Shown here: piece by piece, positions 1 to 64,000 of the stretch
Position numbering within the stretch: the first letter of the stretch is position 1
Layout: each line of letters opens with the position of its first letter
Source of the DNA: Candidatus Borkfalkia faecavium
GTDB taxonomy: Bacteria > Bacillota > Clostridia > Christensenellales > Borkfalkiaceae
DNA length: 64,000 nucleotides
Direction: 5' to 3'
Assembly (NCBI GenBank): GCA_019114755.1
Contig: DXEW01000003.1
Coordinates: 17,332-81,331 of the forward strand
Made by a program: the position numbers and the translations under genes
The notes under the pieces: generated by a model
Databases searched by the model: none
What the model was told of the DNA's origin: nothing
The model's input: the letters and a program-made list of their open reading frames with translations, nothing else

Positions 1-350
1 GCGTTGATGCCGTCGTACAGCCGCCGCCACACCTCGCCCGATGCGCAGCAGTCGGGGCAGTCGCAAAAGGAGATGCAGTCTACGATCTCCATATTGTCTT
101 CTAAGGCGCGGGCGATGTCTCCCACGGTGACGGACTGGGGCGCACGCGCCAGCTTGTAGCCGCCCGCCACCCCGCGCACGGCGGTGACGATGCCGCTGCC
201 CGCCAGCATGCGCATGATCTTTTCGATATATTTGCCGGAAACGGCGATCTCTTTTTCCAGCGACGAGGCGCTGACGCAGCGCTCGGGATAGTTGAGCGCC
301 AGGATATAACAGGCCTTGAGCCCGTACTGCGATTTGGATGAAAGGCGCAT
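1..350 (-). CDS. Rrf2-family transcriptional regulator (partial, runs off the left edge)
   Basis: Reading the minus strand from the ATG at 350 gives an open frame to the window edge that begins MRLSSKSQYGLKACYILAL, the usual start of Rrf2 winged-helix proteins. The GGVAGGYKLAR-type wing and a Cys-rich stretch (DCISFCDCPDCC) follow in the position where IscR-type members bind a 2Fe-2S cluster, so an Fe-S or redox sensing role is inferred. The frame is absent from the ORF track because its stop lies outside the window; about 116 residues are visible. The start is supported by GGAGGT ten bases upstream. Its target is not visible; Rrf2 proteins often control cysteine or Fe-S genes. Confidence 0.88.
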   Translation of the reverse strand, partial: MRLSSKSQYGLKACYILALNYPERCVSASSLEKEIAVSGKYIEKIMRMLAGSGIVTAVRGVAGGYKLARAPQSVTVGDIARALEDNMEIVDCISFCDCPDCCASGEVWRRLYDGIN

Positions 351-393
351 GGTGCGTATACCTCCGTAATATACAACCGAATAAGTTGCAATT

Positions 394-422
394 ATTATAG
401 CGCGGGGCGGGCGCGCCGTCAA
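394..422 (-). promoter_or_regulatory. SigmaA-type promoter of the Rrf2 gene
   Basis: On the minus strand TTGACG is followed after 17 bases by TATAAT, with the gene start about 45 bases further on. The short leader contains the GGAGGT site. An autoregulatory operator would be expected around the -10, but no clear dyad was found. Confidence 0.75.
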
Positions 423-670
423 CCATTTTTGGGGGGAAAAAACATTTTTGCGCGGCTCTTATTTCTAAAACGCCGCGGCGGTTTTCCTTTTCAAATGAGC
501 CGAAACTTTTTTCTTTTCAAAAAAAATCGAAGATGCCCCTTCCCTTCTGAAAAGGAGAAGCGCCTTCCCCTTCCCGAAAAGCGTTAAACTCCCTTCCCTT
601 CCAAAAAAATCGCGTAAAAAAATTCCGCGCCCTGCCGAAGCAGAACACGGAAAAAAAGAAGGAGTATCTG
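423..670. other. Non-coding stretch, no recognised feature
   Basis: This gap between the Rrf2 promoter and the end of queH is strand-asymmetric (pyrimidine-rich on the plus strand) with several runs such as CCCTTCCCTTCC and AAAAAAA. I see no ribosome site with a credible frame and no clear terminator hairpin. Confidence 0.5.
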
Positions 671-1276
671 TCAATTTTGTGAGCGAGTCCAGTCGGAAAA
701 GATACAGCCGCAATAATTTTGGCGGTACAGGCCGTGCTGTTTCGCCAGCTCGACCGAGCGCAAATAGCCGTTTTGCTTTTTGAAGTCGTTGGGCAGCCAG
801 CGCACGCCGTACTCCGCGGCATACCGCTCGCCCAGTTGGTTGAGCCAGGCGGCGTTTTTGTGCGGGCTGACCGATAATGTAGAGCAAAACCAGCCGTATC
901 CGTTTTCCTTTGCCGTGCGGGCAGTTTTTCCGATACGCAAGGCATAACAGCGGTAGCACCTTGCTCCGCCTTCGCGTTCCGCTTCCAGCCCCTGTACCGT
1001 ATCGAAAAATTCTTGCGGAAGGTAGTCGCAGTCTAAAAAGTCTGCCTGCCCTGTTTCGCGCAGCAGGCGCAGCTGCTCTGATTTGCGCTTGGCGTACTCC
1101 GCCCCGTCGGTGATGTTGGGGTTGTAGTACAGCACGGTGACGCGGAAGGTATCCGCGAGCGCTTCTAAGCAGCGCGTGGAACAGGGTCCGCAGCAGCTGT
1201 GCAGCAGCAGGCGCTCGCCTTTGGGCACTTCCTCCAAGATCTGCAGCATCTTTTTGTGGAAATTTTCCCTGTTCAT
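671..1276 (-). CDS. queH: Epoxyqueuosine reductase QueH
   Basis: QueH reduces epoxyqueuosine to queuosine, the last step of tRNA wobble-base modification, and replaces the cobalamin enzyme QueG in many Firmicutes. The 201-residue product carries the family signature: an N-terminal HSCCGPCS motif, YYNPNI, a second Cys pair in GGARCYRCYALR, and CSTLSVSPHKN. The paired cysteines are the expected Fe-S and metal ligands. The frame stays open to 1294 but the only ATG is at 1276, and it sits six bases after a TATAAT box with no ribosome site, so translation may be leaderless. The gene stands alone; other queuosine genes are not in the window. Confidence 0.93.
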   Translation of the reverse strand: MNRENFHKKMLQILEEVPKGERLLLHSCCGPCSTRCLEALADTFRVTVLYYNPNITDGAEYAKRKSEQLRLLRETGQADFLDCDYLPQEFFDTVQGLEAEREGGARCYRCYALRIGKTARTAKENGYGWFCSTLSVSPHKNAAWLNQLGERYAAEYGVRWLPNDFKKQNGYLRSVELAKQHGLYRQNYCGCIFSDWTRSQN

Positions 1277-1282
1277 AGAGAC

Positions 1283-1310
1283 ATTATAACACACTTTGAA
1301 AAAAAAGCAA
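1283..1310 (-). promoter_or_regulatory. Promoter of queH, probably giving a leaderless mRNA
   Basis: TTGCTT, a 16-base spacer and TATAAT are seen on the minus strand. TATAAT ends six bases before the queH ATG, so transcription would start at or next to the start codon. Confidence 0.65.
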
Positions 1311-1527
1311 AGTATTTATGGGCAAAAAAACAAATAGTCCTGCAAATGTTGGAGAAAATTGTCGCATTTGTCACAAATCGAGGCAAAAATTTTTTCCGAC
1401 GCCTTTGCGGAAGGAAGTGGGCGCCCCACCGCGCAACGTTCGCGCCCGCGCGCTTGTGGTGACCTCGCCATAAACCTCCGCGATCATCCGCCGCACCGCA
1501 CAACGTCCGCGCCCGCGCGCCTGCGCA

Positions 1528-1560
1528 AATGGTAAATGTAAAATGTAGAATGTAAAATTC
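1528..1560. repeat. Heptamer repeat array (TGTAAAA/TGTAGAA units)
   Basis: A short run of seven-base units alternating GTAAAAT and GTAGAAT. The same array recurs at many intergenic sites in this window (17.3, 21.8, 27.9, 49.1, 49.5, 55.9 and 57.1 kb), often next to the other dispersed repeats. Confidence 0.8.
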
Positions 1561-1584
1561 CGGATACAATAAAAAATAATTCTC

Positions 1585-1901
1585 GCGCAAGCAAAACCAC
1601 GCTTTTGCGCCAGCGCCCCCAATTTGCCGTTAGGCTCATGCAGGAAAGGTGAAGCCGCGGCATTTTTATTCCAAACTATTCTCAAAAAACGGCAAAATCA
1701 CACTTTTGCCGTTTTTCCCTTATGAGCATACGGATGGAGGTGAATGCGCCGCGCGTTTTATCAAGGGTGTGCCCTGCAATGCGCGGCGCAGAGGGGAGAA
1801 ACCGCCGCCAGTATGGCGCGCAAATTTGCGCGCCAACGCACGGCAGGTTTCCCCCTTACTCTCGACAATTTCTTTCGTCAGCTCGAAAGAAATTGTGAGA
1901 A
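1585..1901 (-). repeat. Multi-hairpin 3' element, copy 1 (behind the GNAT gene)
   Basis: The element begins directly after the GNAT stop codon and runs in the gene's direction. Hairpin 1 pairs CACAATTTCTTTCG with CGAAAGAAATTGT around the loop AGCTGA. A GC-rich hairpin follows, then a hairpin with the conserved loop GGGCACACC, and finally hairpins with CAAAA/TTTTG stems. This copy has an extra CAAAA/TTTTG hairpin at about 1688-1715 followed by a T-run, and a repeated TTCACC block, so it looks partly duplicated. Related copies lie at 21829, 32305 and 36333. Confidence 0.8.
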
Positions 1902-2396
1902 CTAAATTCTGTATTCATAAATATAATCATCCATCACAAAGCCGCTGCCGATGTCGGTGACGGTGTGGTCGGTGCGCGTGAAGCCGAACTTTTCGTAAGC
2001 GCGCACGGCGCGGGCGTTGCCCGTGTTGACGGTGAGGTACACCGCCTTCAGCCCCCTCTCTGCGGCGATCTCTGCCACGGCGGCGAGCGCCTTTTGCCCG
2101 ATGCCGCGGCCGCGCTCTTCTTCCGTAAGGTATAATTTGGAGAGGAACAGCTTCTCTTTTTCGGGGTGCAGGGCGCAGTAGCCGATGCGCCGCCCTTCGC
2201 CTTCGATATAATAATACAGGTACCCCTCTTCGCGCACCTGCCGTTCGATGGCGGCGGCGCTTTGGAAGGTATCCGTCATATACTTGACCTGCGCTTCGCC
2301 CAAAAGGCCGTCGTACGCGGTGTGCCACTGGCGGGCGATGAACTGCGCCAGCGGGGCGTATTCTTCTTTTTGAGCGGGAACAAAACGGATGTCCAT
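1902..2396 (-). CDS. GNAT-family N-acetyltransferase
   Basis: The 164-residue product has the GNAT acetyl-CoA fold: a central EEERGRGIGQKAL segment matching the R/Q-x-x-G-x-G/A pyrophosphate loop, followed by LTVNTGNARAVRAYEKFGF, the standard motif B region. The acceptor substrate cannot be read from sequence. The ATG at 2396 is preceded by GAGGAG; the longer frame in the track lacks a ribosome site. TATAAT about 20 bases upstream of that site gives the gene its own promoter. The stop codon abuts a copy of the multi-hairpin 3' element. Confidence 0.88.
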   Translation of the reverse strand: MDIRFVPAQKEEYAPLAQFIARQWHTAYDGLLGEAQVKYMTDTFQSAAAIERQVREEGYLYYYIEGEGRRIGYCALHPEKEKLFLSKLYLTEEERGRGIGQKALAAVAEIAAERGLKAVYLTVNTGNARAVRAYEKFGFTRTDHTVTDIGSGFVMDDYIYEYRI

Positions 2397-2669
2397 GCCA
2401 ACTTCTCCTCGGTGATCTTTCCTATCTATTATAGACCTTGCGGGCGGCAAAGTCAAGCGCCGCCCTTAGCGCTTTTCCCTGCGCCCGCGCCATTCCCGTA
2501 CCATTCCCGCGCCTGTCGCTCCCTTCCTTTCTGTAAAAAAAGAAAAAAGCCTTTCGGCAAAGTTCGGCAGCGTTCGGCAAAAGTTTCGCCATTTTTCGCT
2601 CCCGTTTATTGTATACTGAAACACACTGCGGCCGCAGCTGCGGCGCAAAATTTTGCCACGGGGAAGAAG

Positions 2670-3356
2670 ATGGTACATATTTCGGAAACGATCTTACGAT
2701 GGCTGGAAGAGACTGCCGCCGCCTGCGGCGACGGCGTACTGCTGGCGCTGTTGGCGGCCCCGCCGCTGCTGTTTTTGCTCGCCTTTGTGCTGCGGCTGGG
2801 CATCCCCCGCCTGCGCGCCCTGCCGCTGCGCCCGCTGCATGCCGCCGCCGACGTGTGCCTGCTGCTGTATTTGTGCCTGTGCCTGCTGCACCCGCAGCTG
2901 CGCCCCCGCCTGTACGCCGCCGCGGCGCTCATATTGCTGGAAAAGCTGGCGCTGTGCGCCCTGCTTACCCTGCTGCGCCTGCCGGGGCGCAAAAAAAAGC
3001 GCAGTCCGCGCCCTGCCGCGCCCCCTTTACAGGCGGAGCCTGCCGCATCCCCCTTGCAGCCGCCCCCGCCACCCCCGCCGCCCGCCGAGGGCTTGCCCGC
3101 CAAGGTGCTGTGCTGTGAAGAGCGGGAAGAGCGGGAGACGGAAGTGGAAAAAGACGTGCGCTTGGGGCATATATTCGGGGTGTTGGAGCGGCTGAAACAG
3201 CTGCCGCTCAGCCCCGGCGACAGGCTGGAAGCGGAAAAGGCGCAGCAGCTGCTGACGGCCTACCGCGCCAAGCGGACGCTTTGCGCCAAAGAGGCGGAAA
3301 CGCTCAACGACATACTCGCCGCCCTGTTAAAGATGATGGCGAAGTATCAATATTGA
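2670..3356 (+). CDS. Hypothetical membrane protein with Pro-rich linker and charged C-terminal domain
   Basis: The product is not recognised. The 228 residues start MVHISETILRWLEE and show about three hydrophobic segments (roughly residues 17-38, 50-65 and 72-95). A basic patch (GRKKKRS), a Pro/Ala-rich linker with a run of nine prolines and a charged helical C-terminal domain of about 90 residues follow. The layout suggests a membrane anchor presenting a cytoplasmic helical domain. The start is chosen at an ATG after GGGGAAG, with TATACT upstream; the longer frame in the track reads through the GNAT gene. The overlapping 165-180 residue frames are Ala/Arg-rich shadows. Confidence 0.6.
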   Translation: MVHISETILRWLEETAAACGDGVLLALLAAPPLLFLLAFVLRLGIPRLRALPLRPLHAAADVCLLLYLCLCLLHPQLRPRLYAAAALILLEKLALCALLTLLRLPGRKKKRSPRPAAPPLQAEPAASPLQPPPPPPPPAEGLPAKVLCCEEREERETEVEKDVRLGHIFGVLERLKQLPLSPGDRLEAEKAQQLLTAYRAKRTLCAKEAETLNDILAALLKMMAKYQY

Positions 3357-3404
3357 AAAAGCCGAAGCGGCGGCAAAAAAGAAAAAGATAAAACGATAAA
3401 CGAC

Positions 3405-3442
3405 AAGGGGCGCGTCTTGCATAAGGCGCGCCCCTCTTTTTC
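3405..3442 (+). terminator. Rho-independent terminator between converging genes
   Basis: AGGGGCGCG pairs with CGCGCCCCT and is followed by CTTTTTCC on the plus strand. It ends the membrane-protein transcript and may also serve addA from the other side. Confidence 0.8.
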
Positions 3443-3484
3443 CGTTGTTTGCCCTAACGCCGCCCGCACCCGACGGCGGGGCTT

Positions 3485-6400
3485 TCATTTTTCTTCCAAA
3501 ATTTCCTGTCGGGCGGAAGGGGCCTTTTCATTTTCTTCCAAAATCTCCTGCGGGACGGGCAGGGTATAGCATTGCAGGATGTTGACGATGTACGCCCTGA
3601 CTTTGGACGCCCCGCCCCGCCGCGCCGCCGCCGCGTAGATCTTGAGCTGGGGGGCGTAGCGGGCGAGCAGCTCCTGCGGCCCGTGCGAGGAATACTTGTA
3701 GTCGATGACGATGCACTCGCCGCCGCGCGTGGCCAACAAGTCGATGACGCCCTGCACCAGCACCTCGTCTTCGGCATCCGTTTCAAACAGCCGGCGGGCG
3801 GGCAGGAACATGAGGAATTCGCGCTCGCGCCCGAGGGTGTAGCCGGAAAGGGAGGCGAACACGGGCATTTGCAGCACCGCGCGCAGCCGCCCGGCATCGA
3901 GCAGGGCCGCCTGTTGCGGGGGGAGAAGGGCGCAGACGCGGGCGATCTCTTCTTCAACGGGGGCGGAAAAGTCGGCGCGTTCCAAAAAGGCGTGGTATGC
4001 CGTGCCGTGCGCCGCGTCGGCATCGGAGGCGTACTCTTCGCCGCCGACAGCGGGCTCTTCCGCCCGCAGCGCCTGCAAGATGGCGGAAGGCGAGGTCTTG
4101 ACGGGCAGAAGGGTGCTGCTCTGATAGGCGTACGGGAGGGCGTAGCGCGCCAGCACGGCGGCTTTGGCGGCTTCGTCGCAGCCGGAAATGACCCGCTCGC
4201 CCGCAGGGGCGGGCACGGCGCCCGCCACGGGGGCGTAGTTGTCTTTGAGGAGCGAGAGGTCGATGAAGTCGGCAAAGCTCTTTGCCTCGGTGAGGGAAGC
4301 CTCGTCGAAGGGCTGTTCTTTGGAGAACACGAGGTGCAGGCTGCTTTTGGCGCGGGTGAGGGCGACGTATAAAAGGCGCATCTCGTCTTCCGAGCGGCGC
4401 CTGGCGGCGCGGCGGGAAGCTGCGGCGCGCAAAATAGTTTCGGCGGCGGTATGGGAAGAGGGGTCGTACGCCTTCAGGGCGAAACCCCACTCGTCGTCAA
4501 AGAGTACCGGAGACTGGTCGCCCGCAAAGGGCTTGTTCAGCCCCCCGACGATGACGACGGGGAATTCAAGCCCCTTGGAAGCGTGCATGGTCATCACGCG
4601 GACGGCGTTTTCGCCCCCGCTTTCGGCATAGCCGAGCTCGCCGCTTACCCTGACCTGCTCTAAAAACTCGTGCACGGCGGCGCTGCCCGCCGCGGCGATG
4701 AGGCGGGAGAGGCGGCGCACCCGCTCTGCCCCGCAGGGCAGGGCCAGCTGCTGCGCTTCCATGCCGGTATCGGCGAGGATGTACGCCATCAGCTCGGCGG
4801 CGCCGTGCACCTGCATGCGCAGGCGGTAGCGCTCCGCACGGGCGTAAAAGGCGGCAAGTTTTTGGCCCAAGCTCCCGCCTTCTGCCGCCAGCCGCTCGCA
4901 GGCGGCTGCAAAGCCCTCTTCGCCGTTTTCGTCTTTTTTGGCGGAAAGGCGGATGGCGGCGAGGTCTTCGTCCGTCAGCCCGCCCATCGCCGATTTCAAG
5001 GCGGCGGCGAGGGGGATCTCCTGCCCGCCGTTATCCAGAAACTGCAAAATGGCGAGCATGGCGCGCACTTCGGGGTAGCTGCACAGATCGACCTCGGCTG
5101 CGGCGGCGACGGGGATGCCGCGGCCGACGAGCGCGCGGATGACGCGGCGGGTGTGCTCGGTGCCGCTGCGCATGAGCACGACGATATCCTGCAGGCGGTT
5201 GGGCACCTCTTTGCCTTCGGCGGGGTCGTAGCGCATGGACGCCGCCTCTTGCAGCACCAGCTCTGCGATCAGCTCGCCCTCGGCGGAGGCTTCGCCCTCC
5301 CCTTCGCCCAAATGCTCCGCCACCGAATACACGCCGCGCGCGGGCGGGGCCTGCTTTTCGGGCGGGGGCACGAACTCGGCGCACACCTTGCCCAAGGGGC
5401 GGGCGGGGCTGCCCTGCCGCGCCGCATCGCCCGCCGTGATGACGGACGTGGCGGCGTAATCGATGGAACAGCTTTCGCGCGTCATGCAGCGGGTGAAGAG
5501 CTTGTTGACGGCGTCGAGCACGGCAAAGCAGCTGCGGAAGTTGCCGTTGAGGGTGAGCGCCCGCCCCTCGGCGGAAAGTTCTTCAAATTTTTGGGTGAAG
5601 AAGGCGGCGGAACAGCCGCGGAAGCCGTAGATGGACTGCTTCGGATCGCCCACCATGAACACGTTTTTGCCCCCCAGGCGGGTGAGGATGCGGTCCTGCA
5701 CCGGGTTGACGTCTTGATATTCGTCTACGAACACATGCGTGTAGCGGGCGTTGACCTCGGCGCGCACGGCTTCGTTTTCCAACAGGCGCAGGCAGCCGTG
5801 CTCGAGGTCGGCAAAGTCCAGCCCGCCCGCGCGGCGCTTGGCGGCGGCGTAGAAGCCGTCGAAGGCGATGAGCGCCTCGCACAGGCCTTCCGCCGTCTTG
5901 CCCGAAGAGAGGAAGCGCGCCAGCTCTTCTTCCCGCGAAGAAAAGGGGGCGGCGAATTTTGCCAGCTTTTCGATCTGCGGCTTGAGCGTTTTGAGCTTTT
6001 CGTCCAGCGCGGCGGCGGGGCCGCCGCCCTTGCGGGCCTTATCGGCGCGCGGCTTGGACGAGAGCTTTGTTTCCGCCAAAACGGCGGCGGAAGCGAAGAT
6101 ATCGGGCGCGGCGCACAGCCGCTCGGCAAGGGCCTTGCGCTCCTGCAAAAAGGCGATATGCGCCCCGCCGAACAGGCCCTGTTCCAGATAGGGCTGCATC
6201 TCCCCTTCCAGCGCGGCGGCGCTTTTGCCAAGGCGCGCGGCGCGGGCGGAAAGCTCGCCTTGCAGTTCGGCGGCGAGGGCTTCGAAGCCTTCCTCGCCGT
6301 AGCGGGCGGGGAGGGCGCGCAGAAAGGCGAGGTAATCGGGGCGGGAGCGCATCTTTTCGTACCCTTCCAAGACGATCTTGCCCAAGGCGTCGAACCCGCG

Positions 6401-6898
6401 GCTGCCCGCAAAGGCGGCGCCGAGGGCGGAAAAGGCGGCGGACTTTTGTTCCAACAAATATTCGATGGTCTGCTGCAGGGCGCGGCGGCGCAGTTTTTTT
6501 GCCTCGGCGTCGTCGAGGACGCGGAAATTCGCCTCTACATCCGCCTCGTAAAAGCGGCGGCGCAAAAGCCCCGTGCAGAAGGAGTGCAGGGTGCACACGT
6601 CCGCCGTGCCGATCTCGGAGATCTGTTCGCGCAGGCGGGCGCGCACGGCGGCATCGTGCGTGCCGTTGACGGAGCGCACCAGCGCCGCCCGCAGGCGCTC
6701 TTTCATCTCGGCGGCGGCGAGCTTTGTAAAGGTGACGGCGAGCACGGACGACACCTCCGCCTCGCCCGCGAGGATGAGGGAGATCATCTTTTCGATCATC
6801 ACGAAGGTCTTGCCGCTGCCCGCCGAGGCGGACACCAGCACCTGCCCCGGGGCGGCGATGGCCGCCTGCTGTTCCTGTGTGGGTCTGCGTTCGCTCAT
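3485..6898 (-). CDS. addA: AddA, ATP-dependent helicase/nuclease subunit A
   Basis: AddA is the UvrD-like helicase and one of the two nucleases of AddAB, which resects double-strand breaks for RecA-dependent repair. The 1137-residue product has Walker A SASAGSGKT (residues 23-31), a Walker B FVDEYQD, VMTMHASKGLEFP (motif V) and LLYVALTRAK (motif VI). The C-terminal PD-(D/E)XK nuclease has GVIDLL and VIDYKYS near residues 1045-1065. ATG at 6898 follows GAGGAG; the 20 upstream residues in the track are not part of the gene. addB lies upstream on the same strand, separated by 142 bases of short repeats, so the two are expected to be co-transcribed. Confidence 0.97.
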   Translation of the reverse strand: MSERRPTQEQQAAIAAPGQVLVSASAGSGKTFVMIEKMISLILAGEAEVSSVLAVTFTKLAAAEMKERLRAALVRSVNGTHDAAVRARLREQISEIGTADVCTLHSFCTGLLRRRFYEADVEANFRVLDDAEAKKLRRRALQQTIEYLLEQKSAAFSALGAAFAGSRGFDALGKIVLEGYEKMRSRPDYLAFLRALPARYGEEGFEALAAELQGELSARAARLGKSAAALEGEMQPYLEQGLFGGAHIAFLQERKALAERLCAAPDIFASAAVLAETKLSSKPRADKARKGGGPAAALDEKLKTLKPQIEKLAKFAAPFSSREEELARFLSSGKTAEGLCEALIAFDGFYAAAKRRAGGLDFADLEHGCLRLLENEAVRAEVNARYTHVFVDEYQDVNPVQDRILTRLGGKNVFMVGDPKQSIYGFRGCSAAFFTQKFEELSAEGRALTLNGNFRSCFAVLDAVNKLFTRCMTRESCSIDYAATSVITAGDAARQGSPARPLGKVCAEFVPPPEKQAPPARGVYSVAEHLGEGEGEASAEGELIAELVLQEAASMRYDPAEGKEVPNRLQDIVVLMRSGTEHTRRVIRALVGRGIPVAAAAEVDLCSYPEVRAMLAILQFLDNGGQEIPLAAALKSAMGGLTDEDLAAIRLSAKKDENGEEGFAAACERLAAEGGSLGQKLAAFYARAERYRLRMQVHGAAELMAYILADTGMEAQQLALPCGAERVRRLSRLIAAAGSAAVHEFLEQVRVSGELGYAESGGENAVRVMTMHASKGLEFPVVIVGGLNKPFAGDQSPVLFDDEWGFALKAYDPSSHTAAETILRAAASRRAARRRSEDEMRLLYVALTRAKSSLHLVFSKEQPFDEASLTEAKSFADFIDLSLLKDNYAPVAGAVPAPAGERVISGCDEAAKAAVLARYALPYAYQSSTLLPVKTSPSAILQALRAEEPAVGGEEYASDADAAHGTAYHAFLERADFSAPVEEEIARVCALLPPQQAALLDAGRLRAVLQMPVFASLSGYTLGREREFLMFLPARRLFETDAEDEVLVQGVIDLLATRGGECIVIDYKYSSHGPQELLARYAPQLKIYAAAARRGGASKVRAYIVNILQCYTLPVPQEILEENEKAPSARQEILEEK

Positions 6899-6927
6899 TG
6901 TACGTTTCTCCTCATGACCGCGGCGGT

Positions 6928-7040
6928 CTGCCCGCCCCGTGCGTTCCTGCGCCGGCATGTTTCCCTTGTCTGCCCGCCCCGTGCGTTCCTGCGCCGGCTC
7001 ATTGCCCTTTTCCGACTGCTCGTTGCCCTTTTATGACTGT
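6928..7040. repeat. Tandem repeats in the addB-addA gap
   Basis: A 29-base unit (CTGCCCGCCCCGTGCGTTCC onward) occurs at 6928-6956 and 6970-6998. About 20-base units containing TTGCCCTTTT and GACTG then follow up to the addB stop. The repeats lie in the mRNA between the two subunit genes. Confidence 0.8.
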
Positions 7041-10000
7041 TCATTGCCCTTCCCTCTCGCTGCGGACGATGTCTACGATCTCGCTAAGGCTTGCGGTGCG
7101 CTCGCTGCGCTCGGCTTCGGCGGGGTCGCGCCCGCACAGCGCCCCGTAGGGGCAGTAGGCGCACTCGCCCGCGTACGGCGAAGGGGCGATGCAGCCCGCC
7201 GAAAGTTCCTTCAAACAATTTTCGGAAACGCGCACGGCGTATTGCAGAAAGTCTGCCATCTCCTCTTCGCGCAAAGTACCCCTGCCGCCCGTGGCGCATT
7301 TGGCGGCGATGAAGCGGCTCTCTTCCCCCGCCTGCAGGGCGGGTTCGCTGAGGCGGACGATCTCCTCTTCGGCGGCGGTGAAGCCTTCCATGCGGAAGGG
7401 CGCCTTTTCTTCGGGCGGGACGAAGCCGACGCGGGCGGGGAAGTAATACGCCCCCGCGGGCTTGCCCCCCGCCGACGCCGCGGACAAATACAGCTCCAGC
7501 TGCAATTTTCTGCCCGTGTAATAGTCGGTGGGCTTGACCTGCATGCGGCCCGTCTTATAATCGACGACGCGCACGTATTCGCCGCTGCGGTCGATGCGGT
7601 CGATCTTGCCGGCGACGGTGTAGGTGCGGCCGCCCGCCCGCAGCGGGATGCCGCCGATGGGCGAGCCGGGGTAGCCGAACGACTGCTCGGCGGCGGCGAC
7701 GGTGTAGGCGGAGCCTTTGACCTGCTCGAACACCTGCCTGCCGATGACGACCGCCTCCTCCACCAGCGCGCGGGCGGCAAAGCTGCCCGCGCCCGTATCG
7801 GCGAGGTAGCAATAGGGCGGGGCGGAGAGCAGCTCTTCGGCGCGGGCGCGCATGAACGCCTCGCAGGCGGGGATATCGGGCAAGCGGGCGATGGCGGGGG
7901 CGAGCAGGCGCAGCAGCTCGTGCATGTAGTTGCCCGCGTCCAGCGCGCGCACGCTCTTTTCTTCCTGCCGCATCAGGCGCAGGCCGCGCTCGGCAAAGTT
8001 GCGGTAGGGACAGGCAAAATAGCCCTCGATGAGGGTGGGGGCGACCGTCTCCTTGCCGCCGAGCAGAAGCTGCGCCGCGGCGGGCGCGAACGCCTGTTCC
8101 CCCTGTATTTCCATGGCGGGGGCGTCCCCTTTTTCGCGCAGGGCGGAAAGAAGCCCGGTATGGGCGGAAAAATCTTTTCTGCCGCGGCGGTATTCGTCCG
8201 CACGCGAGAGGAGCTCTCGCACGGCGGGCACGCGCTCGCAGGAGATCGCGGCAAGATAGGCGCGGAAGGCGGCGGGGTCGCGCCGTTCATACCCTTCGTA
8301 GGCGGCGCGGTCGAACAGTTTGACGGGCTCTCCCCTTTCATCCGTGAACAGGGCGGCGACCGTCTGGAATACGCTGCTCGGCCGCACTTCCGCCCCCCCT
8401 TGGCCGGCGGGGCGGGAGAGGTACAGCCGCTCGGAAAAGCCGCAGAGGGCAAGGCCTGTGTTTTCGCGGGCGCGGGCGTTGACTTCGCGGATCTTGGGGG
8501 CGATCTCCACTTGCAGCGAGCGGAGGCGGTCGATATCCTTATCGGTGATGATGCCGTTATCCGCCCCGCAGGCGGGCACGGCGTCGGTAAGCCCCGCCGC
8601 GAACACGACCTTTGCCACCCCGCGGCGGCTTTCGGCATAGCTGCCCACGAACACGGCGTCTAAATACTGGGGGATGAGGGCGATCTTCAGCTCTTTCAGC
8701 CCCGCGCCCAGCATGGCGGCGAAGTCGTCCGCCGAAAGGCGCATGTTTCCCGCCAGCTGCTCCGCCTCGGCGAGCACCCGCTCCATGCACTCGGCGCCGC
8801 GGGCGAAATAGGCCGCTTCGGCGCGCAGGCCTTCTTCTTCCAAACGGGAAGAAAGTTCTTCCTGCACGGCGGCGCAGCCGCACAGCTGCATGAGGCGGCG
8901 CACCAGGCGGCAGTACTCCGCCCCGCGCATGGAAGCGGCCGCGCCTTCAAACAGGGAGAGGAGGCGTTCGCGCAGCGCCTCGAACTGCGCCTTGGCTTCC
9001 GCTCCCCCTTCCGCTTCGGCGAGGTCTTTGACGGGGCGTTTGGCGCCGCCGCGGTAGTTGGCATAGCGCAGCAGATAGCCGCGGTACGCTTCCACCCCGC
9101 GGCGGGGGGCGCCGAAAAAGGGATTGGCCAGGAAGGCGTCTGTATCCGCAGGCTCGAACCCGCCCGCAAGCAGCGAGAACCAGCCCAGCACGAAGGACGA
9201 CAGCGGGTGCTCGAAGGCGCTTTTGCGCACGTCGGCATAATACGGGATATGATATTCGGAAAAGGCGCGCGACAGCGGCACGGCATAGGCGGACAGGTCC
9301 GGCAAAAACAGCGACATTTCGCCGTAGCGCACCCCGCGCGCTGCCTCGGCGCGGACGGCGGCGGCGACAAAGCGCATTTCGTCCTCTTCGTCGGCGGCGG
9401 CAAACAGGCGCACGCGGTCTGTGGCCAAAGGCTGCGGGTAGACGGGATCGAACAGGCTGCGGCGCAGCGCCTCCGCCTCGGGGATGAGCCCCGAGGGCAG
9501 GGGGACGACCTGCACCGTGTGCCCCGCCCTGCGGCAGCAGCGCGTAAAGTCGGCGGCGGCTTCGCCTGCGTACAATGCCTCTTCTCCGCCGATGAGAAGG
9601 GCGGAAACGCTGCTCGCCGCAGAGATGGCGGCGCGGATGCCTTCCGCCGCCTGGCGGGTGAAGGAAGAAAAGCCGACGAACCACACCTCCGTGCCCGCGA
9701 GCTGCGCCGAGCGCACGGCATCCGGCAGCAGCGAGAGGACGCCGCTTTCGTCTACATACCCTTCCGCCAAAAAATCGAGATAGGCGCGGTAGACGAGGGC
9801 GATATCGGCGAGCTTTTCGCACAAAAGGGTATCCGCCTCCTGCTGCGCCGCCTCGAGCATTTCGGGCGTGACCAGCGCCGCGCGCAGCTGGGCGATGGTC
9901 TCGTACAGCGCCGCCGCGCAGGAAAGGGTGCCGAAGTAGCGCAGCTGACCCGCAAGGCGGGATAAAATGGCGCCCACCGCCAGCACCGAGCCCTGCTTGG

Positions 10001-10205
10001 ACAGCACCCTGCGTTCGCCGCCGATGAAGCGGGCGAAGGTGGTGACGCGCGTATCGAAGGCCGCCCCGCGGGAAGCGACGGCGCGCTCCGCCTCTAAGGT
10101 GAGCCTGTCTTCACAAAATATCAGCCTCTTTGCGCCCGCAGGCAGCGCGCGCAGAAAGGCGGACAGCGCCGAAACGGTGGGGGCGAGATAGAGTTTTACC
10201 TGCAT
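7041..10205 (-). CDS. addB: AddB, ATP-dependent helicase/nuclease subunit B
   Basis: AddB is the second subunit of the AddAB recombination nuclease. The 1054-residue product starts MQVKLYLAPTVSALSAFL. Its C-terminal nuclease has GKIDRIDRSGEYVRVVDYKTG, and the Fe-S latch cysteines are visible: one in GYFACPYRNFAERG and three in CAYCPYGALC (about residues 1015, 1018 and 1024). The N-terminal region has no obvious Walker A, as in several AddB/RexB proteins whose ATPase is inactive. The ATG follows AAAGGAGA and a TATAAT box. The large plus-strand frames over this gene are GC-rich shadows. Confidence 0.96.
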   Translation of the reverse strand: MQVKLYLAPTVSALSAFLRALPAGAKRLIFCEDRLTLEAERAVASRGAAFDTRVTTFARFIGGERRVLSKQGSVLAVGAILSRLAGQLRYFGTLSCAAALYETIAQLRAALVTPEMLEAAQQEADTLLCEKLADIALVYRAYLDFLAEGYVDESGVLSLLPDAVRSAQLAGTEVWFVGFSSFTRQAAEGIRAAISAASSVSALLIGGEEALYAGEAAADFTRCCRRAGHTVQVVPLPSGLIPEAEALRRSLFDPVYPQPLATDRVRLFAAADEEDEMRFVAAAVRAEAARGVRYGEMSLFLPDLSAYAVPLSRAFSEYHIPYYADVRKSAFEHPLSSFVLGWFSLLAGGFEPADTDAFLANPFFGAPRRGVEAYRGYLLRYANYRGGAKRPVKDLAEAEGGAEAKAQFEALRERLLSLFEGAAASMRGAEYCRLVRRLMQLCGCAAVQEELSSRLEEEGLRAEAAYFARGAECMERVLAEAEQLAGNMRLSADDFAAMLGAGLKELKIALIPQYLDAVFVGSYAESRRGVAKVVFAAGLTDAVPACGADNGIITDKDIDRLRSLQVEIAPKIREVNARARENTGLALCGFSERLYLSRPAGQGGAEVRPSSVFQTVAALFTDERGEPVKLFDRAAYEGYERRDPAAFRAYLAAISCERVPAVRELLSRADEYRRGRKDFSAHTGLLSALREKGDAPAMEIQGEQAFAPAAAQLLLGGKETVAPTLIEGYFACPYRNFAERGLRLMRQEEKSVRALDAGNYMHELLRLLAPAIARLPDIPACEAFMRARAEELLSAPPYCYLADTGAGSFAARALVEEAVVIGRQVFEQVKGSAYTVAAAEQSFGYPGSPIGGIPLRAGGRTYTVAGKIDRIDRSGEYVRVVDYKTGRMQVKPTDYYTGRKLQLELYLSAASAGGKPAGAYYFPARVGFVPPEEKAPFRMEGFTAAEEEIVRLSEPALQAGEESRFIAAKCATGGRGTLREEEMADFLQYAVRVSENCLKELSAGCIAPSPYAGECAYCPYGALCGRDPAEAERSERTASLSEIVDIVRSEREGQ

Positions 10206-10388
10206 GAGCGTTCTCCTTTGCTCCGCACGGCAGTGCTCCGCGCGGCGGGGTTTTGCTTCTTTCCTCTATTATATCATATGTGACGGGATATTTTCGGTAT
10301 TTTTCACCTGTTTTGTTTTTACAAACGCAAAAAATTATGCTATACTGATATGTGTACCCTGAAAAGCGGTACAAAAATGAGGTTTTCC

Positions 10389-11495
10389 ATGAAAAAGAAG
10401 ATGACATTGGCGGCGCTGTGCGCGGCCGGATTGTTTTTATTTGCCGGGTGCACCGCCCAGGCGGAGACGGAGATCGCGGCGAACTGGCTGCGCACCCCTT
10501 CCGACGTGTTCACGCCCGGGTTTTACGAAAAGCTGACCTACGCCGTGGAGATGGAAAAGACGGAAGACACCTCTGTTTCGGGCATGTCGTTCGAGCTGGA
10601 CGCGGAGAACAGCTCGTACTATGTGGAGACGGAAGCGCCCTCTTCGCCTTTTTCGCACGGGGGCACCACCTACAACGAATATTATAAGCTGCACTCGGTG
10701 GCGGAGATCGCGGGGACGTATACCTATACCGACCCCGAAACGGGCGAAACGAGCGAGATCTGCTCCTTCGGGGGAGAAAACGACACGCCCGCGTCTGACG
10801 CGGACGACGCCATCCGCATCGAGCGGACGGTGTACTTCCGCACCACCCGCGGCGACGACAACTTAGAGCCCATCTACAGCGAGAACGATATCTACTCGTT
10901 CGCGCCCGCGGGGGCGACGGGCGGCGGCGTGGCGCTGTACAGCTATTCGTACACCATCGGCTACAACGCCGGCTGCACCGAGGCTTCCATCGACTATACC
11001 GACAACTTTGCCGACCTTTCCGCCGAGGAATTGCAGGTGAGCGAGGGGCTGCAGAAGGGCAAGGTGCTTTTGAGCGACGTCACCGTAGACGATCTGCAGC
11101 GCAGCTACACCGTGCTCGACAACGCCCAGCTGTACTTTGCCGGGCGAGGCATCGCCCTTTCGGCGGATGCGGGAACTTCGCTGGCGGTGGTCAGCGGCGA
11201 AAACGGCCTGGGCAGCGTGAGCCTGACGGCGAGCGGCGACCCCGCGGCGACTCCCTTCACCTTTACCATGGACGGCGAGCCCTTTGACGGCGACGTGACC
11301 TGCACCACGGTGAGCATTTCGGTGACCAGCAGCGGCGCCAACAGCGGCCTGCCCCACTCCGTGAAGTACGCCTCGACGGCGCAGGGCGAGGACGGCAACA
11401 GCTGCTACGCCATGCCCATGGAGATCGCCGAGCCCTTCGGCTACGGCATCGGGAGCCTGGTGTACACGCTGCGCGAGGCCGTGCACACAAAATAA
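10389..11495 (+). CDS. Predicted lipoprotein of unknown function
   Basis: The 368-residue product has a clear lipoprotein signal: MKKKMTLAALCAAGLFLFAGC, cut before Cys. The mature chain is acidic and Ser/Thr/Tyr-rich with beta-type spacing and no recognised domain, so it is likely a surface-anchored protein of mainly beta structure. Two starts are possible, ATG at 10377 and ATG at 10389; the second is chosen because TGAGG lies six bases before it. TATACT upstream provides a promoter divergent from addB. A strong terminator follows after three 12-base repeats. Confidence 0.72.
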   Translation: MKKKMTLAALCAAGLFLFAGCTAQAETEIAANWLRTPSDVFTPGFYEKLTYAVEMEKTEDTSVSGMSFELDAENSSYYVETEAPSSPFSHGGTTYNEYYKLHSVAEIAGTYTYTDPETGETSEICSFGGENDTPASDADDAIRIERTVYFRTTRGDDNLEPIYSENDIYSFAPAGATGGGVALYSYSYTIGYNAGCTEASIDYTDNFADLSAEELQVSEGLQKGKVLLSDVTVDDLQRSYTVLDNAQLYFAGRGIALSADAGTSLAVVSGENGLGSVSLTASGDPAATPFTFTMDGEPFDGDVTCTTVSISVTSSGANSGLPHSVKYASTAQGEDGNSCYAMPMEIAEPFGYGIGSLVYTLREAVHTK

Positions 11496-11497
11496 GC

Positions 11498-11533
11498 GCA
11501 TATACTATCGCATATACTATCGCATATATTATC
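11498..11533. repeat. Three tandem 12-base repeats
   Basis: GCATATACTATC occurs twice, then GCATATATTATC, directly after the lipoprotein stop codon and before its terminator. On the minus strand the units read GATAGTATATGC. No function can be assigned. Confidence 0.85.
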
Positions 11534-11535
11534 GC

Positions 11536-11574
11536 GCCCGCGGCGCTCTTTGCAGAGCGCCGCGGGCTTTTTTT
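11536..11574 (+). terminator. Rho-independent terminator of the lipoprotein gene
   Basis: GCCCGCGGCGCTC pairs with GAGCGCCGCGGGC around a short loop and is followed by TTTTTTT. Confidence 0.92.
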
Positions 11575-11615
11575 GCCGCTGCCTTCCAGGGCGAGTTCGG
11601 ATCGTTTTGACTTGA

Positions 11616-12797
11616 TCATCCTTCCTTCTCCCCTTCTTCCCGTAAAAGGGGCAGGCACCAGCGGAAGGCGGAGGGAAGGGAGATGTTTTTGCGGATCTCT
11701 GCGGGGGCGTACCATTCCAGCGCCGCGGCGTCGGCATGGGCGGCGGGGGCAAAGGCGGCGTCGAAGGCGGCAGCAGAAAAACCTTGGGGAGCGGCTGCGG
11801 CAAGGGGCCCCTCGGCTGCGGGGGAAAACCCTTGGGGAGCGGCATCCGCAGGAGCGGGCGGCGGAAGCTGCACCGCATAGGCCGCCATATCCCACTCGAT
11901 ATGGGTGAACACATGCCTGTGCGCCTGCGGCGCGCCGAGGGTGAAGTTCGTAAGGCCCGCTTTTTGCAATTTTTGGCGCGCTGCGGCGGGGGAGAGCGCC
12001 TCTTCCACATAAAAAAAGCCGTACATCCCCTGCAATACCCCCGCCGTGCGGCGGAAGAGCGCCGCCTTGCCCGCCTGCATGAACAAAAACAGCGTCATGC
12101 TGACCTGCCTGCGGGCGGGCTTTGCCTTGGGGAGGGGGAGCGCGTCGCTCTTTGTTTGGCAGAGCGCCAACAGCGGACAGGTGAGGCAGAGAGGGGAGGC
12201 GGGCAGGCAGACGGTGGCGCCCAGCTCCATCAGGCTTTGGGTGAAGTCGCCGCAGCGCCCCTGCGGCAGGGCGGGCTGCAGTTCTTTTTGGAAAGAAGTT
12301 TTCAGCGCCTCGGCGGGGCGGGCGTCGCCCAACAGGCGGGAAAGGACGCGGATGACGTTGCCGTCTACGGCGGCGGCGGGTTTTTGGAAGGCGATGGAGA
12401 CGATCGCCCCTGCCGTGTAGTCGCCGATGCCGGGCAGCTTTTTCCAGCCCTCCGCCGTATCGGGGAAGCCTTCCGACGCCACGATGCGCGCCGCCTTTTG
12501 CAAGTTGCGGGCGCGGGAATAATAGCCGAGGCCTTCCCATAATTTTAACAGCCTTTCTTCGGGGCAGGCCGCCAGCGCCTGCACGGTGGGAAGCTCGCGC
12601 AGGAAGCGGATATAGTGCTCCTTTGCCGCCTCTACGCGCGTCTGCTGGAGCATGATCTCCGATACCCATACGCGGTATGGGTCGGTATCTTTCCGCCAAG
12701 GGAGGTCTCGCTTGTTTTTATCGTACCAGGGGAGCAGCAGCCGCGGCAGCTGCCTGAGCACGGCCGCACGCGCCTCTCCCTGCAAAATTTGTTCCAT
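11616..12797 (-). CDS. mutY: MutY, adenine DNA glycosylase
   Basis: MutY removes adenine mispaired with 8-oxoguanine. The 393-residue product has catalytic Glu47 (VSEIMLQQT), the helix-hairpin-helix LPGIGDYTAGAI (121-132), catalytic Asp145 (AVDGNVIRVL) and the 4Fe-4S cysteines 197, 204, 207 and 213 in the C-x6-C-x2-C-x5-C pattern. The C-terminal MutT-like recognition domain is interrupted by an Ala/Pro-rich stretch containing APQGFS twice. ATG 12797 lies nine bases after a -10 box, leaving almost no leader; a GTG at codon 13 with GGGAGAGG upstream is an alternative. Confidence 0.95.
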   Translation of the reverse strand: MEQILQGEARAAVLRQLPRLLLPWYDKNKRDLPWRKDTDPYRVWVSEIMLQQTRVEAAKEHYIRFLRELPTVQALAACPEERLLKLWEGLGYYSRARNLQKAARIVASEGFPDTAEGWKKLPGIGDYTAGAIVSIAFQKPAAAVDGNVIRVLSRLLGDARPAEALKTSFQKELQPALPQGRCGDFTQSLMELGATVCLPASPLCLTCPLLALCQTKSDALPLPKAKPARRQVSMTLFLFMQAGKAALFRRTAGVLQGMYGFFYVEEALSPAAARQKLQKAGLTNFTLGAPQAHRHVFTHIEWDMAAYAVQLPPPAPADAAPQGFSPAAEGPLAAAAPQGFSAAAFDAAFAPAAHADAAALEWYAPAEIRKNISLPSAFRWCLPLLREEGEKEG

Positions 12798-12806
12798 ATG
12801 TATTTC

Positions 12807-12835
12807 ATTTTAGCACAAACGGCGCCAAAAACCAA
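12807..12835 (-). promoter_or_regulatory. Promoter of mutY with minimal leader
   Basis: TTGGTT, a 17-base spacer and TAAAAT on the minus strand end nine bases before the mutY ATG. The transcript would have a leader of only two or three bases. Confidence 0.6.
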
Positions 12836-12903
12836 CGAGAAATTGACATTTTTTCCGTTTCAATGTATAATGGTAGGCGCATAGAGCGGAAACGGTGCGC
12901 GGT

Positions 12904-13431
12904 TTACCGTTTTACCGCCGCGATGAGCGGCTGTGCGGACGGGAGATCTAAAAATTCGACCTTTTCGCCGTAGGTCTGCATCAGCTGCCTGTCTTCTTCG
13001 GTCGGCTCTTTTTTGCGGCGGAGCAGCTGCATCAGCATCGCCATCATGGCGCGGTGCCCGGCAGACAGGCGGGCGTAGTCCATATTGCCGCGCAGGCAAA
13101 AGACGGGCATGCCCGCGTGCCGGGGGAAGGCTTTGTTCAGCAGCGCCCGCGCCTCGTCTTGCGTCTTTGCCTTGGCGGGGTCGGCGAGCCCGCAGGTAAA
13201 GCAGAGCAGCCGCGCCTGGCCGAAATATTTTTCCAGCTTCGCAGCCTTTTTGGCGCCCGCTATGCTGCCCGCATAGGCTCCGCCGCCGAAAACGATCAGC
13301 TCGCGCCCCTCCACATCGGCACGCGTCACCTCCTTGGCGGACACGGCGGGGCAAGAAAGCTCCTGCGCGATATATTCGGCATACGCCTGCGTTGAACCGT
13401 AACAGGACCCGTAAATGACGACGGCATTCAT
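12904..13431 (-). CDS. Flavodoxin-domain protein (HemG/Flavodoxin_5-like)
   Basis: The 175-residue product begins MNAVVIYGSCYGSTQAYAEYIA. The GSCYGSTQAYA segment is the FMN phosphate loop of flavodoxins, and IVFGGGAYAGSI and CFTCGLADP match the later flavin contacts of the protoporphyrinogen-oxidase-like flavodoxin group. It probably carries FMN and transfers electrons in the cytoplasm; the partner is unknown. ATG 13431 follows GGAGG at good spacing, so the extra 13 residues in the track are discarded. No haem genes lie nearby. Confidence 0.8.
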   Translation of the reverse strand: MNAVVIYGSCYGSTQAYAEYIAQELSCPAVSAKEVTRADVEGRELIVFGGGAYAGSIAGAKKAAKLEKYFGQARLLCFTCGLADPAKAKTQDEARALLNKAFPRHAGMPVFCLRGNMDYARLSAGHRAMMAMLMQLLRRKKEPTEEDRQLMQTYGEKVEFLDLPSAQPLIAAVKR

Positions 13432-13556
13432 GGTTTGGCCTCCAATTTTTTTATATCTATATTGTACCATGCCCCGCCGCGGCTTGTAAAGGGCATAATT
13501 GTCATAAATTTGTAATAAAAGTTTTGCTTGCCGCCTGCGGCAGCATGAAAGATACC

Positions 13557-14063
13557 ATGAACAACATCATCCTCATCGGCATGCCCGCTTCGGGCAAAAG
13601 TACGGCGGGGGTACTCCTCGCCAAGACGCTCGGCTACGGGTTCATCGACACCGACCTATTGATCCAGAGCGAACAGAAGGCGCTGCTGTGCGACGTGATC
13701 GCCGCAAAGGGCGCGGAAGAGTTCATCGCCATCGAAGAGCGCGTGTGCGCCTCGCTGTGGGCGGAGCGCTGCGTGATCGCCACGGGCGGCTCGGCGGTGT
13801 ACGGCGAGAAGGCGATGCGGCACTTTGCCGAAATGGGCACCATCGTATACTTGAAGCTCGGCGAAAAGAGCATCGAAAAGCGGCTGAAAAACATCGTGCT
13901 GCGCGGCGTGGTGACGCGGCGGCAGGGCGAGACGGTGGCGGAGCTGTACGCCGAGCGCGTGCCGCTGTACGAAAAATATGCAGACGTGACCGTAGACTGC
14001 GAGGGGCTGAGCTTAGAAGAGACGGCAGAGCGCATCATTGCCACCCTGCCCGCCGCAAGATAG
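13557..14063 (+). CDS. Shikimate-kinase-like P-loop kinase
   Basis: The 168-residue product has the shikimate kinase layout: P-loop GMPASGKST near the N-terminus, FIDTD (the substrate-binding Asp), ATGGSAVY, RRQGET lid and ERVPLYEKYADVTV. Two signatures differ from true AroK: the FR-x-x-E arginine is replaced (EEFIAIEE) and GGG is GGS. It may therefore be a divergent shikimate kinase or a related small-molecule kinase. No aromatic-pathway genes are nearby. ATG codons at 13545 and 13557 are both possible; neither has a strong ribosome site, and the second fits the usual family start. Confidence 0.65.
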   Translation: MNNIILIGMPASGKSTAGVLLAKTLGYGFIDTDLLIQSEQKALLCDVIAAKGAEEFIAIEERVCASLWAERCVIATGGSAVYGEKAMRHFAEMGTIVYLKLGEKSIEKRLKNIVLRGVVTRRQGETVAELYAERVPLYEKYADVTVDCEGLSLEETAERIIATLPAAR

Positions 14064-14179
14064 CTCTATTTTTCGCTTGAAGCGCCCCTGTTTTTTGTGC
14101 TATACTATACGGGAACAGAGAAAAAAGGCTCGTTCCCGTTCTATCTTCAAATCAAAAAAAATAAGGAACGGAGAACTGT

Positions 14180-15577
14180 ATGAAATTTTACAACACGCTG
14201 ACAAGGCAAGTGGAGGAATTTATCCCCCGGCAAGAGGGCAAGGTGAAGATGTACACCTGCGGCCCCACCGTGTATAACTTTGCACACATCGGCAACCTGC
14301 GCACCTACCTGATGGAAGACGTGCTGGAAAAGACGCTGCGCTATTTGGGCTATGACGTGACGCGGGTGATGAACATCACCGACATCGGGCACCTTTCCGA
14401 CGACGCCGACAGCGGCGAAGACAAGATGCTTTTGGGCGCCAAGCGCGAGCACAAGACGGTGCGCGAGCTGGCTGCCTTTTACACCGACGCATTTTTTGCC
14501 GACTGCGAAAAGCTGAACATCAAGCGGCCGGACGTGGTGCAGCCCGCCACCGGGTGCGTGGACGAGTTCATCCGCGTCATCGAGGCGCTGATGGACAAGG
14601 GCTACGCCTATAAGGCGGGCGGCAACGTGTACTTCGATACCTCGAAGGTGGCGCAGTACCACAAGTTCTTCAACTTTAAGGAAGAAGACCTGGAAGTGGG
14701 CGTGCGCGAGGGGGTAGACGAAGACGAGAACAAGCGCAACAAGAACGACTTCGTGCTGTGGTTCACCAAGTCGAAATTTGAAGACCAGGCCCTGAAATGG
14801 GACAGCCCCTGGGGGGTAGGCTACCCCGGCTGGCACATCGAATGCTCGTGCATCGCCATGAAATATTTGGGCGAATACGTCGATATCCACTGCGGCGGCA
14901 TCGACAACGTGTTCCCCCACCACACCAACGAGATCGCCCAGAGCGAGGCGTACCTCGGCCACGAATGGTGCCGCTACTGGTTCCATGTGCTGCACCTGAA
15001 CACGGCGGGCGGCAAGATGAGCAAGTCTTCGGGCGGCTTTTTGACCCTTCAAAAACTGGAAGAGGAAGGGCATTCCCCCATGGAATACCGCTTCTTCTGC
15101 CTGCTTTCGCACTACCGCAACTCGCTGGTGTATTCGGAAGATACCTTTGCCAACGCCGCCAACGCCTACCGCAAGCTCAAAAGCCGCGCCGTGGCACTGG
15201 GCAGCGAAGGGGAAGCGGGCGGCGAAGCCTATGAGCGCTATAAGGCGCAGTTCCGCGAAGCGCTGGAAAACGACCTGAACACCTCGCTCGCCGTCACCTG
15301 CGTGTACGACGTGCTCAAAGACAAAGAGCTTGCCCCCGCGGCAAAGCGCGCGCTCATCGCCGAGTTCGACAAGGTGCTGTCGCTCGACCTTCTCAAAGAA
15401 GAGGAAGCGCCGAAAGCGGGCGCGCCCGACGCGGCGTACATCGAAGAGCGCATCGCCGCCCGCGCGGCGGCCAAAAAGGCGAAGAACTACGCCGAGGCGG
15501 ACCGCATCCGCAGCGAGCTGGCCGAGCAGGGCGTGACGCTGATCGATACGCCCGCGGGCACCACCTACAAACTGTAA
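14180..15577 (+). CDS. cysS: Cysteinyl-tRNA synthetase
   Basis: CysS charges tRNA-Cys. The 465-residue class I enzyme has the HIGH-type motif HIGN (37-40), the KMSKS loop (279-283) and the zinc ligands Cys27, Cys222 (IECS), a His in FPHHTNE and Glu251. The length is normal for the family. ATG follows AAGGAACGGAGAA; the -10 box TATACT and a leader hairpin pairing GGGAAC with GTTCCC (about 14112-14138) lie upstream. No T-box was recognised in the 80-base leader. Confidence 0.98.
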   Translation: MKFYNTLTRQVEEFIPRQEGKVKMYTCGPTVYNFAHIGNLRTYLMEDVLEKTLRYLGYDVTRVMNITDIGHLSDDADSGEDKMLLGAKREHKTVRELAAFYTDAFFADCEKLNIKRPDVVQPATGCVDEFIRVIEALMDKGYAYKAGGNVYFDTSKVAQYHKFFNFKEEDLEVGVREGVDEDENKRNKNDFVLWFTKSKFEDQALKWDSPWGVGYPGWHIECSCIAMKYLGEYVDIHCGGIDNVFPHHTNEIAQSEAYLGHEWCRYWFHVLHLNTAGGKMSKSSGGFLTLQKLEEEGHSPMEYRFFCLLSHYRNSLVYSEDTFANAANAYRKLKSRAVALGSEGEAGGEAYERYKAQFREALENDLNTSLAVTCVYDVLKDKELAPAAKRALIAEFDKVLSLDLLKEEEAPKAGAPDAAYIEERIAARAAAKKAKNYAEADRIRSELAEQGVTLIDTPAGTTYKL

Positions 15578-15673
15578 AACGCGGCCTGTACGGCCGGGAA
15601 TATTTCAAAAAAACAAAAAGGCGGGCGCGCCGCCGCAAGGCCGTGCGCCTGCCGAAAACCGGGAGGAAGAGAG

Positions 15674-17143
15674 ATGAACAGTTACATCGGCATCGACCTG
15701 GGCACCAGCGGGGCAAAATTCCTGCTGGTGGCGGCGGACGGCACCATTCTGGCGGAGAACACCCAAAGTTACCCCGTGTATTACCCGCAGGCGGGCTGGA
15801 GCGAACAGCGCCCCGAAGACTGGTACGCGGCGGCGCTGGCGGGCATCGCCGCCCTGCTGCACGGGCAGGACAAGGCCGCCGTAAAAGGCATCTCCTTCGG
15901 CGGGCAGATGCACGGGCTGGTGGCGCTGGATAAAGACGACAACGTCATCCGCCCCGCCATCCTCTGGAACGACGGCCGCACCGAAGCGCAGACGGCGTAC
16001 CTGAACGAGACGGTGGGCAAAGACAAGCTGGCGCAGTGGACGGGCAACATCGCCTTTGCCGGCTTCACCGCCCCCAAAATTTTGTGGATGCGCGACAACG
16101 AGCCGGAAAACTTTGCCGGGATCGCCAAGATCATGCTGCCCAAAGACTATCTGGCATACCGCCTTTCGGGCGCCTTCTGCACCGATTTTTCGGATGCTTC
16201 GGGCATGCTGCTGCTGGACGTGAAAAACCGCCGCTGGAGCAGCGAGATGTGCGCCGTGTGCGGCATCCGCGAAGAACAGCTCCCCGCCCTGCACGAAAGC
16301 TACGAGGTGGTGGGCACGCTGAAGGGCGAGATCGCCGAAACGCTGGGCCTCGGCCCGGGCGTGCAGATCGTGGCGGGCGCCGGCGACAACGCCGCGGCTG
16401 CCGTGGGCACGGGCGTCGTGGGCGAGGGCGGATGCAATATCTCCCTCGGCACCAGCGGCACGCTGTTCGTCTCCGCCGCGCAGTATAAAGAGGACAAGGT
16501 GAACGCCCTGCACAGCTTCTGCCATGCCGACGGCGGCTGGCACCTGATGGGCTGCATCCTTTCGGCGGCCAGCTGCAACGCCTGGTGGTCGGATAAGATA
16601 CTCAACACCACCGACTACGCCGCCGAACAGAACGGGCTGGAAGCGCTGCTCGGCAAGAACGACGTGTTCTTCCTCCCCTACCTGATGGGCGAGCGCAGCC
16701 CCCACAACGACGTGTCCGCGCGCGGCGCCTTCATCGGCATGCGCCCCGATACCACCCGCAAAGAGCTGACGCTGGCGGTGCTGGAAGGGGTGACCTTTGC
16801 CCTGCGCGACTGTTTGGAAGCCGCCAAAAAGAACGGCGCGGCCATCCCCCGCACCAAATTGTGCGGCGGCGGCGCCAAGAGCCCGCTGTGGCGGCAGATC
16901 GTGGCGGACGTGATGGATATGCCCGTAGACATCCCCCAGACGGAACAGGGGCCCTCGTTCGGCGGGGCGATGCTGGCGATGGTGGGCTGCGGCGAGTACG
17001 AGAGCGTGCAGCAGGCGGCGGACGCCATCGTGCACGTCAAAGAGACGGTGCTGCCGAACAAAGAGCAGGCCGCCCGCTATGCGCAGAAATACGCGCACTT
17101 TGCCAAACTCTACCCCGCCCTCAAAGGCCTGTTCATCGGCTGA
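15674..17143 (+). CDS. xylB: Xylulokinase
   Basis: XylB phosphorylates D-xylulose to xylulose 5-phosphate for the pentose phosphate pathway. The 489-residue FGGY kinase starts MNSYIGIDLGTSGAKFLLV. GISFGGQMHGLVALD and PAILWNDGRTEAQ, which include the substrate-binding Met-His and catalytic Asp regions, follow, with SLGTSGTLF and GGGAKSPLWRQIVADV in the ATP domain. ATG follows GGGAGGAAG. It stands alone with its own terminator, so no xylose isomerase or transporter is linked here; the ABC importer at 58-63 kb is a possible but unproven source of substrate. Confidence 0.93.
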   Translation: MNSYIGIDLGTSGAKFLLVAADGTILAENTQSYPVYYPQAGWSEQRPEDWYAAALAGIAALLHGQDKAAVKGISFGGQMHGLVALDKDDNVIRPAILWNDGRTEAQTAYLNETVGKDKLAQWTGNIAFAGFTAPKILWMRDNEPENFAGIAKIMLPKDYLAYRLSGAFCTDFSDASGMLLLDVKNRRWSSEMCAVCGIREEQLPALHESYEVVGTLKGEIAETLGLGPGVQIVAGAGDNAAAAVGTGVVGEGGCNISLGTSGTLFVSAAQYKEDKVNALHSFCHADGGWHLMGCILSAASCNAWWSDKILNTTDYAAEQNGLEALLGKNDVFFLPYLMGERSPHNDVSARGAFIGMRPDTTRKELTLAVLEGVTFALRDCLEAAKKNGAAIPRTKLCGGGAKSPLWRQIVADVMDMPVDIPQTEQGPSFGGAMLAMVGCGEYESVQQAADAIVHVKETVLPNKEQAARYAQKYAHFAKLYPALKGLFIG

Positions 17144-17238
17144 AAATTTTGATTTCTGAAAGAGACGCGCACCGCCGCCTTCAAAGAGCCGCGTGCCGCG
17201 CCGTTTTTCGGCTGAAAATTTGATTTGAACGCACAAAA

Positions 17239-17264
17239 GGGAGCGCACCGCGCTCCCTTTTTTG
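17239..17264 (+). terminator. Rho-independent terminator of xylB
   Basis: GGGAGCGC pairs with GCGCTCCC around ACC and is followed by TTTTTT. Just upstream, a roughly 20-base piece of the xylB end (TCGGCTGAAAATTT) is repeated at about 17207. Confidence 0.92.
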
Positions 17265-17274
17265 ACGTCTTCCT

Positions 17275-17345
17275 CAATTTTACATTTTACATTCTACATT
17301 TTACATTGATTTGAGATCCTTCGTCGCCGCGCTCGCTCAGGATGA
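17275..17345. repeat. Dispersed repeat: heptamer array plus GAGATCCTTCGTCG unit
   Basis: A heptamer array (TTTACATTTTACATTCTACA) is followed by GAGATCCTTCGTCGCCGCGC and CTCAGGATGAC. The same composite occurs at 21.6-21.8, 27.9, 32.6, 36.1, 57.0 and other sites. Confidence 0.85.
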
Positions 17346-17385
17346 CTGGGAGAAGGGCGCTGCGTGCGCGCCGCGCTCTTTCCCT

Positions 17386-18084
17386 TTATCCCTGCCCGAT
17401 GATCGTCTTCACCACCGCTTCCGCCACCAAAAGCCCTGCGGCGGAGGGCACGAAGGAGACGCTGCCGATGCGCCGCTCCCCTTCCATACCCAAAGGTTTA
17501 AGCGGCTTTTCTTCCGAATAGACGGCGAGGACGCCGGAAACGCCCCTTTGCTTGAGCTCGCGGCGGACGATCTTTGCCAGCGGGCACTCGCGCGTGCGCT
17601 CTATGGGGGCGATGCGGAAGGCGCCACTGCACAGCTTGTTGCCCGCGCCCATCGCCGACACGGCGGGCACGCCCGCCCCCCGCACGGCGGCGAGCAGGCG
17701 GACTTTGGCGGAAACGTCGTCGATGCAGTCGGCGACGCAGGCGGCGCCCGCAAATCCGAACTGTTCCGCCGTGGCTTCGTTATAAAACTCTTCCACCGCC
17801 TCTACGCGGCAGGAAGGGTCGATATCCCGCGCGCGCTCTGCCATGACGCGCGCCTTGTTTTTGCCCAGCGTGGAACGCAGGGCGACGAGCTGGCGGTTCA
17901 GGTTGCTTTCCGCCACGGCGTCGCCGTCTACAAAGGTCAGGCGGCCCACGCCCGCCCGCACCAGCGCTTCCGCCGCGAACGAACCCACGCCGCCGATGCC
18001 GAACACATACACGTGCGCGGCGCGAAGTTTTGCAAAATTTTCTTCTCCGATGAGCGCGATCTCGCGCCGATATGCCTCTATCAT
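17386..18084 (-). CDS. tcdA: TcdA, tRNA threonylcarbamoyladenosine dehydratase
   Basis: TcdA (CsdL) cyclises t6A37 of tRNA in an ATP-dependent reaction. The 232-residue product has the ThiF/MoeB fold: GIGGVGSFAAEAL nucleotide loop (29-41), DGDAVAESNLNRQ and DCIDDVSAKVRLL. A truncated C-terminus without the two CxxC zinc motifs separates TcdA from MoeB/ThiF. ATG follows GGAGG. The gene converges with xylB and is divergent from the EF-G paralog, another translation-related gene. Confidence 0.92.
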   Translation of the reverse strand: MIEAYRREIALIGEENFAKLRAAHVYVFGIGGVGSFAAEALVRAGVGRLTFVDGDAVAESNLNRQLVALRSTLGKNKARVMAERARDIDPSCRVEAVEEFYNEATAEQFGFAGAACVADCIDDVSAKVRLLAAVRGAGVPAVSAMGAGNKLCSGAFRIAPIERTRECPLAKIVRRELKQRGVSGVLAVYSEEKPLKPLGMEGERRIGSVSFVPSAAGLLVAEAVVKTIIGQG

Positions 18085-18179
18085 GCCTGCCTCCGCATTC
18101 TATTATAGCCGCAGGCGGGGCGGCAGGCAAGCAAAATTAAATAAAATTACTTTTTTTGCAAACTTTTTTCAATTTATCC

Positions 18180-18208
18180 TTGAAAATCGGCGAAAATTAT
18201 ATTATAAT
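18180..18208 (+). promoter_or_regulatory. Promoter of the EF-G paralog
   Basis: TTGAAA, a 17-base spacer and TATAAT precede a leader of about 125 bases. Confidence 0.8.
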
Positions 18209-18230
18209 AGGGGGGAAGCGGGATTTACTT

Positions 18231-18325
18231 AACCAGGTCGAAGCAAAGAGGGTCCCTTTACCTTTGACTTGGTTTACCGATAAAATTTCAACCCGCGGGG
18301 AACCAAATTATTTCGACTTGGTCAA
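18231..18325 (+). repeat. Inverted-repeat leader related to the MITE-like element at 32.8 kb
   Basis: AACCAGGTCGAAGCAAAG at 18231 can pair with CTTTACCTTTGACTTGGTT ending near 18273, and a second weaker ACCAA/TTGGT pair follows near 18301-18323. The first arms are close to the terminal repeats of the 283 bp element at 32831-33113, as if an internally deleted copy sat in the 5' leader of the downstream gene. It could form an RNA hairpin 65-110 bases before the start codon. Confidence 0.7.
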
Positions 18326-18340
18326 GGGAGTACAACGAAC

Positions 18341-20401
18341 ATGAGCATCAACAGCAATAACATCCGCAACATCGCAGTCATCGGCCACAGCGGCGAGGGC
18401 AAGACCTCGGTGGTGGAGGCGATCTTGTTCAACGCGCACGCGACCGACCGCCTGGGCAAAGTGGTGGACGGCAACACCGTGACCGACAGCGACGAACAGG
18501 AGATCGCGCGGAAGATGAGCATCTCGCTCTCGGTGGCGTATGCCATGTGGGAGGGGGTGAAGATCAACCTGCTCGACTCGCCCGGGTTTTACGACTTTGA
18601 GGGCGAAGAGAACGAGGCGCTGCGCGCCGCGGGCGGGGCGCTGATCGTGACGGGCGCTTCGGGCAGCGTTTCGGTGGGGGCGGAAAAGGCGATCGACAAG
18701 TGCCTGAAAAACAAGATCCCCATGGTGCTGTTCATCAACGGCATGGACAAGGAAAACGCCGACTACACGGGCACGGTGGCGGCGCTGAAGGAAAAGTATA
18801 AGGGCAAAATAGCGCCCATCCAGATCCCGCTGATGGAGGGCAACAAGATGGTCGGCTATGTGAACGCCCTCACCGAGCGCGCCTACCGCTTTACGGGCGA
18901 GGGACTCAAAGACATCGACATCCCCGCCGACAGCAAGCATACTCTGGTGAGCATGCAGGAGAGCCTTGCCGAGACCGCCGCCGAAAACGACGAGGCGCTG
19001 ATGGATAAATATTTTGAAGAGGGCACCCTCAGCCGCGAAGACACCATCCGCGGCATCCGCAAGGGCATCCATTCCGTTTCCACCATCCCCGTGATGGCGG
19101 GCTCGGCGACGCAGAACCGCGGCATCATCAACCTCATCGGCGAGATCGTAAAATACATGCCCAGCGCCGAAGAGCGGCGGGAGATGCTGGCGACCTCGCT
19201 GGATACGGACGACCCCGTTTCCATCACCTGTGAAGAAGGGCCCTTCGCCGCGCAGGTGTTCAAAACGGTGGTAGACCCCTTTGTGGGCAAGCTGAACGTG
19301 ATGAAGGTGTTCCGCGGCACGTTGAAGTCGGGCACCACCGTATACAACGCCACCACGGGCAAGACGGAACGCATCAACCAGATCTACCTGCTGCGCGGCA
19401 AAAAGCAGGAGCCGGTATCCGAGCTGAGCGCCGGCGACATCGGCGCGGTCAACAAGCTCGCCGCCACCAACACGGGCGATACCCTGTGCGACGAGAACGT
19501 GAAGGTGAAGTTCGACCCCATCCACTTCCCCCGCCCCGTGCTTTCCATGGCCATCTACGCCGAAAAGAAGGGCGAGGAAGACAAGATCTTCCAGGGTCTG
19601 AACAAGCTGGCGGAAGAAGATTACACCTTCACCGTCACCAAAAATAAAGAGACGGGCGAAATGCTCATCAACGGGCAGGGCGAAACGCATCTGGACGTCA
19701 TCAACCGCAAATTGAAGGCGAAGTTCAACGTGTCCGCCCTGTTGAAGACGCCCAAGATCGCCTACCGCGAGACCATCCGCAAGACGGTGGAGGCGGAAGG
19801 CAAGCACAAGAAGCAGTCGGGCGGGCACGGACAGTACGGCCACTGCAAGGTGCGCTTCGAGCCCTTCGACGGCGAATTTGAATTTGCCGAAGAGGTCGTG
19901 GGCGGCTCGGTGCCCAAGCAGTACATCCCCGCCGTGGAAAAGGGCCTCATCGAGTGCCTGCCGCACGGCGTGCTGGCGGGCTACCCCGTGACGGGCCTGC
20001 GCGCCGTGCTGTACGACGGCAGCTACCACGACGTTGACTCTTCGGAAATGGCGTTCAAGCTGGCGGCGGCGCTCGCCTTTAAGGAAGGGCTGAAAAACGC
20101 CAAGCCCGTGCTGCTGGAACCTGTGATGAAGCTGAAGATCGCCATCCCCGAAAACTTTTTGGGCGACATCATGGGCGACATGAACAAGCGCCGCGGCAGG
20201 ATCCTCGGCATCGACATGATGGAAGGGATGCAGGTGGTCAACGCCGAAGCGCCGCAGGCGGAGATCCAGCGCTATGCGACCGACCTGCGCAGCATGACGC
20301 AGGGGCGCGGCAAGTTCACGGCAGAGCTTGCACGCTACGAAGAGGTGCCCGCGGGCGAAGCGGAGAAGATCGTAAAGGCCCGCCAGGCGGAAAAAGAATA
20401 A
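18341..20401 (+). CDS. Elongation factor G paralog (EF-G-like translational GTPase)
   Basis: The 686-residue product has EF-G architecture: G1 GHSGEGKT (15-22), G3 DSPGFYDF and NGMDKENAD at the G4 position, then domains II-V. The G1 sequence differs from the canonical GHIDAGKT and places the protein in the EF-G-like paralog group, not main FusA; ribosomal-protein genes that usually flank fusA are absent. The role (ribosome rescue, stress translation or recycling) is not known from sequence. GGGAG lies 11 bases before the ATG, and the leader carries the inverted repeats described above. Two terminator hairpins follow. Confidence 0.9.
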   Translation: MSINSNNIRNIAVIGHSGEGKTSVVEAILFNAHATDRLGKVVDGNTVTDSDEQEIARKMSISLSVAYAMWEGVKINLLDSPGFYDFEGEENEALRAAGGALIVTGASGSVSVGAEKAIDKCLKNKIPMVLFINGMDKENADYTGTVAALKEKYKGKIAPIQIPLMEGNKMVGYVNALTERAYRFTGEGLKDIDIPADSKHTLVSMQESLAETAAENDEALMDKYFEEGTLSREDTIRGIRKGIHSVSTIPVMAGSATQNRGIINLIGEIVKYMPSAEERREMLATSLDTDDPVSITCEEGPFAAQVFKTVVDPFVGKLNVMKVFRGTLKSGTTVYNATTGKTERINQIYLLRGKKQEPVSELSAGDIGAVNKLAATNTGDTLCDENVKVKFDPIHFPRPVLSMAIYAEKKGEEDKIFQGLNKLAEEDYTFTVTKNKETGEMLINGQGETHLDVINRKLKAKFNVSALLKTPKIAYRETIRKTVEAEGKHKKQSGGHGQYGHCKVRFEPFDGEFEFAEEVVGGSVPKQYIPAVEKGLIECLPHGVLAGYPVTGLRAVLYDGSYHDVDSSEMAFKLAAALAFKEGLKNAKPVLLEPVMKLKIAIPENFLGDIMGDMNKRRGRILGIDMMEGMQVVNAEAPQAEIQRYATDLRSMTQGRGKFTAELARYEEVPAGEAEKIVKARQAEKE

Positions 20402-20412
20402 ATTTGACAGGC

Positions 20413-20448
20413 AAAAAGCGCCTTTCCGCGAGGGAAGGCGCTTTTTTT
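20413..20448 (+). terminator. Rho-independent terminator of the EF-G paralog
   Basis: AAAGCGCCTTTCC pairs with GGGAAGGCGCTTT and is followed by a run of T. Confidence 0.92.
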
Positions 20449-20461
20449 GTTTTGTGCGGGA

Positions 20462-20494
20462 AAGCCTTTCCGCAAGGGAAGGCTCTCTTTTGTT
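20462..20494 (+). terminator. Second, similar hairpin (backup terminator)
   Basis: AAGCCTTTCC pairs with GGGAAGGCT followed by CTCTTTTGTTT. It looks like a degenerate duplicate of the preceding terminator. Confidence 0.65.
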
Positions 20495-20590
20495 TCATCG
20501 CGGATATTTTGCCGCCGAAGCTTTGGTCTTGCTTTTGCCGCCGAACGAGGCGGTCATGCCTTTGCGGCAGAGGCTGCGGCGCTTCCCCTT

Positions 20591-20848
20591 TCAGATGATG
20601 AGGAAGATGACCAGCAGCACGATGACGCCGGGGATGCCGAACAGGCCCGAGATGAGCCCCGTCCACCAGGTGAGGGGGATCGCCACGCCGGGGATGAGGT
20701 TCAATAAAAAGATGACGGCGATGCCGACCACGGCGTTGATGACGAATTTGAGGATGGTCTTGATGCTGCATTTGAGCAGCTTGAGCACCAGGGCGAGCAG
20801 CACCACCGCCACCACGCCGATGAGAATGTACTGTAAAAGTTCGGGCAT
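20591..20848 (-). CDS. BofA-like (pro-sigmaK processing inhibitor family) membrane protein
   Basis: The 85-residue product has two or three hydrophobic segments. It ends in GVAIPLTWWTGLISGLFGIPGVIVLLVIFLII, which matches the family C-terminus in which Gly-Ile-Pro-Gly precedes the last helix. In Bacillus BofA holds the SpoIVFB protease inactive in the forespore outer membrane; that role is only inferred here. ATG 20848 has GGAGGAG upstream, so the 34 upstream residues in the track are rejected. No neighbouring recR or DnaX gene, common partners of bofA, is present. Confidence 0.78.
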   Translation of the reverse strand: MPELLQYILIGVVAVVLLALVLKLLKCSIKTILKFVINAVVGIAVIFLLNLIPGVAIPLTWWTGLISGLFGIPGVIVLLVIFLII

Positions 20849-20979
20849 ACGTTTTCTCCTCCTTTTTTTGCCGCAGACTGCGGCGTTTGTGCTATTATTA
20901 TAACACACTTGCGCCAAAAATGTATGCGAAAACATGTAAAAAATTTGCATATTTTTTGTTTAATGCAAAGCATGTTAAA

Positions 20980-21812
20980 CAATACGCGCCCTCTCCCCTT
21001 CCGCCGCTCCGCGAAGCCGCGACCGCGCCCCTGCAACGCCTGTACCCGCGCACTTCGCTCCCCACCTTGTCACCCTGAGCTCGTCGTCACACGCCTATGC
21101 TGTCAGCATTTTGCCTTTTGGCAAAACGCTCGACCTGCAAGGCGGCTCCTCCTCTTTCCCAAAAATCTCGCTGCGCTGCGATTTTCGGGAGCCCTATTAT
21201 CATAGCCCGCCGAGTGGAGTTATCTTGCGCGTTTGCGTATCGGAAGACAAACGCCTTCCCTTCCTTGCCTTCCCCCTTTTTAAGGGGGAAGGTGGCACGA
21301 GCCGCTTTTGCGGCGCGTGACGAATGAGGGTTGTTCCATCCTTATTATTAGCCGCTCCGCCTAAAATAAGGACAGTATCCCCTCATCAGGCGCTCCGCGC
21401 CAGCTTCCCCATCAGGGGGAAGCCATGCATAGAGCCATTTTCTTCTCTGCTTTACCATTCTATACAAGAGCCCTCCGCTCGGTCGCTTTTACAGGGATCC
21501 CAAAAAGTATCGAAAAACTTTTTGGGAAGAGGAGCGGCAGGCGCTGCGGGCGAGGCGGCAAACGCAGTGCGCCGCCTGCCTTGGCGCCTTGCCGCGACGA
21601 GCTCGGGATGACAAGGATGCGTTTTGTTTTCAGAGATCCTTCGTCGCTTCGCTCCTCAGGATGACAGGGGGGGAGGCGCGGCGGGGCGCACGGGCGCGAG
21701 CTTTCCTTCTATGTCACCCTGAGCGGAGCGGCGAACAGAATGTGAGCCGCGCAGTCGAATGGGTCTCTTTTAAATGTAGAATGTAGAATGTAAAATGTAG
21801 AATTGAGGATAC
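20980..21812. repeat. Repeat island A
   Basis: About 830 bases without a credible gene. They contain, in order, a CACCCTGAGCTCGTCG unit, a CGCAAGATTTC-like unit, a roughly 180-base block ending CCTTCCCCCTTTTTAAGGGG and CTCATCAGGCGCTCCGCGCC, the CCAAAAAGTATCGAAAAACT block with its GC-rich tail, GAGATCCTTCGTCG, a CACCCTGAGCGGAGCGGCGA unit and a heptamer array. All recur in the islands at 32.6, 36.1, 49.1, 57.1 and 63 kb. Short frames across it are repeat-derived. Confidence 0.85.
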
Positions 21813-21828
21813 AATAAAAATAATACTC

Positions 21829-22062
21829 GCGCAAGCAAAACCACGCTTTTGCGCCAGCGCACCCCATTTGCCGCATACCTGCGGCTCTTGCAGGAAAGGT
21901 GAAGGCTGCGCGCATTTTATAATAAGTGTGCCCTGAAAAGGCGCGCTGCCGAGGAAAACTCCGAACAGAAAACGCGCTATCTGCCGATAGCGCGTTTTGG
22001 TTGGGGTTTTCCTAAAATCACGGAATTTTGTTTCATCAGCTTGAAACAAAATTTGTGAACCC
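21829..22062 (-). repeat. Multi-hairpin 3' element, copy 2 (behind phoU)
   Basis: Starting directly at the phoU stop, the gene strand reads GGGTTCACAAATTTTGTTTC, loop AGCTGA, then the complementary arm. AGGAAAACCCC, a hairpin built on a CGCGCTATC/GATAGCGCG pair, a third hairpin with loop CAGGGCACAC and CACCTTTCCTGCA follow. The last hairpin is GCGCAAAAGCGTGGTTTTGC. It is the copy closest to copy 3 in hairpin 1. Confidence 0.85.
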
Positions 22063-22725
22063 TTAGTTGAGCTTCTTATGCTCGCCCGTGAGCATGAAGA
22101 TGACCCACTCGGCGATGTTGGAGGCGTGGTCGCCGATCTTTTCCAGATACTTTGCCACCATCAGCAGGTCGAGCGCCTGCTCGCCGTTTTCGTCGTCTTC
22201 GATATTTTTATGGACGATGGAGGTGAGCTTGCGCTTGATGACGTCGAACAGGTCGTCGACGGCGTCGTCTGCACGGCAGACGGCCTTTGCCATCTCGCCG
22301 TCGCGCTCGACGAATGACTTGGTGGCATTGCGCACCATCGCCTGCACCCTGTCTGCCATTTCGGCGATCTCGGTGAGCGACTCGGCATACGGGAGCTTGC
22401 TCATTTTGATCACCAGCTCGGAAATATCCGCCGCCTGGTCGGCGATGCGCTCCATATCCGTGATCATCTTCATGGCGGAGGTGATAAAGAGAAGATCGCT
22501 TGCCACCGGCTGCTGCTTTAAGATGAGCTTTAAGCACAGGCGCTCGATCTCCTGCTCTTTTTCGTCGACCAGCGTTTCTACGGACTTGGTCTTTTGGGCG
22601 AGGGCGACGTCTTGCGTCTCCAAAGCGGTGACGGCGTCGGCAATGGCTTCGGTATTCAGCTGCCCCATCTGGATGAGCAGGTCTTTGAGCTTTGCGATCT
22701 GCTCTTCAAAAATCTTTCTGGTCAT
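22063..22725 (-). CDS. phoU: PhoU, phosphate-specific transport accessory protein
   Basis: PhoU restrains the Pst transporter and links it to phosphate signalling. The 220-residue all-helical product carries the two tandem PhoU repeats, each with an (E/D)RIADQAADISE or EKIGDHASNIAEW metal-binding motif (here ERIADQAADIS and EKIGDHASNIAE). It is the last gene of the pst operon: its ATG lies four bases after the pstB stop, and its ribosome site GGGAGG is inside the end of pstB. The stop codon is followed at once by the multi-hairpin element. Confidence 0.96.
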   Translation of the reverse strand: MTRKIFEEQIAKLKDLLIQMGQLNTEAIADAVTALETQDVALAQKTKSVETLVDEKEQEIERLCLKLILKQQPVASDLLFITSAMKMITDMERIADQAADISELVIKMSKLPYAESLTEIAEMADRVQAMVRNATKSFVERDGEMAKAVCRADDAVDDLFDVIKRKLTSIVHKNIEDDENGEQALDLLMVAKYLEKIGDHASNIAEWVIFMLTGEHKKLN

Positions 22726-22729
22726 AATA

Positions 22730-23515
22730 TCAACCAAACCTCCCGGTGATATAATCTTCGGTCCGCTTGTCGCGGGGCCGTTCGAAGATGTCGTCGGTCA
22801 CGCCGAACTCGATGAGGTCGCCCAGCAGGAAGAACGCCGTTTTATCGGAGATGCGCGCCGCCTGCTGCATGTTGTGCGTGACGATGACGATGGTATACTT
22901 TTCTTTGAGTTCCTGGGCAAGGTCCTCGATCTTGGACGTGGAAATGGGGTCGAGCGCGGAAGTCGGTTCGTCCATGAGGATGACTTCGGGCTCGACGGCA
23001 AGGGTGCGGGCGATGCACAGGCGCTGCTGCTGGCCGCCCGAAAGGCCGAGGGCGGACTTCTTCAGACGATCTTTGAGCTCATCCCAGATGGCGGCCTGGC
23101 GCAGGGAGCGCTCGACGATCTCGTCCAGCTGCGACTTTTTGCGGATGCCGTGCGTCTTGGGGCCGTAGGCGATGTTGTCATACACGCTCATGGGGAAGGG
23201 ATTGGGCTTTTGGAACACCATGCCCACGCGCTTGCGGAGCACGTTGATATCCACCTTGCCGTACAGATCGACGCCGTCGATGAGCACTTCGCCCGTGATC
23301 TTGCAGTCGGGGATGAGGTCGTTCATGCGGTTGAGCGTCTTCAAAAAGGTAGATTTGCCGCAGCCGGAAGGGCCGATGAAGGCGGTGATCTCCTTTTCTT
23401 TGATGTCCATGGAGATATTTTTGAGGGCATGGAAGTTGCCGTAGTACAAGTTGAGGTCTTTGACGTTGAACTTATCGAACGCCTGCCCCTGCTGTATGGT
23501 ATTTTGCGTATCCAT
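22730..23515 (-). CDS. pstB: PstB, phosphate ABC transporter ATPase
   Basis: This is the cytoplasmic ATPase of the PstSCAB importer. The 261-residue product has Walker [10 protein letters not shown] (48-56), the signature [16 protein letters not shown], Walker [14 protein letters not shown] and the H-loop VTHNM. ATG follows AAAAAGGAGTACT, three bases after pstA. Confidence 0.98.
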
Positions 23516-23518
23516 CGT

Positions 23519-24445
23519 TTAGTACTCCTTTTTCAGCTTGTTGCCGATATATTCCGCCGCGGCGTTGATGAGGACGGTGAGGATGATGAGGACGAGAGCG
23601 ACCGCCCAGGCGACGCCCGCGTATTCGTTCCCTTCATTGATCAGCGTATACATATACACCGTAAGCGTGCAGCCCTGCGACATGATCCCGGAAGGATAGC
23701 GGAGGTTGAACGCCGAACCTGCCGTAAATACGAGCGCCATGGTCTCGCCGACGACGCGGCCGAGACCCAGGATGATGCCCGAGATGATGCCCGGGACCGC
23801 CGAGGGCAGGATGATGACGAAGATGGTGCGCAGCTTCCCCGCGCCCAGCGCATACGAGCCTTCGCGGAAGGAATCGGGCACGGCGAGCAATGCCTCTTCT
23901 GTGGTGCGCATGATGAGCGGCATGATCATCATCGCCATGGTCAGAGAGCCGCCCAGCAGCGTTGCCCCCCACCCGAAGAAATCGGCAAACAAGATCATGC
24001 CGAAGATACCGAAGACGATGGAAGGGATGCCCGACAGCGTTTCCGCCGCCACGCGCACGATCTTGACGAATATGTTGGTCGACTTGGCGTATTCCACCAT
24101 GAAGATGGCGGCAAAGACGCCGATGACGCCTGCGATCGCCAATGACACAGCCGAAATGACCAAAGTGTTGATGAGCGCGGGCATCATCGACATATTGTCG
24201 AACGACCAGCGCCAGGCAAACAGTTCCGGCTTCAGATTCGGCAGGCCCTGGATGAGGACATAGACGAGGATCCATACGACGACCGCCGCCGTTATCAGCG
24301 TTGCCAGCATGATCAGCAAAAACAGGGCGAACGAAAAGGGCTTTTTCAAATAAGAATGCAGCTTATCGGAAAAACTTTGGCGGTTGATGGAGACGATGCC
24401 GGAGGTATCCACTTCTCCTTCTTTTAACACGAGTGCTTTTGCCAT
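23519..24445 (-). CDS. pstA: PstA, phosphate ABC transporter permease
   Basis: The 308-residue inner-membrane permease has about six transmembrane segments and the cytoplasmic EAA-type loop VPDSFREGSYALGAGKLRTIF that contacts PstB. GIPSIVFGIFGMI matches the conserved Pst permease motif. The start is supported by AAAGGAG. It pairs with PstC, three bases upstream. Confidence 0.97.
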   Translation of the reverse strand: MAKALVLKEGEVDTSGIVSINRQSFSDKLHSYLKKPFSFALFLLIMLATLITAAVVVWILVYVLIQGLPNLKPELFAWRWSFDNMSMMPALINTLVISAVSLAIAGVIGVFAAIFMVEYAKSTNIFVKIVRVAAETLSGIPSIVFGIFGMILFADFFGWGATLLGGSLTMAMMIMPLIMRTTEEALLAVPDSFREGSYALGAGKLRTIFVIILPSAVPGIISGIILGLGRVVGETMALVFTAGSAFNLRYPSGIMSQGCTLTVYMYTLINEGNEYAGVAWAVALVLIILTVLINAAAEYIGNKLKKEY

Positions 24446-24448
24446 TTT

Positions 24449-25375
24449 TTATTTCTCCTTTCTGCGCAGCAGCATGACCAGCAGCGTGATGATCAGGATG
24501 AAGACAAACAAGACCACGGCGCAGGCGATCAGGGCTTCGCGGTGCAGGCCGGTCGCATACCCCATTTCCAAAGCGATATTGGAAGAGAGGGTGCGGATCG
24601 GATCGAGCAGGCTGTCGGGAATGGCAGGCGAATTGCCGCAGATGAACACGACGGCGGCGGTTTCGCCGAACGCCCTGCCCAGGCCTAAGATGATGGAAGT
24701 GACGGTGCCCGATTTTGCCGCCGGGAAGATGGTGCGGAAGATGGCGCGCTCTTTGGTGGCGCCGAGGGCGATGGTGCCCTCGTAATAGCTCTTGGGCACG
24801 GCGCGCAGCGCGTTTTCGGTGATGCTGATGATGGTGGGCAGGATCATGATGCCGAGCACGATGGCCGTGGTGAGAAGGCAGGTGCCGCTTTTGGCATGGA
24901 ACATGTCTTGGATCAAGGGGACCAGCACCTTCAGGCCGAAATAGCCGTAGACGATGGAAGGGATGCCCGCCAAGATATTGGTGAGCGGCTTCATCACCCG
25001 GTATACCGGCCGCGGGCAGTAAAACGCCATGAACACGGCGACCAGCAGCCCGATGGGCACGCCGATCACCAAGGCGCCCGCCGTGGCGCAGGCGGTGCCG
25101 ACGATCAGTGTGCCGACGCCGTAATACCCTGCACTGGGTACCCATGTGGTGCCGAACAAGAAGTCGACAAAGCCGATCTCTGCGATCGTGGGGATCGCCG
25201 TAGCCAGCAAATAGACGCAGATGACCAGAACCACCAGAATAAAAATGGCGGCGGCAACGGCAAACAAAATGCGCATGGCAAGCTCTCTGCTATAGGCGCT
25301 TCTATTTGCTGCGGGAATGGCGGCGGCTGCCGCCGCTCCTCCTTGGCCCGGTTGTTGCTTTTGAATATCTTTCAT
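24449..25375 (-). CDS. pstC: PstC, phosphate ABC transporter permease
   Basis: The 308-residue permease has an Ala/Gln-rich cytoplasmic N-terminus of about 30 residues, then six hydrophobic segments. The conserved stretch is LAGIPSIVYGYFGLKVLVPL, and the EAA loop is VPKSYYEGTIALGATKERAIF. ATG follows GAGG. A hairpin in the 78-base gap to pstS may separate expression levels of pstS and the membrane genes. Confidence 0.97.
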   Translation of the reverse strand: MKDIQKQQPGQGGAAAAAAIPAANRSAYSRELAMRILFAVAAAIFILVVLVICVYLLATAIPTIAEIGFVDFLFGTTWVPSAGYYGVGTLIVGTACATAGALVIGVPIGLLVAVFMAFYCPRPVYRVMKPLTNILAGIPSIVYGYFGLKVLVPLIQDMFHAKSGTCLLTTAIVLGIMILPTIISITENALRAVPKSYYEGTIALGATKERAIFRTIFPAAKSGTVTSIILGLGRAFGETAAVVFICGNSPAIPDSLLDPIRTLSSNIALEMGYATGLHREALIACAVVLFVFILIITLLVMLLRRKEK

Positions 25376-25392
25376 TCCCGTACCTCACATAC

Positions 25393-25426
25393 ACAAATGC
25401 GGATCGAAAAATCAACCCGCATTTGT
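25393..25426 (-). promoter_or_regulatory. Hairpin in the pstS-pstC gap
   Basis: ACAAATGCGG pairs with CCGCATTTGT around a loop of about 14 bases, with no T-run behind it on the minus strand. This suits an mRNA-stabilising structure behind pstS more than a terminator, which would give the binding protein a higher level than the permeases. Confidence 0.65.
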
Positions 25427-25453
25427 CGTTTTTTTGTTTGCGTTTGCGCTCAA

Positions 25454-26347
25454 TTATGCGTCGGCATTCAACGCGTTGTTCAGAAGCTCGGTGTACGCTT
25501 CGGCAAGTTTACCCATCAGAGGCTGCACCGAAGTGGAGCCCGCGATGTCGAGCTCGCTGGTCGTAGGCAGCGTTTCGGGCACTTTATATTCGGGAGCGGA
25601 AGCAAGGCCGCTTACATAGCCCTCTTCGACGATGATGTCGTGTGCCTGGGCACTCTTGAGGAAGGTGAAGAAATCGGCCAGCAGGTCGTTCGAATCCATC
25701 GTAGCCTGCTGATACATCACGTTGAACGGACGGGCGAGGGTATATTTGCCTTCAAGCACGTTGTCGGTGGTGGCTTCGACGCCGTTGATGTTCACCGCGC
25801 TGACCGTTTCATCCAAAGAGCCGAGCGAGATATAGCCGATAGCCTGCTCGTTGCCGGCGACATATTCCATCAATGCGCTGGTCGAGTTAGAGGTGTTTGC
25901 GGCTTCTACCAGCGTGGTGGCGTCTTCGATCTCGATGAGTTCGAGGAAGGCGTCGCGCGTGCCGGAACCGTCTTCACGCTGGCCGACGGCGATCTCGCCT
26001 TCAGCCGTAGCGCCTTCGATCTCGCTCCAGTCGGTGATCTCGCCCGTATAAATGGCGTTCAGCTGGTCGGTGGTCAGATTATCCAACTCGTTTGCGTTGT
26101 TGACGATGACTGCGATGCCGTCCTGGCAGATGGCATACACTTCGATGCCCTCGGCATCTTCGCCTTCCACTTTGCTGGAAGCCATGCCCATTTCTACCTG
26201 ACCGGACTTAGCCTGCGAAATACCGACGCCCGAACCGCCGCCGGAAACATTGACCAGATATTCGCCTACGCCGCCGCAGCCGACTGCGGCAAAACCGATA
26301 CAGCAAGCGACTGCCGCGCTTGCAACTGCCATGATGATCTTTTTCAT
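25454..26347 (-). CDS. pstS: PstS phosphate-binding lipoprotein with circularly permuted order
   Basis: The 297-residue product has a lipoprotein signal (MKKIIMAVASAAVACCIGFA then AVGC). In normal Gram-positive PstS the mature chain starts with a GSTSVQPL phosphate loop and helix, then reaches GGGSGVGI. Here the chain starts directly at YLVNVSGGGSGVGI. It continues through MGMASSK, DGIAVIVN, IYTGEITDWSE, QREDGSGTRDAF and GYISLGS, and then ends with LDIAGSTSVQPLMGKLAEAY plus a short tail. The first strand-helix unit has thus moved to the C-terminus. All phosphate-contact motifs are present, so it is probably functional. It heads the pst operon behind a PhoP-box array. Confidence 0.93.
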   Translation of the reverse strand: MKKIIMAVASAAVACCIGFAAVGCGGVGEYLVNVSGGGSGVGISQAKSGQVEMGMASSKVEGEDAEGIEVYAICQDGIAVIVNNANELDNLTTDQLNAIYTGEITDWSEIEGATAEGEIAVGQREDGSGTRDAFLELIEIEDATTLVEAANTSNSTSALMEYVAGNEQAIGYISLGSLDETVSAVNINGVEATTDNVLEGKYTLARPFNVMYQQATMDSNDLLADFFTFLKSAQAHDIIVEEGYVSGLASAPEYKVPETLPTTSELDIAGSTSVQPLMGKLAEAYTELLNNALNADA

Positions 26348-26379
26348 TTCTTACTATCTCCTTCGAAATTTGTACCTTC

Positions 26380-26432
26380 ATTATACAGGGCAGTTGTAAA
26401 AAAGTTTTCCAAAAGTTGTAACAAAATTGTAA
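26380..26432 (-). promoter_or_regulatory. PhoP-box-like array and -10 box of the pst operon
   Basis: On the minus strand TTACAA, TTACAA, GGAAAA and TTACAA follow each other at an exact 11-base period (26427-26432, 26416-26421, 26405-26410, 26394-26399), and TATAAT lies at 26380-26385. Tandem TTNACA-type boxes with 11-base spacing just upstream of a -10 are the known layout of Gram-positive PhoP sites. No phoPR genes are in the window. Confidence 0.82.
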
Positions 26433-26581
26433 TAAAACCGCCCTTTTGCAAACTTTTTTGAAAAGTTTTGCGGGCAAAATCGGTAAATTACCGCCCTTTC
26501 CATTTATTTTGCCCCGCTTTGTGGCCTTTTTTCAAAAAATGTACAAATATACCGCCTTTCTTTTTTTCGGAAAAAGGGCGC

Positions 26582-26605
26582 AAAAAACCCGCCTGTGCAG
26601 GCGGG
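26582..26605 (-). terminator. Rho-independent terminator of the DUF368 gene
   Basis: On the minus strand CCCGCCTG pairs with CAGGCGGG and is followed by TTTTTT. Between it and the stop codon, CGCCCGCCCGTAAGGCGGCG, which includes the gene's own last codons, occurs twice. Confidence 0.85.
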
Positions 26606-26651
26606 CAGAAAAGATAGCGCCGCCTTACGGGCGGGCGGAGAGAACGCCGCC

Positions 26652-27794
26652 TTACGGGCGGGCGCTTTTTTTGGAGAGCAGGCGGGAACAGACGGCGGCG
26701 GCGATGAACAGCAGCACGCCGCTCCACAGGTCTGCGGCAAACGGCGCGCCCTGCGCCCAGCTTTGGTAGACGGCGAACAGTTCGGGGTTGCAGAACATAC
26801 AGGCGATCTGCGACAACGCCAGCCCCGCGATGCAGAAAAAGGCGGGGGCGCGGCGGCGCTCAAACAGGCGAGAAATCCCGCGCGAACAGGCGATGAGCCC
26901 GGCGATAAAGCCGACGCCCAGGCAGGCGTACACGCCGAAGACAGAAGGGTCCTGCCGCCAATAGGTAAGGCTGACGGAAGAGAGCAGCGACTGAAAGCAG
27001 CCCAGCGCCAGAAGCAGCGCCGTTGCCGACAGCCCCGGCACCACCTGCGTGAGCGCCACGGCAAAGCCCAAAAGCAAAAACAGCGGCCACACATACCAGG
27101 CGCGGGCCGTGATATCCGCCTGCGCCCCGCCGAAGATGCCGGCGCAGCCGAGCGCCAGCGGCAGCGCCAGGCCTATAATAAATAATAAGATGCGCGGGGC
27201 GGTGCGCTTTTCCCCCGCGAGGGGGCGCACCTCTGCGGGGTATGCCCCCGCCATCAGCCCCGCGAACAGGGCGGACACGGCGAAGGGGCACAGCTCCAGC
27301 AGGCGGCGCACGGCGAAAAAGCCGACCGCAAACCCCACGGCCGCCCCCGCGGCTATGGGAAGAAGGAACAGCGCGCAGGCCTTGAAGCGGCGGAAGATGT
27401 TGCCCAGCGCATAGAGGAGCTTTTCGTACAGGCCGAAGAGCAGGGCGACCGCCGCCCCGCTGACGCCCGGCACGATGACGGCAAGCCCCAAACAGGCGCC
27501 GAAAAGGATCGCCCGCCACACTTCCCCCGCCCCCGTATAGGAAAGGGAGGGCGCACTCTCGCCTTGCGAAGCGCCTTCGCCCGCGCTCTTCCCTGCTCCT
27601 GCGGTGTACTCTGCGGGCGCAGTTCCGCCTTGCAAAGAAGCGGCCGGGCTTTTTTGGGACGCGGCAGGAGCGCCTTCCGCGTTTTGCGGCGGTGCGGAAG
27701 AGGCGCGCCCTTCCGCAGGGCGGGGCTGCCCGTTATGCAAAGCGCCGCCTTGCTCGGGCGGCGCGCTTTTCTCGCTGCGGTGTTGGTCTTTCAC
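26652..27794 (-). CDS. DUF368 membrane protein (PopT-type undecaprenyl phosphate translocase)
   Basis: The protein has a Pro/Ala/Glu-rich hydrophilic N-terminus of about 90 residues, then eight or more hydrophobic segments. It carries the two inverted family motifs, VPGVSGAAVALLFG and VPGLSATALLLALG. Members of this family have been shown to recycle undecaprenyl phosphate across the membrane for cell-wall synthesis; that role is inferred. The track frame starts inside a heptamer repeat at 27944. A GTG at 27794, preceded by AGGGG and spaced eight bases, is a better start and gives 380 residues. Confidence 0.85.
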   Translation of the reverse strand: MKDQHRSEKSAPPEQGGALHNGQPRPAEGRASSAPPQNAEGAPAASQKSPAASLQGGTAPAEYTAGAGKSAGEGASQGESAPSLSYTGAGEVWRAILFGACLGLAVIVPGVSGAAVALLFGLYEKLLYALGNIFRRFKACALFLLPIAAGAAVGFAVGFFAVRRLLELCPFAVSALFAGLMAGAYPAEVRPLAGEKRTAPRILLFIIGLALPLALGCAGIFGGAQADITARAWYVWPLFLLLGFAVALTQVVPGLSATALLLALGCFQSLLSSVSLTYWRQDPSVFGVYACLGVGFIAGLIACSRGISRLFERRRAPAFFCIAGLALSQIACMFCNPELFAVYQSWAQGAPFAADLWSGVLLFIAAAVCSRLLSKKSARP

Positions 27795-27849
27795 GATCTT
27801 ACCCCTATATGATCTGTTCTTTGCCGCGTTCAAAAGAGCGGAAGGGATT

Positions 27850-27990
27850 TTGAATGTAAAATGTAAAGTGTAAAATGTAAAATTAAGGACGAACGGAAAA
27901 ATGTTTTTAATCTTTTCCAAAATTCTACATTCTACATTTACCATTTATAAATGAGATCCTTCGTCGCTGCGCTCCTCAGGATGACAGGGG
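27850..27990. repeat. Inverted heptamer arrays plus dispersed unit
   Basis: GAATGTAAAATGTAAAGTGT at 27851 and its inverted counterpart CTACATTCTACATTTACC at 27923-27941 flank about 45 bases and could fold into a long hairpin. GAGATCCTTCGTCGCTGCGC and CTCAGGATGACAG follow at once. The same inverted arrangement recurs at 49.5-49.6 and 57.1-57.2 kb. Confidence 0.85.
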
Positions 27991-28039
27991 GGAAAACAAG
28001 AGGCAGGCGAGGGCACGTCGCGTAAGGCGCGCCGCCCCC

Positions 28040-29869
28040 CTACTCGCTTTGGGCAAGGGCGCGGATGTGCGCCGCCAGCTCGCGCGAGGTCAGAAGCGCG
28101 TCGTCCGCCTGTTCCTGCGCATTGGCGTGGGCGACGAAGGCGTCGGGCGCGCCGAGGAGCAGCAGCTGCACCGCTTCGCCCTTCTGCGCGTAGTATTCCG
28201 CCACGGCAGAGCCGAAGCCGCCGGCGGCGTACCCTTCTTCAAAGGTGATGATCTTATGCCCCGCGTAGCGGTCTAACACGCCCGTATCCAAGGGCTTAAC
28301 CGTGCGGCAGTTGATGACCTTGACGTTGGTGAGCCCCGATACCCTGCGCGCATCCAAAGCTCTGCCTACGGCGCGCGCGCCCGAGGCGAGCACGATGACG
28401 CCGTCGCCTTCGGTGAGCGTTTCCCACAGCATGGTGTGGTTGATGCGCATGCGGGAGCCTAAATTGGCGGCATAGCCGTTGGGGTAGCGGATGGCGACGG
28501 GGCAGGCGAGGCTGCGGGCATAGTCAAACATATCCACAAATTCAGAACAATCTTTGGGGGCAAAAATTTTCAGGTTGGGAACGGCGCGCAGGGCCGAGAG
28601 GTCGAAAAGCCCCTGGTGCGTTTTGCCGTCCGCCCCCACAAAGCCGGCGCGGTCGATACAGAAGATGACGGGCAGGTTTTGCAGGCATACGTCGTGCACG
28701 ATCTGGTCGTAGGCGCGCTGCAAAAAGGTGGAATACAGGCACACCACGGGCGAAAGCCCGCCCCGCGCCATGCCCGCCGCCATGGTGACGGCGTATTCTT
28801 CGCAGATACCGACGTCGTAAAACCTATTCGGGAACTGCGAGGCGAAGTCGGCAAGCCCCGCGCCCTCGGTCATGGCCGCGGTGACGGCGACGAGGGTGGG
28901 GTCCGTCTGCGCCCGGGCGCACAGCACGCGCCCGAGCGCGACGGCGAAGGAGTTATTGCTGCCCACGAAGTTCTGGCCGACGCCGTGGAAGCGGGCGGGG
29001 TCTTCTTCCGCCGCTTCAAAGCCTTTGCCTTTGACCGTGACCGCGTGGAGCAGGATCGGGACGTCTAATTGTTTGATGTTTTCGAGCATGTAGATGAGCT
29101 CGGGCAGGCTGTGCCCGTCGACGGGGCCGATGTACTTGAAGCCGCAGCGCTCGAAAAATTCGTTTTTATTCAGCCAGCCCTTGATGGAATACTTCATCTT
29201 GCGCAGCTGCCTGCCGAAGGCGTTCGTCTCCTTGAAGGTGCGGCGCATGAAGCTGTTGAAGTCGCGGTAGTTCTTTTTCGCCGAAGTGCGCGCCAGGGCG
29301 CGGGCGAGGGCAGAGTTGTTCTTGTCGATGGCCATGCCGTTGTCGTTGAGCACGACGATGAAGTTTTTCGGCTTCTCTTCGGAAGAGAACACCGCCTCCA
29401 GCGCCAGGCCGTTGCCCATGGAGGCGTCGCCGATGACGGAAATCACCTTATACTGCTCGCCGAAGGTATCGCGGGCGTTGCACATGCCGATGCCCGCGGC
29501 GATGGAATTGCCGCTGTGGCCGGAGATAAAGCTGTCGAATACGCTCTCTTCGGGGTCGGCAAAGCCGGAAGGGCCCCCCTTGCGGCGGATGTGCGAGATG
29601 TCGCGCCCGCTCAAAATTTTATGGGTGTAGCTTTGGTGGCCGACGTCGAAGATGAGTTTATCTTGCGGGAAGTCGAACACCTTATGCAGGGCAAGGGTGA
29701 GCTCGACCGTGCCGAGGTTGGAGGCGAGGTGCCCGCCGTTTTCGCGCACGGCGGAAACGAGCTGCTCGCGCAGATGCCCCGCCAACTCTTCTAACTGCTC
29801 TATGGAATACTGTTTGATCTCTTCCGCCAACACTTGCAGCTCCTCTTTTTCTCTTCTGTCGATAATCAT
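28040..29869 (-). CDS. dxs: 1-deoxy-D-xylulose-5-phosphate synthase (divergent motifs)
   Basis: Dxs joins pyruvate and glyceraldehyde 3-phosphate in a thiamine-diphosphate reaction, the first step of the MEP isoprenoid pathway. The 609-residue product has GGHLASNLGTVELTLALH, the DVGHQSYTHKIL and SGHSGNSIAAGIG blocks, GPVDGH, and DRAGFVGADGKTHQG. Two usually strict motifs differ: the diphosphate motif GDG is GDASMGNG, and the catalytic EQHA is EEYA, keeping the Glu. ATG 29869 has no clear ribosome site; a GTG at 29833, six bases after GAGGAG, is a credible alternative start. No other MEP genes are nearby. Confidence 0.9.
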   Translation of the reverse strand: MIIDRREKEELQVLAEEIKQYSIEQLEELAGHLREQLVSAVRENGGHLASNLGTVELTLALHKVFDFPQDKLIFDVGHQSYTHKILSGRDISHIRRKGGPSGFADPEESVFDSFISGHSGNSIAAGIGMCNARDTFGEQYKVISVIGDASMGNGLALEAVFSSEEKPKNFIVVLNDNGMAIDKNNSALARALARTSAKKNYRDFNSFMRRTFKETNAFGRQLRKMKYSIKGWLNKNEFFERCGFKYIGPVDGHSLPELIYMLENIKQLDVPILLHAVTVKGKGFEAAEEDPARFHGVGQNFVGSNNSFAVALGRVLCARAQTDPTLVAVTAAMTEGAGLADFASQFPNRFYDVGICEEYAVTMAAGMARGGLSPVVCLYSTFLQRAYDQIVHDVCLQNLPVIFCIDRAGFVGADGKTHQGLFDLSALRAVPNLKIFAPKDCSEFVDMFDYARSLACPVAIRYPNGYAANLGSRMRINHTMLWETLTEGDGVIVLASGARAVGRALDARRVSGLTNVKVINCRTVKPLDTGVLDRYAGHKIITFEEGYAAGGFGSAVAEYYAQKGEAVQLLLLGAPDAFVAHANAQEQADDALLTSRELAAHIRALAQSE

Positions 29870-29952
29870 ATTGCGCCAAGGGCGGAAATATGACCGCTTT
29901 TTGCAAATTTGCGGCAGACCCTGCGGCAAATCTAAAGTCTTTTTCAGTATAA

Positions 29953-29981
29953 ATTATAAACGTTTAGCGGCGAATTGTCAA
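29953..29981 (-). promoter_or_regulatory. Strong promoter of dxs
   Basis: TTGACA, 17 bases and TATAAT on the minus strand, giving a leader of roughly 75-110 bases depending on the start codon. Confidence 0.85.
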
Positions 29982-30009
29982 GGTGTTTGCGGCAAGAGAA
30001 GGCAGGCGG

Positions 30010-30038
30010 TTGCTTTTTTGGTCTTTCTTTGGTATACT
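30010..30038 (+). promoter_or_regulatory. Promoter of the RlmI-like gene
   Basis: TTGCTT, 17 bases and TATACT, with GGAG and the ATG 15-25 bases further on. Confidence 0.78.
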
Positions 30039-30062
30039 GTAATAAAAAAAGGAGAGCGGGCG

Positions 30063-31235
30063 ATGCCGTACAGCGTTTATCTGAAAAAGGGAGAAGAGCG
30101 GCGCATCCTGGCGGGGCACAGCTGGGTATACGCCAACGAGGTCGCCAAAATAGAAGGAAAAGACAAAAACGGGGCTTTGGCAGGCGTGTACGCCGCCGAC
30201 GGCAGGTTTTTGGGGAAGGGGTACATCAACCACCTTTCCAAGATCCTCGTGCGCATCTTTATCCGCGGACAGGAAGAGGACGGGAAGGAGCTGTACGTCC
30301 GGCGCATTGCCGCCGCCAAGGCGCTGCGCGAGGCGGTGATGGGGGAAGATTCCGACTGCTGGCGGGCGGTGTTTGCCGAAGCGGACGACCTGCCCGCCTT
30401 CATCTGCGACAAATACGGCGACTACCTGTGCGTGGAACTCTTATCTTTGGGGGTAGACAGGCGCAAAGATATGATCTGCGAGGCGCTGTGCGAAGTGTTT
30501 GCGCCCAAGGGCATCTATATGCGCGGCGACGTGGCGGTGCGCCAAAAAGAGGGGCTCCCCCTGGAAAGCGGCGTCCTGTACGGCGAAGTGCCCGACTCCG
30601 TGTGCGTGCGGGAAAACGGCCTGCGAATGCTGGTAGATTTGAAAAACGGCCAGAAGACAGGGTATTTTTTGGATCAGAAGGAAAACCGCCGCGCCATCCG
30701 CCGCTACTGCCGCGGGCGGAAGGTGTTAGACTGCTTTTGCAACAGCGGCGGGTTTTCGCTGAATGCGGCCAGCGTTGCGAAGGAAGTGGTCGCCCTCGAT
30801 ATCTCGCGCTTTGCCTTAAACAACGTGGAAGAGAACGCGCGGCTGAACGGCTTTGCCAACATCGCCACCCGCTGCGGAGACGCCTTTGCCCTGCTGCGCG
30901 AGATGCGCGCCGCGGGCGAAAAGTTCGGCTGCGTGGTCCTGGACCCGCCCGCCTTCTGCAAGAGCGCGGCGGAGGTGCAGGACGCCTACCGCGGCTATAA
31001 AGACGTGAATATCTGCGCCATGAAGCTGGTGGAGCCGGGCGGGTTTTTGATGAGCTGCTCGTGCTCGCACTACATGACGGCGCAGCTGTTTGAAAAGATG
31101 CTGCGCGAGAGCGCCCGCGAGGCGGGCAGGCGCGCCAAAATTTTAGAGGTGCGCGTGCAGGCGCCCGACCACCCTGCCCTTCTCAGCGCCGAAGAGACGA
31201 GCTATTTGAAGGCCTTCATCCTGCAGCTGGAATAA
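30063..31235 (+). CDS. RlmI-like 23S rRNA (cytosine-C5) methyltransferase
   Basis: The 390-residue product has an N-terminal PUA-type RNA-binding domain (SVYLKKGEERRILAGHSWVYANEV) and a Rossmann methyltransferase domain with NGQKTGYFLDQKENRRAI, the SAM loop LDCFCNSGGFSL, VVLDPPAFCKS and a late CSCSHYM. This is the layout of RlmI, which methylates C1962 of 23S rRNA. The site in this organism is inferred. ATG follows AAAGGAG. The larger track frame starts upstream inside the dxs region and is not used. Confidence 0.9.
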   Translation: MPYSVYLKKGEERRILAGHSWVYANEVAKIEGKDKNGALAGVYAADGRFLGKGYINHLSKILVRIFIRGQEEDGKELYVRRIAAAKALREAVMGEDSDCWRAVFAEADDLPAFICDKYGDYLCVELLSLGVDRRKDMICEALCEVFAPKGIYMRGDVAVRQKEGLPLESGVLYGEVPDSVCVRENGLRMLVDLKNGQKTGYFLDQKENRRAIRRYCRGRKVLDCFCNSGGFSLNAASVAKEVVALDISRFALNNVEENARLNGFANIATRCGDAFALLREMRAAGEKFGCVVLDPPAFCKSAAEVQDAYRGYKDVNICAMKLVEPGGFLMSCSCSHYMTAQLFEKMLRESAREAGRRAKILEVRVQAPDHPALLSAEETSYLKAFILQLE

Positions 31236-31445
31236 AGGGAAATAAAGAAGGCGCTTCTTGCCGCCGGAAAAGGCTATTTCCCTTCCGCCGCCGAAAGAAG
31301 GCGGCTCTTTGCGGGAATACGGGGAAAGACTTCCTTTTCCTATTTATAAATATAGAAATATAGAAGAAGTGTGGCCCGGATGCAGGGCGCTTCTTCCAAA
31401 CAAAAATAAAAAAGGGGCGCCGACGCGCCCGAAAGGGAGAATGAT

Positions 31446-32300
31446 ATGATCACATTGCAAAACGAAAGGCTGCGCGTTTGCCTCGCCGAGCGGGGCGCGG
31501 AGATCGTGAGCGTGCAAAACGCCGACGGGTACGAGTTCATCTGGCAGGCGGACCCCGCCTTTTGGGGCAAGCACTGCCCCCTGCTGTTCCCCGTGTGCGG
31601 CAGGCTGCTGCACTTTACGCATGTGTATGAGGGGAAGGCATACAAGATGGGCAACCACGGCTTTGCCCAGCGCAAAATTTTTGCGGCAAAGCAGCTTTCC
31701 GGCACGCAGGCGGAATTTACCCTGCACGAAGACGAAGAGACGCTTTCCGAATACCCCTTCCGCTTTGCGCTGACCGTGCGCTATACCCTGGAGGGCAACG
31801 CCCTGACCATCGAGACGGGCGTGGAAAACACCGACAACAAGCCGCTGTACTGCAACTTCGGCTCGCACGAGGCGTACGCCGCCGGCGGGAACTTTACCGA
31901 CTGGGCGGTGCGGTTTGAAAAGAAGGAAGACTTTGTGCTCACCGAACAGAACGCCGACGGCCAGCTGACGGGCAGGCGCATCCCCTACAAAGACGATACC
32001 GACCTTTTGCCCCTTTCCTGGGAGATGTTCGCCAACGATTCGCTGCTGTTTGACGGCCTGCGCTCGCGCAAGGTATGGCTGGAACATAAGGGAGAACGGG
32101 TGCTGGAAGTGGAATTTGCCGATTTTCCGCACCTCTTACTGTGGACCAAGCCGGGGGCGCCGTATATCGCCATCGAGCCGTGGAACGGCCTGCCCGACAC
32201 CGCCGACGCCGACGGACAGCTGCGGCATAAGCTCGGCATCCTCCGCCTCGACCCCGGCGAAAGAAAGGCGGCGCCGCATACGATAAAATTTTTAAAATAA
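31446..32300 (+). CDS. Aldose 1-epimerase family protein (LacX-like)
   Basis: The 284-residue product has the galactose-mutarotase beta-sandwich pattern. FGSHEAYA supplies the conserved His and WTKPGAPYIAIEPWNG the late catalytic Glu region; CPLLFPVCGRL is typical of the LacX/YihR branch. It probably interconverts sugar anomers, but the substrate is unknown. ATG follows GGGAGA. The preceding 210 bases hold no clear feature. The stop codon lies four bases before a copy of the multi-hairpin element. Confidence 0.85.
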   Translation: MITLQNERLRVCLAERGAEIVSVQNADGYEFIWQADPAFWGKHCPLLFPVCGRLLHFTHVYEGKAYKMGNHGFAQRKIFAAKQLSGTQAEFTLHEDEETLSEYPFRFALTVRYTLEGNALTIETGVENTDNKPLYCNFGSHEAYAAGGNFTDWAVRFEKKEDFVLTEQNADGQLTGRRIPYKDDTDLLPLSWEMFANDSLLFDGLRSRKVWLEHKGERVLEVEFADFPHLLLWTKPGAPYIAIEPWNGLPDTADADGQLRHKLGILRLDPGERKAAPHTIKFLK

Positions 32301-32304
32301 AAAA

Positions 32305-32536
32305 GTTCACACAATTCTCGCCGCGACGGCGGCTGCGAATTGTCGTGATTTTAGGGAAACCCCGCGGGGCGCCATTCGGCTAGCCGCGGGGTTTCCCTCT
32401 TTGCGCGGCGATTTAAGGGCACGCCTTTATCAAACGCCGCGCAAATTCACCTTTCCCCGTGCAGCTCCTCGCTGTAAGGGGAAAAAGGCAAAAGCGTCGT
32501 TTTGCCTTTTTCTGTTGTTTATGGAGCGATAGAGAG
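32305..32536 (+). repeat. Multi-hairpin 3' element, copy 4 (behind the aldose-epimerase gene)
   Basis: Five bases past the stop codon the plus strand reads GTTCACACAATTC with its complementary arm GAATTGTCGTGATTTTAGG. A GGGAAACCCCGCGG hairpin, a GCGCGGCG/CGCCGCGC hairpin with the conserved loop AAGGGCACGCCTTTATC, and ACCTTTCCCC follow. The last hairpin, AAGGCAAAAGCG with CGTTTTGCCTT, has a T-run, and the copy ends ATGGAGCGATAGAGAG. Hairpin 1 is more divergent than in the other copies. Confidence 0.83.
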
Positions 32537-32579
32537 TTTGTTTCCATCCCGCGCACGAGCGCGCGGGAGCCCGCATTCT

Positions 32580-32725
32580 CCATCTGTCATCCTGAGCGAG
32601 CGAAGCGAGTCGAAGGATCTCTGAAAATAAAAAAGTCCTTGTCATTTCGACCGAGGGAAGGAGCAGCTGCGACTGACCGAGTGGAGAAATCTTGCGCGGT
32701 GCGTATCGAAAGACAAGCGCCTTTC
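32580..32725. repeat. Dispersed repeats (TGTCATCCTGAGCG and TTTCGACCGAGGGA units)
   Basis: One TCATCCTGAGCGAGCGAAGC / AGTCGAAGGATCTCT unit is followed by a CATTTCGACCGAGGGA / CTGACCGAGTGGAGAAATCT unit ending in TGCGTATCG. Both recur in the islands at 21, 36, 49, 57 and 63 kb. Confidence 0.85.
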
Positions 32726-32830
32726 CTCTATTCTCGGCTTCTACTTGGGGAAAGCTGTCACAAAGTGACGAAAGAGGGAAAAATGGCAACGGCAAAGCCG
32801 CCCGCAGAAAAATCTGCTGACGGCTTTTGA

Positions 32831-33113
32831 AACCAAGTCAAAGCAAAAGGGACCCGCCCTGAAAGGCGTCTTTTGCGCGCCTTGCGGCTCATCCTCATTG
32901 CAATACCTCTGGGGGTATTGCTGCTTCGTCTATCGCCCCAATTCATCGCAAAATGCGCTCTTTCAGGGTGCGAAGCAATCGCAAGCGGGTAGATTGCCGC
33001 AGATGCAAGGCAAAGCCCGCAGGTAATATAGAGACATATTGCCAAGGGCTTTAACGCCGCAGATGTGGTGAGATACCCGCTTCCGATCGGATCCCCTTTA
33101 CTTTGACTTGGTT
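32831..33113. mobile_element. MITE-like element with about 25-base terminal inverted repeats
   Basis: The left end AACCAAGTCAAAGCAAAAGG matches the reverse complement of the right end, AACCAAGTCAAAGTAAAGGG, with few differences. The 283 bases between the outer ends have no convincing gene; a 95-residue minus frame reads across one end and is probably fortuitous. Internally CCTGAAAGGCG and CGCTCTTTCAGG can also pair. No transposase and no clear target-site duplication were seen. Related arms occur in the leader at 18231. Confidence 0.7.
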
Positions 33114-33136
33114 AAGATCACAGCGTGTAAACTTAA

Positions 33137-33328
33137 TTACTCTTTTTCTTCCTTTTTATGCAGGTGGCAGCAGCCGCCGCAGTGGGCGCAGTCGCACCCG
33201 CAGCCGCCTTTGCCCTGCTTTTTGCGCACGAAGTGCAGGATGACGACGGCGATGACGGCCCCTGCCGCCAACACGGCGATGGCGACGGAGAGCACCGCCC
33301 CCGCTGCCGAACAGAGGGAATACAGCAT
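33137..33328 (-). CDS. FeoB-associated Cys-rich membrane protein
   Basis: The 63-residue product has one hydrophobic helix (about residues 9-33) followed by KKQGKGGCGCDCAHCGGCCHLHKKEEKE. This is the layout of the small Cys-rich proteins encoded beside feoB in many Firmicutes. The Cys/His cluster may bind iron on its way through FeoB. ATG follows GGAAAGGAGG. It is the last gene of the feo operon, 89 bases after feoB. The overlapping 76-85 residue frames are shadows. Confidence 0.85.
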   Translation of the reverse strand: MLYSLCSAAGAVLSVAIAVLAAGAVIAVVILHFVRKKQGKGGCGCDCAHCGGCCHLHKKEEKE

Positions 33329-33417
33329 ATCTGCCTCCTTTCCGCCGTGCGGCTATCCTTGCTGCTTGCCGCGCGGCGGTTTCCATTCAAAATTTTACAG
33401 CCGCAAGAGCCTGCGCC

Positions 33418-35724
33418 TTACTGGCGCAGCGCGGCGCCCGTGCCCTTCCTCTTTCCAAATAAATTTATTTTGCCGCGGTTGCGCAGGGCGAAATAGGCGA
33501 TGACGAGCGCCAGCACCGCCGCCACGATGAATGCCGTCCACCACCACGAGAGCACGACATACACGAGCGAGGCGGTGACATACGAGGTCAGCATCCAGAA
33601 GCCGACGGTGTTTTTGAACTTGCCCTTGGGCGTTTCTGCCTTGACGGTGGCTGCCGCCGCGAAGCAGGGGATGGTGAGCATGTTGAACACGGTAAAGGCG
33701 ATCAGCGCCTGCCAGGTGATGCCGGTGGCGTCCATGAGGGCGAGCACGGCGCCGATGCCGCTTTCGCCGTCGTCCCAGGCAGGGATGACCGCGCCGATGG
33801 CGGCGGCGAGGATGTAGAAGGTGGAGACGACGTTTTCTTTGGCGATCAGGCCGGTGACCGCCGCCACCACGAACACCCAGCCGAACCTGCCCAGCTGCAG
33901 GCCGAAGCCCATGGGGGTGCACACCCACTGCACGAAGGAGCCGATGTTGTAGAGGATGCTCTCTTCCATCGGCACCATCTGCCAGCTCCAGGAGAAGTTG
34001 GAGAGGAACCAGATGACCACGCAGGAGGCGAGGATGATGGTGAACGCCTTTTTGATATAGTGCTTGAGTTTATCCCACAGATGCGCCATCAAATTGGAAA
34101 AGCGGGGCAGGTGGTAGGCGGGCAGCTCCATGATGAAGGGAGCCACTTCGCCGCGCATGCTGGTCTGGCGCATGAAGGCGACCATGATGACCGCCATCGC
34201 CATGCCGAACAGATATAACAGGAAGACGATGAGGTCGGCATTGACGCCCGTATAGGCGGAGGCGAGGGCGCCGCAGATGGCGGCGAGGATGGGCGCCTTG
34301 GCGCCGCAGGTGAAGAAGGGTATGACGCGGGTGGTCATGATGCGCTCTTTATCGTCGGAGAGGGTGCGCGTGTTGATGGCGGCGGGCACCGAGCAGCCGA
34401 AGCCCATGACCATGGGGATGAAGGCGCGGCCCGTGAGGCCGAACTTGCGGAAGGCCCTGTCTAAGATAAAGGCGACGCGCGCCATGTAGCCGGTATCTTC
34501 TAAAATGGAGAGGATGAGGAACATGAACAGGATCTGCGGCACGAAGGAGATGACCGAAGACACGCCGCCCCAGATGCCGTCGAACAGCAGGCCCTTCGCC
34601 CACGGGTACACGGCGGCGGCGTCCAGACCCGTTTCGATGAGGGCGCCGATCTGATCGGTGACAAACCCCGTCAGGTTGAACAGGATCGCGCCGGGCGTCG
34701 ATATGCCGGCGCTGCTGAAAAACACCGCCACGAAGGCGTCGAGCACGTCGCTGCCCGTCGCTACGTCAAAGCAGAAGCCTTCGCCGCCGTTGAACCAGCC
34801 GACGATGGTGTTCAGGTAGAACAGGTCTTCGCCGAAGGTGAAGTGGAACATGAAAAAGAGGATGACGATGAAGATGGGGATACCCCAGATCCTGTGGGTG
34901 AGCACGCGATCGGCTTTATCCGAGCGGCTCATCCCCTGCTTTTTGGCGGACCTGTGCAGGGCGGAAGAGAAGTGCGCGGTTATGTACTTGTAGCGGGCGT
35001 CGGCAGCCTTCGCCTCGAAGTCGCCGCCGAACACGTCGTCCTTGTGCTGCGCCTTGAACTCCTGCGCCATCTTCGCCTCGGCGGGGTGGTTTTTGACCTC
35101 GATCTCGTCCCCTTCCACCAACTTAACGGCGTGGAAGAGGGGGTCTTTTACCTCTTTCCCCTTCAAAGCGATGCGGATATCATCGATGACGTGCGCGAGC
35201 GAGCTTTCCGACAGCACGCTCGCCCCTTGGCGCTTTTTGGCGGAGGCGGCGTAGGCGCGCTCCATCAGCTGCGCGATGCCCTCGTTTTTGAGGGCGGAGA
35301 TAGGAACGACGGGCACGCCCAGCGCCTGTTCCAGCTTTTTGGCGTCGATGGTGTCGCCGCTCTTTTTGACGGCGTCGATCATGTTCAGCGCCACCACCAC
35401 GGGCACGTCGATCTCTAACAGCTGCGTGGTGAGGTACAGGTTGCGCTCTAAATTGGTGGCGTCCACCACGTCGATGACGCAGTCGGGCTTTTCATCCAAA
35501 ATGAAATTGCGGGCGATGACCTCTTCGGGCGAATAGGGCGAAAGCGAATAGATACCCGGAAGGTCGACGACGGCGACGGGGCTGTTCAGCTTTTTATACA
35601 CACCCTCGCGCTTATCGACGGTGACGCCCGGCCAGTTGCCCACGTGCGCCGTGCTGCCCGTGAGGGCGTTGAACAGCGTCGTTTTGCCGCTGTTGGGGTT
35701 GCCTGCCAGTGCAAATTGCAGCAT
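33418..35724 (-). CDS. feoB: FeoB, ferrous iron transport GTPase
   Basis: FeoB imports Fe2+ under anoxic conditions. The 768-residue product starts MLQFALAGNPNSGKT, with G1 at residues 8-15, G3 DLPGIYSLSPYS and G4 NMID. The helical GDI-like region and a C-terminal membrane domain with two Gate motifs follow; GCSVPAAINTRTL and FTCGAKAPI contain the conserved cysteines. ATG 35724 overlaps the end of feoA1 region (two bases apart) and has GGAGGT upstream. The eight additional residues in the track are not used. Confidence 0.97.
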   Translation of the reverse strand: MLQFALAGNPNSGKTTLFNALTGSTAHVGNWPGVTVDKREGVYKKLNSPVAVVDLPGIYSLSPYSPEEVIARNFILDEKPDCVIDVVDATNLERNLYLTTQLLEIDVPVVVALNMIDAVKKSGDTIDAKKLEQALGVPVVPISALKNEGIAQLMERAYAASAKKRQGASVLSESSLAHVIDDIRIALKGKEVKDPLFHAVKLVEGDEIEVKNHPAEAKMAQEFKAQHKDDVFGGDFEAKAADARYKYITAHFSSALHRSAKKQGMSRSDKADRVLTHRIWGIPIFIVILFFMFHFTFGEDLFYLNTIVGWFNGGEGFCFDVATGSDVLDAFVAVFFSSAGISTPGAILFNLTGFVTDQIGALIETGLDAAAVYPWAKGLLFDGIWGGVSSVISFVPQILFMFLILSILEDTGYMARVAFILDRAFRKFGLTGRAFIPMVMGFGCSVPAAINTRTLSDDKERIMTTRVIPFFTCGAKAPILAAICGALASAYTGVNADLIVFLLYLFGMAMAVIMVAFMRQTSMRGEVAPFIMELPAYHLPRFSNLMAHLWDKLKHYIKKAFTIILASCVVIWFLSNFSWSWQMVPMEESILYNIGSFVQWVCTPMGFGLQLGRFGWVFVVAAVTGLIAKENVVSTFYILAAAIGAVIPAWDDGESGIGAVLALMDATGITWQALIAFTVFNMLTIPCFAAAATVKAETPKGKFKNTVGFWMLTSYVTASLVYVVLSWWWTAFIVAAVLALVIAYFALRNRGKINLFGKRKGTGAALRQ

Positions 35725-35726
35725 AG

Positions 35727-35954
35727 TTATACCTCCATGACCACACAAGACGCTTCGCTTTTGCGCAGCGTCAGTTCATACCCGCGCAGCGTCACCTCGA
35801 CGGGGTCGCCCAGCGGCGCCAGTTTGCGCAAGGTGATGTCCGCACCCGGGGTGACGCCCATGTCGAACAGCCTGCGGCGGATGTTCCCTTCGCCCGCGAT
35901 GCGCTTTACCACGCCCCGCTGCCCGGGAACAAATTCGTTCAGCTTTTTTTCCAT
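35727..35954 (-). CDS. feoA: FeoA-type SH3-like protein (feoB-proximal copy)
   Basis: FeoA is a small SH3-fold protein needed for FeoB activity. The 75-residue product has GQRGVVKRIAGEGNIRRRLFDMGVTPGADI and ends LRKSEASCVVMEV, the standard family pattern. Its stop is two bases from the feoB start, so translation is coupled. It is separated from the upstream feoA copy by a 617-base repeat-filled gap. Confidence 0.93.
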   Translation of the reverse strand: MEKKLNEFVPGQRGVVKRIAGEGNIRRRLFDMGVTPGADITLRKLAPLGDPVEVTLRGYELTLRKSEASCVVMEV

Positions 35955-35999
35955 ATACTGCTCCTTATAAATTTTTTATGAATGAAGATTTTTGGCGAA

Positions 36000-36300
36000 A
36001 ATTTTTTTGCTGTCCTTCCCTGCCATCCTGTCTCCTTCCTGTCATCCTGTCTCCTTCCTGTCATCCTGAGCGAACGAAGTGAGTCGAAGGATCTTGTACA
36101 GAACGCAAAAGTTGTTCCGAACGCGACAAAAAGAGTTTGTTTCCCGATACGCACCGCGCAAGATTTCTCCACTCGGCGGGCTTTTAGCCCTTCTCGGTCG
36201 AAATGACAAGGTTTATATTGTTTTCAGAGACCCATTCGACTGCGCGGCTCACTTCCCGTTCGCCGCTCCGCTCAGGGTGACAAAAGAAAAAGGCCCGCAC
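36000..36300. repeat. Repeat island B inside the feo operon
   Basis: Contains CCTGTCTCCTTCCTGTCATC in partial tandem copies, a TCATCCTGAGCGAACGAAGT unit, a TACGCACCGCGCAAGATTTC / CTCGGTCGAAATGACA unit and a CCCATTCGACTGCGCGGCTC / CTCAGGGTGACA unit. The order is close to that in the 49.1-49.3 kb island. Confidence 0.85.
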
Positions 36301-36332
36301 CCGCGCGCCCCGCCGCGCGGGGCTGTGAAAAA

Positions 36333-36571
36333 CTCCCTATCGCTCCATCAATCAAGGAAAAAGGCAAAACCACGCTTTTGCCTTTTTCACCCTACAGCGA
36401 GGAGCTGCATGCAGGAAAGGTGAATGTGCCGCACGTTTATAAAAGGTGTGCCCCTAAATGTGCGGCACAGAGGAAAACTCCGATTGCGCCGCGCTGCAAG
36501 CGCGGACAATGGGGTTTTCCTAAAAATCACGAAATTTTGTTTCATCAGCTTGAAACAAAATTTGTGAACCC
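36333..36571 (-). repeat. Multi-hairpin 3' element, copy 3 (behind the upstream feoA)
   Basis: From the feoA stop the gene strand reads GGGTTCACAAATTTTGTTTC, loop AGCTGA and the matching arm, then TTTTTAGGAAAACCCC. Next come a GC-rich hairpin, GTGCCGCAC/GTGCGGCAC around the loop ATTTAGGGGCACACC, then CACCTTTCCTGCATGCAGC. AAGGCAAAAGCGTGGTTTTG with a T-run follows, and the copy ends ATGGAGCGATAGGGAG as in copy 4. It is the most complete copy. Confidence 0.87.
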
Positions 36572-36778
36572 CTACACTATTATCTTCATCGCCACATCCC
36601 TGTTCAGCGCCAGGCGGCCGTCTTTGACGCGCACGATGACGGCGCCTTCCGACGAGAGCAGCTGCAGCTGCGCGCCCACGGCGATGCCCAAACTTTCAAA
36701 ATGGCGGCGCTCGCGTTCGCCCAGCAATATTTTTTTGACGATGAGCTCTTCCCCCACGGGGGCGATGGGCAGCGGCAT
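36572..36778 (-). CDS. feoA: FeoA-type SH3-like protein (promoter-proximal copy)
   Basis: The 68-residue product (MPLPIAPVGEELIVKKILLG, then ERRHFESLGIAVGAQLQLLS) is a second FeoA-type domain. It is shorter and diverged from the feoB-proximal copy. ATG follows AAGGAGAGG. It lies directly behind the iron-control-like region and is the first gene of the feo cluster; whether transcription continues through the repeat gap to feoA1-feoB cannot be told from sequence. Confidence 0.88.
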   Translation of the reverse strand: MPLPIAPVGEELIVKKILLGERERRHFESLGIAVGAQLQLLSSEGAVIVRVKDGRLALNRDVAMKIIV

Positions 36779-36816
36779 ACGACCTCTCCTTGCGGGCGTT
36801 TGTGCCCTGCATCTTT

Positions 36817-36856
36817 AATTAACTTTGGTTAATTGATTTACCACGGTTAATTATAT
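36817..36856 (-). promoter_or_regulatory. Promoter and operator-like dyad of the feo cluster
   Basis: On the minus strand TATAAT (36850-36855) is followed by TTAACC-type repeats. The imperfect dyad GGTTAATTGATTTACC lies at 36827-36842 across the expected transcript start, with further TTAACC/GGTTAA half-sites on either side. A metal-dependent repressor (DtxR or Fur type) would fit, but the consensus is not one I can assign with certainty. Confidence 0.68.
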
Positions 36857-37041
36857 GCATCTGCTTCCCTTTTGTCAAGCATCCGAAGAAAAAAAATCAA
36901 AAAATTTTTCCGAAAAAGAAAGACGCTATAAGCTTCTCAAAAAACGGGGCGTAAAATATATTCCGCATCAATATAAAAACAAGCGCAAAAACAAGCGATG
37001 GCAATTTGCCGCTTTTGCTGGATATTTGCCCGCGGATATGG

Positions 37042-37047
37042 TATAAT
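37042..37047 (+). promoter_or_regulatory. -10 box of rsmG, probably giving a leaderless mRNA
   Basis: TATAAT ends six bases before the rsmG ATG, and no ribosome site is present. TGGATA 17 bases upstream is a weak -35 candidate. The spacing is the same as at queH. Confidence 0.62.
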
Positions 37048-37053
37048 ACTGCC

Positions 37054-37740
37054 ATGCAAACGGATATGGAAGGGCTGTGGCGCACCGTGACGGCGGGCGA
37101 GACGGGCGAAAAGTTCGCCGCCTTTTACGCCATGCTGACAAAGGCCAACGCACAATTCAATTTGACGCGCATCACCGGCGAAGAGGAGTGCCGCGTAAAG
37201 CACTTTTTAGACAGTTTGGCGGGGATAGACTACTTTCCGCCAAACGCCGACTGCTGCGAAGTGGGCTCGGGCGCGGGGTTCCCCTCGGTGCCCCTGCTGA
37301 TCGCCCGGGGCGACCTTACGTTCACGCTGATCGAATCTTCTCAGAAAAAGTGCCGCTTTTTGGAAACGGTGATCAAAGAGCTTGGCCTGCGGGCAAGCGT
37401 TGTATGTGCGCGCGCCGAAGAGGCGGCGAAAGGCCCCTTGCGCGAACGGTTCGATATATGCTGCGCCCGCGCCGTGGCGCGGCTGAACACCCTGGCGGAG
37501 TACTGCCTTCCCTTTATCAAAAAGGGCGGGGCATTCATCGCCTATAAGGGCAACGCCGCAGAGGAGATGGAAGAGGCAAAGGGCGCCCTGCGCATTTTGG
37601 GCGGCGCCGTGGAAGAGGCGCGCACCTTTGACCTGCCGCAGGAGGCGGGGCGGCGCACCATCCTGGTATGCAGAAAGATCTCTCACACCCCGCCGCAGTA
37701 CCCGCGCGGGCACGGCAAAGAGCGCACGTCGCCGCTGTAA
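37054..37740 (+). CDS. rsmG: RsmG, 16S rRNA (guanine-N7) methyltransferase
   Basis: RsmG (GidB) methylates G527 of 16S rRNA. The 228-residue product has the family pattern KANAQFNLTRI, VKHFLDSL, the SAM loop CEVGSGAGFPSVPLLIA, ESSQKKCRFLETV and CARAVARLNTLAEYCLPF. ATG 37054 (MQTDMEGLWR) is chosen; ATG 37066 is possible. The gene normally lies at the origin beside mnmG and parA; here the mnm genes are missing and dnaN follows one gene later. Confidence 0.94.
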   Translation: MQTDMEGLWRTVTAGETGEKFAAFYAMLTKANAQFNLTRITGEEECRVKHFLDSLAGIDYFPPNADCCEVGSGAGFPSVPLLIARGDLTFTLIESSQKKCRFLETVIKELGLRASVVCARAEEAAKGPLRERFDICCARAVARLNTLAEYCLPFIKKGGAFIAYKGNAAEEMEEAKGALRILGGAVEEARTFDLPQEAGRRTILVCRKISHTPPQYPRGHGKERTSPL

Positions 37741-37856
37741 AGCGATGCGGCGATAGTTTTTTCATCGGCGGACCGCGCAGCGGATCGGCGGCGGATCGTT
37801 TTTGAAAGCGGCAGATAAGCGGCGCACTTTGCGCCGGCAACAGATAAGGGGATACC

Positions 37857-38351
37857 ATGCCATTCACCTGCGCCCTCAGCGGGCACCGCGTTTTGAGCAG
37901 ACAATTTTCAAAACAGCTGCTGCTGCAGCAGCTGCGCGCCCTTTTGGAAGAGGGGGCAGACACCTTTTTGTGCGGCATGGCGCTGGGCTTTGACCTGATC
38001 TGCGCGGAAACGCTGACGGCTTTGCGCACGCAGTACCGCCTGCGGCTCGTGGCCTGCATCCCTTGCGCCGACCAGGCCTGCCGCTTTACTCCCGCCCAAA
38101 AACAGGCGTACCTGCGCGCCCTTTCCGCCTGCGACGAGAGCGTGGTGCTGCACGAGCGCTACGTGGACGGATGCATGTTCGAGCGCAACCGCTACATGGT
38201 AGACCATGCGGATATGCTGTACGCCTGCCTCGAACGCCCCACGGGCGGCACCCTGTACACGGTGAATTACGCCAAACGCAGGCACAAGCGCATCGTGTTT
38301 TACGGCTCGGAGCAGCTGAGCATGCTGCAAAACCTGTTCCCCGAAGGATAA
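37857..38351 (+). CDS. YpsA/DUF1273-type SLOG domain protein
   Basis: The 164-residue product has a Rossmann-like SLOG fold pattern: CALSGHR at the start, GADTFLCGMALGFDLICAE and ERPTGGTLYTVNYAKRRHKRIVFY. In Bacillus YpsA affects cell division and morphology, but its ligand is not established; members of this fold bind nucleotide-type ligands. ATG follows AAGGGG at normal spacing. The 3' neighbour is the putative origin region. Confidence 0.85.
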   Translation: MPFTCALSGHRVLSRQFSKQLLLQQLRALLEEGADTFLCGMALGFDLICAETLTALRTQYRLRLVACIPCADQACRFTPAQKQAYLRALSACDESVVLHERYVDGCMFERNRYMVDHADMLYACLERPTGGTLYTVNYAKRRHKRIVFYGSEQLSMLQNLFPEG

Positions 38352-38395
38352 AAACCCCCAAATATGAAAAACTACGGCTTTTTTTTGTGGAGCGC

Positions 38396-38710
38396 TGTGG
38401 ATAACTGCCTGTGTGTTTCTGCACAACCCCCTCTTTTTTGCCAAAATGCGCCCGCGCTTTGCCTGCGGCGGGCGGAAAACGGGCGGGCGGGCGGAGAAAG
38501 TTATTCACCCATCCACTTTTTGCCAACAGAGGCGTCCACAAAATTTTCTGCCTTTATCCACAGCCAAAACCGCCCAACAGCTTGCATTTTTGCCCCTTTT
38601 CTACTATAATAATGGTGAAAAAACGGCGTTTACGGGCGGTTGTGCACAATTCTACACCCCCTATTACTAAATACATTACAATAAAAATAAAAAATATATT
38701 TTTATAAATG
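38396..38710. promoter_or_regulatory. DnaA-box cluster and AT-rich stretch upstream of dnaN (oriC candidate 1)
   Basis: A perfect minus-strand box TGTGGATAA lies at 38396-38404 and a perfect plus-strand box TTATCCACA at 38554-38562. Near-matches are TTATTCACC at 38501 and TGTGCACAA near 38641. About 50 AT-rich bases at 38660-38710 could serve as an unwinding element. No dnaA lies on either side. The 405-base gap has no credible gene. Confidence 0.68.
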
Positions 38711-38756
38711 ATTCGCGCCCTTGAACAACTGCGGCATCTGCGGAGGAGGAAATACT

Positions 38757-39857
38757 ATGAAGATCATTTGCGAAGGCATCGAACTTTCTGACAGCCTGAT
38801 GAAGGTGGTAAAGGCGTGCGCGACCAAGACGACGACGCTGATCTTGGAATGCGTGAAACTTTCCGCCAAGAACGACACGCTGACGCTGCTTGCCACCGAC
38901 GGCGAGATCTCTATCCGCAGGGATATCCGCGCGGAAGTGCTGGAAGAGGGCGCCGTGTGCGTGCCCGGCAAATACTTTGCCGACTTTATCAAGAGACTTG
39001 AAAACGAGCAGATCACCCTGGCCACCGACGGCAGCCAGATGCAGATCACCTACGGCGAGGCGCAGAGCGCCTTGCAGACGCTGAATGCGGACGACTTCCC
39101 CGCCATCGATACGGACATCAGCGAAAAATATGTGAAACTTTCGGCGCGCGACCTGAAGGAACTGATCGCCAAGACCACCTTCTGCTGCGCGCAGGACGAT
39201 TCGCGCCCGGTGCTGCGCGGCTGCCTGATCGCGGCGGAGGGGGGAAGGATCAGCTTTACCGCCCTCGACGGCTACCGCATGGCCATCTGCCGCAAGCTGG
39301 TTTTGGGAGGCACGGGCAATTTGCGCATCGTATGCCCCGGCAGGACGCTCAACGAGATCGGGCGGATGCTGGGTTCGGACGCGGACACCATCAGCCTGTT
39401 CGTGCAAAAGAACATGCTTTTGGTGCGCATCGACGACACGGTGCTCACCTCCCGCCTGTATGAGGGGGAATTTGTGAACGTGGCGGGCATCGTGCCGCAG
39501 GAATTTTTGAGCGAAGTGTATGCCGACAGGGCGCAGCTTGCCGAGAGCGTGGAGCGCGCGGCGGTGCTCGCCCGCACGGATAAAAACAGCGTGATCACCT
39601 TTGACGTGCGCGAAGGGTGCATGGGCATCTCTTCGTATACGACCATCGGCCGGGTAGACGAGAGCGTGCATGTTGCGCTGGAAGGGAAGGACGTGAAGAT
39701 CTCGCTCAACTGCAAATATATCAGCGACTGTTTGAACGCCATCGCCGACGACGGGGTGCACATCGGCTTCAACGGGCCGGTATCTCCGTGCGTGATCACC
39801 CCGCCGGAAGGAGATTCTTACCTGTATTTGATACTTCCCGTGCGTACAACGGGCTAA
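38757..39857 (+). CDS. dnaN: DNA polymerase III subunit beta (sliding clamp)
   Basis: DnaN is the ring clamp that tethers DNA polymerase III and recruits repair factors. The 366-residue product is of normal length with the three clamp domains; DDSRPVLRGCL, ALDGYRMAICR and the C-terminal GPVSPCVITPPEGDSYLYLILPVR are family hallmarks. The C-terminus normally ends near MPMR; here it ends LPVRTTG. ATG 38757 follows GGAGGAGG; the first 12 residues in the track are not used. Confidence 0.97.
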   Translation: MKIICEGIELSDSLMKVVKACATKTTTLILECVKLSAKNDTLTLLATDGEISIRRDIRAEVLEEGAVCVPGKYFADFIKRLENEQITLATDGSQMQITYGEAQSALQTLNADDFPAIDTDISEKYVKLSARDLKELIAKTTFCCAQDDSRPVLRGCLIAAEGGRISFTALDGYRMAICRKLVLGGTGNLRIVCPGRTLNEIGRMLGSDADTISLFVQKNMLLVRIDDTVLTSRLYEGEFVNVAGIVPQEFLSEVYADRAQLAESVERAAVLARTDKNSVITFDVREGCMGISSYTTIGRVDESVHVALEGKDVKISLNCKYISDCLNAIADDGVHIGFNGPVSPCVITPPEGDSYLYLILPVRTTG

Positions 39858-39863
39858 AAACGG

Positions 39864-39893
39864 TTGACAGGTACGCGATTTTTTATGTATAAT
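39864..39893 (+). promoter_or_regulatory. Promoter of the rpmH cluster
   Basis: TTGACA, 18 bases and TATAAT directly behind dnaN, about 37 bases before the rpmH ATG. Confidence 0.88.
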
Positions 39894-39929
39894 GAAAAAT
39901 ATAATTTAGAATAGGAGCAGAATGCAAAA

Positions 39930-40064
39930 ATGAAGAGAACATATCAGCCCAAAAAGAGGCAGAGAAGCAAAGTGCACGGTTTTCGCCAGAGGATGAAGAC
40001 GCAGGGCGGCAGAAAGACGCTCAAGCGCCGCAGAGACAAGGGCAGAAAGAAACTTTCCGCCTGA
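39930..40064 (+). CDS. rpmH: Ribosomal protein L34
   Basis: This 44-residue frame is absent from the ORF track. It reads [20 protein letters not shown], with the rest of the L34 pattern ([19 protein letters not shown]) after it. L34 is a late-assembling protein of the 50S subunit and is normally the first gene of this cluster. ATG is preceded by AGGAGC at 39913-39918 and by the TTGACA/TATAAT promoter. Confidence 0.97.
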
Positions 40065-40102
40065 CGCGAACGAGAAAGGAAGAGAGCCGGCCGGGCCAGC
40101 AC

Positions 40103-40423
40103 ATGTTGTATCAAAGATTAAAGAAAAACAATGAGTTTCAAAAATTGTTTACAAGGGGAAAAAAATGTTTTTCCCCTGCTTTAATTATACTGTATATGCC
40201 GGCAAAGCAGACCTCGCTGGGGGTATGCGTGAGCAAAAAGCACGGCAAGAGCGTGCGCCGCAACCGCATCAAACGGCTGCTGCGCGAGGCGTTCCGCCAT
40301 ACCTGCGCGCAGCTGAAAAGGCCGTGCGCGGTGGTGCTGATCCCCAAACCTTGTGAAGAGCATACCCTGCGGGCGTTTGAAAGCAGCCTGCGCGGGGCGC
40401 TCAGGCGGGAGGGACTGCTGTGA
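40103..40423 (+). CDS. rnpA: Ribonuclease P protein component
   Basis: RnpA binds the RNase P RNA and aids 5' maturation of tRNAs. The 106-residue basic product has LKKNNEFQKLFTRGKK and the RNR signature KSVRRNRIKRLLREAFR. It is 39 bases after rpmH and overlaps yidD by four bases. Confidence 0.96.
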   Translation: MLYQRLKKNNEFQKLFTRGKKCFSPALIILYMPAKQTSLGVCVSKKHGKSVRRNRIKRLLREAFRHTCAQLKRPCAVVLIPKPCEEHTLRAFESSLRGALRREGLL

Positions 40424-40707
40424 AACGCCTGCGCGCGGTATGGAAGAAGCTGCGCCGCAGCGTGTTCCGCCCCTACGCGAAGATGCTGTGCATGCGGCTG
40501 ATCATATTCTATCAGCGGTATTTTTCCAAGGGGACCTGCCTGTACAGGCCGACCTGCTCGCAGTACATGCTGGAGTCCATCAACAATTTAGGCGCTTTGG
40601 CGGGAATTTTGGCGGGGACGTGGCGGATACTGCGCTGCAACCCCTTTTCTAAGGGCGGGTACGACCCCGCGCCCGAAAACCCGCGGAAGGTGCGCTGGCT
40701 CTATTAA
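40420..40707 (+). CDS. yidD: YidD, membrane protein insertion efficiency factor
   Basis: YidD is a small membrane-associated protein that assists YidC. The 95-residue product has an amphipathic N-terminus and the family core IIFYQRYFSKGTCLYRPTCSQYMLESI, then RCNPFSKGGYDPAP. It starts at a GTG within the rnpA stop (GTGA overlap), so translation is coupled. The extra Arg/Lys-rich N-terminal residues make it somewhat longer than many homologs. Confidence 0.95.
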   Translation: MKRLRAVWKKLRRSVFRPYAKMLCMRLIIFYQRYFSKGTCLYRPTCSQYMLESINNLGALAGILAGTWRILRCNPFSKGGYDPAPENPRKVRWLY

Positions 40708-40713
40708 AAAAGT

Positions 40714-42099
40714 ATGGATATTTTGAATCTGAACGCAACGATCAACCTGTTTTCACCGGACGCGATCGGCGACACGCTGAATTTTTTGGGCGTGGTGGTG
40801 CAATGGATCGTGACCTGGCTGCCCTGGGTGGGCGTGGGCATCATTTTATTTACGCTCATCTTGAAGACCATCACCCTGCCGCTCGACATCTTTTCAAAGG
40901 CTTCGATGCGCAAAAACAGCCTGAAGATGGAAAAGATGCGGCCGCAGCTGGAAAAATTGCAGAAGCAATACCAGAACGACCAGCAGACGTACAACGCCAA
41001 GATGATGGAGCTGTACAAGAAGAACGGCTATTCGATGCTGGGGGCATGCCTGCCTTCCCTCGTCACCATCGTCATCTTCTTCATCGTCATGGGCGCGTTT
41101 TCCGACTATTCGCAGTTTGCAAACCTCGACGTCTACCGCGAGATGACCAGGCAGTATAACGCCGCGGTGCTGCAATATGCGCCCGAGATCGAGAGCGCGA
41201 ACCTTGCGGGCGTGCGCTACGAAGAGGGGCAGAGCTCGGATGCGGGCGTGATCCCCTATACGCGCATCGAGACGTATACCTCGGAAGAGTCGCTCATCGA
41301 GATCGTGGTGAAAAAATCGCTGGAATTGGACAAGGCGGGGCTGACGGCAGAAGAGCTGGACGGCTACGACTGGAGCAATACCGACGCGGAACAAGGCCCC
41401 GTGGTCAAGGCGGAGTCTACCGAATACAACGTGAAGGCGGAAGAGACGCTGGCAAGCGGCGACGCCGCCATGAAAGCCGCCGTAGAGAAGGCGCGCGCGA
41501 ATGCGGGCATCAGCGGAGACGCGAACGTCGCCGCCGAGGCGATGCGCATCATCGGCCGCGCGGCAGCGGCGGAGGCGTATGAAGAGTTCGACGCCGGCTT
41601 TTTGTGGGTGAAGAACATTTGGCTGCCCGATACCTCCTACCAGCACCCGCTGCAGCAGGAAAAGGGCATCGACGCCGACCACTATAACGAGATCACTTAC
41701 GATCTGACGGCGGAAAAAGACGCCGCCAACGGGTATTATATCCTCATCGTCATCTCCATCGGCACCATGTTCCTGTCGCAGTTCATCATCTCTCGCAGCC
41801 AGAAGGCGCAGAACGAATTGCAGACGGCGGACGGCCGCGGCAAGAAGACGCAGAACATGATGATGGTCATCATGCCGCTGATGTTCGGCGTGTTCTCCTT
41901 CTTTTACAGCGCGGCGTTCAGTATTTACATGATCGTGAGCAACCTGTACAGCATCGTCAGCACGCTTCTCATCAATCTGGTGATCGACGCGCGCTTCAAG
42001 AAGAAAGAAGAGCTGGAGATACAGGCAAAATACAACCAAAGGATTCCGCAGTCGGCACGCAAGACAGGCAATGAGCGGAAGGGAGGAAAAACCAAATGA
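40714..42099 (+). CDS. yidC: YidC/Oxa1-family membrane insertase with large inserted domain
   Basis: YidC inserts and folds membrane proteins. The 461-residue product has WLPWVGVGIILFTLILKTIT (first helix with Lys at the usual groove Arg position), the coiled C1 loop MEKMRPQLEKLQKQYQND, and the LPSLVTIVIFFIVMGAFSDY helix. The C-terminal helices are at about 330-420, with a basic tail. Between the second helix and the rest lies an insert of about 190 residues (roughly 140-330), rich in Ala/Glu/Asp. Typical Gram-positive YidC proteins are about 260-290 residues. It is six bases after yidD and overlaps jag by four. Confidence 0.95.
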   Translation: MDILNLNATINLFSPDAIGDTLNFLGVVVQWIVTWLPWVGVGIILFTLILKTITLPLDIFSKASMRKNSLKMEKMRPQLEKLQKQYQNDQQTYNAKMMELYKKNGYSMLGACLPSLVTIVIFFIVMGAFSDYSQFANLDVYREMTRQYNAAVLQYAPEIESANLAGVRYEEGQSSDAGVIPYTRIETYTSEESLIEIVVKKSLELDKAGLTAEELDGYDWSNTDAEQGPVVKAESTEYNVKAEETLASGDAAMKAAVEKARANAGISGDANVAAEAMRIIGRAAAAEAYEEFDAGFLWVKNIWLPDTSYQHPLQQEKGIDADHYNEITYDLTAEKDAANGYYILIVISIGTMFLSQFIISRSQKAQNELQTADGRGKKTQNMMMVIMPLMFGVFSFFYSAAFSIYMIVSNLYSIVSTLLINLVIDARFKKKEELEIQAKYNQRIPQSARKTGNERKGGKTK

Positions 42100-43064
42100 A
42101 AGAGTACGAATTCAGCGGCAAAACGGTAGAAGAGGCCATCGAAGAAGGGCTGCGGACGCTGGGCATCGGGCGCGAAGAGGCGCAGATCACCGTGCTGGAA
42201 GAGGGCAAAAAGGGCGGCTTGTTTACAAAGGCCGTGAAGGCGCGCGTCAGCATGGGCAAAAAGCCCACCGACGGCGAGCGCGCGGCGGAGTTTTTGGACG
42301 GGCTGTTTGAACTGATGCACGTTTCCGCCACCACCGAACTGGACGAAGACGGAGAGCATACGAGGGTCAACGTGATCACCGCCAACACCTACGCTTTGGT
42401 AGGCCACCGCGGCGAGCTGCTGGACGCCTTGCAGGTGCTTGCGGGCGCCGTGGCGAACATCGGCAGAGAGGAATACAAGCGCATCGTGGTGGACTGCGAA
42501 GGCTACCGCGACAAGCGCGAACTGACGCTCAAGCATCTGGCTGAAAAACTGGCGGCCAAGGCGGTGCGGCTGGGCAGGAAGGTATCCATCGAGCCCATGA
42601 CCCCCTACGAGCGGCGCATCATCCACGCCGCCCTTGCCGACAGCACCGAGGTGAAGACGGCGAGCGAGGGCAAAGAGCCCAACCGTTATGTGGTGGTCAT
42701 CCCCAACAACCTGCGCCCGGGCGCAGACAGGCGGGGCGGCAGAGGCCGCTACGACCGCGAGCGCCGCGGCGGATACGACCGCGAGCGGAGCGGCTATGAC
42801 AGGCGCGGCGGGTACGACAGGGACAGGAGCGGCTACGACAACAGGCGCAAGAGCTACGACCGCGACGCCGGCGGCGACGGCGCGCAGAATGAGCGCCGCT
42901 ACGACAGGCGCAGAGACGATCGCCGCGGCGGATACGACAGAGACCGCCGTGAACGGCCGCGCGCCACGGGCCTGCCCCGTTCCAAACGGCAGCCCTACTT
43001 CGGCACCTACCTGGGCAACAGCAACGACATGAAGCAGACGGAAACGCCGAAAGACGAAGAATAA
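42096..43064 (+). CDS. jag: Jag/KhpB RNA-binding protein with Arg/Asp/Tyr-rich tail
   Basis: KhpB partners KhpA in RNA binding and affects cell division and elongation. The 322-residue product has Jag-N (MKEYEFSGKTVEEAIEEGL), a KH domain with GHRGELLDALQVLAG, and R3H with YERRIIHAALAD. The last 110 residues form a low-complexity tail of repeated GYDR, RRGG and DRD blocks and a short acidic end. The start overlaps yidC by four bases. A terminator follows, so the mnmE-mnmG genes that usually come next are absent. Confidence 0.95.
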   Translation: MKEYEFSGKTVEEAIEEGLRTLGIGREEAQITVLEEGKKGGLFTKAVKARVSMGKKPTDGERAAEFLDGLFELMHVSATTELDEDGEHTRVNVITANTYALVGHRGELLDALQVLAGAVANIGREEYKRIVVDCEGYRDKRELTLKHLAEKLAAKAVRLGRKVSIEPMTPYERRIIHAALADSTEVKTASEGKEPNRYVVVIPNNLRPGADRRGGRGRYDRERRGGYDRERSGYDRRGGYDRDRSGYDNRRKSYDRDAGGDGAQNERRYDRRRDDRRGGYDRDRRERPRATGLPRSKRQPYFGTYLGNSNDMKQTETPKDEE

Positions 43065-43085
43065 GCAGAATACAAAGAATACAAA

Positions 43086-43114
43086 GAGGACCTCTCCGCA
43101 GGGAGAGGTCCTCT
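43086..43114. terminator. Terminator between jag and the converging histidine kinase gene
   Basis: GAGGACCTCTCC pairs with GGGAGAGGTCCTC around GCA, with TTATCGTTT after it on the plus strand. It lies between converging genes and may act both ways. Confidence 0.85.
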
Positions 43115-43132
43115 TATCGTTTGCCTTTAGTT

Positions 43133-44410
43133 TCAGCAAGTGAACAATATTTCCAGCACAAAGCGCCTTTCTTTTTTATACACCAGCATTTCGCCCTTAT
43201 ATTTTTGCACCACATAGCGGATACTCTTCATGCCGAAGCCGTGGTAGCCGTTGTTTTGCTTGGTGGAGACGGGCAGGCCGTCTTCAAACTGCAATTCGCG
43301 GGAGCAGAAATTTTCAAGACAGATGCTGACCAGCCTGCCGTGTTTGTTCACCTTGAGGACGATGGTGCGGTTTTCCGGCTTTTCCGCCTGCAAACTTTCA
43401 AAGGCGTTGTCGAGCGCGTTGCCGAAGAGGGTGAAGACGTCGCTGTTTTTCATGAACGAGAGGCAGGCGCCGTCTACGATATACGAAAAGTCGATGGAAA
43501 AGCGGTTGAACAGCAGGCTTTTTTCCATCAGCACCGCGTCTAACGCCTTGTTGCCCGTCTGGATGGAAGAATCGTAGATCTGGATGGAGTTTTTCAGCTC
43601 CTGCAGGTATTCCGCCCTGTCGGCATCGGGAGGGGCGGCGCCGTACAGGTCTAACTGGTGCTTTAAGTCGTGGCACTTACGGTTGATGATCTCGATATTT
43701 TCCTGCGTGAGGCGGTGCTTTTGTTCGGTCATTTTCAGCAGCTGTTCGGTGATCTCGGCGTCGCGCTGCAGGCGGGTGTTGCGGAGCAGGTCTGACAGGC
43801 AGACGAGGAGCAGAAGGTCGGCGATGATGTTGAACAGCCGCGCCGAGGTGACTTCGCGCTCGAACGCCTGCATGTACATGTTGACGAGGTACGCCACGAC
43901 CAGCGTAGCCACGGCGAAGATGAGGATGGGCAGCTTTTTGAAGCCGACGCTGCCGTGGCGGTCCATGTTGCGGACGATGAAAAAGTAGAACAAAATGTAG
44001 CCCGCCGCCATGACGCCGAGGCGGATGAGGGTGGAAGGGAGCATGGGCAGGGAAGATTGCCGCACGAACTCCGCCAAGCTGAAGGTGCCGTTTTGCAGGG
44101 CGTATGCCATGGTGGCGATGAATAAGAGGTCGGTGAACGGGGCCTTGAAGCACAGCCACAGCCCCAGCAGTGACAGCAGGAACAGCAGCAGGTAGCTCAG
44201 GCGTATCCAGCCGCCGACGGTCAGCCAGGGAGTAAAGTATGTGTCGGGGAGAAGTTCCGGCAAAATGCTGAAGGCGGCGCCGAAGAGCACGGCAGACAGC
44301 CAAAAGAACCTGCGCCGCATGCCCTTATAGTTGAACAGCATCTCCGCGAGCCATAGCTGGGGCGCGAACGCCATTGAAAAGCGGAAAAGAAGGATCGTGA
44401 ATTCTTCCAT
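43133..44410 (-). CDS. AgrC-like GHKL sensor histidine kinase
   Basis: The 425-residue product has six to seven membrane helices over residues 1-200 and a cytoplasmic coiled region. The family phospho-acceptor stretch NRKCHDLKHQLDLY and a GHKL ATPase domain with FGNALDNAFESL (N box) and NGYHGFGMKSIRYVVQKY (G box) follow. This is the AgrC/ComD layout used for peptide sensing, but no agrB/agrD-type genes lie nearby, so the signal is unknown. It lies 79 bases behind its response regulator and is probably co-transcribed. Confidence 0.9.
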   Translation of the reverse strand: MEEFTILLFRFSMAFAPQLWLAEMLFNYKGMRRRFFWLSAVLFGAAFSILPELLPDTYFTPWLTVGGWIRLSYLLLFLLSLLGLWLCFKAPFTDLLFIATMAYALQNGTFSLAEFVRQSSLPMLPSTLIRLGVMAAGYILFYFFIVRNMDRHGSVGFKKLPILIFAVATLVVAYLVNMYMQAFEREVTSARLFNIIADLLLLVCLSDLLRNTRLQRDAEITEQLLKMTEQKHRLTQENIEIINRKCHDLKHQLDLYGAAPPDADRAEYLQELKNSIQIYDSSIQTGNKALDAVLMEKSLLFNRFSIDFSYIVDGACLSFMKNSDVFTLFGNALDNAFESLQAEKPENRTIVLKVNKHGRLVSICLENFCSRELQFEDGLPVSTKQNNGYHGFGMKSIRYVVQKYKGEMLVYKKERRFVLEILFTC

Positions 44411-44489
44411 GGTCTGGTCCCCCTATATAAGCGGAATGAGCTCCTTCGGGCGGCAGGGCGCGGAAAAAATATGTTGTAGAAAAGCGCGT

Positions 44490-45215
44490 TCAGCGCGCCG
44501 CACTGCCACCCTGGCTGTAAAAGAGCATGATAGACTGCATAAAATCTTTTTTATACGAGCGGCTGATCTTGAGTTGATCGCCGCCGACGGTGACGTAGTC
44601 GCCGCGGACCTGCATGACGTGGCGCAGGTTGACCAGGTAGCTGACGTTGCAGCGGGCAAAGCCGAGGGGGGAGAATTCTTCTTCCGCCTTGGCCATGATG
44701 CCCCACACTTCAAAGGCGCCGCGCACCGTGTGATATAAGAGCTTGTGCTGCACGACTTCGATATAATAAATGTCTGAAACGGCGATGCGCGCGTAGCCGC
44801 TTTCCGTTTTGAGCAGCTTTTCCTGCCGGCCGAACCTGCTTGCGGCGGCGATGGCTTTTTCCATTTTGAAGGAAAAGGTCTCGTAGCTGACGGGCTTTAA
44901 GATGAAGTCCATGGCGCTGACTTCGTAGCCCTTGAACACATACTGCGCCATATTGGTGATGAAGATGAGGCAGACGGTATCGTCCAGCTCGCGCAGTTTC
45001 TGCGCCGCCTTGATGCCGTCCATATACGGCATTTCGATGTCCATCAATACGATCTGAAAGTCGGGGCGGTAAGAATCTAAAAAGGAAAGCCCGTCTTGAA
45101 AGCAGTCGATAGAGAATTTGTATTCGCCGGCGCCCGACTGTTCCATGCGGTGCAGGTAACTTTGCAGCGTTTCGCGAAAGGCGGCGTCGTCTTCAATGAT
45201 AGCGATCTTGGTCAT
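44490..45215 (-). CDS. LytTR-family response regulator (AgrA-like)
   Basis: The 241-residue product has a receiver domain (IAIIEDDAAF, phospho-Asp in VLMDIEMPYMDGIKA, Lys in LKPVSYE) and a LytTR DNA-binding domain with YYIEVVQHKLLYHT and RCNVSYLVNLRHV. It is expected to bind tandem direct repeats upstream of targets. ATG 45215 is after GAGG. The divergent GH3 gene is the closest candidate target. Confidence 0.93.
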   Translation of the reverse strand: MTKIAIIEDDAAFRETLQSYLHRMEQSGAGEYKFSIDCFQDGLSFLDSYRPDFQIVLMDIEMPYMDGIKAAQKLRELDDTVCLIFITNMAQYVFKGYEVSAMDFILKPVSYETFSFKMEKAIAAASRFGRQEKLLKTESGYARIAVSDIYYIEVVQHKLLYHTVRGAFEVWGIMAKAEEEFSPLGFARCNVSYLVNLRHVMQVRGDYVTVGGDQLKISRSYKKDFMQSIMLFYSQGGSAAR

Positions 45216-45289
45216 TGGCATTCCTCGTGTTTTTGGCAAAGCCGAAGCAGCCCCGCTGTTTTTGCCTTGCCTTTGATAATCGTATATCC

Positions 45290-45318
45290 ATTATACAATA
45301 AAAAGCCGCCGTTGTAAA
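45290..45318 (-). promoter_or_regulatory. Promoter of the two-component operon
   Basis: TTTACA, 17 bases and TATAAT on the minus strand, giving a leader of about 70 bases. Confidence 0.85.
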
Positions 45319-45562
45319 GACGCAATTTGAAAATTATTGCCAGCGTTTTTGACGCTTACATGATACCATACAAACGGCCTTTGTTCCATACGTTTTACAT
45401 AATATACAAAATTTTTTGCGCACAATGCAGGGCGGCTGCATTTGATGTCTGTGCGGCGGCGACGCCTGCGGGCAAAAGAAGGGAAAAATATGCATCTTGT
45501 GCGGCGGGCGGAGGAAAAAAATTGTAAAGTACGCAAAGAAAATGACCAAAAAAGAAAATGTG
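45319..45562. other. Intergenic region between divergent promoters
   Basis: About 240 AT-rich bases with no credible gene. It contains the related segments CATGATACCATACAAACGG and CCATACGTTTTACATAATA, which could be LytTR-type half-sites, but I cannot assign a consensus. Confidence 0.45.
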
Positions 45563-45590
45563 TTGATAAAATTTTTCTTTTTGGTATAAT
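45563..45590 (+). promoter_or_regulatory. Promoter of the GH3 gene
   Basis: TTGATA, 16 bases and TATAAT, with a leader of about 125 bases that includes a GCGGGTGC/GCGCCCGC hairpin and ends in AAAGGAG before the ATG. Confidence 0.83.
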
Positions 45591-45721
45591 GGCACTGATT
45601 TTTGCGGGTGCAGCGCAGAGCGCCCGCGGAAGAACAGCAAAGAGGAGGAATGCGCCGGAAAAAATCATTTGCAGGCTTGTAACAAAAACAAAAAAAATTT
45701 GATAAAGGAGAATGTTTTCTG

Positions 45722-48697
45722 ATGACAAGAAAGGTAAAGAGAGCGATATGCTTTCCGATCATCGCGTTTTTGCTGATCGTGCTGATCGCGGCGAATGTGG
45801 CTGCGGGCATCTTTGCGGGCGCCATCACCAACTACTTCAGCGGCGGCGTCAACATCGACTTCAACAGCGACAGCATCCAGCAGACGCTGCAGCAGAGCGA
45901 CGAGCTCGTCCGCACTTTGGCTGAGGACAGCATCGTTTTGCTCAAGAACCAGGAGGATGAAGACGGCAACCCCGCGCTCCCCTTCGATGAAGGCGAGACC
46001 AAGGTCAACCTGTTCGGCTTCAGCGCTTACGACCCTTCCGACGCCGCGTCTTTCGACGGGTTTTTGATGAAGGGCATCGGCAGCGGTTCTTCCACCATTT
46101 CCGAAAGCAAGGCCATCACCTTGCAGGACGCATTGACGGAGAACGGCATCGAGTACAACACCGACCTGGAAGCAATTTACGACGATTTTGAAGTGGGCCG
46201 CGGCAGCGCCGCCGACAACGCCTACTGGCTGGACGAGCCGGACATCACCGACGCGCAGTTCGACGCGGCGCAGGAATATTCGGATATCGCCATCGTCGTG
46301 TTCAGCCGTCTGGGCGGCGAGAACATCGGCGAGCAGCCCCACAGCCAGACGCAGGGCGCCGTCAACGAGAACAAGACCTACCTGCAGATCACCGATCCCG
46401 AGCAGGAGCTTTTGGACAACGTGACCGAGCGCTTCGGCAAGGTCATCGTGCTTTTGAACACCTCGAACGCGATGCACTGCGGATTTTTGGATGACGAAGG
46501 CGTAGACGCCGCCATGTACGTCGGCCTCACCGGCCAGTCGGGCGCCACCGCCATCGGCGAGATCTTGAAGGGCGAAACGCTGAAGGGCAAGCCCATCAGC
46601 CCCTCGGGCAAACTTTCCGACCTGTATTCGTACGACCCTTCCAACGACCCCGCCTATAACAACACCGAAAGCGCCGGCAGCGGCGATTCCGGCACCAACA
46701 TCCAGTATTCCGAAGGGCTCTACTACGGCTACAGATGGTACGAGACCGCCGACGCGGAGGGCTATTTTGAAGCCCAGGGCAGCAGCTACGAAGAGCAGGT
46801 GCAGTTCCCCTTCGGCTTCGGCCTCTCTTATACGGAATTCGAATGGGATCTGTTGAGCGTGGAGATCGGCGAGGAAGAAGTTGCCCTCGGCAGCGCCGGG
46901 AGCCTGACCGATTCCAACAAGAATACCGAGATCACCGTCACCGTATTGGTGACCAACACGGGCGATACGGCGGGCAAAGACGTCGTGCAGCTGTACTATA
47001 CCCCCGAATATATTGAGGGCGAGATCGAGAAGGCGGAAGTCAACCTGCTCGACTTTGACAAGACCGTGGCGCTCGACCCTGGCCAGAGCGAAGAATTGAC
47101 GCTGACCTTTACGGCGTACGACATGGCTTCCTTCGACGCCACCGACGCTAACGACAACGGCCGCGCCACCTACGAGCTGGATGCCGGCACCTATACCATC
47201 AGCCTGCGTACCGATTCGCACACGCTGAAGATGAACGGCGCCGACCAGATGGCAAATGCGACGGTAGACTTTACCATCGACGAAGACATCGTCTTCTCGG
47301 AAGATCCCGTGACGGGCGAGGCGATCGAGACGCGCTTTACGGGCGAGACCGCTTACGCGGGCGTGCCCATCGACGGCAGCACGGCGGGCGTGACGCAGGA
47401 ATATCTCTCCCGCGCAGACTTTGCAGGCACCTTCCCCGACGAACAGGCTCCCCTGCCCACCGAGGCCGCGGAAGCCAACCGCATCGCCGCCGAGTGGTAC
47501 GACCCTTCGTACGACACCGATACGGCGCCTACGCAGGGCGTTGACAACGGCGAAAACGCGCTGATGGTCACCTATACCGACGAGGAAGGCAGCTTGCAGT
47601 ACGATTACGATCTGTTCGCCATCCTTTCCGATTACGATGCAGAAGAGTGGGATACCCTGCTCGACCAGATCGAAGTCAGCGAACTTGTAAATCTGGTGCA
47701 CAACAGCGGCTTCTTCAACCCCGCCATCGAATCGGTCGGCAAGCAGCAGCAGGCGGACTTTGACGGCCCCGCAGGCTTCAACACCAACTCCCTCTCCGGC
47801 GACTGGGGCGGCTCTACCGTCACCGATACCTGGACGGCGTATCCCTGCGAGTGCCTGCTCGGCTGCTCCTGGAATAAAGACCTGATGCTGCAGATGGGCC
47901 TGTCGATGGGCGTGGAAGCGAACGCCACCGGCATCAACGGCTGGTATGCGCCCGGCATCAACCTGCACCGCACCAACTATACCTCCCGTAACTACGAATA
48001 TTATTCGGAAGACCCGATCTTGTCCGGTAACCTGGCGGCAAACGTCATCCACGGCGCCAAGATCAATGGCCTGTACTGCTACATGAAGCACTTTGTGGTC
48101 AGCGAATCCGGCCCCAACGGCCGCGACTGGAACACCTGGCTGCCCGAACAGGTGCTGCGCGAGATCTACCTCAAGCCGTTTGAGCTCTCCGTCAAAGAGG
48201 GCGGCTCGAATGCGGTGATGTCTTCCTTCAACAACCTCGGTTCCATCTGGACGGGCGCCAACCACGCGCTCCTCACCGATATCCTCCGCACCGAATGGGG
48301 CTTCCAGGGTACGGTCGTCACCGACTGGTCGATGGGCGGCGAACCGGGCACGATGAACACCCGCCAGGGTATCCGCGCCGGCAACGACATCTGGCTCAAC
48401 CCGATGGGCTTCACCCTGGGCGGCGGCCTGGATACCTCCGACCCGACGGATATCGTCTGCGCGCGCAGGGCTGCACACAACGTGCTCTACACGCTGGTCG
48501 ATACCATCTACTACAACCACACCTTCGATCATGACAGCCTCGACACCATCTTCAACGCCAACGTCGGCGTGGCAGACAGGGCGGAGTCCTTCGCCTGGTG
48601 GATCATCCTGCTGGTCGTCATCGACGTAGCGGCGGTCGCGGGCCTGGTCGTCTGGACGGTATTCCTCGTCAAACCCAAAAAGGAAAAAGTCCGCTGA
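45722..48697 (+). CDS. Membrane-anchored GH3 glycosidase with reversed domain order
   Basis: The 991-residue product starts with a membrane helix (about 8-30). The GH3 C-terminal-type domain comes first (SIVLLKNQ, LFGFSAYDP, VFSRLGGENIGE, LLNTSNAMHCG, PFGFGLSYTEF), then a fibronectin-like domain (VTVLVTNTGDTAGKDVVQLYY). The GH3 TIM-barrel domain follows (NGWYAPGINLHRTNYTSRNY, YMKHFVVSESGPNGR, VVTDWSMGGE with the nucleophile Asp near residue 868). A second membrane helix and KPKKEKVR end the chain. The enzyme would sit outside the cell, tethered at both ends. The substrate, probably a beta-glucoside or xyloside, is not known. Confidence 0.94.
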   Translation: MTRKVKRAICFPIIAFLLIVLIAANVAAGIFAGAITNYFSGGVNIDFNSDSIQQTLQQSDELVRTLAEDSIVLLKNQEDEDGNPALPFDEGETKVNLFGFSAYDPSDAASFDGFLMKGIGSGSSTISESKAITLQDALTENGIEYNTDLEAIYDDFEVGRGSAADNAYWLDEPDITDAQFDAAQEYSDIAIVVFSRLGGENIGEQPHSQTQGAVNENKTYLQITDPEQELLDNVTERFGKVIVLLNTSNAMHCGFLDDEGVDAAMYVGLTGQSGATAIGEILKGETLKGKPISPSGKLSDLYSYDPSNDPAYNNTESAGSGDSGTNIQYSEGLYYGYRWYETADAEGYFEAQGSSYEEQVQFPFGFGLSYTEFEWDLLSVEIGEEEVALGSAGSLTDSNKNTEITVTVLVTNTGDTAGKDVVQLYYTPEYIEGEIEKAEVNLLDFDKTVALDPGQSEELTLTFTAYDMASFDATDANDNGRATYELDAGTYTISLRTDSHTLKMNGADQMANATVDFTIDEDIVFSEDPVTGEAIETRFTGETAYAGVPIDGSTAGVTQEYLSRADFAGTFPDEQAPLPTEAAEANRIAAEWYDPSYDTDTAPTQGVDNGENALMVTYTDEEGSLQYDYDLFAILSDYDAEEWDTLLDQIEVSELVNLVHNSGFFNPAIESVGKQQQADFDGPAGFNTNSLSGDWGGSTVTDTWTAYPCECLLGCSWNKDLMLQMGLSMGVEANATGINGWYAPGINLHRTNYTSRNYEYYSEDPILSGNLAANVIHGAKINGLYCYMKHFVVSESGPNGRDWNTWLPEQVLREIYLKPFELSVKEGGSNAVMSSFNNLGSIWTGANHALLTDILRTEWGFQGTVVTDWSMGGEPGTMNTRQGIRAGNDIWLNPMGFTLGGGLDTSDPTDIVCARRAAHNVLYTLVDTIYYNHTFDHDSLDTIFNANVGVADRAESFAWWIILLVVIDVAAVAGLVVWTVFLVKPKKEKVR

Positions 48698-48724
48698 GGC
48701 ACTTGTCCTTTTGCATTGATTGGA

Positions 48725-48989
48725 AAAGGAAACAGCCCATGCAGGGAATAGTTCTTCCTTGACCGATCTAAAAAGGAAATAGCCTATTCAGGTACTTGTT
48801 CTTCCTTATCCTTAAAAGCAGAGCCGCAGGGAAACCTGCGGCTTTGTCATTATTTGAAATAAACTGCCCGTCGTGGCATTTGTACTTCTCGAACGATCCT
48901 AAAAAAGAAATGAGCATCCGCCGAAGTATTTGTGCTTCCTTATCCTTAAAAGCAGAGCCGCAGGGAAACCTGCGGCTCTGTCTTTTTTT
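48725..48989 (+). repeat. Imperfect tandem repeats carrying two terminators behind GH3
   Basis: Three imperfect units share AAAAAGGAAA and TTCTTCCTTA segments; the last two end in the same CTTAAAAGCAGAGCCGCAGG hairpin. The first hairpin (48819-48852) is followed by TTTGTCATTATTT, and the second (48954-48989) by CTTTTTTTC, making the second the stronger terminator. Confidence 0.82.
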
Positions 48990-49059
48990 CAGCCCCCCGC
49001 ACCTTCTTTTGTATGGATGCGCGGGGGGCGTTTGTTTTGTATCATCCCGCCGTGGCGGA

Positions 49060-49500
49060 ACATCTTACACTTTACATTTTACACTTATCTCTGTCATCCC
49101 GACCGAGGGAGCGAGAGAAACGAGCGACCGAGCAGAGGGATCTTGTATAGGACGCAAAAGCAGGGAAGAACACGGCAAAAAGAGTTCGTTTCCCGATACG
49201 CACCGCGCAAGATTTCTCCACTCGGCGGGCTTGCAGCCCTTCTCGGTCGAAATGACAGAAAGAGAGACCCGTTCGACTTCGCGGCTCGGCTTTGCCTTCG
49301 CCGCTCCGCTCAGGGTGACATAGGCGGGCGTTCGCGTTGCTTCCCTCTCTGTCATCCTGAACTCGTCGCGCCAAGGCGCCATGGCAGACGGCGCACTGCG
49401 TTTGCCGCCTTGCCCGCAGCGCCTGCCGCTCCTCTTCCCAAAAAGTTCTTCGATACTTTTTGGGAGCCTTATTTTGAGTCCGTGCGAGTCGAAGGATCTC
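49060..49500. repeat. Repeat island C
   Basis: Contains a heptamer array, CATCCCGACCGAGGGAGCG, the CGATACGCACCGCGCAAGAT / CTCGGTCGAAATGACAG unit, a CCCGTTCGACTTCGCGGCTC / CTCAGGGTGACA unit, and a CATCCTGAACTCGTCGCGCC / AAAAAGTTCTTCGATACTTT block. Gene-like frames here are repeat-derived. Confidence 0.87.
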
Positions 49501-49502
49501 TT

Positions 49503-49612
49503 CTTAAATGTAAAATTTAGAATGTAGAATGGTAAATTTCGGAAAGAAAATAAAATACTTTTTGATCCATCCAAAATTCTACACTTTACATTTTACATTT
49601 TACACTTATCTC
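49503..49612. repeat. Inverted heptamer arrays
   Basis: TAAATGTAAAATTTAGAATG at 49505 and the inverted TTCTACACTTTACATTTTAC at 49575 flank about 45 bases, similar to the elements at 27.9 and 57.1 kb. Confidence 0.8.
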
Positions 49613-49639
49613 CGTCATCCCGATCGAGGGAAGCGAGTC

Positions 49640-49772
49640 GTTCCTTTTTTTCCTTTTTTTTCCTTCCCCTTTCTTTCCTTTTTCCCCTCTTCCTTTTTCC
49701 TTCCATTCCCCTTTCTCGTTTCTTTTTCTTCTTTCCGCTTTTCCTTTTTCCCCTCTTGCGGCCCTTTTTCAT
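49640..49772. repeat. Long polypyrimidine tract
   Basis: About 130 bases made almost only of C and T on the plus strand (TTTCCTTCCCCTTTCTTTCC and similar). It is not a simple-period repeat, codes for nothing credible, and lies about 40 bases before the second DnaA-box-like cluster. Confidence 0.85.
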
Positions 49773-49812
49773 GTGCGTTTGAATTGTTCCGCGCGACGTA
49801 TTCGTTTTCAAG

Positions 49813-49939
49813 TTATCAACAACATGTGGGCAACTGCGCCGCGCAATTTGTACTTTGCGGGCCATAAACCCCCAAAATATCGAAAATTTCGACAAAGTTA
49901 TCAACATTTTATTGTGGAAATCTTGATTTTTGTGGAAAA
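49813..49939. promoter_or_regulatory. DnaA-box-like cluster 2
   Basis: TTATCAACA at 49813 and 49898, and minus-strand boxes TGTGGAAAT near 49914 and TGTGGAAAA at 49931, each differ from TTATCCACA by one or two bases. The cluster lies directly before the DUF2188 gene. Confidence 0.5.
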
Positions 49940-49978
49940 GTGTGTTACAATAGATGTGTAAAAAGGGGGAAGTTGTGT

Positions 49979-50275
49979 ATGGAAGAAAAGAATACGCCAA
50001 CCGTGGCAGCTGCCGCCGAGAACGCGGCAAAGGCGGACGAAGCGGCCGTCGGCGCTCAAAAAGGCGACGAGCGCACGGCTGCGCGCAACTATCACGTTTC
50101 GCTGCGCAAAGAAGACGGCAAGTGGCAGGTGAAGTTCGCCAAGGGCGTGAAGGCGATCAAATTGTTCGACACGCAGGCCGAGGCCATCGCCTACGCCAAA
50201 AAGCTGGCGGAAAATCAGGACGGCAGCATCACCATCCACAAAAAGGACGGAAAGATGCGCAAACAGCGGTATTAA
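49979..50275 (+). CDS. DUF2188-domain protein
   Basis: The 98-residue product has an Ala/Glu-rich N-terminus of about 35 residues and then NYHVSLRKEDGKWQVKFAKG, AIKLFDTQAEAIAYAKKLAE and GSITIHKKDGKMRKQRY, the pattern of the small DUF2188 family. No biochemical function is established. ATG is preceded by GGGGGAAG. It stands alone between DnaA-like boxes and a repeat. Confidence 0.8.
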   Translation: MEEKNTPTVAAAAENAAKADEAAVGAQKGDERTAARNYHVSLRKEDGKWQVKFAKGVKAIKLFDTQAEAIAYAKKLAENQDGSITIHKKDGKMRKQRY

Positions 50276-50309
50276 AAATTCTGATAACAGAAAAGGCTTT
50301 TGCCATCAT

Positions 50310-50365
50310 TCCCTGTCACCCTGAGCGGAGCGGCGAGCGGAAACGCGAGTCGCGCAGTCTGACTT
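50310..50365. repeat. Dispersed unit TGTCACCCTGAGCGGAGCGG
   Basis: One copy, followed by CGCGAGTCGCGCAGTCTGAC, related to copies at 21.7, 36.2 and 49.3 kb. Confidence 0.75.
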
Positions 50366-50443
50366 GTCTCAAATAAACGGTAAAAATCGCCGCCCGCGGC
50401 ATTGCGTGCGGCTTAGTCAGATGTTTTTTGTAGGTACTTGCAT

Positions 50444-50665
50444 ATGAAGAGATGGTTTTTTCAGAGAAAGGTAAAACCAAATTATGACGTCTCTTTAGAA
50501 GAACCCGTGCTCAGCGTCAGCATCTGCACGGGAGAGGCCACAGCAGGCTTTTTAAGCCGCGAAACGGGCGCCTTCCGCGACGTCATGCTCATCCGCGGAG
50601 ACCGCGACTTGGCGTCCTTCCGCAGCTCCTACGGCATCGTTGGCGATATCCGCCGCGTCTATTAA
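50444..50665 (+). CDS. Conserved small hypothetical protein
   Basis: The 73-residue product reads MKRWFFQRKVKPNYDVSLEE, then SVSICTGEATAGF, a TGAFRDVMLIRGD segment and SFRSSYGIVGDIRRVY. I recognise the pattern KPNYD, SICTGE, GF, LIRxxxDLxxF and YGI as a small protein family common in Clostridia whose function is unknown (sometimes mislabelled as aspartate dehydrogenase). ATG 50444 is preceded only by a weak GTAGGT; ATG 50438 is also possible. Confidence 0.65.
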   Translation: MKRWFFQRKVKPNYDVSLEEPVLSVSICTGEATAGFLSRETGAFRDVMLIRGDRDLASFRSSYGIVGDIRRVY

Positions 50666-50668
50666 GTT

Positions 50669-50751
50669 CCTCTGCGATTTTTTCCGCAGTTATGGAAGCC
50701 TCTGCGGTTTTCGCCGCAGTTATGGAAGCCCTCTGCGGTTTTCGCCGCAGA
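50669..50751 (+). repeat. Three tandem hairpin repeats
   Basis: Units of about 31 bases: CCTCTGCG, a T-rich loop, CCGCAG and TTATGGAAG. Each can fold into a CTGCGG/CCGCAG hairpin. The third is followed by ATCTTGAATTTG. They begin directly after the small gene's stop codon. Confidence 0.82.
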
Positions 50752-50807
50752 TCTTGAATTTGCTCATACGACGTATTGTTAACTCCTTTATGTTCCTTTT
50801 GATATGG

Positions 50808-50840
50808 AATGGCGCAGTCTCTGCGCCATTCTTATTTTTT
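50808..50840. terminator. Terminator between the small gene and yyaC
   Basis: AATGGCGCAG pairs with CTGCGCCATT around TCT, followed by CTTATTTTTT on the plus strand. Confidence 0.87.
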
Positions 50841-50929
50841 GCCTTGTAGTGAACTTTTGATCCTTGAAGCAGCGCCGCTGCCGCGCCATTGATTGTGTGT
50901 CGGAAATTCTGCACTTTCTATTCTGCATT

Positions 50930-51514
50930 TTACATCTGTCCGCTTGCCGTGGGGAAGGCGCGCTTTGTTGGCGCCTCCCCTATGGCGCTGAAATGGGCGC
51001 AGCCCTGTACATAGGCGCAAATGCCCGCCGCGATCAGCTGCGCCATGCGGTAGATGCCGCCCAGGCGCGTGAGGTGCAGCAGCGCCGCCTGCATGGGCGA
51101 GCGCTCGGCGGCGATGCCGAGGATACCGACGTCGCCGATCCGCCCCAGCTTCTTCTGCGCGCCCGAGCCGGGGAGGATGCCTTGCTCGCCGATGCGGATG
51201 AGGCCGACCTCGTCCTTTGCCCCTACCGCCGCGTCTACCGCCACGACGGGGCTGTGCGGGTGCGTTTCGGCGATGAATTCGCGCAGGTACACGACTTCTT
51301 TGGCCGTCACCGGGTTTGCCAGCGTTCCGTAGACGAACAGCGCCGCGCATTGCTGCTTGATCATGCTGCCGACGAGCGGGCCCAAGCTGTCGCCGATGGA
51401 AAGATCGCTGCCGACGCAGGCGATGACGGGTATGCGCCCCTGTAAATTGCGGCGCAAGATCTGCGCCATTCCCAGCGGCGCTAAACTGTTATGGGGATGA
51501 AATGTATATTCCAT
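50930..51514 (-). CDS. yyaC: YyaC-like spore protein
   Basis: The 194-residue product has the GPR-like fold pattern of YyaC, seen in VIACVGSDLSIGDSLGPLVG, FVYGTLANPVTA, VVAVDAAVG and GSGAQKKLGRIGDVGI. In Bacillus yyaC is a sporulation gene next to soj-spo0J near the origin; here parAB are about 3.4 kb further on. Its biochemical role is unproven. ATG 51514 is chosen over the upstream frame; the ribosome site is weak. Confidence 0.85.
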   Translation of the reverse strand: MEYTFHPHNSLAPLGMAQILRRNLQGRIPVIACVGSDLSIGDSLGPLVGSMIKQQCAALFVYGTLANPVTAKEVVYLREFIAETHPHSPVVAVDAAVGAKDEVGLIRIGEQGILPGSGAQKKLGRIGDVGILGIAAERSPMQAALLHLTRLGGIYRMAQLIAAGICAYVQGCAHFSAIGEAPTKRAFPTASGQM

Positions 51515-51622
51515 TGCCTGTTCCGTCCGATCTATTATTTGCGGCATATATATTGACTAAAAAGCGTGTTCCTATACATGAAAGATCGCAGCCTTTCCTT
51601 GAAGCTGTTCACATTTCCACAG

Positions 51623-51644
51623 TTATCCACAATTTTTATCCACA
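51623..51644 (+). promoter_or_regulatory. Two perfect DnaA boxes (cluster 3, oriC candidate 2)
   Basis: TTATCCACA occurs at 51623-51631 and again at 51636-51644, 13 bases apart and in the same orientation, within an AT-rich stretch (CACAATTTTTATCCACAATT). Downstream sequence to 52400 is AT-rich. Confidence 0.75.
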
Positions 51645-52031
51645 ATTCCACAATGAAGTATGCGCAGGCAGATCTACGGTGTGTACATGGAAAATTTACC
51701 CGTATGCAAACTGCACTTCCGCCGAAAAGAGCTGTTCTATCGCCGATTTTAGCCGATTCCGATGAATTTTTATGACCTTGAAATCGCATGATTATCTTTG
51801 CTATTTTGGCTGATTTTTGCTCGAAAATCAAGACGCTTTTCCTGTAATTTCGGTAAAACGGTCATATCGGCTGTATTTTGGTCGTTCAAAAAAGCCCGCC
51901 AGACGTTCTGAGACAGAATCATTTTCAAAAATCAAATTTTCGGAGGCCCGTATTGAATAAGCCGTTCGTATGTTTTAAGCAAAATTTCCGCCGATCTATT
52001 TTGTGCAAGTTCGCGTCCATTTGACGACTAT

Positions 52032-52047
52032 TGTTTCATATGAAACA
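52032..52047. promoter_or_regulatory. parS-like site 1 (TA centre)
   Basis: TGTTTCATATGAAACA, a perfect 16-base palindrome that matches parS except for TA in place of CG at its centre. Confidence 0.72.
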
Positions 52048-52089
52048 TATCAAAAATTGAATACGCAAAACCTTTTTCGGTACTATGAG

Positions 52090-52105
52090 TGTTTCATATG
52101 AAACA
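52090..52105. promoter_or_regulatory. parS-like site 2 (TA centre)
   Basis: TGTTTCATATGAAACA, identical to site 1, 58 bases further on. Confidence 0.72.
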
Positions 52106-52160
52106 GTCAAAAGGACCGCCTCATATAACCAAAAAACAAGCTCGCATCTCATTTTCGATA

Positions 52161-52176
52161 TGTTTCACGTGAAACA
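52161..52176. promoter_or_regulatory. parS site 3 (canonical)
   Basis: TGTTTCACGTGAAACA, an exact match to the consensus parS bound by ParB/Spo0J. It lies 2.7 kb upstream of parA. Confidence 0.95.
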
Positions 52177-52192
52177 CGGCCTTTTCCGAGGA

Positions 52193-52208
52193 TGTTCCAT
52201 ATGAAACA
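52193..52208. promoter_or_regulatory. parS-like site 4 (TA centre, one arm mismatch)
   Basis: TGTTCCATATGAAACA, 16 bases after site 3. Confidence 0.65.
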
Positions 52209-52330
52209 TTTTAAGGCCTGCAAAAAGGCAAAAATCGGCCGAATTTTGGCATACGCATAGCTAAAAATATGGTTAAAAAGTGAAAAGCGAATAAAAAAAT
52301 AGCTTTTGCAAAAAAATTTGCAAGGAATTG

Positions 52331-52359
52331 TTGTAATTTTTTGCAATTTATGGTATGAT
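52331..52359 (+). promoter_or_regulatory. Promoter of ftsH
   Basis: TTGTAA, 17 bases and TATGAT, about 225 bases before the ftsH ATG, so the mRNA has a long leader that includes parS-like site 5. Confidence 0.75.
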
Positions 52360-52409
52360 AGGAACATAGCTGCTGCAAAAGTTTGCCGCTTTGGGCATGA
52401 TAGACAAAA

Positions 52410-52425
52410 TGTGTCACATGAAACA
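52410..52425. promoter_or_regulatory. parS-like site 5 (degenerate)
   Basis: TGTGTCACATGAAACA, with CA at the centre and one arm mismatch, inside the ftsH leader. Confidence 0.5.
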
Positions 52426-52585
52426 TTGCCGCAAACCGTTTACGCCGCCTTGAAAACGGGCATACTACTATAATCGGTGTGTAAATTTCAAACGCGGCAG
52501 GCGTATTGCATGCGGCGAAGCTGCACGACGGCGTGCGGCATAAATTCCAAAAAAAGAAGGAGCGACAAGGAGACGATCGAATTGC

Positions 52586-54628
<2,043 letters not shown>

Positions 54629-54775
54629 CTCGCGCCGCCGTTTTCCATTCAATATAATATAGAAGAAAGAAAAAAGGCGGGCAGGCGATCCGTAAGAACT
54701 AAACAAAATACCCCGCGCGTCGGCGGCACGCTGACGCGCACAAGGCGGGGCCGCGCAGGCATGCGAGCCTGCAGC

Positions 54776-54813
54776 GCCGCCCGCCGCTTCCCGCATGGGG
54801 AGCGGCGGGCGGC
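54776..54813 (+). promoter_or_regulatory. Strong GC hairpin between ftsH and parA
   Basis: GCCGCCCGCCGCTTCCC pairs with GGGAGCGGCGGGCGGC around a short loop. No T-run follows, so it is either an mRNA structure separating ftsH from parA or a weak terminator. The rest of the 263-base gap is GC-rich and holds no gene. Confidence 0.6.
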
Positions 54814-54891
54814 AGGGCCGCCGCGCTGCCGGAACAACTGCCGGCAGAAGCAGGCACAAGCGAAAGAATATCGAAAGAAGGACAAAGCGGC

Positions 54892-55662
54892 ATGGGAAAA
54901 ATCGTTTCGTTTTCCAACCAAAAGGGCGGCGTCGGCAAGACGACCACCTGCGTCAACATGGCGGCGTACATCGCCGAGGCGGGCAAAAAGGTGCTGCTGG
55001 TCGACATCGACCCGCAGGGCAACGCCACCACGGGCATGGGGCTGATAAAGAGCACGCTGAAAAAGTCGATGTACAGCGTCATCATCGACGAAGAAAAGGC
55101 CTCCGAACACATCGTGCATACAGAGGTGCCGGGGCTGGACCTGCTCCCTTCCAATATCGACCTCGCAGGCGCGGAGGTGGAGCTCGTCTATAAAAAGAAC
55201 CGCGAAAAGGTGCTGCAGGCAGCCCTTGCCGAGGTCAAAGACAAGTACGACTATATCCTCATCGACTGCCCGCCCTCGCTGGGGCTTTTGACCATCAACG
55301 CGCTCGCCGCGGCAGATTCGGTCATCATCCCCATCCAGAGCGAATATTACGCCCTGGAAGGGCTGTCGCAGCTGATGAACTCCATCACCCTGGTCAAAAA
55401 GCACCTCAACCCCGTGCTGGATGTAGACGGCGTGGTGCTGACCATGTACGACAGCCGCTCCGTCATCTCCAAACAGATCGCCGACGAGATCAAAAAGTTC
55501 TTCACCAAGCGCCTGTTCGAGATCGTCGTCCCGCGCAACGTGCGGCTGGTGGAGGCGTCTTCGTACGGCAAGCCGATCATGCTGCACGACCCCAAGTGCG
55601 CAGGCGCCCGCGCCTACAAGGCGCTCACGCAGGAATACCTCGCGAGAGAGGCGCGCAAGTAA
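54892..55662 (+). CDS. parA: ParA/Soj chromosome-partitioning ATPase
   Basis: ParA is the deviant-Walker ATPase that works with ParB-parS in origin segregation and in control of replication initiation. The 256-residue product has NQKGGVGKTTT (10-20), VDIDPQGNATTG, LIDCPPSLGLLTINAL and a normal length for Soj. The starting ATG is preceded by AAGGAC. Its last 29 bases are repeated 67 bases further on. Confidence 0.96.
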   Translation: MGKIVSFSNQKGGVGKTTTCVNMAAYIAEAGKKVLLVDIDPQGNATTGMGLIKSTLKKSMYSVIIDEEKASEHIVHTEVPGLDLLPSNIDLAGAEVELVYKKNREKVLQAALAEVKDKYDYILIDCPPSLGLLTINALAAADSVIIPIQSEYYALEGLSQLMNSITLVKKHLNPVLDVDGVVLTMYDSRSVISKQIADEIKKFFTKRLFEIVVPRNVRLVEASSYGKPIMLHDPKCAGARAYKALTQEYLAREARK

Positions 55663-55733
55663 GCCCTTTGGCGGCGGGCTTCGGCTTCGTCCGCGCGGGG
55701 AACGCCTCGCGAGAGAGGCGCGCAAGTAAGCCC
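55638..55733. repeat. Direct repeat of the parA 3' end
   Basis: CCTCGCGAGAGAGGCGCGCA and the following AGTAAGCCC occur at 55638-55666, where TAA is the parA stop, and again at 55705-55733. Confidence 0.9.
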
Positions 55734-55854
55734 CGCCCGCGTATATACGCGGCGTATTCGCTTTCCATATCTATATATAGTATATAGGGGAATGCGGAAC
55801 GGTCAACGAGAAACGGTAAATTCCGGATGCGCCGAAAATCATTCGATACCGGAT

Positions 55855-55961
55855 CCTGAATTTTACATTTTACATTCTGCATTTATCGAAAAGCCGCGCT
55901 GTCCCCGCAGGGGAGGGCAGAAAACATTTGCTGCCCCCGCAGGGGAGGGCAGAGAACATTT
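55855..55961. repeat. Heptamer array and 27-base tandem repeat before parB
   Basis: GAATTTTACATTTTACATTC is followed by two copies of a 27-base unit (CCCCGCAGGGGAGGGCAGA, then AACATTT) at 55903-55929 and 55935-55961. They abut the parB ribosome site AGGAGGAG. Confidence 0.85.
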
Positions 55962-55974
55962 CAGGAGGAGAATT

Positions 55975-56904
55975 ATGAAAACACCACCCAGAGGATTGGG
56001 CAGAGGGCTGTCCGCACTGTTTTCGGATACCGAAGAGGCGTACGGGAACGCGGCAAAGGGTGCAGAACTGCCGCAGCCGCTGCCCGAAGACATCAAGGGG
56101 CTGCAAGAAGTAGATATCGACCTCATCCGCCCCAACCCCAACCAGCCGCGCAAACACTTTGACGAAGCCGCCCTCAACGAGCTGGCAGACTCCATCAAAA
56201 AGCACGGCCTCATCATGCCCATCGTCGTCAATCAGATGCCGGACGGCAAATATATGATCATCGCCGGCGAGCGCCGTTACCGTGCTTCCAAGATCGCGGG
56301 CAAGCAGCAGATCCCCGTCGTGGTGCGCGAGTACGACGACCGCCAGATCAAAGAGATCTCCCTCATCGAAAATTTGCAGCGCGAAGACCTCAACCCCATC
56401 GAGGCCGCCACCGCCATGAAGCAGCTGATGGACGAGTATCACCTCACGCAGGAAGAGCTCGCCGAGCGCATCGGCAAATCTCGCCCCGCGGTCACCAACA
56501 CCCTGCGCCTCCTCTCCCTCTCGCCCGAGGTCATCACCCTCGTCTCGTCGGGCAAATTGAGCGCCGGCCACGCCCGCGCCCTCGTCACCCTGCCCGAAGA
56601 CGCGCAGTATAAGCTCGCCGAGACCGCCATCCGAGACGGCCTTTCGGTGCGAGACATCGAGCGCAACGTGCGCGACTACTTCTCCTCCCCCGAAGAGATC
56701 GCCGATAAAAAAGAAAAGAAGAAGCAGCAGGTCTCCATCGAGCTGAAAGACCTCATCGACCGCATGCGCCACACCTTTAAGACCAAGGTATCGCTCATCG
56801 GCAACGACAAAAAGGGCCGCATCTACATCGATTATTATAATACCGACGACCTGAACCGCATCAGCGAGATCGTCGAGATCGTAGACGAAAAGGAACAGCG
56901 CTGA
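55975..56904 (+). CDS. parB: ParB/Spo0J chromosome-partitioning CTPase
   Basis: ParB loads at parS and spreads as a CTP-controlled clamp. The 309-residue product starts MKTPPRGLGRGLSALFSD (the ParA-stimulating Arg motif). It has the CTP-binding motifs GERRYRA (98-104) and ENLQRE (132-137), and a helix-turn-helix in TQEELAERIGKSRPAVTN. The C-terminal dimer domain follows. ATG 55975 has AGGAGGAG. The parS array lies 3.5 kb upstream, and a terminator follows. Confidence 0.97.
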   Translation: MKTPPRGLGRGLSALFSDTEEAYGNAAKGAELPQPLPEDIKGLQEVDIDLIRPNPNQPRKHFDEAALNELADSIKKHGLIMPIVVNQMPDGKYMIIAGERRYRASKIAGKQQIPVVVREYDDRQIKEISLIENLQREDLNPIEAATAMKQLMDEYHLTQEELAERIGKSRPAVTNTLRLLSLSPEVITLVSSGKLSAGHARALVTLPEDAQYKLAETAIRDGLSVRDIERNVRDYFSSPEEIADKKEKKKQQVSIELKDLIDRMRHTFKTKVSLIGNDKKGRIYIDYYNTDDLNRISEIVEIVDEKEQR

Positions 56905-56964
56905 ATAAGGTGCCGCCGCAGCGCGGTGCAGCAGTGCGTTTATTGTTTTTTTGAATATGAACAG

Positions 56965-56993
56965 AAAGGGCTTCCCGCGGGAGGCCCTTTTTT
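56965..56993 (+). terminator. Rho-independent terminator of parB
   Basis: AAAGGGCTTCCC pairs with GGGAGGCCCTTT and is followed by TTT. Confidence 0.9.
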
Positions 56994-57039
56994 GTCTGCA
57001 TTTCGTATCCCGCGCCGCATGCGCGACGCGCCCACGCCG

Positions 57040-57600
57040 CCCCATGTCATCCTGAGCGAGCGTAGCGAGCCGAAGGATCTCTTTTTGAATGGTAAATGTA
57101 AAATGTAGAATGTAAAGTTTTGGACGATGTATAAAACATTTTTTGAATACATCCTGAATTTTACATTTTACACTCTACATTCTACATTTCTCCCTTGTCA
57201 TCCCGACCGAGCGAAGCGAGTGGAGGGATCTTGTATAGGGCGCAAAAGCTGTTCCGAACACGGTTCTCTACATGGCTTCCCCCTGAGGGTGAAGCTGGCG
57301 CGAAGCGCCTGATGAGGGGATACCATCCTTGTTTTAGGCGGAGCGGTTAATAATGAGGACGGAACAACCCTCATCCTCGTCGCGTCAAGGCGCCATGGCA
57401 GACGGCGCGCTATGCTTGCCGCCTTGCCCGTTGCGCCTGCCGCTCCTCTTCCCAAAAAGTTCTTCGATACTTTTTGGGAGCCCTATATATGCGTGCCACC
57501 TTCCCCCTTAAAAAGGGTGAAGGCATGAATAGGGAAGGCGTTCGTAACCGATACGCACCGCGCAAGATTTCCCCCTTCGGCGGGCAAGGCGGGCGGCGGA
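57040..57600. repeat. Repeat island D
   Basis: Contains a TCATCCTGAGCGAGCGTAGC unit, inverted heptamer arrays (57088-57120 and 57158-57190), a CATCCCGACCGAGCGAAGCG unit, the CTTCCCCCTGAGGGTGAAGC / CTGATGAGGGGATACC block, the CGTCAAGGCGCCATGGCAGA / AAAAAGTTCTTCGATACTTT block, and a CGATACGCACCGCGCAAGAT remnant. No credible gene was seen in the 860 bases between parB and the transporter promoter. Confidence 0.87.
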
Positions 57601-57764
57601 AACGGTGACAGCCCTGTGACGGCGGGGGAGAACGGGCGAGGGCAGGGGGTCGATAATTTTTATCAAATACGCCGATTTTGTTATAAGTGAACGTTAATTG
57701 GTTTTTTCGACCAAAAAATAGCTTAAAAACAATAAAAATTTCACAAAAAATTTGAATTTAAGTA

Positions 57765-57793
57765 TTGACACGGTGAAAATTGTGTGTTATGAT
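57765..57793 (+). promoter_or_regulatory. Strong promoter of the ABC importer operon
   Basis: TTGACA, 17 bases and TATGAT in an AT-rich setting, about 272 bases before the first ATG. Confidence 0.9.
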
Positions 57794-57967
57794 AAGAATA
57801 CAATAAACGGCGTGCAAAGGGGGGATGGGCACTCGCATTAAACGGACAATGGTTTTGTCGTTCATCGGGGAACGGCTGAAAGTGTTTGTTTTGTGCGGGT
57901 GTTTTCTTTTTTCTCCGCAAAGTTTGCCGCCGTGCACCCAATCCGTTCGGCAGGTCGCTTGAGCAAG

Positions 57968-58008
57968 GCAGAGGGCCCTCTGCCGCGTTTTCCCATGAAA
58001 ACGCGGCA
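57968..58008 (+). promoter_or_regulatory. Palindrome and hairpin in the importer leader
   Basis: A perfect 16-base palindrome GCAGAGGGCCCTCTGC (57968-57983) overlaps a hairpin TGCCGCGTTTTC/GAAAACGCGGCA (57981-58008). The palindrome could be a repressor operator, and the hairpin an RNA control element. The rest of the 270-base leader has no open frame of note. Confidence 0.55.
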
Positions 58009-58064
58009 AATCTCCCTTTTCGCCCTCCGCCGTGCCGCGGATGAAATTTGTAAGGAGGAACATA

Positions 58065-60665
58065 ATGCAGAAAATTGTCAACAAGATCGTCGTGTTTGGG
58101 CTGATCGTTGTGATGGTTGCATTGTTTGTTTTCTCGTATGTATCGGCTTATACAAATTATGACTTTACCGTCTTCGTCTTTGCCGGTGCCGCAGATCAAG
58201 AAACAAACAGGCAGCTGATCGAGCAATGGGCAGATCAATATGCTGAAAAGCATGCAGACGAGATCGGCAAAGACAAGATCAACGTCGGCCTTTCGTTCCA
58301 AAGCGATACAAACCTGTACTTCTCGCAGGTACAGAGAGAGATCGCTTCCGGCAAGGCGGACGACGTCATCTACGTATCCCCGAAATACGTCAAGTCTTTT
58401 GCCTTGAACGATGCAGTCCTTGACCTGACCGATTACGTAAACTGGAACGATTACAACCCGAACGGTATTTGGAGCGACGCGATCGGCGCGTATGCGTTTG
58501 TGGAAGAAGACGGAACCATCGGCGACCCCGTCACCTATGTCGGCGACCCCGGCCCCGATGGCCACGGCGGCAGCTTCCAGACGGCAGACGGCAGGACCGC
58601 CGGCGTCTATGCTCTCCCGAAAGACTTCTCGTCCTTCGGCTTGGCGTACAACCGCAACTTCTTCACCCAGACGATGCGTGACGCCTATACGAACACGGTA
58701 GATACGCACGGCGCCATCTATTATGTGAATGCAGACGGCTCGCGCGGCGACCCTGCGTCCATCATCAACATCGGCCGCACGGTGCGCTACTATCCGTTCA
58801 ACTATTTTAAATATGAAAGCTACGAAGCCGCTCTCGCGGCGCAGGATCCGATCGCGGAAGCTGCCGAATCGGTAGACGGCTACGACGTGACCATCATGGG
58901 CTGGCCGGGCGATACATATTACACGGGCGAAGCGGACGACCCTTCCACCCCGTATGACGATTCCATCGGCTATGTCACCTACACGTTTGCCGAATACGGC
59001 GCCATGGCGTGGGCGGTCGGCTACTATGCCAACTCGTACGACGTGCCTACCCCGTACTCTGCGGACGGCACCCGCAACGTAGGCAAAGCCCGCGGCGCGC
59101 ACCAGCTGATGACCTGGTTGAATTCTGCGGAAGGTGTTTCCACAGATGTAGACTTTGTGTACGGCAACGACCAGTACGAAGGCACCCTGTACCTGACGGC
59201 ATGGCTCTTGGGCAACGACGTCGATATCATCAGCGACGACTATCAGTCGGTCACCGCACCTTCTGACGATGCAGATTACGGCATAAACTCCGATAAGTTC
59301 AAAGAAGCGTACGCGGCATTCCTCGCCTTCGGTTCCGACTGGAACGCCAACTCCTTCTTCTCCGGCTCGGGCGAAAGCACGCTGACCATCGGCGGCTGGG
59401 GCACCTTCAACAGCGGCCGCTGCATCTTCTACGGCATCGGTACCTGGGACTTGGCGACCTTCAACTCCGTCAACCGCAATACCCTCTCCGTCGGTATCAT
59501 GCCCGAACCCGTTTCCGAAAGCTATTCCCCGTATGCGCGCATCAAAGACGCACACTACGAGTCTAAAACCTATGGCGAAGAGCCCGTAACGACGCCCATC
59601 GAGATGGGCTCGGAAGAGTGGATCGCCTACGAACAAGACCGCCAGGATGCCTGGGCTGCCCGTTTGGACACCGTCGGTTACGGCGTAAACGGTGACGTGC
59701 TTGAACGCTATACCGGCGAAGACGCCTGGATCGTCGATGCCTGTGCAGACCTGTGCGCATATCTGACGCTCGATCCTACGATGCAGCGCGCCATGACCTA
59801 TTCCGGCTCGCAGCTGACATCCTTCAAAGATCAGGGTATCTCTTATCTGTATTATCAGGGCGGTGAACCTGCCGGCGTATATGAAGATCAAGAGATCGCC
59901 ATGGAATCTAACTTCGATTACATGATCACCCCCGACGGCAACAATGCCAATTCTTTGCAGGTCACCGTCGATGAGATCACCCGCGCCGGTCTCAAACCGG
60001 AGAATTTGGGTCTCGATGCCAATGCTACAGGCACGGTGACCATCGGCGACGGCTCTACTTACAAGGTGGAAAACGGCGTCATGCCCAGCCAGCTGCGCGA
60101 AACTTCGCCCATCTGGACGCTCGCTACCGCCATCGCCACCAAGATGTATAACGACCACGTCACAGCGAAGGGAACCATCCGCGACTATATCACCACCAAT
60201 TTCCCGTCGTTTGCTCCGTATGTCAACACATATTTCGCTAATGAAGACATGGGAAGCGTTGTTACGGTCGCATATGCGTATAAGTGCCTGAACCTCGTTG
60301 CTCTGAACTTTGAAGATAGGAACTTGCAGATCAGGATGGTCTCCGGCGACAACGGCGCTTTGGATTCGTGCATGTACACCTATAACTCGCGCTGGATCGA
60401 TGAATTCGGCTCCACCAAGGGTTATATGCTGATCGCATACGAATCGGTCAGGGCGCCCGGCACATGGGACCTGTGTTTGACGAGCGGACAGCCGAACGAT
60501 GCGGTTGCGGCAGATAACAGCAATATCATCAACCCGATCGATATCGGCGCGCTGCACGCCCGCTTCTTCACTCCTTCCGCATTCTGCGATTGGATCGTCA
60601 ACCGTTCGCAGGCACTGCTCGATCTCGCCGTGGCGAAAGAAGAATCGATCGCCAACCAGGATTGA
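58065..60665 (+). CDS. ABC transporter extracellular solute-binding protein (family 1 type), large
   Basis: The 866-residue product has an N-terminal helix (KIVVFGLIVVMVALFVFSYVSA) without a lipoprotein Cys, so it is probably membrane-tethered, then FTVFVFAGAADQETNRQLIEQW as in sugar-binding proteins. DDVIYVSPKYVKSFALND and FGLAYNRNFFTQT are later binding-protein motifs. The length is about twice that of common family 1 proteins, with extra domains in the middle and end. The ligand is unknown, perhaps an oligosaccharide. ATG follows AAGGAGGA. It is followed by two permeases. Confidence 0.87.
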   Translation: MQKIVNKIVVFGLIVVMVALFVFSYVSAYTNYDFTVFVFAGAADQETNRQLIEQWADQYAEKHADEIGKDKINVGLSFQSDTNLYFSQVQREIASGKADDVIYVSPKYVKSFALNDAVLDLTDYVNWNDYNPNGIWSDAIGAYAFVEEDGTIGDPVTYVGDPGPDGHGGSFQTADGRTAGVYALPKDFSSFGLAYNRNFFTQTMRDAYTNTVDTHGAIYYVNADGSRGDPASIINIGRTVRYYPFNYFKYESYEAALAAQDPIAEAAESVDGYDVTIMGWPGDTYYTGEADDPSTPYDDSIGYVTYTFAEYGAMAWAVGYYANSYDVPTPYSADGTRNVGKARGAHQLMTWLNSAEGVSTDVDFVYGNDQYEGTLYLTAWLLGNDVDIISDDYQSVTAPSDDADYGINSDKFKEAYAAFLAFGSDWNANSFFSGSGESTLTIGGWGTFNSGRCIFYGIGTWDLATFNSVNRNTLSVGIMPEPVSESYSPYARIKDAHYESKTYGEEPVTTPIEMGSEEWIAYEQDRQDAWAARLDTVGYGVNGDVLERYTGEDAWIVDACADLCAYLTLDPTMQRAMTYSGSQLTSFKDQGISYLYYQGGEPAGVYEDQEIAMESNFDYMITPDGNNANSLQVTVDEITRAGLKPENLGLDANATGTVTIGDGSTYKVENGVMPSQLRETSPIWTLATAIATKMYNDHVTAKGTIRDYITTNFPSFAPYVNTYFANEDMGSVVTVAYAYKCLNLVALNFEDRNLQIRMVSGDNGALDSCMYTYNSRWIDEFGSTKGYMLIAYESVRAPGTWDLCLTSGQPNDAVAADNSNIINPIDIGALHARFFTPSAFCDWIVNRSQALLDLAVAKEESIANQD

Positions 60666-60732
60666 TGCGTGTAGGGCAGAAGCCGCCCCCAAAGCGGCTT
60701 CCAAGCAAAAAATCTTATAAGGGAGAATACGC

Positions 60733-61764
60733 ATGGAAAATACAACAACTTCCTTTGCAGATGCCGCGTCGGCTGCCCGCATCGCCGAGATGACGGCCCC
60801 CATCCCTAAAAAGAAGGGGTTCAGCCGCGCCAAACTGCAGGAAAACATTTGGGGATGGATCTTTGTTGCAGCCATCCTGATCGGAACGACGATATTCACC
60901 TATATAGCGTTCATCCTTTCCATTTGGATCTCGTTCACCGATTATGACGCATATATCATGACGACGTTCTGGGAAGGATTGGGCAGTATTCATCCGGAAG
61001 GCGCATTTTATTGGTATCAATATATGTTTACGCCTGAAGGGATCTTCGGTGCCTCCGGCGAAATGGAAAACTTCTGGAACACGATGGGCTCTACCGTCTT
61101 TTACCTCATCGGTATCCCCATCGGCATGATCCTTTCGCTGGCAATTTCCGTCATGATGACGCGTGATATCAAGTTCACGGGTACCTACCGCGTCATCTAC
61201 TACATCCCTACGGTCGCCTCTACGGTCTCGATCGCGGTCATGTGGGCAAACCTGTTCGGCTCCGGCGGTTTGATGAGCACTGTATTTGGTATAGACCTGT
61301 TGTCGAACACTTCGAACTATTGGGATAACCGAATTTGTATCATCATCCTCACGGTATGGAAGGGCCTCGGCGGCACGGTTGTCCTGTTCGTGGCAGGCCT
61401 CAACGGCGTCAACGCCAGCTATCACGAAGCAGCCGAGATCGACGGCGCCAACGCCTGGCAGATCTTCTGGCGCATCACTATGCCGCAGCTGTATCCTACC
61501 ATCTTCTACGTGTTGGTCACCTCCGTCATCGGCGGCATGCAGATCTTCGTCGAGCCGAACCTGATCTTCGGTAACTTCCCTGCAACGGGCAACCAGGCGA
61601 CCAGCGGTACCGAATTCAACACCCCGTTCGTCGGATATATCTTTGGCGTGTTTAATAATGGCGAATGGGCGCACGCCAGCGCGCTCGGCATAATTTTGGC
61701 GATCATTATCTTTATTTTGACGCTGATCCAGTTCGCTTTGGATGCGAAAAAGGAGAAAGACTGA
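60733..61764 (+). CDS. Sugar ABC transporter permease (MalF/UgpA-type)
   Basis: The 343-residue product has a cytoplasmic N-terminus of about 45 residues, six membrane helices and the ATPase-contacting EAA loop EAAEIDGANAWQIFWRITMP. YIPTVASTVSIAVMWANLF is typical of the CUT1 group. ATG follows AAGGGAGAA. It forms the channel with the next gene, whose start overlaps its stop. Confidence 0.93.
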   Translation: MENTTTSFADAASAARIAEMTAPIPKKKGFSRAKLQENIWGWIFVAAILIGTTIFTYIAFILSIWISFTDYDAYIMTTFWEGLGSIHPEGAFYWYQYMFTPEGIFGASGEMENFWNTMGSTVFYLIGIPIGMILSLAISVMMTRDIKFTGTYRVIYYIPTVASTVSIAVMWANLFGSGGLMSTVFGIDLLSNTSNYWDNRICIIILTVWKGLGGTVVLFVAGLNGVNASYHEAAEIDGANAWQIFWRITMPQLYPTIFYVLVTSVIGGMQIFVEPNLIFGNFPATGNQATSGTEFNTPFVGYIFGVFNNGEWAHASALGIILAIIIFILTLIQFALDAKKEKD

Positions 61765-62879
61765 TGAATGAAAACGAAAAGATGAATGTCATCAATGATG
61801 CCGAAGCCGAAAATATCGCGACGGAAGCCGTCGCCGAAGAAGTGATGGCAGAAGGCGCCGAAGGCGCCGAGATCGCTGCCGAAGAAGGCGACGCCACCGT
61901 CGTCATCCAGCAGCAGAAGCAGAAGGTCGGCCTCGCTTCCAGCAAAAAGTTCAAAAAGATCTTGTTTGACGTGATTTGTTATGTATTGCTTACCCTCGGC
62001 GGCATCACCATGCTGTATCCCTTCTGGTGGATGTTTGCAGCATCCCTGGCGGGGCCGCAGTACGGCGCAGACGGAGCAACTGTCAATTCGGCGCTCAACG
62101 TCATGATCACCACGATCTTTTGGCCGGCGGCAACATATGCTGGTACGGACTTTGGTTTGTTCCATAACTATAGCAATGCTGTCAAGTTGCTCAATGATGC
62201 TTGGCAGACCGTCACCATCGGCGGCGTGCAGTACGCGTTCTGGCGCTCGATCATCAACACGCTGATCTATTCGCTGGTGCCCGTCACCGTCGGCGTCATC
62301 ACCTCCACCATGGCGGCGTTCGCCTTTGCAAAGCTCGATTTCAAGGGCAAGAACTTCGTGTTCTTCTACTGCCTGGCGGCGGTCATGGTCCCCTTCCCCT
62401 CTATCATGATCGCGCAGTTCTGCGTGTACTCCACTTTGGGTTGGACGGATAACGGCCTCGCCATGATCATCCCCGGCTGCTTCGGCGCCATCATGACGGC
62501 GTTCTTTATCCGCCAGTTCCTCTACGGCATGCCTACCGCCATCCTCGAAGCCGCCCGTATCGACGGCGCCGGCTACTGGAGGCAGTTCACTTCCTTCGTC
62601 ATGCCGCTGGCTAAGCCCGCTATCATGGCGCAGTTCATCCTCAGCTTCATGGGCTGCTGGAACAACTACCTCGCTTCGAGCGTGTTCATCACCGAAGATA
62701 TGTGGAAGCCGCTCGTCTTGGCAGTTTCGCAGCTGGATACATCCTACGGCACCGAAGTTACCAACGCCCCCGCCGTTATGGCTGCATCCGTGTTGGCATT
62801 AGTCCCCATCCTCGTCCTCTTCGCAGTGTTCCAGAAGACGATCATCGGCTCCATCATGCTGACAGGTTCCAAAGAGTAA
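61764..62879 (+). CDS. Sugar ABC transporter permease (MalG/UgpE-type)
   Basis: The 371-residue product has an acidic Ala/Glu-rich cytoplasmic extension of about 60 residues (EAENIATEAVAEEVMAEGAE), then six helices and the EAA loop LEAARIDGAGYWRQFTSFVMP. ATG 61764 shares its A with the TGA of the preceding gene, and AAAGGAGAAAG lies upstream. No ATPase gene follows; CUT1 importers often use a shared MsiK/MalK-type ATPase encoded elsewhere. Confidence 0.93.
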   Translation: MNENEKMNVINDAEAENIATEAVAEEVMAEGAEGAEIAAEEGDATVVIQQQKQKVGLASSKKFKKILFDVICYVLLTLGGITMLYPFWWMFAASLAGPQYGADGATVNSALNVMITTIFWPAATYAGTDFGLFHNYSNAVKLLNDAWQTVTIGGVQYAFWRSIINTLIYSLVPVTVGVITSTMAAFAFAKLDFKGKNFVFFYCLAAVMVPFPSIMIAQFCVYSTLGWTDNGLAMIIPGCFGAIMTAFFIRQFLYGMPTAILEAARIDGAGYWRQFTSFVMPLAKPAIMAQFILSFMGCWNNYLASSVFITEDMWKPLVLAVSQLDTSYGTEVTNAPAVMAASVLALVPILVLFAVFQKTIIGSIMLTGSKE

Positions 62880-62921
62880 ACGTCTCCTGCACTGTTTTGC
62901 GAGCAGTTGTACTCTGATTGG

Positions 62922-62953
62922 GCGCCCCGCGCATTCGCGCGGGGCGCTTTTTG
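62922..62953 (+). terminator. Rho-independent terminator of the importer operon
   Basis: GCGCCCCGCGC pairs with GCGCGGGGCGC around ATTC and is followed by TTTTTG. Confidence 0.93.
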
Positions 62954-62989
62954 TATAAATTCTCAAAATTATTCTATAGAGCTTCTTCG

Positions 62990-64000
62990 GCTCCGCTCAG
63001 AATGGCAAGGGCGGGGCGGAGAGCACGGCATACCCCTCTCGTCATCCTGCGTTCGTCGCGGCAAGGCGCCAAGGCAGGCGGCGCGCTGCGTTTGCCGCCT
63101 TGCAAGCCGAGCTTTTTGTCATTCGGCAAAAGGTTGGCGGCATAGGCGAGTGACGACGAGCAGAGGGTGACCGGGCAGGGGGGGCTTCGCCCGCGCGGGG
63201 CGTCTGCCCAAAAGAATTTTCGTGAACTTAAAAATTTTCCCTGAATAATAAAAAATATTGTATTTTCCCCGCGCAAACGGTTGCTTTCTGTTTTCGTTTG
63301 TGATACTATACCGCGCGATGAGGGTTTCGCCCTCATTTTTTTATACGGAACGGGGCGGCGCTCCCGCTTGCCGCCTTGCCCGCAGCGCCTGCCGCTCCTC
63401 TTCCCAAAAAGTTCTTCGATACTTTTTGGGAGCCCTATAAGAGCGACCGAGCGGAGGGATCTTGCATAGAACAGTTGCCTGTTCCGAACACGGCACTACA
63501 CATGGCTTCCCCCTAAGGGACCTGGCGCGGAGCGCCTGATGAGGGGATACTGTCCTTGTAATAGGCAGAGAAGATGAAATAAGGATAGGTCAACCCTCAT
63601 TCGTCACGCGCAGCAAGCAGCGCGTGCCACCTTCCCCCTTAAAAAGGGTGAAGGCATGCAGGTAGGCGTTTGTTACCGATGCGCTTGCGCGCAAGATTTC
63701 TCCACTCGGTCAGTCGCGGCTGCTCCTTCCCTCGGTCGAAATGACAAGGACGGTATTATTTTAAGAGACCCGTTCGACTGCGCAGAAAAACAGGGCTCCC
63801 GAAAATCGCAGCGAAGCGAGATTTTTGGGAAAGAGGAGCGGCAGGTGCAGCGGGCGAGGCGGCAAGCACAGCGCACCGCCTGCCATGGCGCCTTGACGCG
63901 ACGAGATGAGAGGATACCGTCCTTGTTATAGGCAAAGTAGACAAAATAAGGATGAGTCAACCCTCATTCGTCACGCGCAGCAAGCAGCGCGTGCCACCTT
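62990..64000. repeat. Repeat island E (runs off the right edge)
   Basis: Contains a CATCCTGCGTTCGTCGCGGC block, a partial CCGCTCCTCTTCCCAAAAAG / TTCTTCGATACTTTTTGGG copy, a GACCGAGCGGAGGGATCTTG unit, the CTGGCGCGGAGCGCCTGATG / CCACCTTCCCCCTTAAAAAG block, a CTCGGTCGAAATGACA unit, GACCCGTTCGACTGCGCAG and a reversed CCCAAAAA-type block. A second CCTCATTCGTCACGCGCAGC / GTGCCACCTT copy is cut by the window end. No credible gene was found. Confidence 0.87.

Follow-up and report, generated by a model that had tools for sequence, protein, structure and literature searches.

The lipoprotein PstS encoded at positions 25454..26347 on the minus strand of the window, by which the whole analysed stretch of 64,000 nucleotides is meant here, has 297 aa, and its modules follow each other in the order B-C-A, whereas the order of ordinary PstS proteins is A-B-C. 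It is very likely that this protein is the PstS of a PstSCAB importer and that its gene arose by a second permutation of an already permuted gene of the order C-A-B. The simplest history would lead from A-B-C to C-A-B and from there to B-C-A, with the last step taken inside the gut bacterial genus Candidatus Borkfalkia. The circular permutation had been proposed from the DNA letters in a preceding sequence-only reading and is confirmed by the present analysis. Two points are added to it, namely that the parent gene was very likely itself permuted, and that permuted PstS proteins are as a kind not new.

Block order and predicted fold of the window protein

Block A is defined here as a strand, the GSTS loop and a helix, block B as a strand and the GGGSG loop, extending through the IYTGEITDWSE stretch, and block C as a strand and the REDGSGTR loop up to the final helices. 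Read from the N-terminus, the window protein starts with a signal peptide and a lipobox (residues 1-24, 26276..26347; AVGC, with Cys24 being the lipidation site by motif), and this signal peptide matches those of the C-A-B homologues in the genus. A short tether (residues 25-31, 26255..26275) connects Cys24 to block B (residues 32-109, 26021..26254), which contains YLVNVSGGGSGVGI and includes the GGGSG loop, GMASS and DGIA. The B-to-C junction (residues 110-117, IEGATAEG, 25997..26020) is followed by block C with its motifs REDGSGTR, ISLGSL and RPFN (residues 118-251, 25595..25996), both blocks being delimited by block HMMs. A C-to-A linker shared with the C-A-B relatives (residues 252-264, PEYKVPETLPTTS, 25556..25594) then leads to block A (residues 265-286, AGSTSVQPLMGKLAEAY, 25490..25555; located by phmmer and block HMM), which is N-terminal in ordinary PstS. 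The stretch ELDIAGSTSVQPLMGKLAEAY of block A is continued by a dozen more residues of the same helix, after which the protein stops; this C-terminal end (residues 287-297, 25457..25489) was assigned from the AlphaFold2 model, in which the helix spans residues 275-296. All of these features lie on the minus strand, and the coordinates previously given for the gene proved to be exact.

The profile matches of the protein fit a displaced first block. PF12849 was matched with 108.6 bits (cut-off 27), but the alignment starts only at profile position 40, and the match to TIGR02136 (8.9e-52) is split into two stretches and stays with 176.1 bits below the cut-off of 206.6. In phmmer comparisons with the ordinary PstS proteins 4gd5, 4q8r and 1twy, residues 262-287 of the window protein correspond to the start of the chain and residues 31-246 to the remainder, the match of residues 262-287 being weak when taken alone (4-6 bits). 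With an HMM for block A that had been derived exclusively from 28 ordinary A-B-C sequences, the C-termini of the seven B-C-A proteins all scored 19.4-36.8 bits, whereas 3,500 shuffles of whole proteins gave at most 9.2 bits. No second block A is found at the N-terminus, where Cys24 and block B are separated by just seven residues. The block HMMs and the shuffle control therefore bear out the earlier statement that the mature protein starts with block B, ends with block A and keeps the rest in order between them.

It had also been considered that the GSTSVQPL segment might open a second, truncated lobe, or that the protein might be a fusion of two PstS copies. Both readings were rejected, as the chain terminates with the block A helix and lacks an N-terminal block A. 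A real two-copy form, which occurs in another genome (G384, 544 aa), looks different. The window protein also does not fit the definition of the C-A-B form, which starts at the RExGSGTR strand and has block B last. Its homology to PstS extends over the solute-binding domain (PF12849, TIGR02136), while the canonical A-B-C order is absent; this order is typical of PstS and not required, since 4h1x is named PstS 2 and has the order C-A-B.

The AlphaFold2 model of the window protein has a mean pLDDT of 84.1 and a pTM of 0.79, with an input of seven sequences and with mean pLDDT values across the five models ranging from 54.6 to 84.1. Each block is opened in the model by a strand (E265-270, E31-35 and E120-124) directly followed by a phosphate motif. 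This suggests that each block supplies one phosphate loop and that the cuts fall in helix-to-strand connections. When overlaid on known PstS structures with VIA-align, the B-C part of the model matches the ordinary crystals (4gd5, 4q8r and 1twy) with Z-scores of 22.9-24.3 (residues 28-247 against 1twy_B: Z 24.3, rmsd 2.0 Å, 216 residues), and residues 117-291 match 4h1x over the C-A part (Z 14.5, rmsd 1.8 Å, 169 residues, 41% identity). As these overlapping matches cover B-C as well as C-A, block A is predicted to pack on block C as in solved PstS structures. With the same modules in cyclic rotation and the same predicted fold, the B-C-A protein is a natural circular permutant, a description supported by its block order and the model.

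Operon context, conservation and ligand

That the gene heads a complete pst operon was found to be correct. On the same strand it is followed by pstC (24449..25375; TIGR02138, 263.3 bits), pstA (23519..24445; TIGR00974, 243.8 bits), pstB (22730..23515; TIGR00972, 423.6 bits) and phoU (22063..22737; TIGR02135, 198.9 bits), all of which score above their NCBIfam equivalog cut-offs. The position directly upstream of pstC is kept by pstS in all seven B-C-A loci and in all 17 C-A-B loci of the genus that entered this comparison (17 of 27 rows, those with loci over 2 kb). The identity of pstC to that of the window amounts to 70-84% in the other B-C-A genomes and to 62-69% in C-A-B genomes. The gene 5′ of pstS (window 26652-27944, minus strand) resembles the polyprenyl-phosphate transporter PopT with 68.7 bits, which is far below the curated cut-off of 400. 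Elsewhere in the window's own genome, a second PF12849 protein is encoded (L002, G000:C22:111488-112207; 404-aa frame) that is about 22% identical to the window protein.

The B-C-A pstS gene is under purifying selection, with dN/dS values over the whole protein of 0.13, 0.18 and 0.21 between the window gene and three B-C-A orthologues. The genome assembly, in 38 contigs and 89.9% complete, is an incomplete draft, which would speak for an artefact of assembly or of the gene model, or else for a decaying gene. Such an explanation is extremely improbable in view of the low dN/dS, the conserved binding motifs, the uninterrupted reading frames and the recurrence of the order among the 40 genomes of the genus, seven of which have it intact and one split. 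As the order recurs in independent genomes, frameshift, assembly error and pseudogene were all rejected.

All seven B-C-A proteins share S271-T272-S273, S39, S57, R124 and S128-G129-T130 without exception, and the motifs GSTS, GGxS, GMAS and RExxSGT are all present in the window protein. R124 aligns with Arg125 of the PstS from C. perfringens (4q8r), a residue that PMC12421899 identifies as a phosphate ligand; the other phosphate-loop residues were assigned by motif correspondence. Judged from its sequence, the window PstS would be lipidated, bind phosphate and serve in its transport. The family is diverse in sequence and the phosphate assignment itself is drawn from sequence, which leaves some room for a real permuted fold that was recruited to a different ligand. 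With all phosphate-loop motifs kept, with R124 in the place of a known phosphate ligand and with the gene heading pstCAB-phoU, such a recruitment is very unlikely.

As for other phosphate importers, PiT was found in none of the 40 genomes of the genus, and a match to the Na/Pi cotransporter (PF02690) in 38 of them. Pst is therefore probably not the sole phosphate route, and the argument that it must be essential was dropped for this reason.

Distribution of block orders and origin of the B-C-A gene

A family search for the same order, which the sequence-only reading had recommended as a check, was positive. Among the 40 genomes of Candidatus Borkfalkia, the B-C-A order is intact in seven, and in one more (G029) the gene is split over two contig ends. 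The C-A-B order is present in 30 genomes, in 26 of them intact, in one frame-broken (G017), in one split (G013) and in two cut, with the start of the C-A-B gene at a contig end (G032 and G037). None of the 40 genomes has both orders and in none of them an A-B-C PstS was seen. A PstS match of the studied kind is absent from the remaining two, G018 and G031. Both of these have a Na/Pi cotransporter match, and G031 lacks the PstS although it is 94% complete. The break in G017 (L018, G017:C124) lies inside block B and may be a mutation or an assembly error. The named genomes with the B-C-A order are uncultured MAGs or assembled metagenome records.

Outside the genus, full-length C-A-B proteins occur in at least 10 of 299 genomes of the phylum. 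Among the matches listed under strict E-value limits, which are ranked from the strongest downwards, none of these 299 genomes other than the window's own shows the B-C-A order, and with likewise strict limits the 201 surveyed genomes of the family yielded it in Candidatus Borkfalkia alone; this absence elsewhere is read as provisional. Within the family, A-B-C and C-A-B PstS proteins coexist, even in one genus (e.g., g3, by matched query range). This side-by-side occurrence hints at several permutations or at frequent transfer. As a single origin of the C-A-B order was not rejected (AU p = 0.072, in a quick tree without two long-branched rows of genome G089; the A-B-C rows do not form one group in the trees), several C-A-B origins are not claimed. 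The two rows that had been left out (L108 and L121; G089:C4:44000-49611) are C-A-B binding proteins that have diverged strongly and sit on very long branches; they are encoded on the same contig at a distance of about 4.8 kb and are possibly no longer phosphate-specific.

After the blocks of all proteins had been brought into one common order, a tree was built from 89 rows and 259 columns. In it, the seven B-C-A proteins form one group (98/75), which is sister to ten C-A-B proteins of the genus, the joint clade being supported with 100/99. This tree does not contain the fragments (G029, G013, G032 and G037), the two genomes without PstS (G018 and G031) and many further PstS matches of the phylum and family surveys; rows without a block A match (three from the genus and one other; C-A-B/A-B-C) are in the tree and were left out of the linker table. 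Trees of block B only and of block C only recover the same 17-row clade with SH-aLRT values of 90 and 93, respectively. The B-C-A proteins are not one group in the block C tree (two changes), yet they lie inside this clade. A grouping of the B-C-A with the A-B-C proteins was rejected by the AU test (p = 0.00046), and holding B-C-A outside its 17 C-A-B neighbours gave p = 0.035, a value to be read with the fact that this group was picked after seeing the tree. As C-A-B, the common form of the genus, is very likely the direct parent, the B-C-A order would represent a second permutation.

Further evidence comes from the sites at which the blocks are joined. The B-C-A proteins and their C-A-B neighbours have an APxYxVPE-like C-to-A linker in common (PEYKVPETLPTTS in the window protein, PAYTVPEGNLTVT in that of G012), whereas in A-B-C proteins block C is followed by only a few residues. 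The B-to-C junctions of G020, the deepest B-C-A row, and of G030 read VGGADAS and LGGSDAA, respectively, and look in their length and GGxD motif like the native junction of A-B-C proteins, as if it had never been broken. This is what would be expected from a single permutation, independent of the C-A-B form, whose direct starting point was an ordinary A-B-C PstS or else a tandem of the type A-B-C-A-B-C such as exists in G384. The tether of a C-A-B protein, such as CGGGDAINVY in G024, reads alike when it is joined to a C-A-B tail, so that the B-to-C junction does not decide. The nested position of B-C-A within C-A-B, in which the block B and block C trees agree, the rejected grouping with A-B-C, the shared C-to-A linker and the lack of any A-B-C PstS among the 40 genomes of the genus make such a direct route unlikely. 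The A-B-C-like junction in two B-C-A rows, together with the occurrence of A-B-C and C-A-B PstS in the same bacterial family, would also fit a recombination in which a C-A-B gene swapped a part with a foreign A-B-C gene and thereby turned into signal peptide-B-C-A with no tandem step of its own. As the nearest relatives of block B and of block C are the same C-A-B proteins, any donor tract would be confined to a few residues around the junction, and this possibility appears quite improbable.

A second permutation of a C-A-B gene, the preferred reading, could have proceeded as follows. An earlier permutation would have converted A-B-C into C-A-B, a form now found in several Bacillota lineages and in the pneumococcal PstS2. 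The B-C-A order would then most likely have come about in Candidatus Borkfalkia through a C-A-B-C-A-B gene, formed by tandem copying in frame and trimmed to signal peptide plus B-C-A while the position in the operon remained unchanged. The chain would still close into the two-lobed phosphate trap, with block A closing the fold from the C-terminal end and the lipid anchor now sitting, via a tether of about seven residues, on the first strand of block B. A tandem duplication followed by trimming, as suggested by the sequence-only reading, is hence judged to be the best mechanism, and the tandem step is placed by us in the Candidatus Borkfalkia lineage as a presumed event; a C-A-B-C-A-B intermediate was seen in none of the genomes surveyed. 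A tandem A-B-C-A-B-C PstS is extant in G384, which belongs to another family of the phylum (L051 / L120, G384:C1:563600-566200). It is encoded by an ORF of 544 aa on a contig of 3.8 Mb, has one lipoprotein signal peptide and consists of halves that are 73.6% identical. Although the window gene does not descend from this tandem, the latter shows that such a form exists.

Membrane tether and comparison with known permuted proteins

The shift of the lipoprotein signal to a different edge of the fold, which had likewise been pointed out before, is evident from the succession of signal peptide, lipobox, seven-residue tether and block B. The tether from the Cys to the first block has a median length of 7 residues in B-C-A proteins (range 5-11, seven rows), of 4.5 in C-A-B proteins of the genus (24 rows), of 12 in other C-A-B proteins (21 rows; 5 of 26 such rows have no recognised lipobox) and of 18.5 in A-B-C proteins (26 rows), all of these lengths being uncertain by a few residues as the block edges were set by HMM. 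The ends of PstS might have moved repeatedly, as all three cyclic orders, tandem fusions as living intermediates and a second move kept in one genus would indicate, and it is conceivable, though doubtful, that these moves were retained not by chance but because a short lipid tether shifts to different edges of the fold.

In most cases, natural circular permutations are encountered as isolated events that took place long ago and are complete. Here, two successive permutations appear traceable in a single gene that kept its place in the operon; sister species have the parent order, and a tandem form of this family occurs in another genome. Such a series makes two questions testable, namely by way of which viable intermediates a permutation proceeds and whether moving a lipid-anchored end has an adaptive value. 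The B-C-A order completes the set of all three cyclic orders of the modules, each of them opened by a strand with a phosphate loop. New are the B-C-A order itself, the serial permutation and the finding that all three cyclic orders occur alongside a tandem form. This implies that evolution may move the membrane anchor and the ends of such a binding protein more than once. On the practical side, profiles that depend on block order under-call permuted pstS genes, as seen from the TIGR02136 score of the window protein.

The order C-A-B of PDB entry 4h1x (Streptococcus pneumoniae PstS 2) means that a permuted PstS was already present in the PDB, although no paper discussing its permutation was found in the open-access literature. 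This naturally permuted protein has the same C-to-A join as the window protein, but it is cut before the REDGSGTR strand and has block B last, whereas the window protein is cut before the GGGSG strand and has block B first. The C-A-B PstS proteins of the genus, which form the sister clade, share with the window protein the place in the operon, a similar signal peptide and the C-to-A linker; their block B is C-terminal, while that of the window protein follows the signal peptide and precedes block C. Ordinary PstS proteins of the TIGR02136 type (4gd5, 4q8r and 1twy) have the same fold as predicted for the window protein, the same binding motifs and the same operon partners, but block A is N-terminal in them and their tether has a median length of 18.5 residues instead of the 7 of the window protein.

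No permuted PstS and no serial permutation of a binding protein was recognised in the open-access literature (titles and starts of abstracts), and TpMglB-2 of Treponema pallidum was the only published natural permutant of a binding lipoprotein found there. TpMglB-2 is a glucose-binding lipoprotein that was permuted naturally and has kept its ability to bind the ligand and to close, and its authors suggested, without a test, that the permutation is perhaps an adaptation to membrane tethering (PMC4990184). It has a Type I sugar-binding fold, belongs to another family and went through one permutation only. Nevertheless, both TpMglB-2 and the window PstS, for which ligand binding is predicted, are solute-binding lipoproteins of ABC importers with a natural circular permutation.

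Follow-up and report, generated by a model that had tools for sequence, protein, structure and literature searches.

What is a chain of hairpins, apparently one and the same, doing directly behind the stop codons of four unrelated genes? The question is raised by the feoA locus and by three others in the window (the whole stretch of DNA analysed, 64,000 nucleotides long), for which a sequence-only reading had argued for selection on RNA structure and had offered a 3' UTR control module, a composite terminator, or a mobile repeat that targets gene ends. The covariance model R1 gave only four strong matches in the window, with E values from 1e-36 to 2e-26. Three lie on the minus strand, at 1739-1901 (copy 1), 21898-22059 (copy 2) and 36419-36568 (copy 4), and one on the plus strand, at 32306-32451 (copy 3). 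By Pfam, the host genes of the four copies encode GNAT, PhoU, Aldose_epim and FeoA proteins. The distance from stop codon to the initial TTCAC/TTCTC is 0, 3, 5 and 3 nt over the four copies, and in 4/4 cases the element runs in the direction of the preceding gene. The R1 matches, Pfam assignments and stop codon distances thus confirm the places, genes and direction first claimed, and the parts said to be common to the four copies are indeed present in all of them.

When the model match is joined to hairpins 4 and 5 as read from the sequence, the whole element 3' of feoA spans 36345-36569 on the minus strand. It begins with hairpin 1 (36527-36568), which carries the loop AGCTGA and a bulged C before GTGA, followed by hairpin 2 (36470-36521; AGGAAAACCCC...GGAGTTTTCCTC, from the sequence and alignment A1) and hairpin 3 (36425-36469; loop ATTTAGGGGCACACCTTTTATAAA). 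The segment TTCACCTTTCC with hairpin 4 (36387-36424) and hairpin 5 (36356-36386; AAAAAGGCAAAAGCGTGGTTTTGCCTTTTT, a terminator-like version) were read from the sequence. From R1 match and sequence together, copy 3 occupies 32305-32536 (plus strand), 3' of the aldose-epimerase-like gene. Copy 2, at 21828-22060 (minus strand) 3' of phoU, was delimited in the same way with the help of relatives, and its hairpin 5 lacks a U-tract. The copy behind the GNAT gene, originally placed at 1585-1901, is real but is actually a full copy (1668-1902, minus strand, R1 match and sequence) with the 3' half of another directly behind it (1573-1667, minus strand), in which the sequence contains the 3' arm of hairpin 3, TTCACCTTTCC and hairpins 4-5. 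Further repeat families fill other intergenic regions of the window (49060-49631, 57065-57213, 21750-21831 and others), as arrays of TACATTTTACATT, units of the form GAGATCCTTCG...CTCAGGATGACAG, and units of CGTCGCGCCAAGGCGCCATGGC.

Across copies, the element is a chain of five ordered hairpins, about 240 nt long. Hairpin 1 combines a TTCAC stem with the AGCTGA loop and a bulged pyrimidine before GTGA; then come hairpin 2, hairpin 3 with a mostly G+C-rich stem and the loop TTTAGGGGCACACCTTTTATAAA, the TTCACCTTTCC segment, hairpin 4, and hairpin 5 with a bulged purine, one C-G or T-A pair and a GTG-type triloop. Loops are conserved while stem sequences vary freely between copies. No terminal inverted repeats are visible between the 5' end GTTCAC and the 3' end GAGTATTATTT, and a search of Rfam covariance models returned no match for the element. 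In several copies (L006, L009 and L016 in the window's own genome, L205:1535 in genome G015) a different repeat, GGCAAGGCGCCATGGC... ending GGGAGCCCTG, is nested within hairpin 3.

The sequence-only reading had suggested a covariance-model search of this and related genomes, and that search uncovered a multicopy family. In the window's own genome (G000, a Candidatus Borkfalkia relative), blastn gave 73 matching pieces, and a covariance model of hairpins 1-3 gave 79 places at an E value of 1e-6, and 84 when E <= 0.01 was allowed. The element was found in 23/25 genomes of the genus, with copies per genome ranging from none to at least 76; contigs named Candidatus Borkfalkia faecipullorum are among those with the pattern. 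Beyond the genus it is rare: an order-wide sample of 248 genomes gave matches in only 8, namely its own genome, six from two other genera of the same family, and one from another family. A further model, based on the sister genus, recovered 56 copies in G217, a near-complete genome, 30 in G270 and 0-6 in five others. The versions in the sister genus and in the one other family are diverged homologues. The genome G053, which belongs to a different family within the order, carries distant versions at L245, L252, L256, L259, L261 and L263, partly in tandem, whose hairpin 2 is similar and which have a TTCACTCTTTTCC motif. No copy was found in viral contigs, phages or plasmids at the sensitivity used, and the literature yielded no description for Borkfalkia or for any matching repeat.

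The position of copies relative to genes was assessed with an in-frame hexamer score trained per genome. A copy was counted as docked when the distance of its 5' end from the stop codon of a gene read in the same direction was between -18 and +25 nt; counts cover copies with both flanks present, and random points were drawn in the same loci. By this count, 23/51 copies of G000, 16/33 of G015 and 17/35 of G217 (about 45-49%) have their 5' end at a stop codon, compared to 5/204, 1/132 and 4/140 random points (about 2%), a roughly 20-fold enrichment. For 3' ends the corresponding counts are 0/51, 0/33 and 4/35. The complete lists put the number of stop-codon cases at 38 for G000, 33 for G015 and 29 for G217, and most gaps measure 0-9 nt. 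Copies are thus far from random with respect to gene ends and orientation; a start at the stop codon holds for all four window copies, but genome-wide some copies sit elsewhere. Roughly a tenth face a divergent gene start (about 8 in G000, 11 in G015 and 7 in G217, scored and then judged by eye), a rate that has no valid random-point control, as start codons inside genes score too, and those in G015 and G217 often abut or partly form the ribosome-binding site. The remaining copies form head-to-tail arrays or lie behind intrinsic terminators or an older left-arm remnant of hairpin 1. Replication-strand bias was dropped as a cause of orientation, copies of opposite orientation sitting side by side.

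Some copies contain the stop codon of the upstream gene. At L105:2502-2648 (G000:C28) and at L187, L191, L194 and L195 in G015 it apparently falls within hairpin 1, so that the element would supply the end of the reading frame. Left-arm remnants of hairpin 1, ending ATGAA or GACGCTG, precede full copies at L026, L027, L088, L101, L076 and L086 in G000, and one junction is repeated after left arms that differ from each other. An array of four head-to-tail copies with a period of about 282 nt lies at L083:641-1605 (the same stretch is in L012; G000:C11), immediately upstream of the 5' end of a gene that was judged by eye to be tmRNA-like; the spacers between the copies are similar to this gene's own 5' flank. 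At L090:7342 (G000:C20), an array of three tandem copies has a promoter-like TTGCCT-18-TATAAT immediately ahead of its first copy and may be transcribed on its own.

Variation in the stems bears most directly on whether the element is maintained as RNA. Compensatory changes affect 23/26 pairs of hairpins 1 and 3 (35 copies), with a covariation score of 0.755 versus 0.239 +/- 0.014 for shuffled and <=0.20 for slid controls, and covariation lies far beyond both controls in both genera. One-sided stem changes are nearly absent, with 2/902 cells in alignment A1. The refuting outcome named in the sequence-only reading, no significant covariation, did not occur, covariation being strong in hairpins 1 and 3. 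Selection on RNA pairing of one strand should favour G-U over A-C. Among distinct stem versions from three genomes, we counted 34 G-U pairs and 26 A-C mismatches, and for hairpin 3 alone 7 and 11. The 18 tRNAs of the same loci gave 23 G-U and 0 A-C (Fisher P about 4e-5), a control somewhat biased by the preference of ARAGORN itself for paired stems. As A-C is about as common as G-U, the covariation does not show selection on RNA, and this part of the earlier claim is not supported by it. Such a Watson-Crick-only pattern is compatible with hairpins formed in DNA, with one arm being corrected by the other, or with folding that is needed on both strands; RNA folding required on both strands would likewise suppress G-U pairs. 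The stems are best read as maintained at the DNA level, as near-perfect palindromes. Pairwise distances in hairpin 1 show no correlation with those in hairpin 3 (r = -0.04) and next to none with those in the tail (0.07), whereas r is 0.28-0.47 between hairpin 2, hairpin 3 and the tail; copies are therefore mosaics, with breakpoints mostly behind hairpin 1.

The same result weighs on the best surviving rival, in which the element is a host 3' UTR RNA module (a terminator, mRNA stabiliser or attenuator) under selection for its RNA fold and spread by recombination at gene ends. Sense orientation right after stop codons and conserved loops are as such a module would have them, and phoU provides the clearest case. 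Here the element directly follows the stop codon in five species, with no ordinary terminator ahead of it, and in several element-free species an ordinary G+C hairpin and U-run occupies the same place. Judging from this comparison, the element can stand where a terminator stood. However, in the 30 nt that follow the loop of hairpin 5, a TTTTT occurs in 36/51 copies of G000 but in 13/33 of G015 and just 5/35 of G217, and several G217 copies lie in tight gaps, where the following co-directional gene starts no more than about 50 nt away. The element is thus not conserved as a terminator, nor is it simply an intrinsic one, since the U-tract belongs to some copies and not to the family. The composite terminator once suggested is not supported as a general role, even though at phoU the element does take the place of an ordinary terminator. 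Like intrinsic terminators, it sits directly after stop codons, replaces one at phoU and has one hairpin 5 version with a U-tract; unlike them, it does not conserve that tract, occupies tight co-directional gaps, and is mobile and modular. Since G-U is not preferred in the stems, some copies are antisense at gene starts, and sites are mostly unshared between species, we consider the host RNA module unlikely.

Evidence of movement comes from flanking direct repeats at three copies, of 42 nt (L294), 19 nt (L311) and 14 nt (L200). At L200 and L311 the repeat stops exactly at the 5' end of the element, and at L294 it stops 4 nt short of that end; the 3' members lie about 27-45 nt past hairpin 5. 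Such repeats are clear in only 3 of about 195 copies and are of unequal length, and the L294 and L200 insertions are not docked behind a same-direction stop codon. Most docked sites of G000 and G015 are unshared. About five are common to both; chance alone would give roughly 0.7, taking 38 x 33 stop-codon sites and assuming 1700 genes. This excess could reflect function or hot spots. Copies at the shared sites are no more alike than random cross-species pairs, pointing to either hot spots or replacement. Together with a copy number of 0 to about 80, the direct repeats and mostly unshared sites indicate that the element moves. The suggestion of a mobile repeat targeting gene ends is thus supported, by multiple copies in varying number, direct repeats and the enrichment at stop codons. 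It appears quite unlikely that the element is instead an old immobile repeat, homogenised in each genome by gene conversion and tandem duplication. Mosaic modules, arrays, hairpin 1 remnants ahead of full copies and a greater mean similarity score within genomes (217-218) than across them (192) would all suit such a history, but not the flanking direct repeats, the mostly unshared sites, or a sister-genus copy number ranging from 0 to 56.

A REP-like or IS200/IS605-derived element, moved in trans by a Y1 (HUH) transposase recognising terminal hairpins, would explain why hairpins with conserved bulged bases lie close to either end, as well as the high copy number and the lack of visible terminal inverted repeats, and Y1 transposases do occur in some related genomes. 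However, Y1_Tnp (PF01797) had no match in the draft genomes G000 (about 80 copies) and G217 (56 copies), and it had 5 matches in G001 and 3 in G004, both free of the element. Transposase presence shows no correlation with copy number, which weighs more than any single absence as all genomes are drafts. Y1 elements are not known to make direct repeats at insertions, and direct repeats do flank these; this origin is highly unlikely. Least probable of all, and barely credible, is a retro-mobile, SINE-like structured RNA with a fixed 5' end, variable 3' end and variable-length target duplications, which would explain the variable direct repeats and the 27-45 nt of extra sequence on the 3' side, but not the lack of G-U preference. 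Moreover, 23/25 genomes of the genus lack RVT_1 (PF00078), as do G217 and G270. RVT_1 had no match in G000 either, and both Y1 transposase and reverse transcriptase were rejected as mobilisers, being absent from G000 and G217 as judged by these two profiles. An autonomous partner, suspected in repeated sequence before truncated G217 copies, was also rejected, the sequence being a geneless-looking insert in hairpin 1. This insert of ~300 nt, with no evident gene, was seen at L311:8731, L303:105, L299:3400, L318:164 and L319:1581, 3/5 of these copies lying at contig ends. The core motif of integron attC sites presumably does not fit the element.

Our preferred account is that this is probably a non-autonomous, mobile, modular interspersed mosaic repeat of the Borkfalkia lineage, with structure at the DNA level and docked at gene edges. 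Its hairpins would act, or be copied, as single-strand DNA, with arms mutually corrected by template switching, which would yield covariation of Watson-Crick type only. The 5' end would come to dock against a gene through later loss of intervening DNA, as suggested by three insertions that still have their direct repeats, two of which are undocked. Once docked, a copy would serve as the 3' UTR of the gene and could take the place of the gene's own terminator, as at phoU, and it may affect expression. More tentatively, and with less than even likelihood, the element may represent an undescribed mobile class of ordered multi-hairpin DNA, recognised by its loops, with arms copied from each other and the 5' end docked at the edges of translated regions.

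Compared to known repeats, the element is best read as a new interspersed mosaic family, closest in kind to BIMEs and BOX/SPRITE repeats. Like REP/BIME sequences with their RAYT, it is multicopy, palindromic, mosaic, outside genes and often in transcribed 3' regions; unlike them, it has about 240 nt in five ordered hairpins with unconserved stem sequences, and its high-copy draft genomes G000 and G217 have no Y1 (RAYT) transposase. In REPs (PMC2817692) a GT(A/G)G head precedes one conserved, G+C-rich palindrome some 20-40 nt long; the element lacks this head, begins TTCAC/TCGG and has five hairpins with variable stems. With BOX, RUP and SPRITE of pneumococcus it shares a small, interspersed, hairpin-forming, modular and presumably mobile nature, and SPRITE is terminator-like and enriched 3' of genes (PMC3049150). 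The element differs from these in its strict 5' docking at stop codons or ribosome-binding sites, its lack of visible terminal inverted repeats, its Watson-Crick stem covariation and its lineage, in a comparison by architecture only (PMC3049150).

Strong compensatory covariation is normally taken as proof of a functional RNA, and here it comes without the G-U mark of RNA; covarying repeats therefore need a G-U test. For the gut bacteria that carry it, this one repeat occupies dozens of gene 3' ends and at phoU has replaced a terminator. As an element with no visible mobiliser, it offers a lead to an unknown transposition mechanism.
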